Source: Fuerstiella sp. (GTDB lineage: Bacteria; Planctomycetota; Planctomycetia; Planctomycetales; Planctomycetaceae). Taken from it: 64,000 nt of DNA. Below the pieces are notes generated by a model, which saw nothing but the letters and a program-made list of their open reading frames with translations, was not told where the DNA came from and ran no database searches. Position numbers and translations under genes: made by a program. Below are positions 1 to 64,000 of this stretch, piece by piece. The first letter of the stretch is position 1, and each line of letters starts with the position of its first letter. The stretch lies in assembly GCA_022447225.1 (NCBI GenBank), contig JAKVAZ010000016.1:1-64000 (forward strand). Reading direction: 5' to 3'.

Positions 1-1
1 G

Positions 2-1159
2 TTGGATGTGGAGTGGACATACGCCGTCCACGGACCACCACATTACTCCTCGGGATATCTGATTGATGATGGCCGAAATCGCGTGTACTACACCGGGGAT
101 CACAGTACGACGGAGCGACATCAGGACTTTCCACACAACATGGAGTTTCGCGACATCGATCTGCTGATCCTGCCAGCGCCGATGCAGTACATGGGTGGCG
201 AGCGAGGGGCCAGACTGGCCAATGCGATCGATGCTTCCTTTGTGCTGCCGTCTCATTACGACTCGTATGAACCCGTAGGGTCTGTGCCGGAAGCCCAGGG
301 CATGCCCACAAAAGTTCCACCTGTGCATCCCTTTGTTCTGTCCTCGCGGTACACTAATGATGAACCTTCCGGGGGGAAACTGGCGACCGGTTGGCTGGGG
401 GGAGATCCGGAGATCATGCGAGCTCACATGAAGCATCCGGAGCGACTGGTTCGACCGCTGCAGGGCGAAGGTCTGCACATCAAGGGGCGTGACGGTAAGC
501 TGGTTAGAAATCCAAATCCCCGCCAGCTCTACGATCAGGCGTGGCCCGCGTACGAGAAAATTGAGATTGACGGTGATATTACCGAATGGCAGCGTGCCCG
601 CTGGACCATCAAGCTCCGGCCGCGAAGCCTGACGACATGGGGTACAGACAAGGCACGTTGTGCCGTGCTTTGGGACGAGGAAAATCTCTACGTTGCATTT
701 GATGTCAGAGATGGGGATCTGAAGGGCAGTGTCGAACAGCGAGACGGTTCGGTGTTCGATGACGATTGTGTTGAGGTCAATCTGGATCCTCATGGTGACC
801 GTCCTGAAAAACTGGCTAAAGATGATTACATTTTCACCATGACTGTGGGCAATGTGATGAGTGATGCCAGCGGACCGGGTGAAGATAAGACGTGGAACAG
901 CGGTGTGCGTCATGCCGTTCAGTTGCGTGGTACGCTGAACGACGGCCCTGACGGAGACAGTGGCTACACTGCGGAGATGGCGTTCCCGTGGAAGGACCTT
1001 GGAATAGAGCCAAAGATCGGAATGAAGATTCCGATCGACTTTATCGTTGGTGATCGTGACGACGACCAGAAGCCGTATTACTACGACTGGGCCGAACTTC
1101 GCAGCCCTCAGACACCGGTGAACTGGGGGGAAATTGAACTGGTTGGCCAGGCAGAGTAG
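2..1159 (+). CDS. Metallo-beta-lactamase-fold protein with C-terminal CBM9-like domain (5' partial)
   Basis: The reading frame is open to the window edge, so the N-terminus, with the main HxHxDH metal motif, lies upstream. What remains starts inside a metallo-beta-lactamase fold: YYTGDHS around residues 29-35 matches the conserved TGD strand, and LPSHYDS around 82-88 supplies the late metal-binding His. Residues about 187-383 look like a family 9 carbohydrate-binding or DOMON-type beta-sandwich (IDGDITEW, then CAVLWDEENLYVAFDVRD, then DDDCVEVNLDP). This pairing suggests a hydrolase acting on sugar-linked material, probably exported, but the substrate is unknown. It is followed by two secreted genes in the same direction, probably co-expressed. 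Confidence 0.75.
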   Translation: MDVEWTYAVHGPPHYSSGYLIDDGRNRVYYTGDHSTTERHQDFPHNMEFRDIDLLILPAPMQYMGGERGARLANAIDASFVLPSHYDSYEPVGSVPEAQGMPTKVPPVHPFVLSSRYTNDEPSGGKLATGWLGGDPEIMRAHMKHPERLVRPLQGEGLHIKGRDGKLVRNPNPRQLYDQAWPAYEKIEIDGDITEWQRARWTIKLRPRSLTTWGTDKARCAVLWDEENLYVAFDVRDGDLKGSVEQRDGSVFDDDCVEVNLDPHGDRPEKLAKDDYIFTMTVGNVMSDASGPGEDKTWNSGVRHAVQLRGTLNDGPDGDSGYTAEMAFPWKDLGIEPKIGMKIPIDFIVGDRDDDQKPYYYDWAELRSPQTPVNWGEIELVGQAE

Positions 1160-1270
1160 TTTGGGGCTGTCTGTTTCAGTCACCGAATGAAGGCGAAAGG
1201 CCCGATGCACCGGTTGATTATGTCTTTTGTTGTTCGCACTTCGGGGTTTGTCAGGGAAACAGGAAAGCCG

Positions 1271-2278
1271 ATGAATCGCTATGTTGCAGCCTGCGTGATA
1301 CTGATCAGTATGTCACACGTCTTGAACATCCACGCTGAAGAACTTCCCCGTCTGACGTCTCTGAGCAACAAATCAATTTCCTACAGTCAAATTGAGATGC
1401 CGTATGTTGTCATGAAACGGGGAGACGTGGAGGCGGTGGTCGTGGATAATCGCCCCGTGGATGATGAAGTGCTGCCGAAACATCGAGCCGGATACAGTGG
1501 CGTTGGGTCGCTGACGCGTACTGAGCGTGATGCCAACCTGTTTGTGCCGAGTGTCGCAGGCCTCAATTTTGAGCATATTCATGACGGTACCGTGCAGGAA
1601 CGCAAGGTGCTCTTTGAGCCACGTAACGCTCCCATGCAGCTGCGCAAAGTCGATCGACATACGGTTGAGTTATATCAGGCTCCAACTCCGCACTACGGTC
1701 TGGAGAGTTGCCAGAGGTACCATATGCTGGAGGACGGTACACTGGAACTGACCGTTGAATGTATTCCGCGTCGCAGGACTTTTGCGAACGGCTATATCGG
1801 TTTGTTCTGGGCCAGCTATATTCATCAGCCCCAGTCGCTGGACATTTACTTTATGGGGCGTGAAACCGGCAGGAACTCCGGGAGTCACCGGGTTCGCGGT
1901 GTTACTCCGCGGCACGGAGAGTTGTCGACGCACCTGGGAGTGGACGACGATCGTACGTTTTCCCATGACGAAAAATTTCCGTTGACGCTGGTGTTCAATC
2001 GTTCCAACTACCGTTACACCGACCCGTGGTACTACGGTATCAGCCATGGCATGGCCTTGGTGATGATGTTTCGTCCGCAGGACGGGATTCGGATGGCGCA
2101 GTCTCCTTCCGGTGGCGGTAACGGTAATCCGGCCTGGGATTTTCAGTGTTTCTTTTCGGATTACCAACTCGGTCAGCGATATCAAATCATTATGCGTGCA
2201 ATGTATGTTCCTTATGAGTCTCATGAGCAGATTGAACGTCTGAGTGTGTCTCATCGGAAAGCGCTGGGAGCCAAATGA
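1271..2278 (+). CDS. Secreted protein of unknown function
   Basis: I choose the ATG at 1271 because it follows an AGGAAAG ribosome site and begins a good signal peptide (MNRYVAACVILISMSHVLNI, then HAEE). An in-frame ATG at 1187 would bury that peptide behind 28 extra residues. The 335-residue product has no motif I can assign. It is rich in aromatic and beta-type segments (YIGLFWASYI, DPWYYGISHGMALVMMF), in keeping with an extracytoplasmic beta-sandwich. Its last codons overlap the next gene by four bases (ATGA), so it is translationally coupled to the BNR-repeat protein and probably works on the same substrate. Function is inferred only from context. Confidence 0.75.
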   Translation: MNRYVAACVILISMSHVLNIHAEELPRLTSLSNKSISYSQIEMPYVVMKRGDVEAVVVDNRPVDDEVLPKHRAGYSGVGSLTRTERDANLFVPSVAGLNFEHIHDGTVQERKVLFEPRNAPMQLRKVDRHTVELYQAPTPHYGLESCQRYHMLEDGTLELTVECIPRRRTFANGYIGLFWASYIHQPQSLDIYFMGRETGRNSGSHRVRGVTPRHGELSTHLGVDDDRTFSHDEKFPLTLVFNRSNYRYTDPWYYGISHGMALVMMFRPQDGIRMAQSPSGGGNGNPAWDFQCFFSDYQLGQRYQIIMRAMYVPYESHEQIERLSVSHRKALGAK

Positions 2279-3690
2279 ACCGAACGAGGTCCGGACGGCA
2301 CACCACTCCGACAGTGACGGCAAAGGTGCTTTTTCTGTTGGCGGTCTGCGGACAGTGTGGTGCTGCAGGTGAGTTGGCGACAGAGACGCTGGTCTCGTCG
2401 CGCGGGTGCTGCGCAGCGACTGCCGGAACCGGTAACAAAATCATCACGTACCAGGGAAAAACCCACGTTGCCTGGTTGGATTCAACTGAGGAGGGCTTCT
2501 TCAGTGTTGTGCGAACGCTTGATCGTTCGACCGGAAAATGGTCGCCCACTTACACGCTGGGTCAGGCGCCGGATGATCATGGTCGACCGGCGCTGACGAT
2601 CGACAGTCAGGGATATCTTCACGCGATTTACGGAGTTCATCACAACCGGATTCCGTATCGACGCAGCAGGAGACCCAATGATGCATCGGAGTGGACTGAT
2701 GTGGAAGTCTTCGGAGGCAGGCTGACCTATCCGACTCTTATCTGCGGGCCGGATGATCAGCTGTTTCTCACCGGTCGTTTCGGATGGGAAGGTGTTCGAC
2801 TGTATGTCAGGCCACCAGGTGAAAAATGGACAGATCGGGGGCTGATCATCAGGCGGAACCCGGAATGCATTAGCTACGCCGCCTTTCACGAGGGACTGGC
2901 GTGGGGACCGGACCACAAAACACTTCATCTGTCCTGTCAGTTCTTTCAGGGCAAGTCCGGGAACTCTTTTAACTGGGGTACGGTGCAGTCAGTGAATTAC
3001 ATGGTTTCACGTGACTTCGGACGTACGTGGGAACGTGCCGACGGTTCGCCCGTTGTGATTCCGGCAACTGCCTCAACCATGGACGTTCTTGCTGATGAAG
3101 AGAGTTTCGATCCGAAGCCGGGTCTCAGAAACACAGGTGCGGTGGTTGTGGATTCGAAGAATCGGCCATACGTGCTGTACTATCGAAACACTCCCGCCAA
3201 TCCGGGACAGGTGTTTCTGGTACGGGCGAATCGTGATGGTCAGTGGCAACACCTGCCGCTTCAGGTGGCGATGGACAAATACTATTCCGGATGGGCCGTA
3301 GTTGACTGTCGGGCCGGCTTTACCATTACCGCGGACGATCGTCTCTGTATGGCATTGACCCTGGCTCCGATCGACCATCCTGACGCGCGGTGGGACGGAA
3401 AGCCGCTTGAGCGGTACTTTCACGAACCTGCTTACTGGCAGAATTTCTTTCCCAAAGCCAGACGCATCGGCTGGCTGGAGTCCGGTGACGGCGGCAGGAC
3501 TTTCAACAGTAAAGAAGTCCTGGGGAAAAATCCTGATGTTGCCTGCTTACAGCAGAGCATCGAAATGTCCACCGGATTCAACACCATCCCGGCCGGCGCC
3601 CGTCCAGGTTTACTTTATCACACGGGGGTTTCGTCCAACTTAGATGGACGAACCGTCGACAACGATGTCTTCTACGTGCATGTCAGGTAG
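2275..3690 (+). CDS. Secreted BNR-repeat (sialidase-like) protein
   Basis: A 471-residue protein with an N-terminal signal segment (TVTAKVLFLLAVCGQCGAA). The body resembles BNR-repeat-containing proteins, a six-bladed propeller related to sialidases and glycan lyases: Asp-box-like turns occur at SRDFGRTWERADG (near 245) and ESGDGGRTFNSKE (near 400), with repeated WxD blade motifs. The start ATG overlaps the stop of the preceding secreted gene. A role in binding or cleaving complex polysaccharides outside the cytoplasm fits the neighbours. I cannot identify the catalytic residues, so enzyme activity is not established. Confidence 0.8.
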   Translation: MNRTRSGRHTTPTVTAKVLFLLAVCGQCGAAGELATETLVSSRGCCAATAGTGNKIITYQGKTHVAWLDSTEEGFFSVVRTLDRSTGKWSPTYTLGQAPDDHGRPALTIDSQGYLHAIYGVHHNRIPYRRSRRPNDASEWTDVEVFGGRLTYPTLICGPDDQLFLTGRFGWEGVRLYVRPPGEKWTDRGLIIRRNPECISYAAFHEGLAWGPDHKTLHLSCQFFQGKSGNSFNWGTVQSVNYMVSRDFGRTWERADGSPVVIPATASTMDVLADEESFDPKPGLRNTGAVVVDSKNRPYVLYYRNTPANPGQVFLVRANRDGQWQHLPLQVAMDKYYSGWAVVDCRAGFTITADDRLCMALTLAPIDHPDARWDGKPLERYFHEPAYWQNFFPKARRIGWLESGDGGRTFNSKEVLGKNPDVACLQQSIEMSTGFNTIPAGARPGLLYHTGVSSNLDGRTVDNDVFYVHVR

Positions 3691-3819
3691 CCTTTATCGG
3701 AAGCCAGGGTGATATGTATGTTTCCCAGGAATCCTGGTTTGCGACTCGACCCGGACCTGCATTGACGAAATAATTCTTGGTATGAGTGTGTGTCGGTTCC
3801 GAACTGGTCGAGTCCGCCC

Positions 3820-4347
3820 ATGAATGTTACTTCTGATAAACTGTCCTCACTGCATATTTTTGACGGCCTTACGGAAGATGAGGTGACGGCAGTTCGGCAC
3901 AGTGTGGTGCAAAAATCATTCAACGCGGGTACTCAAATCCTTCAGGAAGGCGCCGGTATCCAGGCACTGTGGCTGATCCTCGAAGGAGAATGTGTTGTCA
4001 GCCGAAGCCGTGATGATGGTGGGGGAGGGCACGAACTGGCCCGGCTGAAACCGGGTGACGTCTTTGGTGAAATGTCCTTTATTCGTAGCGCACCTCATTC
4101 GGCAAACATTTTTACAGTAACTGATGTGCTGACATGTGTCTGGAAACGGGAAGACTATTTGAAACTTGCAGAACAAAGTCCTCATGCCGGATTTCGGATT
4201 GCATCGAATATTGCCGCCGTTCTGGCTGAACGAATTCGTCGAATGGACCATTGGGTCTGTGAATTGATGGCGCGTCCGGACACACAGGCTCACCGTGATG
4301 AATGGGAAAATTTTCGCTCCGCTGTGTATACCAACTGGCAGTTTTGA
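3820..4347 (+). CDS. Single-domain cyclic-nucleotide-binding-like protein
   Basis: The ATG at 3820 is preferred over a GTG ten codons upstream. The 175-residue product is one CRP-type beta-roll: LWLILEGECVVSR near 50-62 and the phosphate-binding cassette GDVFGEMSFIRSAPHSANI near 79-97. No DNA-binding helix-turn-helix follows, so it is not a complete CRP/FNR regulator. The cassette Arg that contacts the nucleotide phosphate in cAMP-binding members is His93 here, so ligand binding is doubtful. The C-terminal 50 residues are helical. It lies 33 bases before proA and could share a transcript, though no functional link is evident. Confidence 0.8.
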   Translation: MNVTSDKLSSLHIFDGLTEDEVTAVRHSVVQKSFNAGTQILQEGAGIQALWLILEGECVVSRSRDDGGGGHELARLKPGDVFGEMSFIRSAPHSANIFTVTDVLTCVWKREDYLKLAEQSPHAGFRIASNIAAVLAERIRRMDHWVCELMARPDTQAHRDEWENFRSAVYTNWQF

Positions 4348-4380
4348 GTTCGGTGTTTCGATTTGGATGAGGTGAATCCT

Positions 4381-5649
4381 ATGGCACAGGTCACGACCGA
4401 GCTGAATGTTTATGCCACGGAGGTTGCCCAGAGGGCCCGTGTGGCGGCGCAGCAACTGGCTACTGCGACAGGTGAACGAAAGCTCAGCTGGTTGAAGCGA
4501 GTCGCCGTCGCACTGCGGGAAAACTCCGCAGAGATCCTTGCCGCAAATGAAGTTGATGTTACCACAGCTGAAGCGAACGGAACCACGGGTGCCATGGTTG
4601 ATCGGCTGCGGTTGACAGAAGATCGTCTGGCCGCAGTCGGCGATTCTGTGGTGGAGATCGGGCAGTTACCGGATCCGGTTGGCGAAATCATGGAAAGCTG
4701 TCGCCGACCGAACGGTTTACTGGTTACGAAAGTCCGTGTTCCGCTGGGTGTTGTCTTTTTTATCTATGAGTCACGTCCAAACGTGACAGTTGATGCAGCT
4801 GCTCTGTGCGTGAAAAGTGGCAATGCTGTCATCCTGAGAGGTGGTAGTGAAGCCCGGAACAGTAATCAGGCACTGCACCGTGTCCTGGTAGAGTGTCTGG
4901 AGCAGGAAAGGTTGCCGGGGGATGCTGTGCAGCTGGTGGAAATGACAGACCGCAAAGCTGTCGGTGAATTTCTGAAGCTTGGCAACCTGATCGATGTTAC
5001 GGTGCCTCGGGGTGGTCGTTCTTTGATTCAGCGTGTGGCAGCAGAAGCGACGATGCCGGTAATCAAACATTTCGACGGTGTTTGCCACGTGTATGTCGAT
5101 GCATCTGCTGACCAAAAAATGGCAACAGACATTGTGATCAACAGCAAATGTCACCGTCCTGGTGTTTGCAATGCGGCGGAGTCATTGTTGATTCACAAAG
5201 AAGCAGCGGCGAAGTTCTGGCCGGTTCTGGCTTTGCGTCTCCAGGAAGCAGGCGTTGAATTACGCTGCTGTCCGGCAAGCGCCAGAGGGATTGACAATGC
5301 ACAGCCTGCCACAGATGAGGATTATGCGGCTGAATTTCTGGATTTGATCCTGTCAGTCAAAGTCGTTGATTCCGTGAATGATGCGATTGACCACATCAGA
5401 AAATTCGGGTCCGGTCATACCGAGTCAATCGTGACGCAGGATCTTAATTCCGCAAATCTTTTTCAGGATCAGGTGGATTCTTCAGCTGTGATGGTGAATG
5501 CCAGTACACGGTTCAATGACGGTGGCGAGTTTGGCCTTGGTGCGGAAATTGGGATCAGCACCGACCGATTCCATGCCCGAGGTCCGTGTGGCCTGCGCGA
5601 AATCACAAGCTACAAATATGTTGTGCACGGCACGGGACAGATTCGCTGA
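4381..5649 (+). CDS. proA: Gamma-glutamyl phosphate reductase
   Basis: Reduces L-glutamyl 5-phosphate to glutamate 5-semialdehyde with NADPH, the second step of proline synthesis, in the cytoplasm. The 422-residue protein has normal ProA length and an aldehyde-dehydrogenase fold: VPLGVVFFIYESRPNVTVDA, then AVILRGGSEARNSN for nucleotide binding, and the catalytic Cys263 in HRPGVCNAAE. GEFGLGAEIGIST near the C-terminus is also typical. The ATG at 4381 has a GAGG ribosome site nine bases upstream. A TTG six codons earlier is a less likely start. proB is not in the window. It converges on the following oxidoreductase with a 60-base gap. Confidence 0.96.
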   Translation: MAQVTTELNVYATEVAQRARVAAQQLATATGERKLSWLKRVAVALRENSAEILAANEVDVTTAEANGTTGAMVDRLRLTEDRLAAVGDSVVEIGQLPDPVGEIMESCRRPNGLLVTKVRVPLGVVFFIYESRPNVTVDAAALCVKSGNAVILRGGSEARNSNQALHRVLVECLEQERLPGDAVQLVEMTDRKAVGEFLKLGNLIDVTVPRGGRSLIQRVAAEATMPVIKHFDGVCHVYVDASADQKMATDIVINSKCHRPGVCNAAESLLIHKEAAAKFWPVLALRLQEAGVELRCCPASARGIDNAQPATDEDYAAEFLDLILSVKVVDSVNDAIDHIRKFGSGHTESIVTQDLNSANLFQDQVDSSAVMVNASTRFNDGGEFGLGAEIGISTDRFHARGPCGLREITSYKYVVHGTGQIR

Positions 5650-5709
5650 ACCGGATCCCCGTTGGTATATCGTTGACCTGGCTGGACGAAACGTCACCGA
5701 AAAATTCTA

Positions 5710-7221
5710 TTAGCCCGTCCACCACAGCCATTTGCCGATCAGTGATTTGACGAACGGCGTGAGGCGTGTTCTGTTGTACATATCACCGATTCGACGAATT
5801 GCTTCTGTCTGAGTGGGGTAGGGGTGTATGGAACCGGCAATTCTGCGAAGGCCGATGCCGTTGTTCATTGCCAGAGTGATTTCTGAAATCATGTCTCCGG
5901 CACTGCCGGCCACGATGGTTGCTCCGAGGATTTTATCTTTGCCTCTGGCTGTGTGAACGCGAACGAATCCGTCTTCTTCACCTTCCAGAACTGCCCGGTC
6001 AACATCGCTGAACTCCAGCGTATAGGTTTCGACGGGAATGTTTGTTATGGCAGCTTCATCGGCGGACAGACCGACTTGAGCGATTTCCGGTGTGGTATAT
6101 GTTGCCCGCGGAATCAAAAGAGAGCTCGCCCGGTTACGCCCCATAAACAGTGCGTTACTGACGACGTTTCTTGCCAGAAAGTCGGCTGAGTGTGTGAACC
6201 TGTGTTTCGAACAGATATCGCCTGCGGCGTAGATGGCGGGGTTTGTCGTTTGCAGTCGGTCGTTGACTTCGACTCCGTTTTCGTCGAACTTTACACCAAC
6301 TGTTTCGAGGCCAAGACCGCAGGTGTTCGCAGTTCTTCCTGCGGCGATGAGCAATGCATCAACTGTCCGGTCGTAAGTTGTGTTGTGGGACTGTACGGAC
6401 AGATGAATCCGGGCTCCGTCCCTGCGGAGTTGAGTTTCTTTGCTGCAGCACAGCAGGTTGACGCCGTCATTGATCATGGATTTTTTAACGATGGCGGCAG
6501 CGTCTGGATCTTCCCGAGGAAGAATTCCGTGACTGGTTTCTACGAGAAATACCTCTGAACCAAATTGAGCAAAACTCTGTGCCAGTTCGCAGCCGATCGG
6601 ACCTGCACCGATGATGCCAAATCGACGTGGCAGTTGGGTGAGTGAAAAAACTGTTTCATTCGTCAGGTACGGAACCTCGTCAATCCCCGGGATGGGTGGA
6701 ATTGATGCACGTGTTCCCGTACAGATGATTGCCTTTCTGAATTTAAGAGTTGTATTACCAACCTGCAGGGCGTCAGAAGCGGTGAATTTTCCTGATCCCA
6801 GAAACACATCGATGCCAAGGTCACGAAATCGCGCTGCAGAATCATTAGGTGCAATTCGCGATCGGAGTTTTCGCATACGACGCATTACGTCTGCAAAGTC
6901 CACATGAACACCATCAGGGACATGCACACCAAATTCACCGGATCTGCGAATGACTGCTGCCCTGCGAGCCGCGCTGATGATCCCTTTGGAAGGCACGCAA
7001 CCTGTGTTAAGGCAGTCACCTCCCATCAGATCACGTTCAATCAATGCGACTTTGGCTCCAAGACCCGCTGCACTGGCAGCGGCTACCAGACCGGCAGGTC
7101 CTGCTCCGATTACGACCAGGTGATAGCGTCCGGCAGGTGTCGGGTTTTGCCAGTTGGTCGGGTGGACGCTGGCTTCGAGCTGCCGGTTGAATTTGTCGTG
7201 TGGTTCCAGTTGCGGGAGCAT
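5710..7221 (-). CDS. FAD-dependent pyridine nucleotide-disulfide oxidoreductase (mercuric reductase-like)
   Basis: A 503-residue class I flavoprotein disulfide reductase. FAD site VVIGAGPAGLVAAASAAGLG near 36-55, redox disulfide GGDCLNTGCVPSKG near 67-80, NAD(P) site FGIIGAGPIGCELAQSF near 200, second FAD motif IYAAGDIC near 335, and the C-terminal HPYPTQTEAI that provides the His-Glu pair. Annotation pipelines often call this family mercuric reductase, but there is no N-terminal metal-binding domain and no C-terminal Cys pair (it ends KWLWWTG), so mercury reduction is unlikely. Dihydrolipoamide or another disulfide is a better guess. It is monocistronic on the minus strand. Confidence 0.9.
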   Translation of the reverse strand: MLPQLEPHDKFNRQLEASVHPTNWQNPTPAGRYHLVVIGAGPAGLVAAASAAGLGAKVALIERDLMGGDCLNTGCVPSKGIISAARRAAVIRRSGEFGVHVPDGVHVDFADVMRRMRKLRSRIAPNDSAARFRDLGIDVFLGSGKFTASDALQVGNTTLKFRKAIICTGTRASIPPIPGIDEVPYLTNETVFSLTQLPRRFGIIGAGPIGCELAQSFAQFGSEVFLVETSHGILPREDPDAAAIVKKSMINDGVNLLCCSKETQLRRDGARIHLSVQSHNTTYDRTVDALLIAAGRTANTCGLGLETVGVKFDENGVEVNDRLQTTNPAIYAAGDICSKHRFTHSADFLARNVVSNALFMGRNRASSLLIPRATYTTPEIAQVGLSADEAAITNIPVETYTLEFSDVDRAVLEGEEDGFVRVHTARGKDKILGATIVAGSAGDMISEITLAMNNGIGLRRIAGSIHPYPTQTEAIRRIGDMYNRTRLTPFVKSLIGKWLWWTG

Positions 7222-7933
7222 TTCACTTCTTTCCCAGGTCGGATTAATCGTTGAATGCCCGAATTGTCAGAAATATTGCGATTCTCAGGCAAAGGAACAG
7301 TACACCCGCTTTTCCCGAATTGTTCGGTGACTCTGTTCACCAGATCCCGAAATGTTTTTAGCTGGACGATTGCCAGGATCAATTACTCACCAGACAGTGA
7401 TGGCGTCCACAATGACGATGGATTCGTTGCAGGATTGGCTGCCGGCAGCCGAAATAAATTGAATGGCCGGTGTCAATCGGTTCTACTGCCATTCCGGCGG
7501 GGTGAAAGAGAGAACTTTGTTGGCAAAATCAGTGGATTTACCGGATGATGAGTGTCCACATGAGCCGGGAACGCAGTTGAACAATGACTGACAGGACGAA
7601 GAGGAGCCAGAGTCAGTAATTTGACCGAAATGACGTTGCGGTACAGATGTCTGACCTGTTTTCCACGACGATGGCGTTGCAGATCTGAAGCTGCCGATGA
7701 TACGGACTGGCAAATCAGTTCAGTGAGGCTGCTGAGGCGACTTTTTGACCGATTTTGAGTCACGACTTCGCAGATTTGTCAAAAGCAGATAATACCGTTT
7801 TTGCTTCCGGTTTCGATTTTTGGAGATCCGATCGAACCCACTGGACTTAGTGATTCCGTCACCGTTATACTGGTTCGTTCGAATTTAGACACGATCTGCA
7901 TAGTTGTCGACGCACCTGTGCAAGGATATGAAT
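7222..7933. other. Intergenic stretch before rpmI
   Basis: Both strands contain short open frames of about 60-97 codons, but none has a ribosome site, a recognisable domain or codon use like its neighbours. A GC-rich palindrome GGCTGCCGGCAGCC lies near 7437-7450. The only clear signal is the rpmI promoter at 7842-7871. I saw no tRNA, no infC and no mobile element remnant. Confidence 0.6.
7842..7871 (+). promoter_or_regulatory. Putative sigma-70 promoter of rpmI-rplT
   Basis: TGGACT (7842-7847) and TATACT (7866-7871) are separated by 18 bases. They match four of six and five of six consensus positions. The predicted start is about 55 bases before the rpmI ATG, which leaves a short leader. Seen directly in sequence; use as a promoter is inferred. 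Confidence 0.5.
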
Positions 7934-8134
7934 ATGCCGAAGCAGAAGACTCACAAAGGGATGAAGCGTCGCTTTAAGGTGACCGCATCCGGAAAAGCTA
8001 AGCACCGAAGTGCGTTTCGAGGCCATTTGTTGAGTCATAAGAATGGCAAGCGAAAGCGTCACCTCCGTAATAGCGGCATTGTTGTCGGTACGGAAGCACG
8101 AAGTATCGTCGAGGCGTTGCGCCCGTCGCTGTAG
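7934..8134 (+). CDS. rpmI: 50S ribosomal protein L35
   Basis: A 66-residue basic protein opening [20 protein letters not shown], the L35 signature, then [16 protein letters not shown] and KRKRHLR. It is a structural component of the large ribosomal subunit. The ATG at 7934 follows AAGGA at 7922. An in-frame upstream start would add ten residues not seen in the family. It is followed by rplT after about 106 bases, the usual order, but infC, which normally precedes rpmI, is absent here. Confidence 0.97.
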
Positions 8135-8199
8135 CAGCCAGTGGTCATTTAGAAATTGATTTACTTCGAATTGGGATGATTATCGGAGTGATGGTGAAT

Positions 8200-8218
8200 T
8201 AAAACCTGCAGGGTTTTA
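8200..8218 (+). promoter_or_regulatory. Small hairpin before rplT ribosome site
   Basis: TAAAACC and GGTTTTA form a perfect seven-base stem with a five-base loop, ending four bases before the GGGAG ribosome site of rplT. L20 represses its own operon through leader structures in well-studied bacteria, so this could be a small control element. A simple spacer structure is equally possible. Confidence 0.3.
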
Positions 8219-8240
8219 TTGCCGGGAGTTGGTTTGGATC

Positions 8241-8594
8241 ATGCGAGTTCGAATTGGAAAAGCGAGGCGACGTTCCAAGAAACGTCTCTTCAAGGAAGCA
8301 CGTGGCAATGTGGGAGGCCGCAGCAGGCTCTTGCGCACTGTCAAGGAAACGGTTGTCCGCTCACGAGCTTATGCCTATCGTGATCGCCGGGTTCGCAAAC
8401 GCATGTTCAGGCAGCTGTGGATTACGAGACTCTCTGCTGCCTGCCGACAGCGAGGGATTTCGTATTCCGAGTTTATCCACGGTTTGCATGCGGCTGAAAT
8501 CGAACTTAATCGTAAGTCACTCAGCGAATTGGCTGTTCTGGAGCCAAGCGTTTTTGATGAGGTTGTGGATGCGGTCAAAGCTGCGGCTGCCTGA
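8241..8594 (+). CDS. rplT: 50S ribosomal protein L20
   Basis: A 117-residue protein with family length and signatures: basic N-terminus ([20 protein letters not shown]), then [20 protein letters not shown] and [22 protein letters not shown]. It binds 23S rRNA early in large-subunit assembly. The ATG at 8241 has GGGAG upstream. A TTG four codons earlier is less likely. The first residues read MRVRIGK rather than the common MPRVKRG. It shares the rpmI promoter and lies upstream of pheS in the same direction. Confidence 0.97.
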
Positions 8595-8778
8595 ATCTTC
8601 CCAGCCTGTATGACTTCCTGCACTTCATTGGTCGCGCCGTTTGGTCATTTGCGCAGATGCTTGGTTGTTGTGCGCCCTCGAATGCACACTGTTGTACGAG
8701 GTGTTGTGGACCGTTGACCTTGTGGCTGATATGTTTTGCTGACGACCTCACTCATCGCCCCGTTCCGATTGCCCGACG

Positions 8779-9783
8779 ATGGACATACTCAAGGCATTTG
8801 ACGAATACGAATCGGCCGCACTGTCTGCCATAGATGCGACCACGTCCCCGGAGCAGCTTGAACAGGTTCGCGTAGAGTTTTTGGGACAGAAAAAGGGCAA
8901 ACTTCGTGAACTTCAGTCGCTGATTGGCAAGGCGTCGAAGGAAGAGAAGCCGGCGGTCGGTAAACGGTTTAACGAAGTTCGAACGCGTGTTGGCCTTCAT
9001 TTGGAGACACATTCAACTTCCATCGCGTCGCAAACATTGGTGAAAGAATCGTCATTTGATGTCACACTGCCAGGCACGATTCCTCGTCTTGGGACGCTGC
9101 ATCCGGTGACGAAGACAATCGTACGATTTCGCGAACTGATGGGACGCTTTGGATTTGAAGTCGTGGAAGGTCCGGAACTGGAAGATGAACGCCACAACTT
9201 TGAAGCGCTGAATATTCCTGACGACCATCCTGCCCGTGATCCACTCGATAATTTCTATATAGCGACAGCGAATGCCGGATCAGATGGTCCGGTGTTGCTG
9301 AGAAGTCAGACTTCGACAGTTCAAATTCGGACAATGGAGCAGCAACCGCCTCCGATTCGGATCGTTTCTCTGGGACGTGTTTACCGTCCGGATGCAATCG
9401 ACCCGACACATTCGTGTATGTTCCATCAGATGGAAGGGCTGATGGTCGATCGTCATGTCACCATGGCCCAGCTCAAGACGCTGCTAACCCTGTTTGCTCG
9501 TTCGTTCCTTGGCCCTGACGTGAAAATTCGGTTTCGTCCATCGTTTTTTCCCTTCACGGAACCGTCTGTGGAGGTGGACATGAAGTGGGGGGATTCGTGG
9601 ATGGAAATTGGTGGGGCCGGAATGGTGGATACCAATGTCTTCAGAGCAGTTGGCTATGATTCCGAAGAAGTGAGCGGGTTTGCCTTCGGTCTGGGCATTG
9701 AGCGTTTCTGTATGAAACACTTCGAGGTGGATGATATTCGGCGATTCTATGAGAACGACATCCGTTTCCTCAGCCAGCTCTAA
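8779..9783 (+). CDS. pheS: Phenylalanine--tRNA ligase alpha subunit
   Basis: Charges tRNA-Phe as the catalytic subunit of the alpha2-beta2 class II synthetase. The 334-residue length is normal. An N-terminal coiled arm (1-90) precedes the catalytic core: [19 protein letters not shown] (motif 1 region), [20 protein letters not shown] (motif 2, near 195-214), and [13 protein letters not shown] near 305 (motif 3). The beta subunit gene pheT, which usually follows directly, is not downstream; a minus-strand gene is found instead. The 184-base gap after rplT may hold its own start signals, though I see no strong promoter. Confidence 0.96.
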
Positions 9784-10083
9784 AGCGAATTGTTCCTGGT
9801 GTGAGACGGCAGGGTTGGATGGTTTATTAGTGTCCGTGCAGTGTGGACAACATGTTAAACCGGTCTGATTGATAATGTGGTCGTTGGCTTTCTGTCGTAC
9901 CTTATGATGCACTCCGAAAACAGGATTGGTCCACGGACATCGCTGTTTTTCCAAACAGGATGACCGGCTCGAATTCGTTTTCCGTTTCCCCGACGGTTTG
10001 TGACAATGTTAAATGTGCCTCAGACGCGACAGCACCGCGACTGCTGAATTCCATTCTGACTTACAAAAGTCCGGATTCTCTGT
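9784..10083. other. Intergenic stretch after pheS
   Basis: Three hundred bases between the convergent pheS and zinc-ribbon genes. I see no pheT fragment, no convincing terminator with a T-run and no RNA gene. Confidence 0.55.
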
Positions 10084-10563
10084 TCAGTCCGTCAGCATCA
10101 GTGGGCCAGAGCAGAATCGGCATGCTACATTTTGACCGGTGTATTTGACGGATGCTCTCAGTTCCTTTTTGCAGTGGGGACAATTCGAGTACAGAGCGAC
10201 GACTTTCACAGACTTGTCATACGGGAAATTTTGGTTGCAGTGGCGACAGACCACATTCTTTTTCCGGTATTTTGAGTGAATACGTAATTCCTGTCTGCAT
10301 CCGGGGCACTTCACATAGTGCCCGCCAGCTGACACAATCCGGGAAGGATCGATTTCTTTGAGTGGCACAAACTGAGGAATCTCTACGCTGTCTTCTGTGA
10401 GCATATTGTTGAGCAGTGTCCGACAGGACCGGCAGTGCACCAGGTTGGCCGGCATATCGTCACCACACTGCGGGCACGGTCCTCCCGGCCATGCACCCTG
10501 AATTCCTCTGGGGATTTCCTGAGATTCCGACGAGTTTGAATGCATTTGAAAAACACTGCTCAT
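10084..10563 (-). CDS. Zinc-ribbon protein with multiple CxxC knuckles
   Basis: The start at 10563 (MSSVFQMHSN) has GGAG eight bases upstream; a longer in-frame opening would add 32 residues without support. The 159-residue product holds four Cys clusters: CPQCGDD, CRSCRTLL, a CPGC...CRHC ribbon and a CPHC...CRFC ribbon. The last two are near copies (RIHSKYRKKNVVCRHC and RASVKYTGQNVACRFC), so the C-terminal half is a tandem duplication. Each probably binds one zinc. No catalytic domain is present, so a protein or nucleic acid binding role is likely. A possible 45-residue zinc-ribbon ORF and a sigma-54 regulator lie upstream on the opposite strand. Confidence 0.8.
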   Translation of the reverse strand: MSSVFQMHSNSSESQEIPRGIQGAWPGGPCPQCGDDMPANLVHCRSCRTLLNNMLTEDSVEIPQFVPLKEIDPSRIVSAGGHYVKCPGCRQELRIHSKYRKKNVVCRHCNQNFPYDKSVKVVALYSNCPHCKKELRASVKYTGQNVACRFCSGPLMLTD

Positions 10564-11008
10564 GACGCACTCCAACACACCAAGTAGTGCAAAATTCAAC
10601 ACTTGCTGTGAAAAAACGACGAGTTGAGGTTTCCTAAAGCTGGACTGTGAGACCTGCAATGAACGTCATATAAGTCATGTAACAAATCGAAAGAGCTGCG
10701 ATAAATTTTTCACAGTTCTCCGATTTCGTGATTCCCGGAATATCATCCATGATGTCTGAAACGATCATTCAGTTTATTGCTGGGGCAATTTGTCCATACT
10801 GTGGATTCAGAACACCTTGTTTACTGGTCCCAGCGGCTGAGAATCGGCAGTGTTCTTCTAAGGGAGAATGCCCGTCAGTGACATAGAGCGACCGTTCGTC
10901 AGGACGAGGGCCACCAAGATTCCTGTTGCAACAAATGTGCCTTGTGGTACAGAAATTGTGGAGTAGGGCCATTAATTTACCTGTTGATTCCGGCTGGTCC
11001 CCTGGAAC
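10564..11008. other. Divergent intergenic region between zinc-ribbon gene and sigma-54 regulator
   Basis: An AT-rich stretch near 10660-10730 probably holds promoters for the minus-strand gene. The one coding candidate is the short ORF at 10749-10886. No RNA gene was recognised. Confidence 0.5.
10749..10886 (+). CDS. Possible 45-residue zinc-ribbon microprotein
   Basis: A short frame opens with a double ATG and reads MMSETIIQFIAGAICPYCGF, then has three further Cys (residues 24, 35 and 41) before a TAG. CPYCG is a typical zinc knuckle, and the ORF lies next to a longer zinc-ribbon gene. Against it: the ribosome site is weak (CCGGAA about 12 bases upstream), and the spacing of the last Cys is not that of a standard ribbon. 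It could also be a chance frame or a decayed copy of a neighbour's domain. Confidence 0.3.
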   Translation: MMSETIIQFIAGAICPYCGFRTPCLLVPAAENRQCSSKGECPSVT

Positions 11009-13030
11009 ATGTCCGGACCTGGAAGAAAACACGTGAACACTGAACATTCAGATGTCGCAGGAAGTAGTGCTTATCTGTTGAGTTGGGACGGGAGTGTCTG
11101 GCGGGACGTCGTGCGTCTCAGGCCCTCACAGCTGGTGACGGTCGGTCGCGCATCTGCCAATCAGATTGTGCTGCACGACGAAGCCTGCAGCCGCAATCAC
11201 TGTGAACTGTTTCACTCAGCAGATGGCTGGAAGCTTCGCGATTTGGACAGCCGTAATGGAACCTGTGTAGGCAGTGAGCCCATTGCCGGCGATCACGTTC
11301 TTCGCAGTGGTGACGTCATTGTCATAGGCCAGTGTCAGTTAGCCTTCACTGAAAATCTAGAACACGCCTTCACGTTGCCTGAAGGCGAACAGTCCTCTCT
11401 TGATGCGGCGACCAAGACCTCTGCGGGAACCACGGAAGAAGAGCCGGCGATTCTGTATCGTAGTCTTCGTCCCGAGTTTCTGACCGGCAATGTCTCAGCC
11501 GGAGCCGTCCAGGCGGATCTGACAAGACTCTATCAGCTCGGACTGGAAATGGGAGCCGCCGGCAGTCGCCAGGCTCTGATTGACGTGGTTCTGCAGAGTC
11601 TTGTGCGGGAAACGGTGGCTGACATTGCTGCGATTCTGCTGGCGGCACCCGACGGTCCCGAATTCCCTACTCCAACAGATCTGCATTTATGCGCCTGGCA
11701 CAGCAGGGATGACCTTTCGTACCGTCGGGTTTCCGACAATCTGTCGCGGGCAGTGTTGAGCAGTGGGGAGGCCATTCTTGCACGTGATGTCAGCGACCAT
11801 ACCCAACTGGCTGTGTATGACAGTCTGGGCGAAATGCGGGCGGCCAGTGTCGTCTGTACGCCTATCCATAATGGACAGCGGGTACTGGGGCTGATGCATC
11901 TTTATGCCACCAACCCGGACAACGTGCTGGATAAGCACGATTTAGAATTCTCGCTCGCGGTTGCGGGGCAACTTGCTTTCGCACTGGAGAGTCAGCTGGA
12001 ACGTGAATCGCTTAAGTCAGAAGTAGATCAGGTTCATTCCGTCAATCAATCCCTGAGGAAACAGCTCGAAACTGATCAGCAGTTAATTGGTGAGAGCCAG
12101 GTGATGTGCAGTTTGCGCGAACGGATCGGATTGATCGCTGATTCAGATGCTAACGTTTTGATACGGGGTGAGAGCGGCTGTGGTAAAGAACTGATTGCCC
12201 GCATGATTCATCTGCAGAGTCCCCGTGCTGAATGTCCGTTTGTCTGTCTGAATTGTGCTGCACTCAACGAAAGCCTGCTGGAAAGTGAGTTATTTGGTCA
12301 CGAAAAGGGAGCTTTTACGGGAGCGTCAGAACGGAAAATCGGAAGGTTTGAACAGGCGGATCGCGGGACGCTGTTCCTGGACGAAGTGGGTGAGATGAGT
12401 CTCTCCATTCAAGCTAAGTTTTTAAGGGTTCTGGAAGGACACCCGTTTGAACGGATCGGCGGCAGCAAAGAGATCCAGGTCGATGTTCGGATTCTTGCTG
12501 CAACCAATAGAGACCTCGAAGAGGCGGTGGAGGATGGGTCCTTTAGGAAAGATCTGTACTTTAGGTTGCATGTGGCGGAGCTGGTTGCTGCACCGCTCCG
12601 AGAGCGAAAGCAGGATATCCTTCTGTTGGCCAACTTTTTCCTGCAAAAATTCGTGGAAAAGACGGGACGTGTCATTCGGGGATTCACTCCGGAAGCGGAG
12701 GAGACACTGACTCAGTATGAGTGGCCGGGCAATGTTCGTGAATTGCAGAACACAATTGAGAGAACCGTGATCCTTTGTCGCAATGAACTCGTTCGGGCCA
12801 GCGATGTTCAGCTGTCTACCCTGGCAAGTCGTCTATCAAATTCCGGAACCACGCGAACCGTTTCTTCTGTATACCAGGAGACGTCTCTGGGTGATGTGGA
12901 ACGGGATCACATTCTCTCGACACTCGATCACACAGACTGGAACAAGTCCCGGGCAGCTCAGATTCTTGGCATCGAACGGTCGACTTTGGACCGTAAACTC
13001 AAGCGATATCATGTTACCAGGCCTGAATAA
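11009..13030 (+). CDS. Sigma-54-dependent regulator with FHA and GAF sensory domains
   Basis: A 673-residue enhancer-binding protein. FHA domain about 33-115 ([20 protein letters not shown], then [13 protein letters not shown]), which reads phosphothreonine. GAF domain about 165-325. A short coiled linker follows. The AAA+ ATPase about 360-590 has [15 protein letters not shown] (Walker A), [14 protein letters not shown] (sigma-54 contact loop) and [11 protein letters not shown] (Walker B). The C-terminal Fis-type helix-turn-helix is [20 protein letters not shown]. All core motifs are intact, so it should open sigma-54 promoters, probably under Ser/Thr kinase control. A GTG at 11033 with GGAAGA upstream is an alternative start. 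Its targets are unknown. Confidence 0.93.
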
Positions 13031-13402
13031 ACGGTATTCGTCCGAATCCTGAATCGGACTCGGTGTTTTGGAATCCGTTGTTTCCTGGTGCTCCTGTTGT
13101 GAGATCATGACCGGACTTCGGAATCCAGTGAAATCGTATCAATGTGAATTAGAATCTCCTTCCTTTGGAATCGATGGGAAGGGGTGTTCTTTTTTGTTGA
13201 CAATTCGCATCACTGGCTCGAAAATCATCGACCAAATGGATTTGTGAATTCCAGTGAGGATTGGGCCGGTCAATTTGCAGCACGAAGTCTTTGACGTTGT
13301 TTGCGAATGTCCAGGAATAGGATGCTCCGCTGGTGGTTCGGAATGTTACCAAAGGAATGGAGGCAATTTTAACAGTGATCTCGCATGCTTTGGAGGCAGT
13401 GA
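13031..13402. other. Intergenic stretch before the small acidic gene
   Basis: A six-base hairpin GTCCGA/TCGGAC at 13040-13059 lies just after the regulator stop and is followed by a weak T-run, so it may end that transcript. TTGACA at 13197 begins a possible promoter. Nothing else is recognised. Confidence 0.5.
13197..13225 (+). promoter_or_regulatory. Possible sigma-70 promoter
   Basis: A perfect TTGACA at 13197-13202 is followed after 17 bases by GAAAAT (13220-13225), four of six matches to the -10 consensus. It would drive the small gene starting at 13403 with a leader of about 170 bases. The weak -10 keeps confidence low. Confidence 0.3.
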
Positions 13403-13726
13403 ATGTCGTTGTCGTTCGTCGATGCAGATGTTGCCTTGGATTCGCTCGCAGGTATCGAGGGTTATGAATTTCTGAGTGATTTGGACATTGGATTTGAGGA
13501 GGAGCTGAAGTCACTGGGAGTGGATCCGTCCGCACCAACGGCTGCAAAGCCAGGTTCTGAAGAAAAAGTTATGATGCTGGCTGCTCGCTATGCAGCAGGT
13601 CTCCCGTTGTGGCATAACGATGACTGTTATGACCATGGCCCCGGCAGTGTTGGGAATCTGATCGTAGACGATGATTTGTCAACGTCTGCTCCAACCGCCC
13701 CGGAAGAGGAGTTCGAACTGGCCTGA
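13403..13726 (+). CDS. Small acidic protein of unknown function
   Basis: A 107-residue product with a good GGAGG ribosome site seven bases before the ATG and a strong terminator 24 bases after the stop, so it is a genuine single-gene transcript. It is very acidic (DADVALDSLAGIEGYEFLSD and the tail APEEEFELA) and has no signal peptide, membrane segment or motif I know. A short segment (EKVMMLAARYAAGLPLWHND) is probably helical. Function unknown. Confidence 0.7.
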   Translation: MSLSFVDADVALDSLAGIEGYEFLSDLDIGFEEELKSLGVDPSAPTAAKPGSEEKVMMLAARYAAGLPLWHNDDCYDHGPGSVGNLIVDDDLSTSAPTAPEEEFELA

Positions 13727-13749
13727 GGGCTCTAAGAAAATCATCCGAC

Positions 13750-13791
13750 GGGGCATGGGTTCGGTATGGCTGAACTCATGCCCCGTTTTTT
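13750..13791 (+). terminator. Rho-independent terminator
   Basis: GGGGCATG (13750-13757) pairs with CATGCCCC (13777-13784), extended inward by GGTTC/GAACT, then a run of six T. It ends the transcript of the small acidic gene. Confidence 0.9.
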
Positions 13792-13875
13792 ATGTCCGGT
13801 GCTAAATTCTCACTGCCGTGGTTTTTGAGATCCGTTAATCCTTATGGTCCGGTGGTGTGTGCCTATTGCTGTTCT

Positions 13876-13911
13876 TCGGCAGGGGACGCGCTGTTTTCAT
13901 CGTCCTGCCGA
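13876..13911. repeat. Intergenic hairpin of the TCGGCAG/CTGCCGA type
   Basis: TCGGCAG plus GACG pairs with CGTC plus CTGCCGA, giving 11 base pairs with a two-base bulge and a loop of about 12. It has no T-run. The arms match hairpins at 30481, 30610, 37741 and 55680. Confidence 0.5.
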
Positions 13912-14382
13912 TACCGCTGCCTGCTGTGCACAGTTTGGTCAAATGCCCACACCAAATTTTCCTTTGGCAGTGCACCGTATTGATCATTATTCTTTGACAC
14001 GGGCTATCTGATCGCAGTTTTTAATCCAGCGCGATACGGTGCAGTGGTGCTCATCGGAGTTCCGGACGCCGGAATTGCGCCGCTTGAGACAGCGGAGTCA
14101 ACTGTCAGATTTCCTGATTGCTGCCAGTCACCGATGTGATTTGGTGATGCCGTGTTTGACTACCGTGGCTACAGATCGCAGAACAGCAGAATCATGATGA
14201 AATAATTCCGTCGCAGGTAAGCCGATTGCGGACTGAAGGATTCCTGTGGTCATTGAAAAAAACGGATGTCGGCTCACAGGAGAAGTGATCCACAGGCTTT
14301 CATGCGGGGGCCGGGGGCGGTTGCGAACAAACGAAAGCTGTTGTTACCAGGCCGGCGGAGTCGGTTTGGGTCGCAATTGTCG

Positions 14383-15411
14383 TTAATCGAACATCCGCCT
14401 GGTGAATCCGGGCGCAACGTCGTAGTCGTTAAACGAATTCTCTCGCACCCTTCCGGGAAATATGTGGTGGCTGGTGTCATACTGCCGCTGTGTCCAGTGA
14501 CTTGGGGGTTGTGTTCGCACCATACGCCGACGAGCTGAATTGCCTTCCAGCAACATGCTGAGAACCGCATCACCATACAGTGACCAGACCTCGTCTGATT
14601 TCGTATGACGCGGGATACCAATCGTGATCACTTCGCAGTCGGTTCGATGTGCTGCCCAGAATTCCAGAGTGCCGTCGCTGACATCTTCCGGGAGATGACG
14701 CACCTTGAAATCCAGCCATTCTGCGACTTCACGGCCTGAATTTTCTGCACCATAGCTAGCCGCCAGCATTCCACGAGATCCTCGAACGGTACGGAGATGA
14801 ATGATTCGCTGCGGACGATGATCATCAACCAGGTTGATTAAAAACTGAATCTCCTTGGGAAGCCGACGGAACTCTGTGGACGATCGCCTCAGACTACTCT
14901 CAGGGAACTTTCGGTTGAGATAAATTCCGTTGGAATTTTCATATCCTCCAAGTTTCATGCCATCAGGATTGAGGGTCCTCAGGATCGTTGTGCTGACTCC
15001 GCCTACGATGAGTCGGTTGCGATGGACATAACGTGCAAGTTCTTCTGTGAGTTTTACGGCAGCCCGGTCATCTCCACCGATACTGCCCACAACCAGTGAA
15101 CGAAACCCGCCATCGCCGACTGATGTGATCTGCAGTGGTTCTCCGGACGCGGTTGTTGTCGCAATGTCCCACGTAAAGTAAGGCGGGCTTGTGTTCCTGC
15201 GGTCGACTTTGAGACCGGTGGTCTGCGGCTGCCGGAAGGGATCTCGGAAATCCCGATGTGCTGAGCCATCATCGGATCCGCTATATGACCGAGTGACCGG
15301 ATTGACCGGGAGCTCGGTTGGCGTTGTGCATCCGGCTAAAACGAAACTTACTGACAGAACACTCGTCCAGGAGTGCTGCCACAACGAAATCATCCGTAAG
15401 GACTGAATCAT
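14383..15411 (-). CDS. Lipoprotein with degenerate M14 carboxypeptidase-like domain
   Basis: From the ATG at 15411 the protein opens with a lipoprotein signal (FVLAGC, lipid Cys28), so it is membrane-anchored outside the cytoplasm. An upstream in-frame start at 15477 would hide that signal. Residues about 95-300 follow the M14 zinc carboxypeptidase plan: SLVVGSIGGDD near 105-115, LNPDGMKLGGYENSNGIYLN near 147-166, NRKFP. Active members carry HxxE in the first motif; here the corresponding stretch is GGDD, so the first two zinc ligands are missing, while the NPDG and LNR substrate motifs remain. It is probably a non-catalytic binder, perhaps of peptidoglycan-type peptides. Confidence 0.7.
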   Translation of the reverse strand: MIQSLRMISLWQHSWTSVLSVSFVLAGCTTPTELPVNPVTRSYSGSDDGSAHRDFRDPFRQPQTTGLKVDRRNTSPPYFTWDIATTTASGEPLQITSVGDGGFRSLVVGSIGGDDRAAVKLTEELARYVHRNRLIVGGVSTTILRTLNPDGMKLGGYENSNGIYLNRKFPESSLRRSSTEFRRLPKEIQFLINLVDDHRPQRIIHLRTVRGSRGMLAASYGAENSGREVAEWLDFKVRHLPEDVSDGTLEFWAAHRTDCEVITIGIPRHTKSDEVWSLYGDAVLSMLLEGNSARRRMVRTQPPSHWTQRQYDTSHHIFPGRVRENSFNDYDVAPGFTRRMFD

Positions 15412-15553
15412 TACGTTTGTTCCATGATAAGATCGGGGGGCCTTATCTGTTTCCGTCGTGAATTCACAATAATTCAATCTCTTAAATGATTGTGAGTTCT
15501 CGCGAAAACACTTCTGTCAGGAATCGTTTCCTGACGATCTGCGGGGATGTGAT

Positions 15554-16234
15554 TCAGTCATCAATCCCCAGGTGATAGCACAATTGTTCAAAGCGTTCCT
15601 GGAATTCATCACTGGAGGAATGAACATGTTCAGCTTCAGTGATGAATCGGAGATCCTCATTCGTAGTCACTCCATTGTGCTCCAGTGCCGTCTTGTATTC
15701 ACTGTTATCGTGGCCGTAGACAAACAGCAGTTTGTGTTCGTCCAGCTGAACTTCCATTGGCTTGCGAGGATTGAGAACGGCAATGCCGCAGCAACCATCG
15801 TCGAGCAGCATGTCTTCGAAGTCGTAAAGGATACTCTGCAGTACCGAGAGATCGATGTGTTCGCGATAGAGATCTGTATGGCTGCTGTTATTACCGGTGT
15901 GGCTTGTTTCCAGAACCACATCGACGAATTCCCCCAGCGGGTCCAGTAATCCGAGAAACGTATCAAACAGCCGTTCTCGAGACACAGACGCCATTACGAC
16001 CGGAATACGTGCTCCGGAGTTTTGGTCGACGTACCATTCGTGGCGGTAACCGTTTTGGGGGACCACATCCAGTGAGTAAGCCGGTCGAACTGCGTCTGTG
16101 AGTGTGAAATCGCCATAGCGCGCGACATCCATATGAGCGTTCAACGCTTGTTCCGAGACATTTTGAAAGCTGCTGATTCCCTGGGGAGAGGTCTCACGCC
16201 AGGTGGATTTTAGAAAATTCTTCAGAAAGCCCAT
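15554..16234 (-). CDS. Conserved-looking protein of unknown function
   Basis: A 226-residue soluble protein. The ATG at 16234 has GGTGAGG about seven bases upstream, which supports the start. No signal peptide or transmembrane segment. The sequence is acidic, with a central block (ILYDFEDMLLDDGCCGIAVL, then VQLDEHKLLFVYGHD) and a charged helical C-terminus (SSSDEFQERFEQLCYHLGID). I do not recognise the family. It is divergent from exbD and lies 142 bases before the degenerate peptidase gene in the same direction, but no T-run terminator is evident between them. Confidence 0.7.
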   Translation of the reverse strand: MGFLKNFLKSTWRETSPQGISSFQNVSEQALNAHMDVARYGDFTLTDAVRPAYSLDVVPQNGYRHEWYVDQNSGARIPVVMASVSRERLFDTFLGLLDPLGEFVDVVLETSHTGNNSSHTDLYREHIDLSVLQSILYDFEDMLLDDGCCGIAVLNPRKPMEVQLDEHKLLFVYGHDNSEYKTALEHNGVTTNEDLRFITEAEHVHSSSDEFQERFEQLCYHLGIDD

Positions 16235-16639
16235 CTGGACCTCACCAATTCAATGTTCTGCCGACACGACTTCGTATGTCCGTTGCCTGTCAGGGAGTTT
16301 CCGGCAGGAGCAACGGGTACTTTGTGAAAACACTAGCATGCAGATCCGGCGAGATTCGTCGGAATTAGTCGAGTCCGGCATTTCATTGGGGTCGACACCA
16401 AATTGACGCCGAAAATAGAATTCAGCCAGGGTTTACCGGCTCCGGCAGCTCCGGCACTGTTGATCGGATCGCTAAAATCGTTGCCACCGCAACAATACCG
16501 GGGTCTTAATACCGGGTGCATCAACATAGGATTTGAGGATCAGCTTTTCGGCCGTTTGTGGGGTGTCTTGGGATTGATCAGACCTTGCGTTTGCCCAACT
16601 CCATGACGCAGGAGCTTTCCTGGCGGCCGATCTTTTGTC
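16235..16639. other. Divergent intergenic region upstream of exbD
   Basis: Contains an imperfect hairpin near 16278-16319 (CCGTTGC and GCAACGG arms with a large internal loop). No promoter close to consensus and no coding candidate were found. An exbB homologue, which often precedes exbD, is absent. Confidence 0.5.
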
Positions 16640-17056
16640 ATGACGTTACGAACCCAGTCACTTGAAGAACCGAGTCTCAATCTCACGCCGATGATTGACA
16701 TCGTATTTTTGCTCATCATTTTTTTTATGGTGGGAACAAAATTCAGTGAAATTGAGCATCAGTTTGAAATCGACCCGGTTGTTGCCACTCATGTTGCACC
16801 AATGTCGCGGGCGCCTGATCCCATTGTAGTGACGGTGACTCGCAGCGGCCGGATGTCGATCGACAACAAAGAGTTGACACGGTCCCGGTTGCTGGAGCGA
16901 CTGAAGGCTGCCAAAGAAAACTACGCGCAGCAGGTTGTAATGATCCGGGGTGACCGCGAAGCAGCGTACCAGTCCATCATCGATGCGATGGATACCTGCC
17001 ATCAGGCGCAAATCACTGGAATTTCACTTCCCTACAAGCCGGTCCAGGGTGATTGA
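16640..17056 (+). CDS. ExbD/TolR-type biopolymer transport protein
   Basis: A 138-residue single-pass inner-membrane protein. The transmembrane helix at about 17-38 opens with the family motif LTPMIDIVFLLIIFFMVGT, which includes the proton-carrying Asp. A periplasmic domain follows (IVVTVTRSGRMSIDNKEL, then MIRGDREAAYQSIIDAMD). ExbD works with ExbB to couple the proton gradient to outer-membrane or envelope processes. No ExbB or TonB gene is in the window, so the partner is elsewhere. The stop is two bases before the next gene, suggesting that the terpene-cyclase-like membrane protein is the client or a co-expressed component. Confidence 0.9.
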   Translation: MTLRTQSLEEPSLNLTPMIDIVFLLIIFFMVGTKFSEIEHQFEIDPVVATHVAPMSRAPDPIVVTVTRSGRMSIDNKELTRSRLLERLKAAKENYAQQVVMIRGDREAAYQSIIDAMDTCHQAQITGISLPYKPVQGD

Positions 17057-17058
17057 CA

Positions 17059-19449
17059 ATGACAGCGATCCGGCTGGTGATTGATAAAATCTGGCACGGA
17101 AGCCCACTGACCGGTGACGATATTGTGGTCGTGATGCTGTTACTGACGATGGCAGCATCTGTAACGCATGTGTTTACAATGCTGATTACCCGATGGGGCG
17201 ATCGACATATTGCATTTAAGTCACTGGCAGGATCTTTGCTCGTTCACTCTGTCTGTATTCTGGGACTTCAGGTCTTCGAACCGCTGCACGCAGATTATCA
17301 TCGTGTGCCAGCAGAGTCCCGCGAGTTGCATGAAGTCGTCACAGAAGTCCTGTTGCAGACTGATGATGGGATTGTGATGAATCAATCAGGTGGCACTGCT
17401 GCACCTGACCAGCCCAGCCGTCCTGAAATCGACTCTGAGCGGCTGACAAGTTCTGATCGACCGGTTGAACCTCGTGAAGAGTTTGATCGTCAGCGGGAGC
17501 AGCCGGAGCGTCAGGAAATTGTTCTGCCGGATGTCAGTGAGTTTGCTGAATATGCGGAGCCGGAACCGGTAAGTCTGGCGGACAACGGGCTGACAGAGCC
17601 CGTAGAAGTTTCAGCAACAGATCCCGGGGAAGAGATTGATACCAAATTTGAACGCAACGAACGGGATGCCTTTCAGGTGGAGAAAACACGTATCCTGCCG
17701 CACTCAGGGAGTCTGATCACTGAGGAACGGGCGGTGGACCGTATGTCGAAAGGGGGGCGAGCAGGCAGAGTTGATACTCGGGTCAATATGAAAGAGGCCA
17801 CGATTGACGTGGCGACTGCGGACTCATCGGAAGCCGTTCAGCTGACGCCTCTGGAACCGGAGAAAGTCCTGGAGAATCGGTCGGCACCATTAGCAGGAAG
17901 CGAACCTGCAGAGACGTTTGCTACCGATCCTGCAGTTCGTACTGGGGATACCCGACTGCCGCCTTTGTTTGAACGTCGGTTACCGCCACGCCATCTCGCA
18001 AAACGTGGCAGTTCGCTGGACACCAGGCCGTCTCGTATTCCGTTGAAAAATTCGTCGACTCGGATTCCACTGTCGCCCGGTTACGAAGACATTCGTGTGT
18101 CCCCGGTACCTCCTGTCGTGACTGATACACGTCGATCAGCTGCGGAGATGGTTGAAAGGGCCGTCAGTCGAACCCGGCAGTCCGAGAGTCAGCCTGATGC
18201 ATACCGCCTGCGAAGTCGGGAGTACCGACGGGAAGCGGTCAGAAAGTTTGGCGGTACGGAACAGTCCGAAGCGACCGTCGAACGCAGTCTCAGCTGGCTG
18301 GCGAGCATCCAGTCATCCGATGGCAGATGGGATGCAGATGCCTGGGGGGCCGGCCAGGTCGAAGTGGATGACCGGGGTGTGAATCGTAATTTTTCCGGAC
18401 GTGACGCTGATGCGGGTATCACAGCATTAGTCACACTGGCGTTTCTTGGTGCCGGTTATACACATGAAGATGGTCGCTATGCCGTCCAGGTTGATCGTGC
18501 TCTGGACTGGTTGGTCAGCCGGCAGGAAGAGAACGGGAGCCTGGCCGGTAACGCGCGACGTTATGCCCGAATGTACTGTCACGCGATGGCCACATATGCC
18601 ATCGCCGAAGCTCTCGGAATGCAAAAGGAATCCGTAATGAATCCGGTGATTGATCCGGATCTGCTGGCTCCGGGGCCGATTCTTGTCTCTGCTGCGGCAT
18701 CCGCTTCTTCAATGGGACTTTCGCCGGCCGTTTACGGTACGACCTGGACAGCGGCTGTGGCTGTGCAGACGGATTCTCATGCCTGGAGGATCCGCCGGGT
18801 TCATCAGGTAAGACTGCGATCCGCATTATCGAAGGCTGTTCGATATACGGTTCGTCAGCAGCACACCGGAGGTGGCTGGCGTTACACCAAAGAACAGGAA
18901 GGTGACGTCAGTATGTTTGGCTGGCAGGTGATGGCACTTCGGAGTGCTGAGATTGCCGATGTCCCTGTTCCCAATACGGTACGTGAACGCATGCTGGACT
19001 TCATTAACGGTGTTCGCAAGGGCGAACGCGGCGGTCTTTTCAGTTACCGTGGTGATGAAGCGGTTACCCCGGCGATGACTGCGGAGGCATTATTTTGCCA
19101 GGAAATGCTGGGATTCAGGCGGAATACCGCAAAGAATCGGGAGTCAGTACGCTACCTGCTGAGCAACCTCCCGCGGTTGTCTGAGCTGAACATGTATTAC
19201 TGGTATTACGGTACGCTGGCTATGTACCAATACGGTGGAAAACCATGGGAGCAGTGGAACACTGCGGTACGCGACATCTTAGTTCGACAGCAGGTGTCAA
19301 GCGGGAAAAATGCCGGAAGCTGGGATCCCAGGGGGCCGTGGGGACGTTACGGTGGCCGGTTGTACGCTACGGCGCTGGCGACACTGACACTTGAAGTCTA
19401 TTACCGACTGCTGCCGCTCTATCAGCTCAACGAAGTCAGTGAACGCTGA
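17059..19449 (+). CDS. Membrane-anchored protein with terpene-cyclase/prenyltransferase-like repeats
   Basis: A 796-residue protein starting two bases after exbD (a TTG at 17053 would overlap it). Two transmembrane helices lie near 22-45 and 57-75, followed by about 300 residues of acidic, probably disordered linker. Residues about 400-770 form an alpha/alpha toroid like squalene-hopene cyclase or prenyltransferase beta chains: VERSLSWLASIQSSDGRWDA, AVQVDRALDWLVSRQEENGS, and AVRYTVRQQHTGGGWRYTKE. The DxDD catalytic motif of squalene-hopene cyclases is not seen, so enzyme activity is uncertain. Coupling with ExbD hints at an envelope role. Its end overlaps the end of the convergent HlyD-type gene by 14 bases. 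Confidence 0.82.
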   Translation: MTAIRLVIDKIWHGSPLTGDDIVVVMLLLTMAASVTHVFTMLITRWGDRHIAFKSLAGSLLVHSVCILGLQVFEPLHADYHRVPAESRELHEVVTEVLLQTDDGIVMNQSGGTAAPDQPSRPEIDSERLTSSDRPVEPREEFDRQREQPERQEIVLPDVSEFAEYAEPEPVSLADNGLTEPVEVSATDPGEEIDTKFERNERDAFQVEKTRILPHSGSLITEERAVDRMSKGGRAGRVDTRVNMKEATIDVATADSSEAVQLTPLEPEKVLENRSAPLAGSEPAETFATDPAVRTGDTRLPPLFERRLPPRHLAKRGSSLDTRPSRIPLKNSSTRIPLSPGYEDIRVSPVPPVVTDTRRSAAEMVERAVSRTRQSESQPDAYRLRSREYRREAVRKFGGTEQSEATVERSLSWLASIQSSDGRWDADAWGAGQVEVDDRGVNRNFSGRDADAGITALVTLAFLGAGYTHEDGRYAVQVDRALDWLVSRQEENGSLAGNARRYARMYCHAMATYAIAEALGMQKESVMNPVIDPDLLAPGPILVSAAASASSMGLSPAVYGTTWTAAVAVQTDSHAWRIRRVHQVRLRSALSKAVRYTVRQQHTGGGWRYTKEQEGDVSMFGWQVMALRSAEIADVPVPNTVRERMLDFINGVRKGERGGLFSYRGDEAVTPAMTAEALFCQEMLGFRRNTAKNRESVRYLLSNLPRLSELNMYYWYYGTLAMYQYGGKPWEQWNTAVRDILVRQQVSSGKNAGSWDPRGPWGRYGGRLYATALATLTLEVYYRLLPLYQLNEVSER

Positions 19450-20947
19450 TCGTTTCTCGCTGAGTCAGAATATCCACTCTGGTACCGACTGCCGGACGGG
19501 GCCACTTTCGTCCGGTCGGTTCTACTCGTACGGACGCGACATCGCCTCCGTCGGACATTTGTCTGGCGGTGACTGCGGGGACTTCCGTCACGATTCCCTG
19601 GCACGGATCATGACCAGGGAATAAAACGGTCAACTGTGTGTTCGGGACCAGTTTGTTGATGGATTCGACGGGAGCTTTGAGAATGATGTAGGGACGATCG
19701 GTGTGGACGATTTTCAGCATCACATCTCCACGCCGCATGTTGTCTCCTTCCCGAAACTGCAGTTGGGTAATCCTGCCATAGTTCGGGCAAAGTACATTGG
19801 TGTTGCGGCTTAGATTTTTCATCTGAGTATATCGTTTTTTCGCTGCATCAAATTCTGACTGCAGAAGTTCAACTCCCGTGGCTCGATTGATCTGAGCTGG
19901 CAGATGAGAGCGTCGTCGTGTCAGTTGTTCTATACGTGCTTCGAGATTCTGAACTTCCAGCTGAAATAAATCGACATTTGTGTCGGCCGGGGTCGGATGT
20001 TTGGATCTCAACCCCTGTAGCGAATCCGCTGACAGTGAATTCAGCGTCGTGGTTCCGGTGATCCCGTTGATGAACAGCAGTGGATCTTTAGGGTATGAGA
20101 TAACACTGCCCGGATTTGACTTTGACACAGTGCAGACCTGGAGCGGTAACCATGTGTCATAGTCGATTGTGACTGCCGGCTGGTGGCCTGTCGGCGACGG
20201 ATAGAATTCCCTGAAGAATTGTGCACGACGTTTTGATTCCAGCACATCCAGATCCAGTTGCTCGATTCTCCACTCCAGTTCCAGCGTGGCTTTCGTTTTT
20301 GCTCTTTGCAGCTCCTCATCAAGCTTTTGCACGTGCTGACGCTGTTGATCAATCTGTTCCCCGGGCTCCGATTCTTCCACGGTGAGCAGAATCTCGCCGG
20401 TAAACACTTCATCTCCTGCCGTAACGTGTGAGCTGAGCAAACGAGAATCGGACGGGACTCGCAAGATTGTAATGTCTGCAGCCAGAATTCCGGTTATTGC
20501 TGGAGTGGTGTGTCTATTGAGCGACCACACAAAGAAGCAACCGATCAACAACGCACACAACAGTACGGTGACAGTTCGGGAGCCTGATGCGGGAAGAGGA
20601 GGAGACGGACTTGGCTGAATGGTTGAATCTCCGGGTGTTGTTGTTGAATTCAGTTCGTCGTTGGCTCTCAGGACCGTCCGGGCCTGAGTCCTCCAGCAGT
20701 CCCGGACGGTCGTCGATACTGGTACACTGAGTGCATCGCTGACGGCGGCAGTCTGGGAATCTGTCCAGGTTGCCACCTGTTCAATGAAATAGACTCCCAG
20801 GCGATTGAGACCGGCTGCCTGGCGGGGGCCAATTGCCGGAATGACTGTAAGATCGTCTGAGACGCGGGGAACTGCGTCGTAAACCAGGCCAAGCTGCGGG
20901 TCGATCCGATAACCACTTGACAAAGGGTAGAGGACATTTGACGCCAT
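19436..20947 (-). CDS. HlyD-type membrane fusion protein with N-terminal helix-hairpin-helix
   Basis: The ATG at 20947 is preferred to an upstream TTG at 20995. The 503-residue product starts with a soluble helix-hairpin-helix segment near 33-75 (VIPAIGPRQAAGLNRLGVYF) of the kind found in DUF4332 proteins, then a Pro/Ser linker, a transmembrane helix at about 124-142, a lipoyl-like half (AGDEVFTGEILLTVEESEPG), two coiled-coil arms (about 190-230 and 320-375), the second lipoyl half (FREGDNMRRGDVMLKI) and a beta-barrel. This is the layout of periplasmic adaptors of type I or efflux exporters. No ABC or RND partner is adjacent. The cytoplasmic HhH head is unusual. Confidence 0.82.
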   Translation of the reverse strand: MASNVLYPLSSGYRIDPQLGLVYDAVPRVSDDLTVIPAIGPRQAAGLNRLGVYFIEQVATWTDSQTAAVSDALSVPVSTTVRDCWRTQARTVLRANDELNSTTTPGDSTIQPSPSPPLPASGSRTVTVLLCALLIGCFFVWSLNRHTTPAITGILAADITILRVPSDSRLLSSHVTAGDEVFTGEILLTVEESEPGEQIDQQRQHVQKLDEELQRAKTKATLELEWRIEQLDLDVLESKRRAQFFREFYPSPTGHQPAVTIDYDTWLPLQVCTVSKSNPGSVISYPKDPLLFINGITGTTTLNSLSADSLQGLRSKHPTPADTNVDLFQLEVQNLEARIEQLTRRRSHLPAQINRATGVELLQSEFDAAKKRYTQMKNLSRNTNVLCPNYGRITQLQFREGDNMRRGDVMLKIVHTDRPYIILKAPVESINKLVPNTQLTVLFPGHDPCQGIVTEVPAVTARQMSDGGDVASVRVEPTGRKWPRPAVGTRVDILTQRETISVH

Positions 20948-21438
20948 AGGACAGTTTCCGGTGATTGTGCGCGCTTCGAACCGTCTGTAGAGCAATGTGC
21001 AGCTGAATACCCGTTTGTCGGATCCGTGTTTTCTGCGCAGAATGCATCCCCTGGACGCGGGAACGCCCCCATCGCTGTCATTTCCATCGGCCTAACCTGC
21101 GATACAGGTTGAAGCAATTCAATCCTGACAGTGCTGACGGTGGATCGGATGAGACTTTCGGGCAGTGATGCAGAGCCTCACAGAGTCAGGAATGTGAGTA
21201 AATCGGTTAATTTGGCATGCCAGATGCTTTTCGTGCGGTAAATGCTGTACTGATCCTTGTCGGGTCGAGATCTCTGGCAGAAAATGATGATGGCTCAATC
21301 TCGATTTTTGCCGCACCACATGATGTGACCGATCACCGATTTTCGCGATGCAGCGCTGAGCAGCAGTTTTTTATTTAACTTTTTCGTTTGTCTGTTGCTT
21401 CCAGCTTCGCCCCTTCTTCTCGCGACGTGAGATGTGCA
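20948..21438. other. Divergent intergenic region
   Basis: About 490 bases between the HlyD-type gene and the DUF255 gene. An AT-rich patch at 21366-21392 is the likeliest promoter area for the rightward gene. No RNA gene, strong hairpin or coding frame stands out. Confidence 0.5.
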
Positions 21439-24078
21439 ATGAAAAAATTACAGAATGCAGCGTGGTTCACGTGCACCATTTGCATGATGGGGTTGATTAT
21501 CCGGACCGGTCCTGGTGCGGTGGCGGACGAGTTGCTGACTATGCCCAACCGCCTGGCCCAGGAGAACAGTCCGTATTTGCTGCTTCACGCTCATAATCCT
21601 GTGGACTGGTATCCCTGGGGGCCGGAGGCTCTTGAGAAGGCAAAGACAGAAGACAAACTCATCTTTCTGTCTGTTGGCTACAGCAGTTGTTACTGGTGCC
21701 ATGTGATGGAACGAAAAGTTTTCAGTGACAAAAGAATTGCAAAGTACCTGAATGATCATTTCATCTGCATCAAGGTCGATCGTGAAGAACGTCCGGATAT
21801 TGACGAGATCTACATGACGAGCCTGCTGGTCTACCAACAGCTAAGTGGTAACCGCGCCGGCGGTGGCTGGCCGCTTTCACTGTTTCTGACTCCTGCGGGG
21901 GATCCGGTCGTTGGTGCAACCTACCTGCCTCCGGAAGATCAACCCAACGGTCGCACCGGATTCCTCACAGCTGCAACACGTATGCTGGCGGCATGGACGG
22001 AACAGCGTGAAAACGTTGAACGGACATCCCGGTTGATCTCGCGCGAAGTCCGCCGGCTGTCAATGCCTGCTGTCTCAAAGGCATCGAGTGTTGATTCTTC
22101 GGTTGTTCAGACAGCGGTGACAGCTGTGGAGGCACTGTATGACTCTGAATGGGGTGGAGTGGACCTGCGCGACGGTAACGTGCAGGGACCCCGTTTTCCG
22201 AATGTGCCAAGACTGCTGTTGTTGATGTCAGTGATTGAGCAGCCTGGAGTCTTGGAAGACTGGCCCGCCGAGTCGACGGAACGGCTGTTAAACATTGTAC
22301 GGCATTCGTTTTCACAAATGGCATACGGCGGAATACGTGATCATCTGGCCGGGGGATTCCATCGGTACAGTACTGATCGCCGTTGGCTTATTCCTCATTT
22401 TGAAAAAATGCTCTATGACCAGGCGCAGTTACTGGAGGGTTATGTCATTGCCGGTCGGGTGACAGGAGATTCGTTCTTCAAAGAAGTGGCAGCTGAAATC
22501 GCTGACTTCGTCTGCGACGAACTGATGACACCGGAAGGCGCGTTTTGTTCAGCGCTCGATGCCGAAACGAACGGGGTTGAAGGCGAATACTATGTCTGGA
22601 ATCAACTGGAGATCGATCAGTTACTGTCAGCGAGTGATGCGATGCTGTTCAGGACAGCATACGGAGCCGGTCGTTCCGGTTCATTTGAACATGGGCACAT
22701 ACTGCATCTTCCGTTAACACCGGACGAGTTAAGCCGTAAACTGAAAATTCCCGTTGCGCAACTGAAAGCCAGACTGTCTTCAATTCGAAAATCGCTGCTC
22801 AATGCGCGCAACAAACGTGAACGTCCACTGCTGGACGACAAGATACTGACAGCATGGAATGCGATGATGATCCGCTCACTGGCCATCAGCGGCCATCAGC
22901 TGGATCGTCCTTCCGATATTGCCGCAGCTGAACGGGCGGCCCGTTTTTTACTGCAGAACCTGCTGCAGGAAGACGGCAGTCTGCTTCGTTCATTCCGAAA
23001 CGGTGAAGCGAATCATGCTGCGTATCTCGATGATTATGCTTATCTGGTCTCAGCACTAATCACTTTGCATGATACCACCGGCGACGAAATATGGCTGCAA
23101 TCTGCCAGGGAACTGAATCAGCGGCAGCTGGATCTGTTTTATGATGACGCTAAGTGTCTCTTCTATTTTACCGCTTATGATCAGCAGCGTCTGATTGCCC
23201 GGACCAGTTCTCCCTTTGATTCCGTATTTCCTTCGGGCAACAGCGTAGCGATTCGTAATCTGATGCGTCTCTCCGACGGCTCGCAGCAATTGACAGAACG
23301 AGTACAGCAGACGCTGTTGAGATTCGTCCCGGTCATTGAGAAATCACCATCGTCCTGCAGTGGACTGGCTCTGGCCGTTCATGAATGGCTGATTGGTGAT
23401 GAGAAACGCGCTGCAGCGGACATTGACCGACGGCTGGAAGAACAATTGCCTCTGGTGGTACGGAATCTGGACCGTCGTTTTCTGCCCGTGAAGGCTGTGT
23501 CAGGTGACGAAACTGCCGTGGAGTCTCAGACTGTGTTCCGTCCGGTGCTGATTCCGGAACCGACGAGGAAGTCAAAGGCTCCTAAACGAGTGACAGCAAA
23601 AATCTATCCGCTTTATAACAAGCTGCCGCGCGGAGAAGTGTGTCCGGTTGCGATCGAGCTCAATGTTCAGAAGGGCTGGCATATCAATGCCAGCAGGCCA
23701 AGTCCGGACTTCCTGATTCCAACAGAAGTCACCCTCCGGACGAATCCAAAGGCCAAAGTCAGGATCACTCGAATCAAATATCCCAAACACAAGCTGCACA
23801 GGATCAAGGATGAACCGGAGCCCTATCATGTCTACGACGGTAAAGTGATGATTTATTGTCTGCTGGAAACGGACGCGAGTGAACGTCGCGATAAAACGAC
23901 GCTTAAGTTTCATATTCGGTATCAGGCCTGCAATGACCGACAGTGTGAGAAGCCTGTGACCGAGGTCATGACCGGAACCCTGGCTCTGGCCGATCCCGGA
24001 GATGATATCAAAACGATTCATCGAAACAGATTTCCACAGGCAAACAAAGACCGGTCGTTTCGTGATGAGAAGGAATAG
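21439..24078 (+). CDS. Secreted DUF255 (YyaL-type) thioredoxin-fold protein fused to a DsbD-alpha-like domain
   Basis: From the ATG at 21439 there is a signal-like helix, then the DUF255 hallmark [18 protein letters not shown] near 44-61 and a thioredoxin-fold CYWC at 84-87. The middle (about 200-650) is an alpha/alpha-barrel like N-acylglucosamine epimerases ([20 protein letters not shown]). Residues about 719-855 differ from standard family members: [22 protein letters not shown] and [12 protein letters not shown] resemble the alpha domain of the thiol transporter DsbD, with a CX4C pair at 831/836. At about 880 residues it is longer than the usual 680. A periplasmic or paryphoplasmic redox role is likely. 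Confidence 0.88.
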
Positions 24079-24158
24079 TCTTTTGTTTCACCGGGAAGAA
24101 TTCTTCGTTTTTTAGAGTGTGTTCAGTCACCGGCCAGCTTCCCGTTCCCGCGAAACAG

Positions 24159-24181
24159 ACTGACCGAATGCTTTGGTCAGT
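24159..24181. other. Hairpin between DUF255 gene and next gene
   Basis: ACTGACC pairs perfectly with GGTCAGT around a nine-base loop. There is no T-run, so termination is uncertain. A weaker GAAG/CTTC stem with six T lies upstream near 24100-24116 and may help end the preceding transcript. Confidence 0.35.
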
Positions 24182-24258
24182 AGCACTGGAGCCTCCTGCC
24201 TGATAATTTAGGGGGGCAGTTGTTACCCGTTTTATTACTTGGATTTGTGCAGCTCACC

Positions 24259-24765
24259 ATGTCGGTTCAGCCAATTGCAGGGGTTAGTCCCCGTTCTGAA
24301 TCTATCGTGATGACAGAACATCCCTCTATTGCAGCGGGAATGCCGGGGCAGGCTCTTGGCACTTTCTATGACTGCATCCCGGTACGCGTGTTTGGACTGA
24401 CGGTTTCTCATTTGCTGTTTGCATTGCCGACAGCACCGCTTGCCATTGGGCTCTACGCTCTGCAGCGACTTGCAGGTGAGTCTTTTGTGCTCACGAATCG
24501 GTCCCTGCAGATTTGGGCCGCTCGTTCAGGACGCTGTGTGTCATCGGTGGATTTGTCTCAGGTCGCTGACGCCGAAGTTACGCAGGCCCCCGGCCAGAAA
24601 TTTTTTAAAGCCGGGGACATATTGGTGCGCAATGCTTCCGGCGAAATTATTCAGCGGCTGCGTGGTGTTCCGGATGCTCTGTCGTTCAGTAACGCAATTC
24701 AGCGGACAGCCGAATCCCGGCGGTTGGTGCAGTCAGCGATGGAGACAATTGAGGCACGCGGCTAA
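24259..24765 (+). CDS. Small membrane protein with PH-like domain
   Basis: About 168 residues from the ATG at 24259. The start is uncertain: a TTG at 24220 has a G-rich tract upstream, and an ATG at 24310 is also in frame. A hydrophobic helix near 45-68 (FGLTVSHLLFALPTAPLAIG) is followed by a segment like bacterial PH domains (ESFVLTNRSLQIWAARSGRC, then VDLSQVADAEV and GDILVRNASGEIIQRLRGV), which read membrane-proximal signals in YdbT-type proteins. The end is helical. Function unknown. It converges on the following small coiled-coil gene. Confidence 0.6.
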   Translation: MSVQPIAGVSPRSESIVMTEHPSIAAGMPGQALGTFYDCIPVRVFGLTVSHLLFALPTAPLAIGLYALQRLAGESFVLTNRSLQIWAARSGRCVSSVDLSQVADAEVTQAPGQKFFKAGDILVRNASGEIIQRLRGVPDALSFSNAIQRTAESRRLVQSAMETIEARG

Positions 24766-24799
24766 GCCGGATTTGATACCCGAGTTCCTGCGTTTCACA

Positions 24800-25093
24800 T
24801 CAAAACCCGGGATCATCTTCTTCGATCTGTGTTCGAAGTTCGTCACGTTCTTTTCGCGTGATTTCAAGATCAAACAACAGGAATTTTAACTCCAGACGGA
24901 GTTGTGCCAGGGCCTCCTGGACCAGGTTCAGTATCCGCCGCCTGCGTTGCACCGATTCAGCGACTCGTTTGAATGCGATGTCAATCTCACGGCGGTCATT
25001 CAGTTTGGTCCTGTCAACCAACTGCCGCAGCTCAATCAGCTCTGCCGGCAACTGATCCGCATGATCATGAGGGATCCGTTTTTGATTCGTCAT
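24800..25093 (-). CDS. Small coiled-coil protein of unknown function
   Basis: The ATG at 25093 has AGGAC upstream, and the 97-residue product is mostly one long charged helix (ELIELRQLVDRTKLNDRREI, then RILNLVQEALAQLRLELKFL, then TRKERDELRTQIEED). A longer in-frame start at 25159 lacks support. It has no membrane segment or metal site. The pattern suits a dimeric coiled coil, perhaps an adaptor or regulator. I do not recognise a family. Confidence 0.6.
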   Translation of the reverse strand: MTNQKRIPHDHADQLPAELIELRQLVDRTKLNDRREIDIAFKRVAESVQRRRRILNLVQEALAQLRLELKFLLFDLEITRKERDELRTQIEEDDPGF

Positions 25094-25513
25094 TGCCGAT
25101 GTCCTGCTTTTTGATTTCGTCCGGTTGAGGGAATTCCGGAGAGCGACAGGAACTGTCACTTTGCAACGTATTTTGCAGGACCAGACAAGCGACTTTCAAA
25201 GACTTTCTGAAGTGACATCCTCCAGTTCAATGCAGAATCACGGGACAAACGGCACAATCTGCGCAAAACCCATTGTCAGTCTCCAGACCGGCATCGGTCG
25301 CGAGAACCTGAGCCGTTAACGGTGATTGGTTCGGAATTTAGCCGAAAACAGGCGGGTTAGGCCGGCTGGACTCGGATCCCTCAAATGTTTGCAGGACTGC
25401 TCTCGGCGAAAACCAGTGAATTCAGTAGGCTGACACCAAGTGTTTCCGGGGCTGGCACGCTGCTGCGGACCCGGTTCTCACCAAACGTCTGTCTCCATTT
25501 GCGATCGTCACGG
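25094..25513. other. Divergent intergenic region
   Basis: About 420 bases. The start of the rightward gene is placed at 25514, but its frame stays open back to 25385, so part of this stretch could be coding if that start is wrong. No RNA gene, repeat or strong promoter was seen. Confidence 0.45.
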
Positions 25514-28324
25514 ATGTTTTTGAGTCGATTCCTGTTACGGATCTGGCCGCGGATTCCGTTCCTGTCTTTGCCGGTGTTTGCTTTCGCTGTTTTTTGTGTT
25601 TCAACAGTGGGGCTGGCGGATGAAGCTACGTCAATATGGGAAAATGAACCTGTCGTTGGCGATCAAATACGATTTGTAGACGTAATATCGCTGACGGAAG
25701 AAGAAAGACCGTTTCAGCGATTCCGTTTTCAGTCCGGGGCCGATTTTCAGGATTGTCGAATTGAAGCACGTGTTCCGGCAATGATTCCGGTCGAGGAGTT
25801 CCTTGTTCGGACACGTGTCAATTCGACTCATGCCGGTCTGCGGTTGGGAATTCGGCTGGTCCTGCCTGGCCAGAGGGACCCTGAATCCAATGGACCGCTT
25901 ACGACCTGGCTGTTTGGCGAACGGTCAACGAATGCATCTGAGTGGCAGTCGCTGAAGGTTGGAACGCCTTCCCAGATTGATGCTGAGATTTTTCGTGTTC
26001 GTTCCCGGCTGGCGCCTGTCCGAATTGATACCCAAGGGCTTTATATTGACAGGGTGTCCCTGCTTTCTCAGTTTAGCACGGGTGCGTGTGTGATTGACAT
26101 CGAGCCTGTGAGTTATGGGCCGATTGTGCTTCGATCTTCTTCCGATGATCCCGTTATTGAGCTGCCGTCGGAGAGCTCAGTGGCAAAAAGAACGGGTCGA
26201 CTTCGCGTCGAGCGCAATCAGGTGTTTCTGAACGGGGAACGCAGATTGCTACAAATGATGCCGGATCACGGTGAATCATTGCAGACGATTCGCGAGTTGG
26301 GGATCAACACACTTTGGACACAAAATCAGGACATGAGTGAGAGACCTCGTGACTTATCAGAAGCTGGCATTATCGTTGCTGTCACGCCTCCTCATCCCAG
26401 GTTTGATCCTGCAGATTTCAGTCGCCCGCTGAATGGTCTGATGCCTCTGCATCATCAGATGGAAACAGCTGACATTTTCTGCCTCGGTAACCGGGTTCTT
26501 CCACATCAACTGCCCCACCTGCTTGCGTGGGCTCGACTGGTGCGCAGTTCAGATCGACTCCTCCGCCGACCGATTTTGGCTGATGTCACCGCTTCAGAAG
26601 GTCTGGCATCGCGGCAGATCGATATGGTGGGTATTGGAGTACCATCACTTCATCGGTGTCTGACATTTGGTGGATTTCGAAACAGCATTCTGCATAAGAC
26701 ACGTCGTGCCTCACAAATGACGCTTCCCTGGACCTGGATTCAGACGGAGTCTCCAGGATCCATGACACGATGGAGACAGGCGGTCGGACTGGACCCGCTG
26801 GTCGTTGAGCCGGAGCAGATTACCATGCAGGTGATTGCAGCTTTGTCGGCCGGTGTTCGGGCGATTGCATTTTGGAAAACCCAACCGTTTGGTGGTGGTC
26901 AGCTGCAGGAATCAGAAGTCGGTCTGGTGGTGGCACTCTCGTCGCTCCAGATCCAGCTTTTGGAGTCGTGGCTGGTGACTGGGCAGGCGCAGACATACAT
27001 CGCTGTTGATGACGGTCGATCCAGTTCACGGAGTCGTTCCGGAACAAAACCAAAGAGACTTCAGTCGGTGGTCGCCACATCGCCGGTGTCACTCGACCCG
27101 GTGAAATCCGCCATTCCGCGAACACCGGATGCTGCCGTGATCAGTGGCCGTGACGGTTCGCTGATGATTGTGGCCTTATGGGACGATTCCTCACATTATG
27201 TCCCAGGACAGCTTTACGCCCGGAAAGCCAGTCTCATCGCGACTGCCCGGGAGACATCTTCTGCTGCACAGATTACGATGACCGATGTGACAGGACTGCC
27301 TCGAAACGCTCAGCCAGGCGGACTTGCTGTCACACTGAAAGATCTGGATCTCTTTGGAGTAATTCTTGTATCGTCTAATCCTGAAATTTTTGGCGAGATG
27401 CGTCGCCGTGTTCAGTCGGTGGCGCCGCGAGCCGCAGAACTCAAATGTGCAATTGCTCGCCTAAAATATCAGCGTGTGTCCGAGACGTGCGCGAACATCG
27501 ATCAATTGGCTCCGCAGGCGCCGCCTTCCGCGTCCCAATGGCTGGTAAACGCGGCCAGGATGTTGAAGTATGCCGAAACGGCACTCCAGAATGATCGATT
27601 TCAGGAAGCCGATCGACGAGCAGAGGGGTGTCTGAGGGCACTGCGGGCTACCCAGAACCTGTACTGGACAACTGCAATCAGGCAACTGCCGACACCGACT
27701 GCCAGTCCGTACACCGTTGCATTTTCATCGCTACCTGAACACTGGCAAATGATGGCAACTATTGGTTCTGCCCAGCCATCGGACAATCTCCTGCCACCGG
27801 GTCCGTTTCACCGTCGCCATGAAATGGAGCAGATGGGGTGGACTTTTCCGGAGCTGACAGACAACGTTTATAAGACGCGTTCCCGACTGCGGGACGATTC
27901 AAATCACAACATAGGTTTTTTGCAGCTGGCGGCATGGAAGCCCGAGAATACACAGGCTCCGCTCTCGACTCAGCCGTCGACACTCGTCAGTCTGCCACCG
28001 GTAGTTGTGGAGGCTGGTGACCTGGTTGAGTTGCGCGGACGAGTACGGCTCAGTACATCAGCGATTCCGGCGGTTGAGGAATTTCCATTGATGGTTTTCG
28101 ACAGTGAACTGGGACCTGAATTTGCTGTTCGCCCAGCACTGGATGCGGACTGGAGGATATTTCACATGTACCGCCAGGCCGCGGTTTCCGGCCCCCTTCA
28201 GTTTACACTTGGTCTGCAGGGCAGCGCTGAAGTCCATGTGGATCTGGACAACCTGGTGGTGCGCACCGTCGGTCGAGCCAGGGGCGGCGATGTGAAATCA
28301 AGGACGGCATTGGTTCCCGAGTAA
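25514..28324 (+). CDS. Large secreted protein, possibly glycosidase-like
   Basis: From the ATG at 25514 a signal peptide is clear (FLSLPVFAFAVFCVSTVGLA, then DEA). The 936-residue product has an N-terminal beta-rich part. The central part from about 210 looks like a TIM barrel with an Asn/Asp pattern of glycosidases (GINTLWTQNQDMSERPRDLS, then AGIIVAVTPPHPRF, then VRAIAFWKTQPFGGGQ). The C-terminal part (about 745-930) is again a beta-sandwich (VELRGRVRLSTSAIP, VHVDLDNLVVRTVG), like a carbohydrate-binding module. I cannot place catalytic acids, so glycosidase function is a guess from shape. It is followed by fba 227 bases later, without an obvious link. Confidence 0.72.
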   Translation: MFLSRFLLRIWPRIPFLSLPVFAFAVFCVSTVGLADEATSIWENEPVVGDQIRFVDVISLTEEERPFQRFRFQSGADFQDCRIEARVPAMIPVEEFLVRTRVNSTHAGLRLGIRLVLPGQRDPESNGPLTTWLFGERSTNASEWQSLKVGTPSQIDAEIFRVRSRLAPVRIDTQGLYIDRVSLLSQFSTGACVIDIEPVSYGPIVLRSSSDDPVIELPSESSVAKRTGRLRVERNQVFLNGERRLLQMMPDHGESLQTIRELGINTLWTQNQDMSERPRDLSEAGIIVAVTPPHPRFDPADFSRPLNGLMPLHHQMETADIFCLGNRVLPHQLPHLLAWARLVRSSDRLLRRPILADVTASEGLASRQIDMVGIGVPSLHRCLTFGGFRNSILHKTRRASQMTLPWTWIQTESPGSMTRWRQAVGLDPLVVEPEQITMQVIAALSAGVRAIAFWKTQPFGGGQLQESEVGLVVALSSLQIQLLESWLVTGQAQTYIAVDDGRSSSRSRSGTKPKRLQSVVATSPVSLDPVKSAIPRTPDAAVISGRDGSLMIVALWDDSSHYVPGQLYARKASLIATARETSSAAQITMTDVTGLPRNAQPGGLAVTLKDLDLFGVILVSSNPEIFGEMRRRVQSVAPRAAELKCAIARLKYQRVSETCANIDQLAPQAPPSASQWLVNAARMLKYAETALQNDRFQEADRRAEGCLRALRATQNLYWTTAIRQLPTPTASPYTVAFSSLPEHWQMMATIGSAQPSDNLLPPGPFHRRHEMEQMGWTFPELTDNVYKTRSRLRDDSNHNIGFLQLAAWKPENTQAPLSTQPSTLVSLPPVVVEAGDLVELRGRVRLSTSAIPAVEEFPLMVFDSELGPEFAVRPALDADWRIFHMYRQAAVSGPLQFTLGLQGSAEVHVDLDNLVVRTVGRARGGDVKSRTALVPE

Positions 28325-28551
28325 AAGGAGTCGGGGCCGCCTCATCGTAGCCTGAATGAGAATTGCGGCGCAGATCGCCCCCGATTTGTGTCAGAGCTTG
28401 CAGGTTGATCATCAGTCGATAGGCTGTCGGACTGATCAGATGGCAGGTGATATCTGCCGTTGCTGTCACTGGGCGAGCCAATCCCTCGAAGGAGATGCCG
28501 CCATACTGTCAATCGCCATTCCTCACAGAGAAAACAGAACAGGTTCACGAT

Positions 28552-29583
28552 ATGCCCATTGCGACACCCGAACAGTATGCAAAGATGCTGGATGCCGCTC
28601 AACAGGGTGGATATGCCTATCCAGGAATTAATGTGACGTCCATTACGACGTTGAATGCCGGGATGAAGGGATTTGCCGATGCCGGTTCGGACGGCATCAT
28701 TCAGTTCTCCACGGGTGCTGGTGAATTTGCCTCGGGACTGAATGTCAAAGACGCGGTTCATGGCGTCATTGTGCTGGCCGAAGCTGCTCATCGACTGGCC
28801 GAAAAGTATGACATTCTGATTGGGTTGCACACCGACCATTGCCAGCCGAAGAAAGTCGATTCGTTCCTCAAACCGTTGATTGCGGAAACAGCCGCACGAC
28901 GTGCTTCCGGCCGAGGAAATCTGTTTAATTCTCACATGTACGACGGGTCAGAACTGCCTCTGGATCAGAATATCTCTGAAAGCATTGAGCTGCTGAAGCT
29001 TTGTGCGGAAAACGAAATCATTCTGGAAGTCGAAGCCGGAGTCGTTGGTGGTGAAGAAGACGGCATCGATCATTCCGATGTCGCCGATGAAAAACTGTAC
29101 ACAACGCCCGAAGATATGGTCCAGGTCTATGAGGCGCTGAACGGCCTCGGGCGATTTATGTTCGCTGCGACTTTTGGCAACGTTCACGGACATTACAAGC
29201 CTGGTGCGGTGAAACTAAGGCCTGAGATTCTGAAGGACGGGCAGAAAGCCGTTATTGAAAAATACGGGGCTGCGGCAGAATTTGACCTGGTCTTTCATGG
29301 CGGATCAGGAACTCCCAGTGCTCAGTTGAAGGAGACACTGGACTACGGAGTCGTGAAGATGAACATCGACACGGATACGCAGTATGCGTTCACTCGTCCT
29401 GTTGCAGATTTCATCCTTAAGAATTACGACCAGGTGATGATGATCGACGGAGAGATTGGCAGCAAGAAAGCCTACGATCCCCGCACGACGCTCAAACTGG
29501 CTGAAGCGGGTGTGGCCGCCCGCCTGCAGCGGGCCTGTGCTGATCTGAACAGCAGCGGTCAGTCGATCTTTGGAAAAGTGTGA
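28552..29583 (+). CDS. fba: Class II fructose-bisphosphate aldolase
   Basis: Cleaves fructose 1,6-bisphosphate to dihydroxyacetone phosphate and glyceraldehyde 3-phosphate in glycolysis, and runs in reverse for gluconeogenesis. The 343-residue length and motifs fit the FbaA-type class IIA enzyme: zinc and catalytic region LIGLHTDHCQPKK near 81-93, EVEAGVVGGEEDG near 160, zinc ligand in FGNVHGHYKPG, FHGGSGTP with the third His, and phosphate site VKMNIDTDTQYAFTRPV. The start is the ATG at 28552; 35 upstream in-frame codons do not belong to the family. A clear terminator follows. Confidence 0.97.
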   Translation: MPIATPEQYAKMLDAAQQGGYAYPGINVTSITTLNAGMKGFADAGSDGIIQFSTGAGEFASGLNVKDAVHGVIVLAEAAHRLAEKYDILIGLHTDHCQPKKVDSFLKPLIAETAARRASGRGNLFNSHMYDGSELPLDQNISESIELLKLCAENEIILEVEAGVVGGEEDGIDHSDVADEKLYTTPEDMVQVYEALNGLGRFMFAATFGNVHGHYKPGAVKLRPEILKDGQKAVIEKYGAAAEFDLVFHGGSGTPSAQLKETLDYGVVKMNIDTDTQYAFTRPVADFILKNYDQVMMIDGEIGSKKAYDPRTTLKLAEAGVAARLQRACADLNSSGQSIFGKV

Positions 29584-29611
29584 CGTTTTTGGTGAATGTG
29601 CGTTAATTGTT

Positions 29612-29644
29612 CGGCCGTTCGTGAATGCGAGCGGCCGGTTTTTT
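29612..29644 (+). terminator. Rho-independent terminator after fba
   Basis: CGGCCGTTCG pairs with CGAGCGGCCG (one G-T pair) around a six-base loop, followed by GTTTTTT. It lies 29 bases after the aldolase stop and shows that the following methyltransferase has its own start, downstream of 29650. Confidence 0.92.
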
Positions 29645-29672
29645 ATCAGCTGAATATTGGCCCGGCCAGAGC

Positions 29673-30326
29673 ATGCTCAAGTCGCTTCGTAATCAGATGG
29701 TCTTTCTGACTCAGTTCGGGAAACAGTTTGAAACCACCGGTTCACTGGTTGCCAGCAGCGGTTTTCTGGCAAGGGCTATTACACGGTTTCTTTCTGCTCG
29801 ACCGGAACATCCCGTTCGGGTGCTGGAATGCGGACCGGGAACCGGAGCCTTCACAAACCAAATCGTTCGTAAGCTCCGACCGGGTGACGCATTTGACCTG
29901 GTCGAAGTCAACGAATCATTCGTCGATGTGCTCAATCAACGGTTCGAATCGGAGAAGTCATGGCGGGCCGTTCGGGAACTGTCTACGATTCATGAAGTGC
30001 CTTTAGAGGACTTTCAAACACAGGGGAATTACGATTTTGTGATCTCCGGTCTGCCGTTGAACAATTTTCCGCCAAAGCTGGTGGCAGAAATCATGGAAGT
30101 CTATTTTCGGTTACTGAAGCCTGGCGGTATGCTGAGTTACTTCGAATACATGTATATTCGACCGGTTCGCAGAGCGATTTCTCCGGGAGTCAGCGGCAAC
30201 AGGATTCGCGAGATTCATCGAATCGTTGAATCGTATTTTTCCCGTTATCGAGTGGCTCGCGACAGTGTGCTTCTGAATACTCCGCCTGCATGGGTGCAGC
30301 ATCTGCAGGCGAATGTCATTACCTAG
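29673..30326 (+). CDS. SAM-dependent methyltransferase, PmtA-like
   Basis: A 217-residue class I methyltransferase. An ATG start at 29673 is chosen because the upstream in-frame codons lie in the fba terminator. SAM motif I is VLECGPGTGAFTNQIV near 55-70, motif II DLVEVNESFVDVLNQRF, and the post-motif FVISGLPLNNFPPKLVAEIM. The N-terminal FLTQFGKQFETTGSLVASSG matches phosphatidylethanolamine N-methyltransferases of the PmtA type and rRNA-dimethylase-like relatives. EYMYIRPVRRAI near 155 is also PmtA-like. Phospholipid methylation at the membrane is the likely role, substrate unproven. Confidence 0.8.
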   Translation: MLKSLRNQMVFLTQFGKQFETTGSLVASSGFLARAITRFLSARPEHPVRVLECGPGTGAFTNQIVRKLRPGDAFDLVEVNESFVDVLNQRFESEKSWRAVRELSTIHEVPLEDFQTQGNYDFVISGLPLNNFPPKLVAEIMEVYFRLLKPGGMLSYFEYMYIRPVRRAISPGVSGNRIREIHRIVESYFSRYRVARDSVLLNTPPAWVQHLQANVIT

Positions 30327-30480
30327 TCGTGCCTTGAGCTCTGCCGGCCTGAACCTGTGATTCGGGAGGTGCGGAAGACCGCTTATCTGCAGATGCCCGC
30401 CGATTTCCGAAATACCCGCCGAAGCCACCCTGTTTTTCGTCGGGAGGGCTGGTTTCACGAATTCACCAGGGTTTCACCAC

Positions 30481-30497
30481 TCGGCAGATCTTGCCGA
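30481..30497. repeat. 17-base hairpin, TCGGCA(N5)TGCCGA type
   Basis: TCGGCA, five-base loop GATCT, TGCCGA: a perfect six-base stem. Same design as the units at 30610 and 37741. Confidence 0.55.
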
Positions 30498-30609
30498 ATC
30501 GTCTTCCGAGAGAACTTCAGGCCATGGTGGATCTGCGTACCGGGTGTACCTGGTAGTGCCTCGAAAGTGGCCATAAACACCGTGGTCACGGTATCGGGTG
30601 TCTTCCGAA

Positions 30610-30651
30610 TCGGCAGAAACTGCCGACTCCTCGACAGGATCGGCAGTTTCT
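30610..30651. terminator. Compound hairpin with two TCGGCAG units, possible terminator
   Basis: AGAAACTGCCGA (30615-30626) is an exact inverted copy of TCGGCAGTTTCT (30640-30651). Inside it TCCT/AGGA adds four pairs. The first arm also folds alone as TCGGCAGAAACTGCCGA. The flanking TTTGGGCTTTG gives only a weak U-tract. It may end the methyltransferase transcript or mark a repeat family. Confidence 0.45.
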
Positions 30652-30704
30652 TTGGGCTTTGTTTCTCGTCGCACAAGTGATCAGAAATCTAAATGTAGAC
30701 GTAA

Positions 30705-30740
30705 ACATCGATTATTGAAGAGTTTAACCACAATCGATGT
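30705..30740. promoter_or_regulatory. 9-base inverted repeat, possible operator
   Basis: ACATCGATT (30705-30713) and AATCGATGT (30732-30740) are exact inverse copies 18 bases apart in an AT-rich stretch 140 bases upstream of the giant gene. The spacing and position fit a dimeric regulator site near a promoter. No -35/-10 pair is strong enough to name. Confidence 0.4.
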
Positions 30741-30788
30741 GAAGCAAAAATTAGAAAAGATCGACACAACCCTCACATTTTAACTCAA

Positions 30789-30875
30789 CCAGCGATAGCT
30801 GGAGTTCCGATCGAACAGGATAACCGCGCGTATCGCTACGACCGGTATCGTCTGCAATTACGGATCGATCGGAAC
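30789..30875 (+). promoter_or_regulatory. Structured leader overlapping the ribosome site of the giant surface gene
   Basis: CCAGC-GATA-GCTGG (30789-30802) is a compact hairpin. GTTCCGATCGA (30804-30814) pairs exactly with TCGATCGGAAC (30865-30875), which holds the GGAA ribosome-binding candidate five to nine bases before the ATG at 30881. Pairing would close a 50-base loop and block initiation. No known riboswitch consensus was recognised. Translational control is an inference. Confidence 0.45.
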
Positions 30876-30880
30876 CACCG

Positions 30881-33800
30881 ATGAAAACGACACGAACATT
30901 CGCGTCTGTCTGTCTGACTGCAAGCTGTATTGCCTTCGCTTTGGCGGCGAACGTCTCCGTTGGAGATCAGCCTGGTGTCTTTCGAATGACAGTCGCTCCC
31001 GATGATGGCACCACGGGCGACAGCCGACCGGAATTACTAACGTCGCCGAATGGTGATTTAGCTGATTCCAACGGCGGAGAACCGGCCGGACAGATCAAGC
31101 TCATGAACGGTAGTGGCTTCACCGGTCAGCTCAACGGCAGTGCGCCGGGAGAGGTCACACTAAATGGCGGCAATGGTCCTGTCTTCATGGATGCGGGACA
31201 GTTCATCGCCCAAAGCAACGGGGTTACCGGGCAAATCGTCGGCAGCCAGGCATTTCATCCACATCAGTTGTTCGGACCTCAACTTACGTTTGAACAAAAC
31301 ATCGATGACAGTCTGGGGATGCCGAATTCGTTCACGAGATTCAATGCGTTCATTCCCAATCATCTCGTGGACAATACCACGATTCTGGCAGCAACCGTTT
31401 CGGCCTCGCTGACCGATGAAGGAGACGATCTTTACAACTACGGAGCCATCCTGCGTCACTTCGATCAATCCCGGAACGCCATCTGGGGTATGAATTTCTT
31501 TGGGGACTACGACAGCACCGGGCAACTGGGCGACTACTACACGCGTGCTGGTTTTGGCCTGGAATATCTTAGCCGGTATTTCGACTTCATCGTCAATGGT
31601 TATGTGAATACGGGTTCAGACGGTGTGTTGAGTTCCAGGACACCGATATCGGGGCTGTCACTGTTAGGCAACAACGTGGTTCGCTCATTCAGTGAAACAC
31701 GTGAGAATGTTTACCAGGGAGTGGACTGGAAAATCGGAACACCTATTCCGTGGCTTGGAAAACGTGGTGCCAAGACCTTCCTGGGGTCCTACTATCTGAC
31801 CAGCGAATTTGGGACGAAGGAAGCTCTGGGGCTCTCAGCTCAGTTTCAGGTTCAGTTTACAGAATCTGTGGAAGCGAATGTGTTCTACACCAACGACGAA
31901 GTCTTCGGATCCAACAGTTGGGTCAATATTGCATACATACTGCCCAACGCACGTCAGCGGCGCGTTTTGCGGCCTTTGAAAGTTCAGGAACGTTTGACAG
32001 ATCCGGTTCGCCGAACGAACCCGATCCATACGAAAGTAGAAAGATCAATCGTCACGGCGGCAGAAATCAATCCGGATACGGGCTTGCCATGGTTCCTCAA
32101 CTTTGTTGATCCGAATGCGACGACTGATGGCCAGGGAACAGTAGAATCACCGTTCAGGACACTGGAAATGGCGGCTGCCGCTAACGGTGCAACAGTCGAT
32201 GGAATCCGCATCACGCCACGTGTGGACGAAACCGGAACCAACCTGACAGTAGACGGGGGACTGGATCTGTTTCCGAATCAGGCGATCTTTTCTTCCCACA
32301 AGGATTTTGTACTGTTTGTTGATGCAGGAACACCGTTCGTAATTCCTGCGGCAAGTACAAGTGCCGCGGGACCACTGATTTCCAATCCAACAATAACGGC
32401 TGGTGGTTCTGTTCTTCGAATAGCCGACGGGGTACGTGTGAATGGGCTGCAGATCAATGCCGCAGATGAAATGGGGACAGACTTTGGTCTGGGGATCGAT
32501 GCGCCTGCGCCGTTCGACAATATTCTCCTGTCCTCCAATACATTCACCAACTACACGATTGGTGCAAACCTGCCGGGAGCCAGTGGTGCATTGCTGTTTG
32601 ACGAAAACACGTTCTCCGGTCTGGCAGGAGTTTCTACAGACGGTCTGATGGTTACGACGACTGTGGGTTCCACGTCGGATCTGCGGGTACGGGAAAATAC
32701 GGCCACAAACAATTCGAGTGCCGGGCTCTATGTCAGGGCTGGCGCCGGAAGTACGATCAATGCAGACAATCCTCTGGGATTTGGTCTGCTGCCACCCGAT
32801 CCTGCAGCGCCTCCGGGCCCCGGAGGTCTTCCAGTGCCGGTCTTTGGACCTGGTGCTGTTGAAGCCACCGGAATCGTTGACAATCAGGTTTCTGCAGGTG
32901 GGGACGGAATCGTCGTGATTGCAGATGCGGGTGCTACGATTGATGTTGTGGTTGAAGGAAACACGTCCACTGACAATACATTCAACGGCTTCATCGGACG
33001 TGCTGACGGAGGGACGATTGAGCTGGTCAGCATGAGAGAAAACACGTTTAGCTCAAACCTGGAAACCGGAGCCTTACTGAATTTCCTCAACGGTGGCACG
33101 ATCACGTCGCTGACCGAGGACGTGAATGGTGACGGAATTCTTAATCCGTCGGAGGACACCAACGGTAACGGAATATTAGATCCTGCTGAGGACATCAACG
33201 GTAACGGAATACTTGATCCTGGTGAAGATACCAACGGCAACGGTGTTCTTGATCCCGCCGAAGACCTGGACGGTGACGGGTTCATCGCGGCAGCTGAAGA
33301 TATCAACGGCAACGGTCTGCTCGATCAGGGCATCGTCATGAATACCATGAATGACAACGGAGTTGTCGGTTTGTGCCTGTTCGGTGAAGACGCCAGCACC
33401 GGTGACTTTGATATTGGAGGGCCTTTTGCAGGGCTGGGCAATACGTTCAGCGGCAATGCCGGAGCCGGAATTGGTGTCGATCTTCAGGACAGTTCAACGG
33501 CCGGAATCGATGCGTTGTTCAATACAATTACGGGCGGTGGTTCAGGACCAGCCAGCCTGACCATTGTTCTTGACTTCATCGACCCGGGGCAGGGAAGTGT
33601 TGTCGACGCCCTTGGTCGCACTGTGAACCCGTTCGATGTGACAGCCTATGGTTTTGCAGCGGCTGACTTTGACACTGTCACAAACGCAATTCTGAATACT
33701 GTTCAAAACCATTACAGCTCAATTCCAACGGTTGGTACTGATAACCGAAGTCCTATTCCGGATGGATTCGGTCTGGATATTGACTTTGTAATCGGGGACG

Positions 33801-36800
33801 CCGGTGTTGCTCCGTCGAATGGCGCGACAGAGTATTACGCAGTAACGATCGGAGACAGCGCTCAGGATCTTGGCGGCCTGGCAGGTCAGGCTGCCGATAT
33901 TGGAAACATTCGCAATGCGGCGGGACAGGGACCGGGGCAGGGACTTGGTGGCGTTGCCCAGGGGATTGGTCAGTCTGCCGCGGCAGTCTACACAAACGCC
34001 ATCAATTCGTTTTCTCCGCTGCTGACTCCGCCTGATGCGTTTAACGATCCAACGGCAGTCATTCTGGATGGTGAACTGTCGGGATATGCGGTAAATGCAC
34101 TGACCTCCGGAGATCTTACATTCACACGTCGCGCCATCGGACTGGTCACGTCACACGAACTGGGACATACACTGTCCCTGCGGCATATACTGGCATCGAG
34201 TGCTGTTACTCCGACCGGTGCAGCTCCACTCATGGCAACTCCGGCGTTCGACCTCCCAGTGCAGTCACTTTTGGAAGTGAGTGAGTTCGCGTTCTCCGGA
34301 ACAAATCCCGGAGAGATCCCCGGTGAGGCGCCGTTTACACAGAACACTATAGAGCAGCTGGCAAATGCCGTCGGCCTTCGAGCGGCCGGTGGCCCACAGG
34401 CGAACGGTATCACCATCGTTGCCAATGATTCTGCTCGCCTTCGCCCGTCGACCTTTATTGAAAACACCATCAGCGGTGCGTCGAACCGTGGCCTGAATAT
34501 CGAAATGAATGATACGGCTGTGGCCGAAGATGTCACGATTCAGGGCAACGACATCATAGGAAATGGGATCGGTGTCCGACTGGCGGCCAACGGTCCTGGC
34601 GCCATTATCAATGCCGACAACACTGTTGGTGGAACGGGCATGAACCTGCTGGGCGGAAGTATGTTTGCTCAGGGCAACACCATCACGAACGGCACAGGCG
34701 ACGGGTTCCAGGCTGCTGTGGCGGATGGGGGCACCGTTGTGGGCAATCTGCTGAACAACAATATCAGTACCAACGGCGGGAACGGTGCTTCGTTCCTGAT
34801 CGAACGTGGCGGGACGATCGACTTTGGCACAACAGCTGATCGCATTATTGCCGGAAATACAATTGACCAGAATGCTGGTCACGGAATCTTTGCAAACAGT
34901 AATGTGGACGAGACTGTGCCCAACACCGGGCAGGCCATGGATCTTGTGATTCAGGGCAACTCGATTACGGGTAACCAGACGGGCGGGATTTTTGCGGAAC
35001 TCAGCGGATTCAACAATATTCCGCCGGGACCTCCTGCAGCAGGATTTGAGGAGAACAATGTTCTGAATCTCACCATTGGTCAGACGACCGCACCATTTGG
35101 AACACCCGTCACCGACGAATCCAACACGATTACCGGTAACGGAGGTGTCGGGGTTGGTCTGGTTGTTGGAGGAACCGGCCTGGCGAATGTCAGTGTTGTC
35201 CAGAATATCATTACCGGCACGACGACCGGCTCGGATCCGCTGTTTACTGGAGACGGCATCAAATTCATTCGTCGAGACAGCTCTCTGCTGCTGGCAGATA
35301 TCTTAAACAATACGGTGACCGGAAATGCCGACGACGGGATGGACGTTGATACTCAGGGGACCAACAGAACCAATGTCAATCAGCCCCAGTCCGGTACGAT
35401 CAACTCTGTGACATGGGACAACAATATCTTTGACAACAACGGTAACAACGGAGTGGCATTCCGTACTCGCGGTGACTCACAGTTGAACGCGAACGGCAGC
35501 AGTAACTTTGTTCGCAACAACGCTGCACAGGGTATCGATATTGAAACCTCAGAGAATTCTTCATTCGGAGACCCCTCAGTTGCGTTGGGTCAGGTTGTCT
35601 TTGACGGCATCACAGCAACTAACAACGGTGGCGACGGACTGCGGGCCACGGCAACTGAAGATTCCGATATTCTGTTTGAAGTGACCAGTACCCTGGTTCC
35701 AACATCCTCTGGCGCTCATGCGGCTCTGAACACCAACGGCGACTCTAACTATTCGAACAACGGGGCCAACGGTATCCACGTCGATGCTTCTGGTAGTTCC
35801 ACTGTGGATGTTGTTATTACCGCTGATACGGGCAATACCTTCATTCAGGACAACGGAACCAATGGTGTCTTGATTTCTGCTTCCGGGTCAGCGACAGGCG
35901 ACGTCAACGTCATGAATTCTGTGATCACAGGTTCGGTCGCTGGTGCATCAGAAAGTAGCGATGTGAATGGAAATGACGATATCGATGTGACCGACGGCGA
36001 CGGAATCGCTTACAACGCGACTGATGCTTCCAGCGTTGATCTTGTCGTCGGCGGAGCACCCGGTGAGGGCAACAGGATTCAGAACAACGGCGACGATGGC
36101 ATTGCGATTTCGCTTGAAGGTATAGCAGCACCTGAGATCACGATTTCCTACAACCAGATTGGTGGTGAGGACGCTGGTGTCCAGGCAGGAAATCAGGGTG
36201 ATGGAATCAGCATGAACATCCGTGGTGGATATAACGAAAACGGGGAACTGACGTTTACGCCACCGCCGGGGGAACCTGTGACCACGGGTGGACTGAACTT
36301 TGCCGATCTGGATGACACTGGTGGAGCTGGTGTGGGAGAGATTCCCGGCAATTTCACCGGTGGTCCTAATCCGGTTATCAACGTGGCTGACAATATGATT
36401 ACCAGGAACATCCGCAACGGAGTCAATATTCGGCTCAATGGTTTCAACGGTAGGACAAACCTGCGTCCGGATCCGATTGTCGGTAATGAAGATCGCATTA
36501 ATCAGATTGCATTGACCGACAACATCATCAGCTCAAATGGTGAGCACGGAGTAATCATTCGAACAGATACGGACATGAACCAAAACAGATTCGTTTACCT
36601 GGAGCCGATCGTCGTACCACCGGTACCACCAGCGACCGATCCGACTCTTGAGGACAATACTGACTTGAGTCCTGCCAACGTGCTGGCAAATATTCTTGCG
36701 AATCCTTTCTCAGCCGTCGATGCGGACGAACTTTTCTCCGGCAGCTATCTGAACCTGCAAACAGTGCAAAATACCCTGTTGACGGTTACCGACAATACCA

Positions 36801-37324
36801 TCCAGAACAATGGTACGAATACCGTCCTCGGTACCGGGCTGCACATTCTTGTGGGAACAGGATCCTACCTGGGTGCTGATGTTCGGGATAACACCTTTGG
36901 TGGCAACCTTGATGCGGATCTGTTCACCAACTCGTTCCGGTCAACGGAAGAGGAACCGTTTGCCTCAATCGACAATGAAGGTGGCGGAACCTTTCCCGAT
37001 GCTATTGAGTACGATGTTGTCTTCCTGGACGACGGAGCCCTGTTGGACATGCGATTCACAGACAACGTTGGCGACCAGGTTAACCTGAATACGGTCGGTG
37101 CACTGTACGCGTCGGATGCAGAGAAGGGCGGGCCACGCTCTGCTGAGCTCTTCAAGATCGATGGTTATAATATTGCCGATCCCACTACCGGTGATCTGGC
37201 GACCAACACCTTTGTCGAGTTGGGTGTGAATCAAGACATTCCAGCGCTCTTTGGCGTGTTCCAAATTCTAAATGATCAGACCGAACCTTTGTGGCCGGAA
37301 GATCCGTTTGGAGATGCTGACTGA
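30881..37324 (+). CDS. Giant inverse autotransporter-like surface protein with beta-helix passenger and metzincin-like motif
   Basis: A 2147-residue exported protein. Signal peptide 1-30. Residues about 127-362 match the inverse autotransporter beta-barrel of intimin/invasin proteins (LTFEQNIDDSLGMPNSFTRF, LYNYGAILRH, GAKTFLGSYYLTSEFG), so the C-terminal passenger should lie outside the outer membrane. The passenger is a right-handed beta-helix with many NxIxGN-type turns. Six 12-residue Asp/Asn repeats at about 746-817 (EDTNGNGILDPA) look calcium-binding. Near 1092 the motif HELGHTLSLRH follows the metzincin pattern HExxHxxxxxH (Ser where Gly is usual), with LMATP soon after as a possible Met-turn. 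It is a candidate adhesin with protease activity. Confidence 0.85.
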   Translation: MKTTRTFASVCLTASCIAFALAANVSVGDQPGVFRMTVAPDDGTTGDSRPELLTSPNGDLADSNGGEPAGQIKLMNGSGFTGQLNGSAPGEVTLNGGNGPVFMDAGQFIAQSNGVTGQIVGSQAFHPHQLFGPQLTFEQNIDDSLGMPNSFTRFNAFIPNHLVDNTTILAATVSASLTDEGDDLYNYGAILRHFDQSRNAIWGMNFFGDYDSTGQLGDYYTRAGFGLEYLSRYFDFIVNGYVNTGSDGVLSSRTPISGLSLLGNNVVRSFSETRENVYQGVDWKIGTPIPWLGKRGAKTFLGSYYLTSEFGTKEALGLSAQFQVQFTESVEANVFYTNDEVFGSNSWVNIAYILPNARQRRVLRPLKVQERLTDPVRRTNPIHTKVERSIVTAAEINPDTGLPWFLNFVDPNATTDGQGTVESPFRTLEMAAAANGATVDGIRITPRVDETGTNLTVDGGLDLFPNQAIFSSHKDFVLFVDAGTPFVIPAASTSAAGPLISNPTITAGGSVLRIADGVRVNGLQINAADEMGTDFGLGIDAPAPFDNILLSSNTFTNYTIGANLPGASGALLFDENTFSGLAGVSTDGLMVTTTVGSTSDLRVRENTATNNSSAGLYVRAGAGSTINADNPLGFGLLPPDPAAPPGPGGLPVPVFGPGAVEATGIVDNQVSAGGDGIVVIADAGATIDVVVEGNTSTDNTFNGFIGRADGGTIELVSMRENTFSSNLETGALLNFLNGGTITSLTEDVNGDGILNPSEDTNGNGILDPAEDINGNGILDPGEDTNGNGVLDPAEDLDGDGFIAAAEDINGNGLLDQGIVMNTMNDNGVVGLCLFGEDASTGDFDIGGPFAGLGNTFSGNAGAGIGVDLQDSSTAGIDALFNTITGGGSGPASLTIVLDFIDPGQGSVVDALGRTVNPFDVTAYGFAAADFDTVTNAILNTVQNHYSSIPTVGTDNRSPIPDGFGLDIDFVIGDAGVAPSNGATEYYAVTIGDSAQDLGGLAGQAADIGNIRNAAGQGPGQGLGGVAQGIGQSAAAVYTNAINSFSPLLTPPDAFNDPTAVILDGELSGYAVNALTSGDLTFTRRAIGLVTSHELGHTLSLRHILASSAVTPTGAAPLMATPAFDLPVQSLLEVSEFAFSGTNPGEIPGEAPFTQNTIEQLANAVGLRAAGGPQANGITIVANDSARLRPSTFIENTISGASNRGLNIEMNDTAVAEDVTIQGNDIIGNGIGVRLAANGPGAIINADNTVGGTGMNLLGGSMFAQGNTITNGTGDGFQAAVADGGTVVGNLLNNNISTNGGNGASFLIERGGTIDFGTTADRIIAGNTIDQNAGHGIFANSNVDETVPNTGQAMDLVIQGNSITGNQTGGIFAELSGFNNIPPGPPAAGFEENNVLNLTIGQTTAPFGTPVTDESNTITGNGGVGVGLVVGGTGLANVSVVQNIITGTTTGSDPLFTGDGIKFIRRDSSLLLADILNNTVTGNADDGMDVDTQGTNRTNVNQPQSGTINSVTWDNNIFDNNGNNGVAFRTRGDSQLNANGSSNFVRNNAAQGIDIETSENSSFGDPSVALGQVVFDGITATNNGGDGLRATATEDSDILFEVTSTLVPTSSGAHAALNTNGDSNYSNNGANGIHVDASGSSTVDVVITADTGNTFIQDNGTNGVLISASGSATGDVNVMNSVITGSVAGASESSDVNGNDDIDVTDGDGIAYNATDASSVDLVVGGAPGEGNRIQNNGDDGIAISLEGIAAPEITISYNQIGGEDAGVQAGNQGDGISMNIRGGYNENGELTFTPPPGEPVTTGGLNFADLDDTGGAGVGEIPGNFTGGPNPVINVADNMITRNIRNGVNIRLNGFNGRTNLRPDPIVGNEDRINQIALTDNIISSNGEHGVIIRTDTDMNQNRFVYLEPIVVPPVPPATDPTLEDNTDLSPANVLANILANPFSAVDADELFSGSYLNLQTVQNTLLTVTDNTIQNNGTNTVLGTGLHILVGTGSYLGADVRDNTFGGNLDADLFTNSFRSTEEEPFASIDNEGGGTFPDAIEYDVVFLDDGALLDMRFTDNVGDQVNLNTVGALYASDAEKGGPRSAELFKIDGYNIADPTTGDLATNTFVELGVNQDIPALFGVFQILNDQTEPLWPEDPFGDAD
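33116..33331 (+). repeat. Six tandem 36-base units encoding calcium-type repeats
   Basis: Units begin at 33116, 33152, 33188, 33224, 33260 and 33296. Each encodes a variant of EDxNGNGxLDPx. Third positions vary between units while the protein is kept, so the array is under protein-level selection rather than newly copied. It links the first beta-helix block to the next. Confidence 0.85.
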
Positions 37325-37356
37325 CCAAACCACGGCACTGCTGACCTGAATCAAAG

Positions 37357-37389
37357 AACGGCATCCGAATCTTTCCGGATGCCGTTTTT
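37357..37389 (+). terminator. Rho-independent terminator of the giant gene
   Basis: AACGGCATCCG (37357-37367) pairs with CGGATGCCGTT (37376-37386) around an eight-base loop, followed by TTT to make a run of five T. It lies 33 bases after the stop codon. Confidence 0.92.
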
Positions 37390-37740
37390 CATTGGTCACT
37401 CAACGTGCCGGCAGACAACGGCTCGATGGTTGGTGGACAATGGACGGCACAATGACCACTTTATGTCTGTGGTGTACTCGCTGACCACCAGTACGGTGCG
37501 GGCAGTATTGCCAATCAGGATCGTTCACAGGACTGGCGTGCAGCGTATCAGCAAATTGGCAACATCGGTGACCGCACTCGACTCCAGCTGTTGGTTGCTG
37601 GTGCTGACCCCGTACTCTCCCGTTTGAAAAAAACAGGGTGAAAGACACAGGTCGCTAGAGGATTGCTGCAGGATTTCCGGACTATTGCACGCTCGTGATT
37701 CGTGCGTATTTCGGCCGAGTGGACCGATTCAGCAGGGCGA

Positions 37741-37757
37741 TCGGCTATTTCTGCCGA
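37741..37757. repeat. 17-base hairpin, TCGGC(N7)GCCGA type
   Basis: TCGGCTATTTCTGCCGA folds with a five-base stem. It has the same length and arm sequence as the units near 30.5 kb, and lies in a gene-free region. Confidence 0.5.
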
Positions 37758-37937
37758 TTCGCAGCTGAGCACTGAGAATTGCAGAAAATCCACAGGTGAT
37801 TTCGCTGTTGCGGCTCAGACCGAGTACCGCGTATTCTGCGACTCCTCTCGCAACCGTGTGGTTTCCGGTTTTCAAGCCATTCTGCGGTTTCGATTCTCTC
37901 TTCTCAACATCTCGCTGCTTTTCACAGGCATCCTCTC

Positions 37938-39140
37938 ATGCGCTGCAGTCTCGCCCCATTTGCGATCTGTTTCGTCGGTTTCGTGGTTCTGAGTGCCGTT
38001 ACGGGCTGTCGTTCCATGAACGGCTACGTGATGAATTCATCGGGGCAGGCCTTCTACGAAAAGGGCAATTACGCAATGGCAGCGGCTGAATTCGAAAAAG
38101 CGGTTGCCAGTGCTCCACACAATCGGGACTACACCGCAAATTTGGCCAAAACCCGATACAAAATGGGCGACGTGTCCGGGGCCGAGCTTGTGTATCGGCG
38201 CAATCTGGCCACGTCTCCCGATCACCAGCCTTCCTGGCATGGTCTGGCTGAACTGATGGTTGCCCACGGGCGCGGTGAGGAAGCAACCTCCATGCTGTCT
38301 CACTGGGCGACGACTCATCCACATGTCGCTGAACCACATCTGGAATTGGCCTGGCTGCACAGACAGCTTGGTCAGCAGGAAGCCGCTGCGCAGTCTTTGC
38401 AGCAGGCACTTCAGGTGAATCCCGGACATCCTCAGGCGCTGGCACACCTTGGGCAGTATTATCAGGACAGTGGACAAACGGATCAGGCCATTGCCATGTA
38501 TCAGCAGTCCCTGCAGGCCGACTGGAATCAGCCTCAGGTTCATTCAAAACTTTCGAGTGTTGTGGCCAGTGCCGGTCCCGGGCACCCGGTGAATGCTGTC
38601 GCTATGGCACGTGGTGCGGGGCCTCAGGGATTTCAACCTGATTTGGCAAATCGTTCAGTACCACCTTTCCAAATGGCCCGTCCCATGTCTCCGTATGGTC
38701 AGCCAGCTGTTCCTCGTACTCAATTCCCTGAGCCACATCTGGCTCGGGCACCGTTTGGTCCTGGTCCGCACTTCAATCATCCACAGTTCGGGCAGCAGCC
38801 TGGTCCGGCGGGACCACAGTTCGGGCAGTTGCCTGTTGCCCCGGCACAACAAAACGGCCGTCCGCCAGCCGGAGTGAATCCAGCTGGATTGGTTTCTGCG
38901 TCTCATTCCAGCCCGATGGGGATGGGTTTTGGATTACCTATGGCAGCAGCCGTTTCCCTGAAACCAATTCCCTCACAACATCCCGTCGCCACGCCGCCAT
39001 CACTGCCGATGCAGGACCCCGTTCCTGACCTGTCGTTCGGTCAGACCCCCGGTGAGTCGGTGCCGATGACATCCATTTCGTCTCAACCGCTGTTAATTCA
39101 GGACGAAACAGGAGCTCTTCCGGAAATGGAAGCATTTTGA
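37938..39140 (+). CDS. TPR-repeat lipoprotein
   Basis: A 400-residue protein. The signal peptide ends in a lipobox (LSAVTGC, Cys24), so it is lipid-anchored in the envelope. Four or more tetratricopeptide repeats cover about 30-200: GQAFYEKGNYAMAAAEFEKA, AELVYRRNLATSPDH, AAQSLQQALQVNPGHPQAL and GQTDQAIAMYQQSLQAD. The C-terminal half is low-complexity, rich in Pro, Gln and Gly (FGQQPGPAGPQFGQLPVAPA), and probably disordered. TPR lipoproteins serve as scaffolds in envelope assembly or secretion. It follows the giant surface protein, which may be coincidental. It converges on dnaE2. Confidence 0.85.
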   Translation: MRCSLAPFAICFVGFVVLSAVTGCRSMNGYVMNSSGQAFYEKGNYAMAAAEFEKAVASAPHNRDYTANLAKTRYKMGDVSGAELVYRRNLATSPDHQPSWHGLAELMVAHGRGEEATSMLSHWATTHPHVAEPHLELAWLHRQLGQQEAAAQSLQQALQVNPGHPQALAHLGQYYQDSGQTDQAIAMYQQSLQADWNQPQVHSKLSSVVASAGPGHPVNAVAMARGAGPQGFQPDLANRSVPPFQMARPMSPYGQPAVPRTQFPEPHLARAPFGPGPHFNHPQFGQQPGPAGPQFGQLPVAPAQQNGRPPAGVNPAGLVSASHSSPMGMGFGLPMAAAVSLKPIPSQHPVATPPSLPMQDPVPDLSFGQTPGESVPMTSISSQPLLIQDETGALPEMEAF

Positions 39141-39181
39141 TGCCGCATGCTTTCAAAATCTGAGCAAGAACGATCCGCGGA

Positions 39182-42100
39182 TCACTGAAAATCTCTGGAA
39201 CGGTATTGTCCTCCTTTGACTGTCGCAGACAGGTCTTCCAGGTAATCAACAATCACATGGATCACTCCTGATTCCTTCTGCAGGATCCCTCGTGCAAGTA
39301 AGACTGAGGCGGTACGTGCGATTGTACGGAAGTGGTTCCACACGTTGGGATGGATCAGGAGATTGGTTGTGCCGGTTTCGTCTTCAAGCGTTACAAATGT
39401 AACACCGTGAGCTGAACCCGGGTGCTGTCGAACAAGGACGATTCCTGCTACGTGAACACGCCGGTGCGGTGGGCGGTGTTTCAGGGAAGAGGCGGGGATC
39501 ACACCGAACTGCCGGAGTTTTGGCCGGATGGATCCCAGCGGGTGACCTTTCAGAGACAGACCGGTCGTTCGATAGTCTGCAAGGATTTCAGCCATGTTTG
39601 ACATCCCAGGCAGACTGGCTGGTGTTTCCTCCTGCTGCTGATCATCAAACAGTGGCTGACCACGCAGATCCGGAAGAGATTTCCAGAGAGCCGGTCGACG
39701 GGACAGATTCAACGAGCGGAAGCTGTCGGCCTGAGAAAGCCGTGACAGGACAGACGAATCCAGTCTGGTTCGGGTACGAAAATCGTCGAATGATTCATAC
39801 GTCTGCAGATTCCGAATTCGAACGATAGATTCGGCAACCGATCTGCGCAGGCCTGCCACCATACAGAAGCCGAGACGAAGAGCTGGTTTTGAAGTTCGGG
39901 TTTGTTCGAGTGTACAGTTCCACTGGCTGTAGCAGACATCGACCGGACGCACTTCAACACCATGCCGCCGTGCGTCGAGTACGAGTTGCGACGGTGCATA
40001 GAATCCCATGGGCTGACTGTTGAGCAGAGCTGCCGTAAAGGCCGCCGGGTGATAACACCTGAGCCACGAGCTGGCGTATGCCAGCAGTGCGAAACTTGCG
40101 GAATGTGATTCCGGAAATCCATATTCCCCGAAGCCGCGAATCTGATCGAATACGCGTTCGGCGAATTCGAGATCGTACCCGTTGCCGATCATGCCGTTGA
40201 TAAATTTGCGATGAAACTGATCGATGATCCCCTGACGCCGCCAGGCCCCCATAGCACGACGCAGTTCGTCGGCTTCACCGGGAGTGAACCCGGCGGCCAC
40301 TACCGCCAGTTTCATGACTTGCTCCTGGAAAATCGGCACTCCCAGAGTGCGTTTCAGGACAGATCGGATCCGTTCATCCGGATAGGTTTCGGCTTCAAGT
40401 CCCTGTCTGCGTTTCAGATAGGGATGCACCATGTTTCCCTGAATCGGTCCCGGACGAACGATGGCGATCTCGATGACCAGATCGTAGAAGCAGCGTGGTC
40501 GCAATCGAGGCAGCATACTCATCTGTGCCCGACTTTCGATCTGGAACACTCCGATCGTATCTGCTCGCTGAATCATTCGATAAACAGCCGGGTCTTCTGC
40601 CGGAATTGTTGCCAGAGTCAGTGGTCTGCTGTCCGTGGTCTGTGCGGATTCAAATCCATGAATCAGATCGAAGCACTTACGAATGGCTGTCAGCATACCC
40701 AGTGAGAGACAATCAACTTTCAGAATCCCCAGCGCATCCAGATCCTGTTTATCCCACTGCACGACGGTTCGGTCCGGCATGGACGCATTTTCGATCGGAA
40801 CCAGTTCTGAGAGTCTGCCACGCGTAAAAATCAGACCGCCAACGTGTTGTGACAGATGTCGGGGAAAATGCTGAATGGCTTCGACGAGGTGTAAAAACTG
40901 ACGTGACCCACGAGTCCCGGGATCCAGGCCTGCTTCCCGAATCCATTCGGTTGATGATTCGGATGGAACCGTGCGATCGCACAGGCCGGACAGTCGGCTG
41001 ATCCTGTCGGTGGAGAACCCCAGAGCTTTCCCGACATCGCGTACTGCAGAACGTGCTCGGTAGGTGATCACCTCGGCTGTCATGGCCGCCCGGTCCCGAC
41101 CGTATTTGCCGTAAACGTACTGGATGACTTCTTCACGGCGTTCGTGTTCAAAATCGATGTCGATGTCGGGTGGTTCGTTGCGTTCCTGGCTGATGAATCG
41201 TTCGAACAGTGTTTCAAATCGATCCGGGTCAACGGCGGTCACACCCAGACAGTAGCAGACTGCGGAGTTCGCGGCCGAACCTCGTCCCTGGCAGAGGATT
41301 CCTCGGCCGCGGGCAAATCGGACGAGATCCCATACGGTGAGGAAATATGTTTCGTATTTCAGTTTCCGGATAAGTTGCAGTTCGTGGCTGATCTGATCAC
41401 CGACATGGCAGGGAATCCCGTTCGGATAGCGTTCACGGGCTCCGTTCCATGTCAGTTGCTCCAGATAGTCACTGGGGGCACGGCCGTCGGGGCAGAGTTC
41501 TTCAGGATATTCGTAACGCAGTTCATCCAGAGAGAACGAACAGCGATCAGCGATCTCACGTGTCCGCAGGACTGCTTCGGGCACGGTGGCAAACAACTGC
41601 TGCATTTCCGCAGCTGATTTGAGGTGACGTTCCGCATTGGGGAAACAGCGATTCCTCAGCTCTGCGACCGTACAGCCGTGTCGGATTGCTGTCAGCACAT
41701 CCTGCAACGGCTGCCGGTCGGGGATGTGATAGTACACATCGTTCGAAGCAACCAGAGGCAGGTGTGCCCTTTTTGCGAGTTGTCTTGTGCGATCAAGCTG
41801 TCGTCTGTCGTCAGGACCTCGATGCAGTTCCGCCAGTGCATAACAGCGGTCACCGAAGCACTCCCGGTATCGATCCGGCCAGACGCTGTGGCTGTCAGCA
41901 AGGCTGTGACCATCAGTAAGACAGTGACCATCAGCAAAACAGTGCCGGAGTGGAACGCAGGCCAGAAGTCCATCGGCATGCCGATGGACGTCATCAAAGG
42001 TGAGTTGGCAATCACCTTTGGCGGTCTGCCGGCGGCCATGTGTGATGAGGGTGGAAAGTTTCCTGTAGGCGTCGTGATTGCCGGCCAGCAGGACCACCGG

Positions 42101-42382
42101 AGGCCCCTCATTCGGGGTGATTTCGGCACCGATAATCAGTTTCAATCCTGCTTCTTTTGCGGCAACATGAGCGCGAACAACTCCGGCCACACTATTGCGA
42201 TCCGTAATTGCCAGAGCCGTCAGTCCGAGTTCCGCAGCTCGATTGACCAGTTCATCGGGATGCGAAGCTCCCTCCAGAAACGAAAAATTTGTGCGACAGT
42301 GCAGTTCTGCATAACAGCTTTTGTTTGGTTTGCCTTTTGAAGGCCGGGTGGGTTGGCGTCGGGGAGTTGGTTGATCGGGCAT
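39182..42382 (-). CDS. dnaE2: Error-prone DNA polymerase DnaE2 (ImuC)
   Basis: A 1066-residue C-family polymerase alpha subunit of the damage-inducible type. The PHP domain begins YAELHCRTNFSFLEGASHPD, and the polymerase core holds the catalytic Asp motif PDIDIDFEHERR near 400. VFQIESRAQMSMLPRLRPRC and FPESHSASFALLAYASSWL follow, with a helix-hairpin-helix and an OB fold near 960-1030 (VHVAGIVLVRQHPGS). The length and absence of the tau-binding end fit DnaE2, not replicative DnaE. With ImuA and ImuB, encoded about 0.7-3 kb away, it forms the SOS mutasome. A tandem 18-base repeat lies within the PHP-domain coding part. It is divergent from the YedK gene with a 64-base gap. Confidence 0.96.
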   Translation of the reverse strand: MPDQPTPRRQPTRPSKGKPNKSCYAELHCRTNFSFLEGASHPDELVNRAAELGLTALAITDRNSVAGVVRAHVAAKEAGLKLIIGAEITPNEGPPVVLLAGNHDAYRKLSTLITHGRRQTAKGDCQLTFDDVHRHADGLLACVPLRHCFADGHCLTDGHSLADSHSVWPDRYRECFGDRCYALAELHRGPDDRRQLDRTRQLAKRAHLPLVASNDVYYHIPDRQPLQDVLTAIRHGCTVAELRNRCFPNAERHLKSAAEMQQLFATVPEAVLRTREIADRCSFSLDELRYEYPEELCPDGRAPSDYLEQLTWNGARERYPNGIPCHVGDQISHELQLIRKLKYETYFLTVWDLVRFARGRGILCQGRGSAANSAVCYCLGVTAVDPDRFETLFERFISQERNEPPDIDIDFEHERREEVIQYVYGKYGRDRAAMTAEVITYRARSAVRDVGKALGFSTDRISRLSGLCDRTVPSESSTEWIREAGLDPGTRGSRQFLHLVEAIQHFPRHLSQHVGGLIFTRGRLSELVPIENASMPDRTVVQWDKQDLDALGILKVDCLSLGMLTAIRKCFDLIHGFESAQTTDSRPLTLATIPAEDPAVYRMIQRADTIGVFQIESRAQMSMLPRLRPRCFYDLVIEIAIVRPGPIQGNMVHPYLKRRQGLEAETYPDERIRSVLKRTLGVPIFQEQVMKLAVVAAGFTPGEADELRRAMGAWRRQGIIDQFHRKFINGMIGNGYDLEFAERVFDQIRGFGEYGFPESHSASFALLAYASSWLRCYHPAAFTAALLNSQPMGFYAPSQLVLDARRHGVEVRPVDVCYSQWNCTLEQTRTSKPALRLGFCMVAGLRRSVAESIVRIRNLQTYESFDDFRTRTRLDSSVLSRLSQADSFRSLNLSRRPALWKSLPDLRGQPLFDDQQQEETPASLPGMSNMAEILADYRTTGLSLKGHPLGSIRPKLRQFGVIPASSLKHRPPHRRVHVAGIVLVRQHPGSAHGVTFVTLEDETGTTNLLIHPNVWNHFRTIARTASVLLARGILQKESGVIHVIVDYLEDLSATVKGGQYRSRDFQ
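41890..41943 (-). repeat. Three 18-base tandem units inside dnaE2
   Basis: Units 41908-41925 and 41926-41943 differ at only two positions. 41890-41907 is a diverged third copy. They encode the His/Asp-rich run CFADGHCLTDGHSLADSHS in the PHP domain, which looks like an in-frame expansion in a surface loop. Confidence 0.75.
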
Positions 42383-42446
42383 GGTGACTTTCTGACAGAC
42401 CGGTCGACAGCTGGCACACGATGTGAACTCGAATTAACATGCAGAG

Positions 42447-43085
42447 ATGTGTCACCGGTTCAACGTCAAATCAAACCTGCAACAGATTGTTGAACCGTTC
42501 GGACCGGTTCAGATTCGTACGGATTCGGTTCCGGACGCCGATTGCTATCCCATGAGTCACGTGCTGATCCTGCGGCGTGATCCGGCGCTCGCTGAGTGGA
42601 TCATCGAGCGCCGCCAGTGGGGCTGGTTGCCGTCGCACTGGAGACCGTCCGCAAAGTATGCGACCAGGAAAAATTACCAGCGGCAACGCTTCAACGCTCG
42701 CAGTGAAACGGCTCACAGCACCTGGGGGTTTCGTCGGGCGTTTGCGTTTCAGCGATGTGTCGTGGTGGGAAGTTGTTTTTATGAGCCATATCGAGACGGA
42801 GGCGAAGCCCGTTACACGACCGACAGTGGCCTCATGTATTTTGCCGGTCTGTGGGACGACTGGAAGGACGCAGAAGAATCGGTGAGGTCGTGCACGATGC
42901 TGACCACGAATGCCAATCCACTCGTTGCGGCAAATCGAACAGGACGTTTGAGACAACCAGTGATCCTGACCGAACTCAATCAGGTGACTCGGTACTGCAA
43001 TCCCGGGATATCTGAGAGAGCACAGTTTGAAGATCTGCTGAAGCCGCTCTCTTGGGATGTCATGACAATTCATCGTCCGGAGTAA
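42447..43085 (+). CDS. SOS response-associated peptidase family protein (YedK/HMCES-like)
   Basis: A 212-residue SRAP-domain protein, a family that crosslinks to abasic sites in single-stranded DNA through Cys2. Cys2 is kept (MCHRFNV), as are the Asn of FNARSET (Asn83) and the Glu of GSCFYEPY (Glu113). The conserved His of the IHDRRP-type motif (His160 in E. coli YedK) corresponds to Arg167 in GRLRQPVIL, so crosslink chemistry may differ. The position between dnaE2 and imuB and the family role both point to DNA-damage tolerance. Its end is 11 bases from that of convergent imuB. Confidence 0.9.
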   Translation: MCHRFNVKSNLQQIVEPFGPVQIRTDSVPDADCYPMSHVLILRRDPALAEWIIERRQWGWLPSHWRPSAKYATRKNYQRQRFNARSETAHSTWGFRRAFAFQRCVVVGSCFYEPYRDGGEARYTTDSGLMYFAGLWDDWKDAEESVRSCTMLTTNANPLVAANRTGRLRQPVILTELNQVTRYCNPGISERAQFEDLLKPLSWDVMTIHRPE

Positions 43086-43096
43086 CTCCTGTGGTC

Positions 43097-44602
43097 TCAT
43101 TCGAACACTCCGTGCAGAAACCATGAAGTGTTGCCATCACGGAACAGCCAGAACCGGGAGCCCGTTCGTGTTTCCACGCGGTAATAGTCCCGGCGACAGA
43201 AACCATTCTCCTGCCACCAGCCGGTTTGAATCCGTTCGGGCTCTGTACAATGCGCGACCTCACAGGTCCTGTTCTCCCAGTAAAACCTTACGGGAGGTCC
43301 GTCAGGCATCATTGAGATCACCTCGATCGGCTGTGGTTCCGGAAACAGTTCCAGTGGGCGAGCCGCTCCGGGGACTGAACCGTCAACTGTTGCCGTTTGT
43401 TTTTCCGATACCGGAGCTGAACAGGACTCGAATCCGACAGCCGCCTCGGGCAGGGTTTCGGGCAAAAGTCGTGGTCGGACGACTGCTTCGGTTCCCAGTC
43501 GTGCGGTCAACCGGTCAATCAAACGTTCAATGTGATCGTCGCCATGTCTCAATTCCTGATCTGTGGTGTGTGTGAACAGCGTCCCCTGTCGAACATGCAG
43601 AGGCGCCGTCGCCACTGCCTGAAGACGAATCCCGACAAGCCATTCCGGAATGTGTTCTGTTTCAATCTTTAAGTTGACCAGGTTCATGAGATGAGGCAGT
43701 GCGTTGACCGGACGAGTCAGGACGATTTCCAGGACGACAGGGGCCGATGTTTCGCTTTGCAGTGTTATCGTCAGCCTGTGCAGACCTTCCGCTCGTCGAT
43801 GCAGGTTGTCCAAAATCTCCGAAATCAGGTCTGTACAGACAGTACGAATCGCTTCACGGTGGCAGATTGGTTCATCGGTGGACCACTCAGCGGAAACCGG
43901 TTTCGGATGGCGTACAGGCACAATTAACTCTTCATGCACACCAAGCATCTGATGAATTCGTGTGGTCAAAACCGGTCCAAAGCGTGATGGCAATTCCTCC
44001 CTGGGCAACAGAGTCAGTTGACCAATTGTGAACAGATCGAATTCCTTAAGCTGTCTGACCAGTTGATCGGGAATCCGCAGGGCTTCAACCGGCAGTGATC
44101 GCAGAGTACGACAGGTACCGGCTTGATGTCCATGACGTGCAATTCCCCAGGCAGCGCCGATCGTGTTTGCTGCGGCCACATGTGCAAAAAAACCTCGATT
44201 GATCAGATCGATGAGGATCTGCCGGGCAAGGTTGAATTCTCCTTTGAATAATGGAGCACATCCGCTGATGTCCAGAACCAGGCAATGCGAACCACACGAC
44301 CTCTCCAGTCCAACGTATGGACTGTAGAGATGACATGCCCGAGCCAGTATCTCCAGCTCCTGCAAATCGGTTTGTTCGTCATGCAGAATAAATTCGGCAG
44401 AATCCAGTAGTGACTGGGCTTCCGCCAGCGGCGTGCCAGGTCGAATGCCCTGACGGATCGCTTCACGGGACGCTGCCACAATTTGAGCGAGCTTACCCGA
44501 CTCCGCGTATATTCCGAACGCTGCTGATTTCAACTCCGGCCGTCGGCAACACACATGTTGAATGGGAAAATTTGGCAGCCACACGCACATGATTCGTTTC
44601 AT
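43097..44602 (-). CDS. imuB: ImuB, Y-family polymerase homologue of the mutasome
   Basis: A 501-residue protein with the fingers, palm, thumb and little-finger plan of Y-family polymerases, opening MKRIMCVWLPNFPIQHVCCR. The Asp that begins the palm in DinB is absent (CVWLPNFPIQH), as expected for ImuB, which is a non-catalytic hub joining the beta clamp, ImuA and DnaE2. VGLERSCGSHCLVLDISGCA near 97-116 and GAAWGIARHGHQAG are typical, and the tail FYWENRTCEVAHCTEPERIQ matches the C-terminal ImuB domain. It overlaps the end of imuA by 110 bases. Expression with lexA-imuA from the promoter near 45.95 kb is likely. Confidence 0.93.
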   Translation of the reverse strand: MKRIMCVWLPNFPIQHVCCRRPELKSAAFGIYAESGKLAQIVAASREAIRQGIRPGTPLAEAQSLLDSAEFILHDEQTDLQELEILARACHLYSPYVGLERSCGSHCLVLDISGCAPLFKGEFNLARQILIDLINRGFFAHVAAANTIGAAWGIARHGHQAGTCRTLRSLPVEALRIPDQLVRQLKEFDLFTIGQLTLLPREELPSRFGPVLTTRIHQMLGVHEELIVPVRHPKPVSAEWSTDEPICHREAIRTVCTDLISEILDNLHRRAEGLHRLTITLQSETSAPVVLEIVLTRPVNALPHLMNLVNLKIETEHIPEWLVGIRLQAVATAPLHVRQGTLFTHTTDQELRHGDDHIERLIDRLTARLGTEAVVRPRLLPETLPEAAVGFESCSAPVSEKQTATVDGSVPGAARPLELFPEPQPIEVISMMPDGPPVRFYWENRTCEVAHCTEPERIQTGWWQENGFCRRDYYRVETRTGSRFWLFRDGNTSWFLHGVFE

Positions 44603-45299
44603 CGTTCACTTCCAGATCGACGGATCTGTCGCTCGTGCCTCCTTTTGCGTAAAGACATCGCAGTTCGACAAACCGACAGAACGACTCTGATGGTGACGGC
44701 TGTGGCAAAGCCAGCAGACGCACGTCAGCCCACCCGGTTTGTTTCAGAGCGAACGACGGGCGAATCAGCATGCCGATTGCTGTACCGGATTCCGCTGCCA
44801 GCTGCAGACGACGAAACTGCTGATTTCGTAATCGATCAATGAAGCCCAGTACCACTCCCACACCGGAGCATCGCAGTGCCTGTTCAATCGTAAATAACTC
44901 GTCATGTTTGGATTTCGGCCGAACAAGAATGGATTCCGTAAGTGAAACTCCGGTTGACGGTAACGCTGCCGGATAGAATGTTCTCTGTGCATCCACAATC
45001 ACTAACGGTCCTGTTTTCTGTGCCTGGCCGGCAACAGACATTGCCAGCGTTGCGACACCGCTTCCCGGTTGTGCTCCAATCCATTCGCAAAGCGTTCCAC
45101 ATCGCAAACCGTGATCCGGAAGAATAGCGTCGAGCGCCGGAATCCCGGTGGAAACCACAGCCGCGTGATCGGAGCGTGCGCGAACGCCATGCTCAAAGCG
45201 ACGCAGTCCGGATCGCAGTTCCTGGATCACCTGCCACCTGGGGAGAGCTTTCCTGATGGAAATCTCTGGAATGGGCTCCTGAATTTTTGACGGGATCAT
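44493..45299 (-). CDS. imuA: ImuA, RecA-like mutasome protein
   Basis: A 268-residue RecA/SulA-fold protein. STGIPALDAILPDHGLRCGT followed by CEWIGAQPGSGVATLAMSVA near 71-90 is the RecA-type P-loop region, but the Lys of GxGKT is Val82, so ATP binding is probably lost or altered. The rest of the core fits (GPLVIVDAQRTFYPAALPST, then ALRCSGVGVVLGFIDRLRNQ). ImuA works with ImuB and DnaE2 in damage-induced mutagenesis. Its ATG overlaps the lexA stop by four bases, and its last 110 bases overlap imuB, a long overlap that suggests coupled translation. Confidence 0.9.
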   Translation of the reverse strand: MIPSKIQEPIPEISIRKALPRWQVIQELRSGLRRFEHGVRARSDHAAVVSTGIPALDAILPDHGLRCGTLCEWIGAQPGSGVATLAMSVAGQAQKTGPLVIVDAQRTFYPAALPSTGVSLTESILVRPKSKHDELFTIEQALRCSGVGVVLGFIDRLRNQQFRRLQLAAESGTAIGMLIRPSFALKQTGWADVRLLALPQPSPSESFCRFVELRCLYAKGGTSDRSVDLEVNDETNHVRVAAKFSHSTCVLPTAGVEISSVRNIRGVG

Positions 45300-45895
45300 C
45301 GAGTTCCCATCAATCGCAGAACCCCCACAACGATCCCTTCAATAGTCAGATCTTCACTGCGACAGAAGATCGACTCCATCGTTGAGTTCGCGGGTTCAAG
45401 CCGAATGCGGCGTCGCTTTGGTTCCCGATAGAACCGTTTCAGTGTTGCTTCCTCTCCGATTCTGGCGACAACCAGATCTCCATCCACACATGTTTGCTGT
45501 TTCCTCACAATCACGTGATCACCGTCAGCGATATGCTCCTCAATCATCGATTCACCACGTACCCGCAGCGCAAAGTGGCCGTCTCTGGACAGCCCTCCCA
45601 GATCAAGTCGCTCATCCTGCTGTTCGATTGCCTCAATGGGAGAACCGGCAGCAACTGTCCCAGCCAGTGCCAGACCCTCCGGTTCTGTCAACTGAAGTCC
45701 TCGATGGCCATAGCCACGGGTCAGATATCCTGTTTCGACCAGGTTATTGACATGGAACAAAGCTGTATGAGGAGATTTGTAATCGAATTCCGTCTGGATC
45801 TCGCGCATTGACGGAGAACGTCCTGTACAGCGGATTTCCTGGCAAATGAAGTCCAGAATGCGTTGCTGCGTTTTTGTAAGAGACTGCTGCTCCAT
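45296..45895 (-). CDS. lexA: LexA repressor
   Basis: A 199-residue SOS repressor of normal length. The winged helix N-terminus is LTKTQQRILDFICQEIRCTG and SMREIQTEF. The self-cleavage site is VAAGSP (Ala83-Gly84), with catalytic Ser116 in RVRGESMIEE and Lys153 in ATLKRFY, all intact. RecA filaments should trigger cleavage and release the operon. It heads lexA-imuA-imuB, so it controls its own level and the mutasome. The recognition helix (SMREIQTEFDYKSPHTALFH) differs from that of E. coli, consistent with a different operator. The upstream region has the promoter and palindrome at 45944-45972. Confidence 0.96.
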   Translation of the reverse strand: MEQQSLTKTQQRILDFICQEIRCTGRSPSMREIQTEFDYKSPHTALFHVNNLVETGYLTRGYGHRGLQLTEPEGLALAGTVAAGSPIEAIEQQDERLDLGGLSRDGHFALRVRGESMIEEHIADGDHVIVRKQQTCVDGDLVVARIGEEATLKRFYREPKRRRIRLEPANSTMESIFCRSEDLTIEGIVVGVLRLMGTR

Positions 45896-45943
45896 AGTTG
45901 TGAGTTGATGTGTTGCTGTTGAATGTTTGTTGATTTGTTAAAA

Positions 45944-45961
45944 ATAATACATTTGTATTAT
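45944..45961. promoter_or_regulatory. Perfect 18-base palindrome, probable LexA operator
   Basis: ATAATACA-TT-TGTATTAT: eight-base arms, two-base centre, no mismatch. It covers the -10 and half the spacer of the lexA promoter, the classic place for a self-repressor. It differs from the CTGT-N8-ACAG and GAAC-N4-GTTC LexA boxes. Confidence 0.7.
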
Positions 45962-45972
45962 CGTGGTGTCAA
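45944..45972 (-). promoter_or_regulatory. Sigma-70 promoter of lexA-imuA-imuB
   Basis: On the minus strand TTGACA (45972-45967), a 17-base spacer and TATTAT (45949-45944) give six of six and five of six consensus matches. The transcript would start near 45937, leaving a leader of about 40 bases before the lexA ATG at 45895. Confidence 0.8.
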
Positions 45973-46788
45973 TGTGAAAATTGACGCTTACGGAAACGAC
46001 GGACATTCGACATCAAATGCGGTCGGCCTGACGGATTGCTTAGCGTCGGACCGGTCATCAGGGGCTTTTGCCGGACTCTCTTTACCAATGGCGACTTGAA
46101 AGGGGAATGAGTGATCGGAACAGCGAACCACCAAGGAAACGGGAGGGCAGAACCAGGAAACTCAATGGATGGACACCGTTTCCTGTGCCGTGAAGGCAGT
46201 CAGCGGTTGTCGTGCTTATCTTTCGTCAGTCGTTTGCTGCGCTGTATATTGTGACAAATGGTTTAGAGCCTGTTTGTCACTGCGCAATGCCACGAGATCC
46301 GCAAATTCAGTGAACGTAAGCGGCGACAAGGTTTCACCCCGTATCAGACCGGGTTTGCCGGGGCAATTTTTCTTCGATGTCGTCCAGCTAGATGTCGGTA
46401 GTTGTGGTATATGGAATCTTGCAGGACAAATTGCAGTAGTTCTGCCTCAATTTTCAGGCAGCTGTCCAAAGTGCAGTCTGCGACCCGGGAACAGCGTCGG
46501 AATTTCGCAGGGAATTGTTCAGCAGCATAGTGGATTTTTGCATCGGAGGCTGTTGGAAATCCGTTCACCTGATGTTTCGCTTTCAGTCGCCTGGCCGGCT
46601 AGATTGTTGCCACTCGGAGTTTCGTCAGGTTACTGCCACGGAATCGTTTCGGTAACATCAGTATGCGGCGTTGCCGGTTTTACGTTGCCTGTTGCTGCTC
46701 GTTGGTCGCGTCCAGATTGAACGAGGCCACAATTCGGCATTTCCACACAGGATTCCGCAGACGGCTTTAACTAAGCAAGGAACATGTG

Positions 46789-49485
46789 ATGCACGCGTGT
46801 TTACGTATTCTGTTGATCAGCTCATTCTGTCTGATCATGGGCTTTGGTCATAGACATGTCGTCTGCGGCGATGACGAGACTGAGGCCCGGCCGTTTGGGA
46901 TTGACGTTCGTATCCCGTGGACGGAATCGCGTGTTGTGGGGTCTCCCGATCCACCGTTGCCGTATGTTGCTGCAGAGGTTTTCACCGGGATTGAATGGAA
47001 TCAGCCGATTTATGCCAAACAGGAACCTGGGACTCAGAATCTGGTGGTGATCCAAAAAGGCGGGGAAGAGAAAACACCTACCAGGATCGTGCGCGTGGTT
47101 GATCTGCCTGATGTTGATGAGGTCTCCGAACTGATCTCGGTCGCTGGACGCCAGGTTTACGGGCTGACCTTTCATTCGCAGTATTCTGAGAACGGATTTC
47201 TTTATGTGTTCAGCAACGTTGCGAAAGGCGAAACCGGCCATGTGAATCGTATTACACGATTTACGGTGTCACGGGACCCGGATGCGGAGGTCGCCTGTGA
47301 TCCGGACACTGCACAGGTCATCATTGAATGGAAATCGATGGGGCATGACGGAGGTGATCTGGTGTTCGGACACGACGGCATGCTGTACATCACTTCCGGG
47401 GACGGGACATCTGATTCTGATCGCTGGTTGTCGGCTCAGGATTCGACCAATCTTCTGGGAGGAGTACTGCGCATTGATGTGGATCACCCGGCAGACGGGA
47501 TGATGTATTCCGTTCCCCCCGACAATCCTTTTATTGATTTACCCGGGGCACGCGGCGAACTGTGGGCGATCGGGTTGCGCAATCCGTGGCGAATGTCGAT
47601 CGATGAAGTCACCGGACAGATTTGGGTCGGTAACAACGGACAGGATTTGTGGGAGAGTGCTCATCTGATCCGGCGGGGAGAGAACTATGGCTGGAGCGTC
47701 TATGAAGGCAGCCATCCGTTTTATGCGCATCGGGAAATTGGTCCCGGAACACTGGTTGCTCCCACGTTTGAACATCACCACACCGAATCCCGCTCACTGA
47801 CAGGTGGAGTTGTGTATTACGGTGATAAGCTTGCGGATCTCAACGGGGCATATACCTACGGCGACTATTCCACCGGGAAAATCTGGGCCGGCCGCCACGA
47901 TGGAACGCAGGTGACCTATCATCAGGAGATCGCTGATACGACGTTCCAGATTGTCGGGTTTTCGAATTCACATCGGGGAGAACTGCTGGTCATTGACTAT
48001 GTGGGACAGATCTATCGCCTGGAACCCAATCCGGCAGCTCTGAATCCTGAACAGAACCCCGTGTTTCCTGTTCGGCTCAGTGACACCGGGATCTTTGATT
48101 CCGTATCCCGTCACCGTGTGGCTGCAGGCGTTGTTCCCTATGACGTAATTTCTCCGGCCTGGAACGATGGAGCGACAGCTGAAAGATTCATCGCGTTGCC
48201 GGACGATCTGCAAATTGCCGGCAATGGGTCCGGTGGCTGGACCTTTCCTGATACGACCGTGGTGGTGGAAACTCTTTCTCGGGCGAGTCGTCGGATTGAA
48301 ACCCGGATGCTTGTTAAGCAGCAGGGCGAATGGCTGGGGTATACATACCAGTGGAACGAACAGCAGAACGACGCCACGCTGGTACCGGCTGAGGGCAGGG
48401 ACATACAGATTCACGATGAGTCCGGTGCACTGCAGGAGTGGCGGATTCCTGCACGGTCAGAATGTATGTCGTGTCACGGCCGCGCCGCGGGCTACATTTT
48501 AGGGCTGACTGAGCTGCAGCTGGATCGGAACTACAGATACGGTTCGCTTGAAGACAATCAGCTGCGGACACTGCACCATATGGGACTGGTCACCGGGGAG
48601 CCAACGCCCGTTGATCAGCGTACAAAACTGGTGAACCCGGGCGATCCGGCAGCGTCACTGGAATCCAGAGTGAAGTCGTATCTGCATACGAATTGTGCGG
48701 GGTGTCATGTGCAGGCAGGCGGAGGGAACGCTCGGATGGTCCTGGGGTATTCGACGGCGATGGACGGGATGGAGATTCTGTCCATGTTTCCTCAGCATTC
48801 GACGTTTGGACTGACCCGGCCTCGTATTGTCGCCCCGGGTGACCCGGATCAGTCTGTAATGCTGACACGACTGTCTCGCCGCGGTCGGGGTCAAATGCCG
48901 CCTCTGGTTTCAAAACGTGTCGATGACACGGCTGTCGAACTGTTGCGCGAGTGGATTACGTCTTTGAAGTCGACACGCAGATTCGTACGTGACTGGGCGG
49001 TCGCGGAATTACAGGGGGATTTGCCGGACATTCACAACGGACGTTCGCTCGAGCGCGGGAAGAAACTCTACAAGAGTTCAGGCTGCGGGCAATGTCACCG
49101 GATTGAAGATGAAATTGCCGGAATTGGTCCAAATCTTACCGATGTGGCGAAGCGACTGAAGCCGGAAGAGGTCCTGGAATCCATGATCTTACCGTCTGCA
49201 AAGATTGCCGAAAAATACGCGGCCACAATATTAGTGACCACCAGTGGTCAGGTTGTTGAGGGACGGATTCAGTCCGAAACAGATGATGAGATCGTGTTGC
49301 GGGGTCAGGAATCATTTTCTGATCTCAGAACGATCCTTAAGGCAAATGTCGAAGAGCGACTGTTGTCTCAGGTTTCCATGATGCCGAAAGGCAGTGTTAA
49401 TCATCTGGAGCGTGAGGAAGTGCTGGATCTGCTGGCCTATGTGTTGACCGGTCGGGTTGAGGATCCGTCGGCAGCCGCTAAGTGA
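46789..49485 (+). CDS. PQQ-type sugar dehydrogenase-like propeller fused to multihaem PVC cytochrome c
   Basis: The ATG at 46789 has AAGGA upstream and starts a signal peptide. Residues about 40-410 form a glucose/sorbosone dehydrogenase-like beta-propeller (GHDGMLYITSGDGTSDSDRW, ELWAIGLRNPWRMSID, RRGENYGWSVYEGSHPF). Three CxxCH haem sites follow at Cys559 (CMSCH), Cys636 (CAGCH) and Cys766 (CGQCH). The last belongs to the PVC-type haem-binding domain (GIGPNLTDVAKRLKPEEVLE, then ILPSAKIAEKYA). The 898-residue protein should oxidise a sugar or alcohol outside the cytoplasm and pass electrons to its own haems. PQQ dependence is inferred from the family only. Confidence 0.9.
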   Translation: MHACLRILLISSFCLIMGFGHRHVVCGDDETEARPFGIDVRIPWTESRVVGSPDPPLPYVAAEVFTGIEWNQPIYAKQEPGTQNLVVIQKGGEEKTPTRIVRVVDLPDVDEVSELISVAGRQVYGLTFHSQYSENGFLYVFSNVAKGETGHVNRITRFTVSRDPDAEVACDPDTAQVIIEWKSMGHDGGDLVFGHDGMLYITSGDGTSDSDRWLSAQDSTNLLGGVLRIDVDHPADGMMYSVPPDNPFIDLPGARGELWAIGLRNPWRMSIDEVTGQIWVGNNGQDLWESAHLIRRGENYGWSVYEGSHPFYAHREIGPGTLVAPTFEHHHTESRSLTGGVVYYGDKLADLNGAYTYGDYSTGKIWAGRHDGTQVTYHQEIADTTFQIVGFSNSHRGELLVIDYVGQIYRLEPNPAALNPEQNPVFPVRLSDTGIFDSVSRHRVAAGVVPYDVISPAWNDGATAERFIALPDDLQIAGNGSGGWTFPDTTVVVETLSRASRRIETRMLVKQQGEWLGYTYQWNEQQNDATLVPAEGRDIQIHDESGALQEWRIPARSECMSCHGRAAGYILGLTELQLDRNYRYGSLEDNQLRTLHHMGLVTGEPTPVDQRTKLVNPGDPAASLESRVKSYLHTNCAGCHVQAGGGNARMVLGYSTAMDGMEILSMFPQHSTFGLTRPRIVAPGDPDQSVMLTRLSRRGRGQMPPLVSKRVDDTAVELLREWITSLKSTRRFVRDWAVAELQGDLPDIHNGRSLERGKKLYKSSGCGQCHRIEDEIAGIGPNLTDVAKRLKPEEVLESMILPSAKIAEKYAATILVTTSGQVVEGRIQSETDDEIVLRGQESFSDLRTILKANVEERLLSQVSMMPKGSVNHLEREEVLDLLAYVLTGRVEDPSAAAK

Positions 49486-49574
49486 TTTCAGGTGTGGACA
49501 GATCTTTTCATTGAAGGCAAATTTACAATTCGTAAAACGGGGATTTGAGCTTGAATCAGCGTCCGTATAAGGAA

Positions 49575-49601
49575 GAAGCACATCTCAAGGAGATGTGCTT
49601 C
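49575..49601. terminator. Strong hairpin between convergent genes, possible bidirectional terminator
   Basis: GAAGCACATCTC and GAGATGTGCTTC form a perfect 12-base stem with a three-base loop (AAG). Neither side has a long T-run. It lies between the cytochrome fusion and ndk, which converge. Confidence 0.6.
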
Positions 49602-49681
49602 GTGTCGACCTGATTTGTGTGTGAGTACTATTGTCGCAACGAATTGCTTACCTGATACGCGCACTTTCGTTTAGTGTCGGA

Positions 49682-50149
49682 CTACAGTTCGTCGGATGCG
49701 AACGACCAGTCGTTCAGAACCGGCGTATACTCGCAGATTTCACCGGCCTCGAAGTAGATATCGATTTCACGAGCGGCCGATTCTTCACTGTCGCTGCCGT
49801 GGATCATGTTCATCTGACGGCTGCACCCGTAGTCGCCCCGAATCGTACCGGGAGCCGCCTCCCGGCCGTTTGTGGCACCAATGATGTTTCTCATCACTGT
49901 TACGGCGTCGGAGCCCTGAACAATCATCGCCACAACCGGAGCCGCAGTGATGAATTCTTCAAGCTGAGGATAGAACGGCTTTTCGACGTGTTCCGCGTAG
50001 TGCTGCCGGCTGAGTTCCGGCGTCACTTTCAACATCTTCATGGCGATGAGACTCAGGCCTTTGTTTTCGATGCGGGAAATGATGGTCCCGATGAGCCGGC
50101 GATGAACGCCGTCGGGTTTGACAAGGATCAGGGTGCGCTGTGAAGACAT
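49682..50149 (-). CDS. ndk: Nucleoside diphosphate kinase
   Basis: Transfers the gamma phosphate from ATP to other nucleoside diphosphates through a phosphohistidine. The 155-residue protein is slightly longer than the usual 140-150. RTLILVKPDGVHRRLIG opens the fold, GTIRGDYGCSRQMNMIHGSD carries the active His117, and SEESAAREIDIYF follows. All substrate residues appear intact. It is 217 bases downstream of carA in the same direction, with a hairpin between them, so co-transcription is possible but not certain. Confidence 0.97.
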   Translation of the reverse strand: MSSQRTLILVKPDGVHRRLIGTIISRIENKGLSLIAMKMLKVTPELSRQHYAEHVEKPFYPQLEEFITAAPVVAMIVQGSDAVTVMRNIIGATNGREAAPGTIRGDYGCSRQMNMIHGSDSEESAAREIDIYFEAGEICEYTPVLNDWSFASDEL

Positions 50150-50331
50150 GATATTGCTTTCGGGTCATCAATACTGATTGAAGCAGAGAAACAGGATGCC
50201 GGATACGTATGACAGGATCAGGCCGTGCCAATGATTCATTTGGTCGTGACACAACGAGTCACGGAATCACGGTGTAGCACGACATTGGTTTCGTCAGGTG
50301 AACGCAGATTTTGTGTGATCTTTCCTGGAAG

Positions 50332-50357
50332 CATATCCGGTCGTGATACCGGATATG
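50332..50357 (-). terminator. Hairpin after carA
   Basis: CATATCCGGT pairs exactly with ACCGGATATG around a six-base loop, starting ten bases after the carA stop. The U-tract is poor, so it may be a weak terminator or an mRNA 3' stabiliser. Confidence 0.5.
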
Positions 50358-50366
50358 ACACACTAT

Positions 50367-51503
50367 TCAGGCGGAAACAGGCTGCATCAGCTGGACGAAT
50401 TCACGGAACAGGTAGTGGCTGTCATGAGGACCTGCTGAAGCTTCCGGGTGATACTGCACTCCGAAAGCCGCGTGTTCTTTGTGACGGATGCCTTCAACTG
50501 TATTGTCATTGAGATTGATATGAGTGACTTTCACACTGTCCGGAAGTGAATCAGCGTCCAGTGCGAATCCATGATTCTGGGATGTAATTTCCACTCGGCC
50601 GGTGGCCTGATTCATGACCGGTTGATTGGCACCTCGATGACCAAACTGGAGTTTGAAGGTCCTGCCGCCGCAGGCCAGACCCAGCAACTGGACTCCCAGA
50701 CAAATACCGAAGAGAGGTTTTTTTCCAAGCAATTTTCGAATAGTAGTGATGGCGTAGTCCAGAGGTTCCGGATCACCAGGTCCGTTGGACAGGAATACTC
50801 CGTCCGGATTGAGCGCCAGTATTTCTTCGGCGGTGATACTGCCCGGGACGATGGTGGTTCGACAGCCACAGTCTGTCAGCCACCGGGGGATGTTCCATTT
50901 CATTCCGTAATCGACAGCGACGACGTGTGGGCCGTCATCGGTATCCGCAGAGGATATTAATCCGGCCGGTCGCCCGAGGTCGCTGAGTGGTGAAGTCCAG
51001 TTGACTGCAGATTTGGGCATGACCTTGCGTACCAGGTCTGCGCCAACGAGCCCCGGTCCTTCTCCGGCTTTTTGAACCAAGGACGCGTCGTCATGATCTT
51101 CTGTGGAGATGATGCCCTTCATGGCACCCTCAATACGAATTTGTTTCACAATCGCCCGGGTATCGATTCCCTGCAGACCGATGATGTTGTTTTTTTTGAG
51201 ATAGGCGTCGAGGGTGCAGGTGGAGCGAAAGTTGCTGGGTTCTTCGCAGAGTTCCCGGACGATAAATCCGCGAAGAAAGAGTCCCCGGCTTTCCACATCG
51301 TCGTCATTAATGCCGTAGTTACCGATGAGTGGGTAGGTCATCGTCACGATTTGTCCGTTGTAGGACGGATCGGTGAGGATCTCCTGATAGCCTGTCATGC
51401 TGGTATTAAAGACGACTTCGCCGTGAATCTCACCGGATGCGCCGAATCCGATGCCGGTAAACACGGAGCCGTTTGCCAAAGCTAGTTTTGCGGGTTGAGC
51501 CAT
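50367..51503 (-). CDS. carA: Carbamoyl-phosphate synthase small (glutaminase) subunit
   Basis: Hydrolyses glutamine and feeds ammonia to CarB for carbamoyl phosphate, used for arginine and pyrimidines. The 378-residue length is normal. The N-terminal domain has FNTSMTGYQEILTDPSYNGQ and GNYGINDDD. The class I amidotransferase domain has the nucleophile Cys268 in PLFGICLGVQLLGLACGG and the His352/Glu354 pair in VQYHPEAS. FLSNGPGDPEP precedes it. carB is not in the window, so the two subunits are encoded apart. The ATG at 51503 gives the standard N-terminus. Confidence 0.97.
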   Translation of the reverse strand: MAQPAKLALANGSVFTGIGFGASGEIHGEVVFNTSMTGYQEILTDPSYNGQIVTMTYPLIGNYGINDDDVESRGLFLRGFIVRELCEEPSNFRSTCTLDAYLKKNNIIGLQGIDTRAIVKQIRIEGAMKGIISTEDHDDASLVQKAGEGPGLVGADLVRKVMPKSAVNWTSPLSDLGRPAGLISSADTDDGPHVVAVDYGMKWNIPRWLTDCGCRTTIVPGSITAEEILALNPDGVFLSNGPGDPEPLDYAITTIRKLLGKKPLFGICLGVQLLGLACGGRTFKLQFGHRGANQPVMNQATGRVEITSQNHGFALDADSLPDSVKVTHINLNDNTVEGIRHKEHAAFGVQYHPEASAGPHDSHYLFREFVQLMQPVSA

Positions 51504-51721
51504 TATGAGCCGTCAGATGTCCAGGTAATTCGAAACAGCTTTTTACCACAGGACGTCAATCGGCTGAAGGATCCGGCCGAAACACGATCGGGATTCCGGG
51601 AAATAGGCACCATAAACGTGCCGAGTTGCAGAGGCCTGCGGTCTGTGTGAAGAGTAAAGATGACGGCAGGACCTGTGTTGACCACGTGACACCTGTGGCC
51701 GGTGCGGGTAGGCTGCAGCTC

Positions 51722-52477
51722 ATGTTTGGATCACTGGACGGCAGACGAATTGTGGTGACAGGGGCATCGACCGGAATTGGCTCGGCGATTGCTCGAGAAT
51801 GCGCTGCTGCAGGTGCAGATGTTGTAGTCAGTTATCGGACGTCACTGGACGAGGCGGAGGAAGTGGCTGAATGGATTCGGCGGCAGGGGCGGACCGCAGA
51901 CGTGTTTGCCGTGGATCTGGCGGATATCGGATCCTGCGACGCTTTTGTGAGAGACTGCTGGAATTCCGGCCGGGTGGATGGTGTGGTGAACAATGCGGGA
52001 GCCGATCTGCTTACCGGAGATATGAAGAATGCGGACTATTTTGTGAAGCTCCGGACGTTGCTGGATGTGGACGTTCAGGGGACAGTACGACTGGGCAGAG
52101 CATTTGGTACGCGTCTGAAACAGCAGGGCAGCGGCTGTTTGCTGACGCTGGGCTGGGACCAGTCCGATCGCGGTATGGAGGGAGACAGCGGCGAATTGTT
52201 CTGCACTGCGAAAAATGCCATTATGGGATTCACCCGTTCTCTGGCAGTGAGTCTGGCACCTGAGGTTCGGGTCAACTGTATCGCACCTGGCTGGATTCAA
52301 ACCGAGTGGGGCTCAGGTGCGAGTGATCTCTGGCAGCGCCGGGTATTGGATGAAACTCCGCTGAAACGCTGGGGACAGCCGCAGGATATTGCTTTCATGG
52401 CCAGGTTTTTGTTGAGCGAAGAAGCAGCATTTGTCACAGGACAGGTGATCAATGTGAATGGCGGAGCTGTTCGCTGA
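51722..52477 (+). CDS. SDR-family oxidoreductase with altered catalytic Tyr
   Basis: The ATG at 51722 gives a 251-residue classical SDR; an upstream in-frame start at 51626 adds 32 unrelated residues. The cofactor motif is VVTGASTGIGSAIA and the structural motif NNAG is present (VVNNAGADL). The YxxxK active site reads FCTAK, with Phe160 for Tyr and Lys164 kept. The usual Ser position falls near WDQSD (146-149), which includes an Asp as in pteridine reductases. PGWIQTEWGSG and NVNGGAVR complete the fold. The next genes, DHPS-like and pabB, suggest a pterin substrate or a non-catalytic binding role. Confidence 0.85.
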   Translation: MFGSLDGRRIVVTGASTGIGSAIARECAAAGADVVVSYRTSLDEAEEVAEWIRRQGRTADVFAVDLADIGSCDAFVRDCWNSGRVDGVVNNAGADLLTGDMKNADYFVKLRTLLDVDVQGTVRLGRAFGTRLKQQGSGCLLTLGWDQSDRGMEGDSGELFCTAKNAIMGFTRSLAVSLAPEVRVNCIAPGWIQTEWGSGASDLWQRRVLDETPLKRWGQPQDIAFMARFLLSEEAAFVTGQVINVNGGAVR

Positions 52478-52648
52478 TGCACGCGACCGGCCAGGGGGGC
52501 GTCTTGCAAACCGGCAGATCGTTCATGAGACACACTTTTGGGCGGCTGCGATCTCAGGCAGTCACAGTTTTAGCTGTCCGATACGCGACTGACAAACAAT
52601 GAGAATTCAGAGCACGAGTATCCGGATACGTCACTGAAAACTGAACCG

Positions 52649-54076
52649 TTGAAAACTGAATCACTTAAAATCAAAAACGCAAAGTTTATCTTTGTTACCG
52701 GTCGGCTTGCCGAGCCGGGACTGCGTGAAGTCGTGACGCGACTGTCAGCAGAGCTGGGATTTGAATACGAAATTGCGGTACCCGGAATTCAGGTGGCGGC
52801 GCTGCTCCACACCAATTTACTTCGAAAACGTCTGACTGTTTCTGAAGACACGGATCTCGTCATTCTTCCCGGCTGGTGTCAGGGAGAACTGGCCGATCTG
52901 GAAAACGACTTTGGGATACCGTTTGAACGCGGTCCGAAAAATTTTCATGACCTGCCGGAGTATTTTGGTGTGGGGAAACGTAAAGACGTGGTACTGGATC
53001 GATACAGCATTGAAATCATTGCTGAGATCAATCATGCGACTCATAAGTCCGTTGAGGATGTGGTTCGTGAAGCACTGGAACTGAATACAGTCGGGGCCGA
53101 TGTTATCGATGTGGGTTGTGTACCGGGGGAATCCAGTCAGCGGGTTGGCGAGATCGTTGGTGCATTGCGGGAGCGCGGACTGCGGGTATCCATCGACAGT
53201 TTCGATCGGGCTGAAGTGGAACAGGCGGTTACGGCCGGTGCAGAACTGATTCTCAGCTGCAATCACTCAAATATCGATTGGGTCAGTCAGCTCGATACCG
53301 AAGTTGTGGCCATACCTGATTCACCGTCAGACATGAATTCACTCGACCGGATTGTCGAGCGACTTAACCGAGACCATGTTCGGTTTCGACTTGATCCGAT
53401 CATTGAGCCTGTTGGAGTGGGTTTTACCCGATCGCTGCGGCGGTACATGAATGTCCGTTCGCGGTATCCTGATGTGCCCATGATGATGGGAACAGGCAAT
53501 GTTACGGAAATGACCGAGGTGGATTCGGCCGGAGTAAATATGATCCTGGCGGCGATCTGTGAGGAAATGCAGATTCACAGCGTACTGACGACTCAGGTCG
53601 TCAACTGGTGTCGTACATCAGTGTCGGAACTGAATGCAGCTCGAAGGATGACTCATCATTCCGTTGCCGGTCAGGTGGTTCCGAAGCACCTGGCGTCCGA
53701 CCTGGTGATGTTGCGGGACCCGCGTGTGCGGGATGAATCCACCGAGTCACTGGCGGCACTTTCGGCAAGATTGACGGACGCCAACTTTCGTGTATTTGCT
53801 GAGTCCTGCGGAGTGCATCTGATGAATCGTGACGGTCACTGGCAGGGCCCCGATGCATTTGACGTCTTTTCGGCTGCGATGAATCAGGGACAGGTTCAGG
53901 TGGATGCGGGTCATGCGTTTTACCTGGGTTACGAACTGGCCCGCGCAGAACTCGCTCGGCATCTCGGCAAGGAATACGTTCAGGATGAGCCCATGAGCTG
54001 GGGGCTGCTGGGCGAATGGAAAGCATCATCAGCGGTTCACCAACAACACCGGTCGATTCAGCCAAAGGATGTCTGA
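52649..54076 (+). CDS. Dihydropteroate synthase-like protein, probable methanopterin pathway
   Basis: A 475-residue protein. An extra N-terminal domain (FVTGRLAEPGLREVV, then DLVILPGWCQGELADLEN) precedes a TIM barrel of DHPS type from about 118: IIAEINHATHKSVEDVV, GADVIDVGCVPGESSQR and RVSIDSFDRAEVEQAVTAGA. This architecture is that of DHPS-related proteins in archaea and in bacteria with tetrahydromethanopterin, not of FolP. It would join a pterin to an aminobenzoate moiety. No ATG is near the conserved N-terminus, so the start is taken as TTG at 52649, which is uncertain. It overlaps pabB by eight bases. Confidence 0.85.
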   Translation: MKTESLKIKNAKFIFVTGRLAEPGLREVVTRLSAELGFEYEIAVPGIQVAALLHTNLLRKRLTVSEDTDLVILPGWCQGELADLENDFGIPFERGPKNFHDLPEYFGVGKRKDVVLDRYSIEIIAEINHATHKSVEDVVREALELNTVGADVIDVGCVPGESSQRVGEIVGALRERGLRVSIDSFDRAEVEQAVTAGAELILSCNHSNIDWVSQLDTEVVAIPDSPSDMNSLDRIVERLNRDHVRFRLDPIIEPVGVGFTRSLRRYMNVRSRYPDVPMMMGTGNVTEMTEVDSAGVNMILAAICEEMQIHSVLTTQVVNWCRTSVSELNAARRMTHHSVAGQVVPKHLASDLVMLRDPRVRDESTESLAALSARLTDANFRVFAESCGVHLMNRDGHWQGPDAFDVFSAAMNQGQVQVDAGHAFYLGYELARAELARHLGKEYVQDEPMSWGLLGEWKASSAVHQQHRSIQPKDV

Positions 54077-55520
54077 ACTCGTGACTGGTTCGATTCATAT
54101 CGAGAAGATTCCGGCTCAACCGTCTGTGGAACGTATACTGAACGCGTTCCGGGACGAGTCGTTTTTGATTCTGCTGGACAGTGCGACCTCCGCGCGTTCG
54201 CATGACAGTCGGTACACATTTCTGACGGCCGATCCTGTTGATGTGGCGGTGATCCTCAATTGCAGTTTTGGTGATGATCCCTTTCGAAGACTTCGTGACT
54301 GGCAGGGGCAGATGGCGGTCTCCGGAGACAGTGAGCTGCCTCCGTTCCGTGGCGGCATCGCCGGATTGATGTCGTATGATCTGGGAAACGCGTTTGAGCG
54401 ACTTCCTGGCATGGCACCGAACGGTTTCTCCACGCCCGTACTGGCGGCCGGTTTATTTGACTGGGCGATTGTCTGGGATCACCTGTTATCGACTGTGGCG
54501 TTTTATGTGATTCCTGTCGCTTCCGGAACAGCGGAAAAGCAGGCCGCGCGAGTCGAATGGATCAGACGGCGTCTGGATTCAGCGGGGCTCAGAGCAGATA
54601 CGCCCGAAACCGGAGATACGGGCGCCGGGAATCCAGGGCGAGATTCAGGAAATGATGTATCCGGTCAGTCGGGTGGAGTGGTCGGGAGCAGTGACGTAAC
54701 CTATCAGTCCAGCTTTTCAAGGTCGGAGTATCTGTCCGCGGTTCAGAAAGTTATTGACTACATTGCTGCCGGAGATATTTATCAGGTCAATCTTTCTCAG
54801 CAGTTAACGGCTCCATGGGCCGGATCCGGATCTGATTTGTATCAGCGTGTCAGGACTCATAATGCTGCCCCGTTTTGCGGTCTGTTTCAGACACCGGAAT
54901 TCTCTGTTGTCAGTGCTTCTCCGGAACGATTTCTCAAGGTCCGTCAGGGGTGTCATGTCGAGACCCGGCCGATCAAGGGGACGCGTCGCCGGCAGCAGTC
55001 GCCGATTGCTGACCTGTATACGGCGGATGAACTGTCGACCAGTGAAAAGGACCGTGCTGAAAATGTGATGATTGTCGACCTGCTGCGAAACGATATTTCA
55101 CGCGTGTGCGAAATCGGGTCGGTAGAAGTCACTGGTGTTTGTGAGATCGAGGTGTTTGAAACCGTGCAGCATCTGGTTTCAACAGTTGTGGGAAAATTAC
55201 GACCCGACTGTGATATCTGGGATTTGTGCGCTGCCTGTTTTCCGGGTGGGTCGATCACCGGTGCGCCAAAGCTGCGGGCCATGGAAATTATTGCGGAACT
55301 GGAGCAGACCAGTCGGGGTGCCTACTGCGGAAGTCTGTTCTACTGTGGTCCGGATAATGACTTTGACAGCAGTATTCTGATTCGTACGTTCGTCTTAAGC
55401 AGCGGGCGAGTGGTATTTCCGGTTGGCGGCGGAGTTGTTGCTGACTCTGTACCTCAGGATGAATTTGACGAAACGCTGCACAAAGCGTCCGGGATGTTGC
55501 GGTCTCTTCGTTCTGAATGA
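54069..55520 (+). CDS. pabB: Aminodeoxychorismate synthase component I
   Basis: Converts chorismate and ammonia to 4-amino-4-deoxychorismate, on the way to p-aminobenzoate. The 483-residue protein has the TrpE/PabB fold. RGGIAGLMSYDLGNAFERLP marks the N-terminal half. The C-terminal half has AAGDIYQVNLSQQLTAPWAG, VETRPIKGTRRRQQ with the PIKGT Lys typical of PabB (TrpE has PIAGT), and FPGGSITGAPKLRAMEIIAE. The start overlaps the DHPS-like gene, so the products are coupled. p-Aminobenzoate serves both folate and methanopterin. The glutaminase PabA is not here. Confidence 0.93.
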   Translation: MSELVTGSIHIEKIPAQPSVERILNAFRDESFLILLDSATSARSHDSRYTFLTADPVDVAVILNCSFGDDPFRRLRDWQGQMAVSGDSELPPFRGGIAGLMSYDLGNAFERLPGMAPNGFSTPVLAAGLFDWAIVWDHLLSTVAFYVIPVASGTAEKQAARVEWIRRRLDSAGLRADTPETGDTGAGNPGRDSGNDVSGQSGGVVGSSDVTYQSSFSRSEYLSAVQKVIDYIAAGDIYQVNLSQQLTAPWAGSGSDLYQRVRTHNAAPFCGLFQTPEFSVVSASPERFLKVRQGCHVETRPIKGTRRRQQSPIADLYTADELSTSEKDRAENVMIVDLLRNDISRVCEIGSVEVTGVCEIEVFETVQHLVSTVVGKLRPDCDIWDLCAACFPGGSITGAPKLRAMEIIAELEQTSRGAYCGSLFYCGPDNDFDSSILIRTFVLSSGRVVFPVGGGVVADSVPQDEFDETLHKASGMLRSLRSE

Positions 55521-55659
55521 CGAGCAGTTGTCCGATTATGACGGTTGTTGCGGGGTAGGACCGGGGTGTTCGTTGCATTCTGTCTTCAGGTCGTTCGCTC
55601 CCCGTTTTCCGCGCATTCCGACCTGGGACACCCATGCTCAGAAAAATGTTTTCAAATGA

Positions 55660-55696
55660 CCGGTCGAATCAGAATACGACCGGCAGTTCCTGCCGA
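55660..55696. repeat. Two adjacent hairpins after pabB
   Basis: CCGGTCG/CGACCGG (55660-55683, ten-base loop) overlaps by a few bases with CCGGCAGTTCCTGCCGA (55680-55696). The two cannot fully form together. The second matches the intergenic TCGGCA-type units elsewhere in the window. Could be a terminator pair or an RNA switch-like structure. Confidence 0.45.
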
Positions 55697-55785
55697 TAAA
55701 CACTGAGTGTTACCGGGCACAGCTCAATTGTGTTGCGCGGCACAGAGGATGTCGGGAAACGTGTTTTTAGCAACAGGGTATCCCC

Positions 55786-56667
55786 ATGCAGCGAATTCAA
55801 TCATCGGTCTACGTTCTGGCCCTCATCACTTCCGGATCCGTGATGGCAGATCCCGGCTGGCTGGCAACATTCGAAGAGGCCGAACAGATTGCGGCTGATC
55901 AGAAGGTTCCGTTACTGATGCACTTTCACGCGCCCTGGTGCGGTCCCTGTCGGCAAATGGACAAATATCTGTTTTCGTCTTCTGTTGTCCGGCGAGCACT
56001 GAGAGAGGGACTGTCAGCAGTCAAAGTTGACATTACCAGACGTCCGGATCTTAAGGCACGATTTTCGGTGACCTCGATCCCTTGTGATGTAGTAGTGCAT
56101 CCGGATGGGACGTATCGAACGCTGAGTGTTGGTATGGTCTCGGAGTCGTCCTATTTGTCGCTGCTTCGAAACGCGGCAGCACGTGGTCGAGTTATTGCAA
56201 TGGGACTCATGCAGGGCTCAGATTCGAATCAAAGCGGAGATGCGGTACAGACCGTTGATTCTGTTCCACCGGTGTCGCCAACATCTGACCATGCGGAAAT
56301 CATTGGACTGAGTGGCTATTGTCCGGTGATGCTGACCGGAAAAAAACAGTGGGTTCGTGGAAAGCAGGCACTTACGGAGCGATATCGGGGCGTACTCTAC
56401 TACTTCAGCGACAGCACCCGACGTGACATGTTTCTAAAAAATTCGGCTCGTTATGCACCTCGGAATCTTGGCTGTGATCCTGTCATACTGATGCGGGAAA
56501 ATCGTGCGGTGGCGGGCCGGATCCGATACGGAGTGTTTTTTGACGGAAATCTCTACCTGTGTCGTTCAGAGGACACTTTGAGCGAATTTCGTCAGCACCC
56601 TCTGCGGTACACAAGAATTCAACATGCTGTCAGGTCGTCAGAGTTAACCGGGCAGACGTTTCGATAG
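55786..56667 (+). CDS. Exported thioredoxin-fold protein with YHS-like repeats
   Basis: A 293-residue protein starting with a signal-like segment (MQRIQSSVYVLALITSGSVM). The thioredoxin fold at about 20-135 has the intact redox site FHAPWCGPCRQM (WCGPC) and the cis-Pro region SIPCDVVVHPDGTY. After a Ser/Pro linker, two YHS-like modules follow: GLSGYCPVML...YRGVLYYFSD near 184-225, and GCDPVILMRENRAVAGRIRY near 236-255. YHS modules bind metal in some proteins. A thiol-redox or metal-handling role outside the cytoplasm is likely. No partner is adjacent. Confidence 0.82.
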   Translation: MQRIQSSVYVLALITSGSVMADPGWLATFEEAEQIAADQKVPLLMHFHAPWCGPCRQMDKYLFSSSVVRRALREGLSAVKVDITRRPDLKARFSVTSIPCDVVVHPDGTYRTLSVGMVSESSYLSLLRNAAARGRVIAMGLMQGSDSNQSGDAVQTVDSVPPVSPTSDHAEIIGLSGYCPVMLTGKKQWVRGKQALTERYRGVLYYFSDSTRRDMFLKNSARYAPRNLGCDPVILMRENRAVAGRIRYGVFFDGNLYLCRSEDTLSEFRQHPLRYTRIQHAVRSSELTGQTFR

Positions 56668-57563
56668 ACGATTTCCGATTTATCAGTTCACGTTCGGTTC
56701 TAACGACGTTGCCCGGAATTGTGGCTGTTCTGCTGTCGAATTTGGTATTAACCCGTCTAAGAGCCGTAGATCAGCCGAACATTCTGCGGAGATCGATTGA
56801 CACGGAAGCGATAAGCGTTAATACTGGGTGGAGTTGAAGTCGATTGTGGCTTCGATGAGGGTTGCCTAAACATTCAATCACACGGAACTGTTTGATTTGA
56901 ATGCGTAATCCGCTACGAGTCTTCGCATAGTCTGGAACTTGTCTTTGATAGTTCCAACAGCTTATTTCGCCTTCTGCGAATCACCCATCGTGCTCGATCG
57001 GAAGAATTCATAGCTTGCAAAACCCGAAGGGGTGTTTGTGGTTTTGTGTTTGCAAGAGGGTTCCCAGGTTTTAGTCGTTTGGGATTTAGGTGAACTCCGG
57101 TGAGAGTGTCACCGGGTGCGTATTTGGTCGCTTGGCAGGCTGGATCGAGTTTATTTGTACGACTCGGTTTTTGCTTACGCAAATTGTCGTTGCCAAATGG
57201 GTATGCGTGGATGCACGAGTGTTGCTGCGGTGTCGTGCTGCCGTCACGGATGCAAATCATGATTCCTGATATTGATCAGCTGCTTTGCTGTGTTGATGTC
57301 TGAAGGGTCGCTGAGAGTTGCCGTGTTGCAGAATCGTCACTGATTTTTTGGCGAGGGGCCTGATTCGGCAGTCCCGAAAGGGAATGCTGACGGATTTCTC
57401 ATTCCTGTTATTGCTACTGAGTCCAGTTATCGTTCAGAAGTACTGAATTTAGCGCTGGAAGAGGCGGGTGCTGCTGCCCTGTCTGTATTCCGAGTTCTCA
57501 GGTTATGTCTGCATTGCAGAGACTTGAGTCATGCTTCCGGCTACTAAACGGAAACCAGAGTCT
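56668..57563. other. Long intergenic region, probable rho leader
   Basis: Nearly 900 bases with no convincing gene. Several hairpins lie in order: GGAACT/AGTTCC near 56933-56954, CTTGCAAA/TTTGCAAG near 57014-57057, CCGGTGA/TCACCGG at 57097-57115, and a GAAA-capped stem at 57366-57389. Two short frames (115 codons minus, 67 codons plus) have no support. The density of structure suggests a regulated 5' leader or a small RNA. Confidence 0.5.
57366..57389 (+). ncRNA. GNRA-capped hairpin in the rho leader
   Basis: CGGCAGTCCC pairs with GGGAATGCTG around a GAAA tetraloop with one internal mismatch. It lies about 175 bases before the rho ATG. A GNRA loop on a long stem is typical of structured RNA. 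Its function, or whether it is a separate RNA, is unknown. Confidence 0.35.
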
Positions 57564-59225
57564 ATGCCAACGAGCAGTTCCCCCCGATCTGAAAGTAAAA
57601 CGCGGGCGACCACGAGTAAACGTCGCAGCCGTGCCAAGACGGAGGATGATGTCGTGGAAGAATCAACTCAATCTGAAGAAGCATTCGGTGAGGGAGTGAC
57701 CGGCGATGAGGCGGAAGAAACGCCGCGCCGTCGACGTACTTCGGGAAGGTCACGCCGAAAAGTTGAGATTGAGGACACCGATTTGGGTTCGGAAGGGTCC
57801 GATGAAACTCCGAAGATGTCAGAAAACGATTCGGAGGATGGTGGACGACGAGGGAATGATGTTGAGGGTGGGGATGATGCCTCAGAGGATAGCGGAGAGG
57901 CTCCTAAACGTCGCAGAAGGCGTCGACGCCGTCGTGGCGGAGGAGAAGGGGCACGTACAGAAAATAGTTCACGTGGCGGCGGGCGCCGTCGAGGCGGTGA
58001 CGGGCGAGGCGGTGACGGGCGACGGGGTGACGGGCGTCGCGGAGACGGGCGTCGGGACAATCGACGCGGTGGACCTTCTCGTCGAGGTCGACAGGTGCAG
58101 TCCGGCGGTGAAGTCATCGAAGGGATCTTTGAGGGCGTTTTGGAACTGCATCCGAAAGGTTACGGTTTTCTGCGTGATCCCAAAAAAAATTATGCGGCAG
58201 AAGACTCCAATCCATTCGTGTCGAGTTCTGTTGTTGAGAAATTTGGTCTGAGAGCTGGCGTATTGCTGAAGGCCGACGTCGGACCTGGATCGCGAAACCA
58301 GGGTCCCAGAGTCCGTGAAGTTGAATCGATCGACGGAGTCACTCCGGACGAATACAAAGAGATAAAACTGTTCGATGATTTGACACCTGTCAATCCGTTC
58401 GAACATATTCGTCTGGAAACCGGCCCTCAGCCGGTGACCATGAGAGTTATGGATCTGCTCTGCCCCATTGGTAAGGGACAGCGAGCCCTGCTGGTTGCTC
58501 CACCACGCACCGGTAAGACGATGCTGCTTCAGGACATCGCTAACTCAGTCAGTGAGAACCATCCCGAAATCCATCTGATTGTATTGTTAATCGATGAACG
58601 TCCTGAAGAGGTTACTGAGATGCGACGGATGGTGAAGGGGCAGGTGGTTGCCTCTTCGCTTGATGAAGACGTGGAAAGTCATGTTCGTCTGAGTCAGCTG
58701 ATCATGGAGCGCGCCAGACGCATGGCAGAGTCCGGCAAGGACGTGTTTATTCTGCTGGACAGTATTACTCGACTGGCACGTGCGTTTAATAAATGGAGTA
58801 ACACGGGGCGAACAGGCTCCGGAGGTCTGGACATTCGTGCTCTGGACATTCCCAAGAAACTGTTCGGGACCGCTCGCCGGTTCGATGAAGGGGGATCGCT
58901 CACTGTCTGCGGAACGGCATTGATCGAAACCAACAATCGTATGGACGAGGCGATTTTCCAGGAGTTCAAAGGTACGGGGAACATGGAAATGGTACTCAGT
59001 CGGGATCTTGCGGACCGACGAATCTGGCCATCGATTGATGTGTCAAGGTCGGGTACTCGACGCGAAGAGAAGCTGCTGGAACCGGAGATGCTTGAGGGAA
59101 TCACGATGCTGCGGCGAAGTCTGATTTCACTCACTCCCGTCGACGCCATGGAACAGATGACGAAGACGATGGAAAAGTTCCCTTCCAATAAGATTTTCCT
59201 GGAGAAGATTCGCCAGGTTCTCTGA
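57564..59225 (+). CDS. rho: Transcription termination factor Rho with long arginine-rich head
   Basis: A hexameric RNA-dependent ATPase that ends transcripts. From the ATG at 57564 it has 553 residues, against about 420 in E. coli. The first 180 are disordered, acidic then Arg/Gly-rich (RRRRRRRRGGGEGAR, GGDGRRGDGRRGDG). The RNA-binding cold-shock domain follows near 195-260 (VLELHPKGYGFLRDP), then the ATPase: Walker A PPRTGKTMLLQ (Lys318), Walker B DVFILLDSITRLARAF, Q and R loops RDLADRRIWPSIDVSRSGTR. The core is intact. ATG 57531 is an alternative start eleven codons up. A long structured leader suggests autoregulation. Confidence 0.95.
   Translation: MPTSSSPRSESKTRATTSKRRSRAKTEDDVVEESTQSEEAFGEGVTGDEAEETPRRRRTSGRSRRKVEIEDTDLGSEGSDETPKMSENDSEDGGRRGNDVEGGDDASEDSGEAPKRRRRRRRRRGGGEGARTENSSRGGGRRRGGDGRGGDGRRGDGRRGDGRRDNRRGGPSRRGRQVQSGGEVIEGIFEGVLELHPKGYGFLRDPKKNYAAEDSNPFVSSSVVEKFGLRAGVLLKADVGPGSRNQGPRVREVESIDGVTPDEYKEIKLFDDLTPVNPFEHIRLETGPQPVTMRVMDLLCPIGKGQRALLVAPPRTGKTMLLQDIANSVSENHPEIHLIVLLIDERPEEVTEMRRMVKGQVVASSLDEDVESHVRLSQLIMERARRMAESGKDVFILLDSITRLARAFNKWSNTGRTGSGGLDIRALDIPKKLFGTARRFDEGGSLTVCGTALIETNNRMDEAIFQEFKGTGNMEMVLSRDLADRRIWPSIDVSRSGTRREEKLLEPEMLEGITMLRRSLISLTPVDAMEQMTKTMEKFPSNKIFLEKIRQVL
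57999..58058 (+). repeat. Four 15-base tandem units in rho
   Basis: Units starting GACGGGCG at 57999, 58014, 58029 and 58044 encode the pentad DGRRG and variants. They build the RGG-like part of the Rho head. Confidence 0.8.
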
Positions 59226-59322
59226 AGCACTTACCCGGTTTGGGGCTGAATAGAACTCACAGCCACGGTTGTAAACCAATGCGATTTTGAGACTCCGCAG
59301 GGAGTCTGCCGGCCGTATGGTC

Positions 59323-61200
59323 TCAGCTTTCGTCGACCAGATTCCAGAATTCGTTTTCTGCAGAACCGTCAGAGGGAGGTTCTGCGTCGCTGCTGGAATT
59401 CACCCAATTGCGCAGTGCCTGAGAGTCTGTCAGGCACTGCTGACTTTCACATTCACCATCTGAATTCAGCCGGCTGTTGCAACTGCTGCAACGCAGGACG
59501 ATTTCCTGGTGAGAAACATCGTCTTCATCCGGGTGACCTTGCTGGACCAGGCTGTTGAGTCCTGACGGTTCGCGTCCGGGGACCGATTCCGGATACTCGG
59601 CTGTCTCCGCAGATTGAGTCGAAGCGGAGTCATCCGCGGCCGGCGACTGGAACTCGGTCGAGTCTGGAGAATCCTGCAACTGGCTGGACAGGTTTTCCTG
59701 ACGAATGAAATCTACTTCCACTGACCGTCCTGTGGTCAGTTCGCGGGCGGATACGTGAACCCGCGCCTGAGCGTCATAACTGATGGAAACTTCGACCTCG
59801 CTGCTTTTCGGCAGTCGGGGCGGCAGATTTGTGATCCGGCATTCACCCAGTTCGGTCGGTGGGTTTTCGGGGCCGGCACCGCTTTCCACGATGCGGATAT
59901 GCACGGAGGTTTGGTTGTCAACAACGGTACCGAATGGACGTGTTCTGGAGACGGGTAACTGGGAATTAGGCGGTATGAAATAGTGCGGAACACGACGACC
60001 TGATTTTGCGTCACGAATCATGATGCCCAGAGATCGGGCATTGACGCTTTGTTGACTAATGTTTGAAAATTGTGACGACGCCTGAGAGCTAAAGACCGTG
60101 CGTGCATGCTTGGTGTTTGTCAGAAGCATACCCGCGTAATACGCGGCTCCGTGTGCAATGGATTGATCGGGTGAGAGTGTAGTGTTCAGCGTACGTTTGC
60201 TGAGTTTTTGCAGAACCGATTTGACCATCGGCATTCTGGAAGCGCCTCCGGTGGTCAGCAGCACATCGATGTGTGCCCAGCCAAGACCGTTGTCGGCAAG
60301 AATACGGCGGGTAATCAGAGCGGAACGCTGAAGCAGACTGCGACTGAGGTGTTCGAATTCCTGCTGCTCAATCTGGTAGGTCTGCCGACGGCCGGAGTGC
60401 TGAACCGTAATCGCCGTTCTGGGACGCACAGACAGACTGCGTTTTGCCTGTTCTGCTTCCAGTATCAGCGCCTGGTGACTTTCCGGATCCTGTCGAGGAT
60501 CTTCCTTATATTCGCTAATGAACCGATCCGCCGCAGCATCAACGAGTATGGCAGTCCAGTCGAGTCCACCCAGTTCCAAGTCTCCATCGGAAGCAATGAC
60601 CCGTAGCTGATTATTGGTATAGCTCACCACGGAAAGGTCAAGTGTTCCACCACCCAGGTCGAAAATCAGCAGCTGCTGGTCAATCGTCAGTTCGGTGAAT
60701 GCCAGTCCTTCGCTGCCGAGTACATGGCAAAGTGCGGCAGCTACGGGTTCATTGATAATTTCAACTTTTTCGAGGCCGGCGGAATGCCCTGCCTGAATGG
60801 TCGCGTGCCGTTGTGCATCACTGAACTGCGCCGGGACAGTAATCACCGCTTGGCTGATTTCTCCGATCTTTGCACTGGCGGCTGACAACAGTTTTTGCAG
60901 AATCTGACTTGAAACAAATTCCGGAGTGAATTTTGTATTTTCAATATTCCACGTTTTTTTATTTTTTCCGATATGTCGCTTGGGATTTTGAATAACCTGA
61001 TCCGGACGGGCAATCGCATTACGAAGAGCTTCGGTTCCTACCACGATGTCATCTTCATCCACGAAGATCACCGAAGGAGTCGCCAGTTCGCCTTCTTGGT
61101 TTACGATCGTGACCGGCTGGCCGTGTTCGTTGAGTTGAGCGATGCACGAATAGGTCGTTCCCAGGTCGATCCCGACCGCGTGCGTTTTCTTGGTGCTCAT
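59323..61200 (-). CDS. Hsp70-family protein with zinc-ribbon tail
   Basis: A 625-residue DnaK relative, starting at the ATG at 61200 (a GTG three codons earlier is possible). The nucleotide-binding domain is intact: GIDLGTTYSCIAQLNEHGQP, FDLGGGTLDLSVVSY and TTGGASRMPMVKSVL. A shortened substrate domain follows (RRVPHYFIPPNSQLPVSRTR, VEVSISYDAQARVHVSAREL). The helical lid and EEVD-like end of DnaK are absent. In their place is an acidic linker and a Cys cluster near 571-590 (CSSCNSRLNSDGEC, then QQC), probably zinc-binding. It is not next to grpE or dnaJ, so it is likely a specialised chaperone. Confidence 0.88.
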   Translation of the reverse strand: MSTKKTHAVGIDLGTTYSCIAQLNEHGQPVTIVNQEGELATPSVIFVDEDDIVVGTEALRNAIARPDQVIQNPKRHIGKNKKTWNIENTKFTPEFVSSQILQKLLSAASAKIGEISQAVITVPAQFSDAQRHATIQAGHSAGLEKVEIINEPVAAALCHVLGSEGLAFTELTIDQQLLIFDLGGGTLDLSVVSYTNNQLRVIASDGDLELGGLDWTAILVDAAADRFISEYKEDPRQDPESHQALILEAEQAKRSLSVRPRTAITVQHSGRRQTYQIEQQEFEHLSRSLLQRSALITRRILADNGLGWAHIDVLLTTGGASRMPMVKSVLQKLSKRTLNTTLSPDQSIAHGAAYYAGMLLTNTKHARTVFSSQASSQFSNISQQSVNARSLGIMIRDAKSGRRVPHYFIPPNSQLPVSRTRPFGTVVDNQTSVHIRIVESGAGPENPPTELGECRITNLPPRLPKSSEVEVSISYDAQARVHVSARELTTGRSVEVDFIRQENLSSQLQDSPDSTEFQSPAADDSASTQSAETAEYPESVPGREPSGLNSLVQQGHPDEDDVSHQEIVLRCSSCNSRLNSDGECESQQCLTDSQALRNWVNSSSDAEPPSDGSAENEFWNLVDES

Positions 61201-61279
61201 ATCATTCACTGTAAATGGATATCATCGTTTCTGTATGCTCATGCTAACAATGAGTCTCCGTTGCGACTATGAGGAGTCA

Positions 61280-62248
61280 ATGTGTGATTCCGTACAGAAT
61301 TATGTTCCCGGCGTTTTACGAGCAGATTCCCTCGACGAATTCAGGTCACAGGTGGTTCGCCGTTTGAGTTTGTGCAGCCAGAGTGTTGTCCTGCTTTGTC
61401 TGGCACTGGTGTCGTCTGCTGTTGTTTGTGCGGAGAATGACCGTCCGCAGAAACTGCTGACCGGCCGTCGATTCCGCCAGTCGCTGGAAATCAGGCGGGG
61501 TCTTCATATTGAGAACGCGCCGCTGCGCCAGGTGATGGTGACGCTGCAACAGGGGGCCGGTTTGTGTGTTGTGATCGATCGACGGATTGATCCGTCGTTT
61601 CCACTGACACTCAATACGGGTGTCGTGCCGACACGGGACCTGTTGCGGCAGGTAGCCGCTGAGCTGCCTTGTTCCGGTCTTTCAGTGAATCGGACGTTTG
61701 TGTTTATCGGTCCGAAGGAAGTTTCCAGACGGTTGCGCACACTGTGTGAACTAAACCGGTTGACGATTTTACAGTCCAGAAGCCACTTTAAGCCTGAAAC
61801 ATACGCGAAAATATCGACTGCCCGGGCCTTTGAATGGGCCGAGCCTGAGTCGCCTCGCGAGCTTCTGACGGCCCTGGCCGCTCAATCCGGACTGGCGGTT
61901 GTCAATCCCGAGGTGGTTCCTTATGACCTGTGGCATGCCGGAAGACTCCCCGTGATGCCGTTTGCAGAATCGGCGACCCTGCTGCTGATCCAATTCGACC
62001 TGACATTTTCGGTAGATGCACACCGTGGTCAATGTCGTGTTGTGCCGGTTCCGGAGTCGGTATTTCTGAATCGCTATCATCGAGTGTCCCGACGCCGCCG
62101 TGAAACGACGAAACGAAGGCTGACTCAGGAGTTTCCTGGCTTGTCTTCCGAATGGGGCCCGTCCGGTGTTCATGTGAGTGCATCGTATGAGCAGCATCAA
62201 AAAATTGCTGATTTGCTGTTGTCAGCAGGTGAGTCTTCCGGCAGGTGA
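61280..62248 (+). CDS. Secreted STN-like domain protein of unknown function
   Basis: The ATG at 61280 has a strong GAGGAG ribosome site. The product of 322 residues carries a hydrophobic signal-like stretch near 31-48 (LCSQSVVLLCLALVSSAVVC). The segment at about 70-155 (IENAPLRQVMVTLQQGAGLC, then LLRQVAAELPCSGLSVNRTF) resembles the secretin and TonB N-terminal (STN) fold. A second similar unit follows (SPRELLTALAAQSGLAVVNP). Such folds assemble in outer-membrane machines, but no secretin is nearby. It is divergent from the Hsp70 gene with a 79-base shared region. Confidence 0.75.
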   Translation: MCDSVQNYVPGVLRADSLDEFRSQVVRRLSLCSQSVVLLCLALVSSAVVCAENDRPQKLLTGRRFRQSLEIRRGLHIENAPLRQVMVTLQQGAGLCVVIDRRIDPSFPLTLNTGVVPTRDLLRQVAAELPCSGLSVNRTFVFIGPKEVSRRLRTLCELNRLTILQSRSHFKPETYAKISTARAFEWAEPESPRELLTALAAQSGLAVVNPEVVPYDLWHAGRLPVMPFAESATLLLIQFDLTFSVDAHRGQCRVVPVPESVFLNRYHRVSRRRRETTKRRLTQEFPGLSSEWGPSGVHVSASYEQHQKIADLLLSAGESSGR

Positions 62249-62597
62249 CCTTCCGGCATGACGTGTTAACAACATTCTACCGAACCGGCTCAGCAGACTG
62301 GGTGGACTTGGACGAATCATGATCACAACGGGCGCATTTTTGCTGTCTCTGACAGGAGCATCCATCGCTTTTGTAAGAAGACCAGGTGAAATAATTGCTT
62401 CCTTTTGAATTCCATCGTGTGTTCCGTACGATACGCCCATGGACTGCTCCGATCTGCATTGAGGGTCGACAAACCAGTGCGGACCTGGTCTGCAGAAAGT
62501 GACAGACACTGTTCCTCTGAAAAGATGTATGCCGCTCGCAATATATGTTTGGCATGCACCTGAGCCCCTTGTGCCAAAAGGATAGTTTGAAGAAACC
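62249..62597. other. Intergenic region upstream of the sugar kinase
   Basis: About 350 bases. CTTCCGGCA occurs twice in direct orientation near 62237-62260. A TATATG near 62541 is a possible -10. Overlapping minus-strand frames are the shadow of the kinase gene. No RNA gene was recognised. Confidence 0.5.
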
Positions 62598-63671
62598 ATG
62601 CTGGATATTCCCGATAACGCCGCCCTGGATTTTGTGTCTCTTGGTGCGATGGTCCACCGGCTGGATCCCGGCCGAATTCCGTTTCGCAAGGCAAATCAGC
62701 TGACGGTTCACGTGAGTGGCGGCGAATTCAATTGTGCTGCCAATCTGGCTGACTGTTTCCGGCTGAAAACCGGAATTGCCACCGCAATGGTGGACAGTCC
62801 TTTGGGTGATTTAATTCACGAACGCGTTCGTGCGATGGGGGTGAAGCCGTTTTACAAGTGCTTTTCACACGACGGTGTTCGAGGTCCCAATATGGCGACC
62901 GTCTACAGCGATCAGGGCTGCGGTGTGCGTGCTCCTGTGGTTTTCTATAATCGGAGCAATGAAGCAGCGGCGATGCTCAAATCCGGGGACTTCGACTGGA
63001 ATGACATCTTCAGGGGAGGAGTTCGCTGGTTCCACAGTGGCGGTATTTTTGCCGCACTGTCATCGACGACTCCTGATGTGATTATCGAAGGCATGCAGGC
63101 GGCTAAGGCTGCAGGAGCCGTTACCTCGTTTGATCTTAACTACCGGGCAAAACTGTGGGCAATCAGTGGCGGGCTCGACAAAGCTCAGGAAACGCTGCGC
63201 AGTATCGTGGAGCATTGCGATGTTCTCGTTGGAAACGAAGAGGATCTGCAGATGGGGCTCGGACTTCAGGGGCAGGATGTGGAGACCCGGTCCAAACTCG
63301 ATCCATCGGCATTTTTTGCCATGATGGAGAGTGTGGCCAGGGAATTTCCCGGTGTGAAAGCAGTGGCGACGACGTTGCGGGAGGTTGAGTCAACCAATCG
63401 GCATCGCTGGAGTGCCGTGCTCTGGGCAAACGGGAAAACGTATCAGGCTAAAGAAGCACAACTGGATGTTCTGGATCGGGTTGGCGGCGGAGACGGATTC
63501 GCGTCGGGACTCATCTATGGCTTGCTCGGCGGCAAAGATCCTCAGACGGCTCTTGATCTGGGATGGGCGCACGGAGCTCTTCTGACCACATTTCCGGGAG
63601 ATACCACGATGGCTACGATCGGTCAGGTGGAATCCTTTGCCACCGGTGGTTCCGCCCGCATTCAGCGTTGA
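62598..63671 (+). CDS. PfkB-family carbohydrate kinase, probable 2-dehydro-3-deoxygluconate kinase
   Basis: A 357-residue ribokinase-fold enzyme. The substrate glycine motif is VHVSGGEFNCAANLADCFRL near 36-55, and the C-terminal anion hole and catalytic base are GGGDGFASG with Asp299. TSFDLNYRAKLW near 176 matches KDG and related sugar-acid kinases (FDxNYR), and DVLVGNEEDL is also typical. Phosphorylation of 2-keto-3-deoxygluconate would feed the lower Entner-Doudoroff route. The next gene, gnd, is also in gluconate metabolism, which supports this. A fructokinase-type substrate cannot be excluded. Confidence 0.85.
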   Translation: MLDIPDNAALDFVSLGAMVHRLDPGRIPFRKANQLTVHVSGGEFNCAANLADCFRLKTGIATAMVDSPLGDLIHERVRAMGVKPFYKCFSHDGVRGPNMATVYSDQGCGVRAPVVFYNRSNEAAAMLKSGDFDWNDIFRGGVRWFHSGGIFAALSSTTPDVIIEGMQAAKAAGAVTSFDLNYRAKLWAISGGLDKAQETLRSIVEHCDVLVGNEEDLQMGLGLQGQDVETRSKLDPSAFFAMMESVAREFPGVKAVATTLREVESTNRHRWSAVLWANGKTYQAKEAQLDVLDRVGGGDGFASGLIYGLLGGKDPQTALDLGWAHGALLTTFPGDTTMATIGQVESFATGGSARIQR

Positions 63672-63674
63672 TTC

Positions 63675-63686
63675 GGTGTTAACACC
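63675..63686. promoter_or_regulatory. 12-base palindrome between kinase gene and gnd
   Basis: GGTGTTAACACC is a perfect palindrome three bases after the kinase stop and 66 bases before the gnd ATG. The size and position fit an operator for a dimeric sugar-responsive regulator, but a chance dyad is possible. Confidence 0.35.
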
Positions 63687-63752
63687 ACACGTAGGGGTCG
63701 GTCTTCACATAAGTGGTCCGCGCAGCCGGACCTGGAGGTTTGAAACAGAAGT

Positions 63753-64000
63753 ATGTCAAAACACGATATTGGTCTGATTGGTCTGGCGGTGATGGGACAG
63801 AACCTCGTCATGAATATGGCCAACAAAGGGTTCAATGTGGCGGTTTATAACCGGACCACAGAAAAGATGAGGGAATTCATTGGTGGCCTGAGTGATCGCC
63901 CCGAGGGTGTCGTTGAAGAGGGAGCGTCGGATAGGATTCACGGGTTCGAACGGCTGGAAGATTTTGTGGACAGCCTGGAATCGCCGCGGCGCGTGATGAT
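63753..64000 (+). CDS. gnd: 6-phosphogluconate dehydrogenase (3' truncated by the window)
   Basis: The reading frame starts at the ATG at 63753 and runs off the window end, so only 82 codons are seen. MSKHDIGLIGLAVMGQNLVM carries the NADP-binding GLAVMGxNL signature of the enzyme, followed by NKGFNVAVYNRTTEKM and FVDSLESPRRVM, all typical. It would oxidise 6-phosphogluconate to ribulose 5-phosphate. Adjacent to a KDG-type kinase gene, it points to a small gluconate or pentose-phosphate cluster. The catalytic part lies outside the window. Confidence 0.95.
   Translation, partial: MSKHDIGLIGLAVMGQNLVMNMANKGFNVAVYNRTTEKMREFIGGLSDRPEGVVEEGASDRIHGFERLEDFVDSLESPRRVM

Follow-up and report, generated by a model that had tools for sequence, protein, structure and literature searches.

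The window analysed here, a stretch of 64,000 nucleotides from Fuerstiella sp., contains a mutagenesis cassette headed by a lexA gene, which we call lexA2, with a promoter and an inverted repeat upstream (Table 1). The product of lexA2 scored 169.6 bits against TIGR00498, for which the cut-off is 110.95, and matched both the winged helix-turn-helix domain (PF01726) and the S24 peptidase domain (PF00717). The best fold matches of its predicted structure are LexA proteins, LexA-DNA complexes among them, and in this model the predicted helix 42-54 is at the position of the recognition helix, whose DNA contacts in E. coli LexA are residues 39, 41, 42, 44 and 45 according to PMC3091678. As lexA2 shares four bases with the imuA-like gene, the frame of which in turn runs into that of imuB, lexA-imuA-imuB looks like one operon. 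The SRAP gene lies on the opposite strand, and transcription of dnaE2 may either pass through this gene or start at a promoter of its own.

Table 1. Genes and regulatory features of the lexA2 locus, in window positions
Feature	Position	Strand	Basis
dnaE2, error-prone DNA polymerase	39182..42382	-	NF004225, 1433.2 bits (cut-off 939)
SRAP (SOS response associated peptidase) gene, between imuB and dnaE2	42447..43085	+	PF02586, 110.2 bits
imuB-like gene, Y-family polymerase relative	43097..44602	-	PF00817, 28.6 bits (cut-off 23.2); gene context
imuA-like gene, overlapping lexA2	44493..45299	-	NF033429 ImuA, 99.3 bits (under the cut-off of 150); gene context
lexA2, LexA repressor; helix SPHTALFHVNNL, Ala83-Gly84, Ser116, Lys153	45296..45895	-	TIGR00498, PF01726, PF00717; ATG at 45895
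Candidate LexA2 operator, ATAATACA-TT-TGTATTAT, core TAAT-N8-ATTA	45944..45961	.	conserved upstream of LexA2 orthologues
-10 hexamer TATTAT, within the operator	45944..45949	-	promoter scan
-35 hexamer TTGACA	45967..45972	-	promoter scan; TTGACA with a spacer of 17 also in G001

The repeat consists of two arms, ATAATACA (45944-45951) and TGTATTAT (45954-45961), which are 100% complementary and separated by two bases. The initial annotation had described a perfect palindrome about 50 bases before lexA; its two 8-base arms do pair fully, but the central TT is asymmetric, so that this is a perfect 8+8 repeat and not a perfect palindrome of 18 bases, and 48 bases were counted between the box and the ATG, in agreement with the place given. 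The genome, of 5.43 Mb, has a single copy of ATAATACA-N2-TGTATTAT, and the sole copy of TAAT-N8-ATTA in the window is that at 45945. Palindromes with arms of 8 and spacers of 0-10 gave 29 hits at 17 places in the window when nested ones are counted, and 10 shuffles gave 9-25; of 2000 shuffles of the 100 bases before lexA, 23 contained one of this kind. Such repeats are thus common in the window and this one is unremarkable in itself, and we dropped its rarity as evidence. The weight of the case for an operator is in the conservation of the box in relatives, not in the palindrome.

To place lexA2 among its homologues, we assembled a set of LexA sequences from 253 tblastn hits, of which 31 failed a motif filter; removal of duplicates and of frames shorter than 120 aa left 179. 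We classified 133 of these and left out 46 (loci L060-L135, mostly from other phyla). A contig scan gave at least 80 loci, L056 and L057 being LexA2, and L056 stands for G449 in the counts. A profile search found LexA2 in 12 of 170 genomes of the family (G000, G001, G002, G008, G012, G340, G448-G452 and G475). Of the 392 genomes of a draw from the phylum, three had it with an E of 1e-60 or better, all three from the family of the window. Two distant LexA proteins on viral contigs, with 36 and 37% identity, were considered and are not LexA2. In a tree of 83 of the 179 sequences (12 LexA2, 9 class ii, 2 other, 25 of 62 intact ordinary LexA or LexA1, 15 of 48 degenerate LexA1 and 20 of the 46 unclassified), LexA2 forms a single clade with support of 99/98, the sister of which is the cassette LexA of G473 (100/99). 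G000 and G001 stand apart in this tree from G002, which is of the same genus, and consequently the cassette was likely moved by transfer or differentially lost.

All 12 LexA2 proteins keep the Ala-Gly scissile bond and the Ser/Lys dyad, the E. coli equivalents of which are Ala84-Gly85, Ser119 and Lys156 (PMC3091678). The recognition helix of the protein in the window, SPHTALFHVNNL, is unlike the SPNGVMCHLKAL of ordinary planctomycete LexA, which is found exactly in 50 of the 62 intact sequences. The order lexA2-imuA-imuB-dnaE2 is largely kept as well: imuA comes next in 12 of 12 cassettes, imuB follows in 11 and dnaE2 in 10. In G475 the contig ends, and in G449 no dnaE2 was found in the stretch examined, which reaches about 7.8 kb beyond imuB. 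In five of the 12 cassettes a SRAP gene of opposite orientation separates imuB from dnaE2.

Upstream of these genes, which were picked by their protein and not by the box, TAAT-N8-ATTA was found in 11 of 12 cases and ranked first among all 4-base inverted repeats with spacers of 0-12; the best that any pattern reached in shuffled upstream sets was 3, with 40 sets and again with 60. The twelfth genome, G448, has the one-base variant TAGT-N8-ATTA, so that the box or a one-base variant of its core is present upstream of every LexA2 orthologue. Identity across the 12 genomes is 0.75 in the box and 0.35 and 0.28 in its flanks, and of the 24 half-sites, 24, 23, 24 and 24 have the A, T, T and A of positions 5-8. 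Being relatives, and close ones in cases such as G451/G452 and G000/G001, the 12 sequences do not amount to 12 independent observations. The same core was absent upstream of 62 intact LexA1, 48 degenerate LexA1, 9 class-ii and 2 other LexA genes. This conservation together with LexA2 bears out the initial annotation in taking the box as a candidate operator of the adjacent, autoregulated lexA gene, and we put at about 0.87 the probability that the palindrome is the autoregulatory operator of the LexA2 heading lexA2-imuA-imuB(-dnaE2), with binding predicted from sequence.

The position of the box in the window fits this reading. A scan of 45850-46200 gave a promoter-like TTGACA-N17-TATTAT (45972-45944, minus strand) that reads towards lexA with 11 of 12 consensus bases, together with one weaker site on the plus strand; shuffles of the stretch average 0.4 sites. 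The box spans the whole -10 hexamer and 12 of the 17 spacer bases, as had been claimed when the palindrome was placed over the -10 and inner spacer of a near-consensus promoter. A good -35 at the right distance from the box is present in G000 and G001 and a weaker one (4/6) in G340 and G475; none was seen at that distance in the other 8 of the 12 LexA2 genomes. In G012 about 200 bases separate the box from the conserved start of the LexA2 protein. With a clear -35 in G000 and G001 only and the box of G012 so distant, the promoter overlap may not be general. Upstream of L005 in G012 (G012:C104:3928-3962), at about 200 bases from lexA2, there are two adjacent LexA2-like boxes that overlap each other.

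If the palindrome is the LexA2 operator, a LexA2 dimer would bind TAAT-N8-ATTA with one recognition helix on each half-site, 5'-TGTATTAY-3', and in this genome, since the site covers the -10 and spacer, the bound protein would block RNA polymerase. Upon DNA damage, the RecA filament would trigger self-cleavage of LexA2 at Ala83-Gly84 through Ser116/Lys153, and the mutagenesis operon would be derepressed. Binding, repression and RecA-triggered induction are all predictions here. Half-site position 3 shows some association with LexA2 residue 46, being G in 12/12 of the Leu/Gln forms and 3/12 of the Arg forms (hand count); as the Arg forms fall within one clade of the tree, a coupling between the two is suggestive only.

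The box might instead be bound by another repressor, such as the degenerate ordinary-type LexA or an unlinked regulator, with LexA2 acting elsewhere. Binding by LexA2 is a prediction, and every one of the 12 LexA2 genomes also has an ordinary-type LexA with an intact DNA-binding domain and a decayed self-cleavage domain. However, the core precedes LexA2 genes and not one of the LexA1 genes examined, 48 degenerate and 62 intact. Some genomes with no LexA2 match (G430-G436 and G505-G513) have a degenerate LexA1 too, so that the link is one-way, and no other strong sites at which LexA2 could be acting were found genome-wide. We consider this alternative improbable.

The decay of the ordinary LexA deserves description of its own. 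In the 12 copies that accompany LexA2 the Lys is lost in 11, the Ser in 4 and the scissile Ala-Gly is changed in all; the LexA1 of G012 keeps the aligned Ser and Lys and has Ala-Thr in place of Ala-Gly. We called a copy degenerate upon any change in Ala-Gly, Ser or Lys, and of the 48 so classed 45 have lost Ser or Lys and three are changed in the scissile pair only. Likeness within the DNA-binding domain is 0.83 among degenerate and 0.76 among intact copies, the intact set spanning more families, whereas in the peptidase domain it is 0.39 against 0.61; this argues that DNA binding has been conserved and cleavage has not. The sample is not random, many degenerate copies being among the matches listed for a degenerate query, and the intact set including other families of the class. 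Degenerate copies, which all 12 LexA2 genomes and further genomes of the family have, are at L032:3952-4617 (G000:C11:141351-142016), L034, L035, L037, L038, L039, L208-L232, L236-L243, L245 and L246. By hand count, a -10-like signature (TATATTA and similar) is present upstream of 37 of 62 intact lexA1 genes and 2 of 48 degenerate ones, so that the usual lexA1 promoter seems to have been lost from the latter. As to a box for LexA1 itself, TGAC-N5-GTCA looks like an artefact of the included coding start, and after trimming of that start no inverted repeat rose above the shuffles (GAAC-N4-GTTC at 5 of 62, shuffled maximum 6); the 8-mer GTATATTA is upstream of 20 of the 62 intact genes, with a shuffled maximum of 6.

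An intact class-ii LexA is also present in G008, G448, G449, G451 and G452, and G450 has a match of like score. In G000, G001, G002, G012, G340 and G475, no match other than LexA2 reached E 1e-45. Since the ordinary LexA is decayed in all 12 genomes, LexA2 may, judging by these searches, be the sole damage-responsive LexA in some of them.

With LexA2 so placed in six genomes, it could have taken over the regulon there, and the palindrome could then serve a full SOS regulon as the lineage's general LexA box, much as the initial annotation had supposed in calling it the LexA box of this lineage. Several results speak against this. LexA2 is confined to the few family and phylum genomes counted above, and the core stands before none of the intact LexA1 genes. 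No LexA2 box was found upstream of recA in any of the 11 genomes compared (G448, where recA is a fragment at a contig end, was left out), the best matches having 4-7 mismatches of 18, and recA was ruled out as a LexA2 target. In G002, recA (L187, G002:C149:27056-28000) shares a contig with the LexA2 cassette, a few kb apart. Nor is there a separate box before dnaE2 in the window, TAAT-N8-ATTA being absent from the dnaE2/SRAP intergenic stretch (42383-42446); these were two of the genes at which the initial annotation had suggested looking for the palindrome. Genome-wide, additional sites are at or near the control level. The pattern RTAATAMANNTKTATTAY, with up to 2 mismatches, gave 28 sites in the 12 genomes, of which 12 are at lexA2; the 16 others compare with 20 for the reversed-pattern control. 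With 1 mismatch, TAATNCANNTGNATTA gave 31, of which 7 are at lexA2, and here the 24 others compare with 18. Both patterns were derived from lexA2 sites, so matches there are expected and the informative part is that there is no clear excess elsewhere; they were used instead of the degenerate pattern YTAATNCANNTGNATTAR, which does not reach the window's own site. A general box is thus very unlikely, and by distribution and sequence the candidate operator is that of the cassette LexA, not the general LexA box of the lineage. With no clear excess of other sites and no box at recA, LexA2 probably represses only its own mutagenesis operon, from a sole or nearly sole site in the genome. This confinement fits the statement in PMC3323433 that the imuA-imuB-dnaE2 cassette is the sole LexA-regulated unit in several organisms.

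The box might also be an A+T-rich palindrome that arose by chance, or might act in RNA as a hairpin or terminator. In favour of this is how common palindromes of such size are in the window. We rejected it as having next to no likelihood, since the box is conserved well above its flanks in 12 genomes, G451 and G452 retain the outer TAAT/ATTA with unpaired inner bases, as suits a dimer site better than a stem, no terminator-like site was found in the scan of the promoter region (45850-46200), and a box at the -10 in this genome would for the most part be untranscribed.

Returning to the LexA2 operator, the sequences adjoining related cassettes suggest where it may come from. Read outward from the centre, the LexA2 half-site is TGTATTAY. 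The cassette LexA of the sister G473 (L145, G473:C122) adjoins TTAGTACAATTGTTCTAA (palindrome GAATTAGTACAATTGTTCTAATTC), with half-sites TGTWCTAA, which differ from those of LexA2 mainly by C for T at position 6. The class-ii LexA half-sites are TGTACTAT/TGTACTTA in G451 and TGTTCTAC/TGTACTTA in G452. Other cassette-linked LexA genes adjoin different palindromes: L146 (G445:C110) has CATAC-N4-GTATG twice, plus a further repeat that departs from it by one change, and L147 (G011:C13) has GAAAACAAATGTTTTC and TGTATACATTTGTTTACA. This variety suggests that operators have diversified along with the recognition helix. The half-sites mostly share TGT and differ outside it, so that the LexA2 box reads as GTAC-N4-GTWC with C to T at position 6, and from these sequences, read by eye, we infer that it derives from the GTAC-N4-GTWC type by one base changed per half-site. 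The half-sites of G473 and LexA2 would then illustrate a plausible stepwise path between operators.

A wider reading is that the SOS regulator is being replaced: LexA1 would be a damage-blind repressor, and LexA2, with its operator shifted by one base per half-site, would be the sole damage-responsive LexA in some species and run just the mutasome. We hold this tentatively, at somewhat less than even odds; if true, the LexA-inducible response has shrunk to pure mutagenesis.

A second LexA of this kind is known from Pseudomonas putida. The planctomycete operator differs from the box of that LexA2, GTAC-N4-GTGC, and the ordinary LexA here has a decayed peptidase domain; a primary LexA with an intact self-cleavage domain is missing in the sense that the recovered copy with the ordinary helix is degenerate in all 12 LexA2 genomes. 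The likeness is in the arrangement: in P. putida, LexA2 controls its own imu operon, lexA2-imuA-imuB-imuC (dnaE2), and in both cases a second LexA comes first in a mutagenesis operon under its control, with two differing LexA regulons per cell, here as predicted from sequence (PMC3901139). Abella et al. (2007) reportedly deals with the P. putida system as well.

Among known boxes, those of Gram-positive bacteria (GAAC-N4-GTTC) and cyanobacteria (AGTACWNWTGTACT) resemble the LexA2 box in their inner ACA..TGT and dyad register, and cyanobacterial sites such as GGTACAAATGTATT come near its inner part (PMC3323433, PMC3091678). Unlike GWAC/GTWC, the outer G:C is A:T in LexA2 boxes, except in one half of the G448 site, and TAAT/ATTA is nearly invariant; by eye, none of the 12 boxes matches GWAC-N4-GTWC completely, G448 being one base short. 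The E. coli SOS box, CTGT-N8-ACAG, likewise has four-base half-site cores 8 bases apart and, as the box does in the window, overlaps the promoter (PMC3323433), whereas LexA2 boxes have TAAT/ATTA in place of CTGT/ACAG. The box had been called unlike the E. coli, Gram-positive and alphaproteobacterial types; it does match none of the three consensus sequences, but it is less foreign than this implied, being near the Gram-positive/cyanobacterial-like GTAC-N4-GTWC. That planctomycete LexA does not recognise the E. coli motif is the one printed statement found, in PMC3108266.

In open-licence PMC literature on planctomycete and Verrucomicrobia LexA, LexA motifs, lexA2/imu, two-LexA regulation and degenerate LexA, the portions consulted held no prior description of this operator. 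Control of an imu operon by the second LexA at its head is already known, and this operator looks to be a new variety of LexA site. The model of LexA replacement in PMC8565304 (Fig. 10), a paper that counts 17 LexA motifs, runs through duplication, divergence of the motif and loss of the primary LexA. The present case resembles it in having a diverged LexA with a new motif beside an ordinary-type LexA, and differs in that the ordinary LexA is not deleted, its peptidase having decayed and its DNA-binding domain been kept, and in that LexA2 shows no visible takeover of recA. The box adds a candidate class of LexA operator for Planctomycetes and, the ordinary LexA being decayed, provides a natural test case for SOS regulator change in a bacterium.
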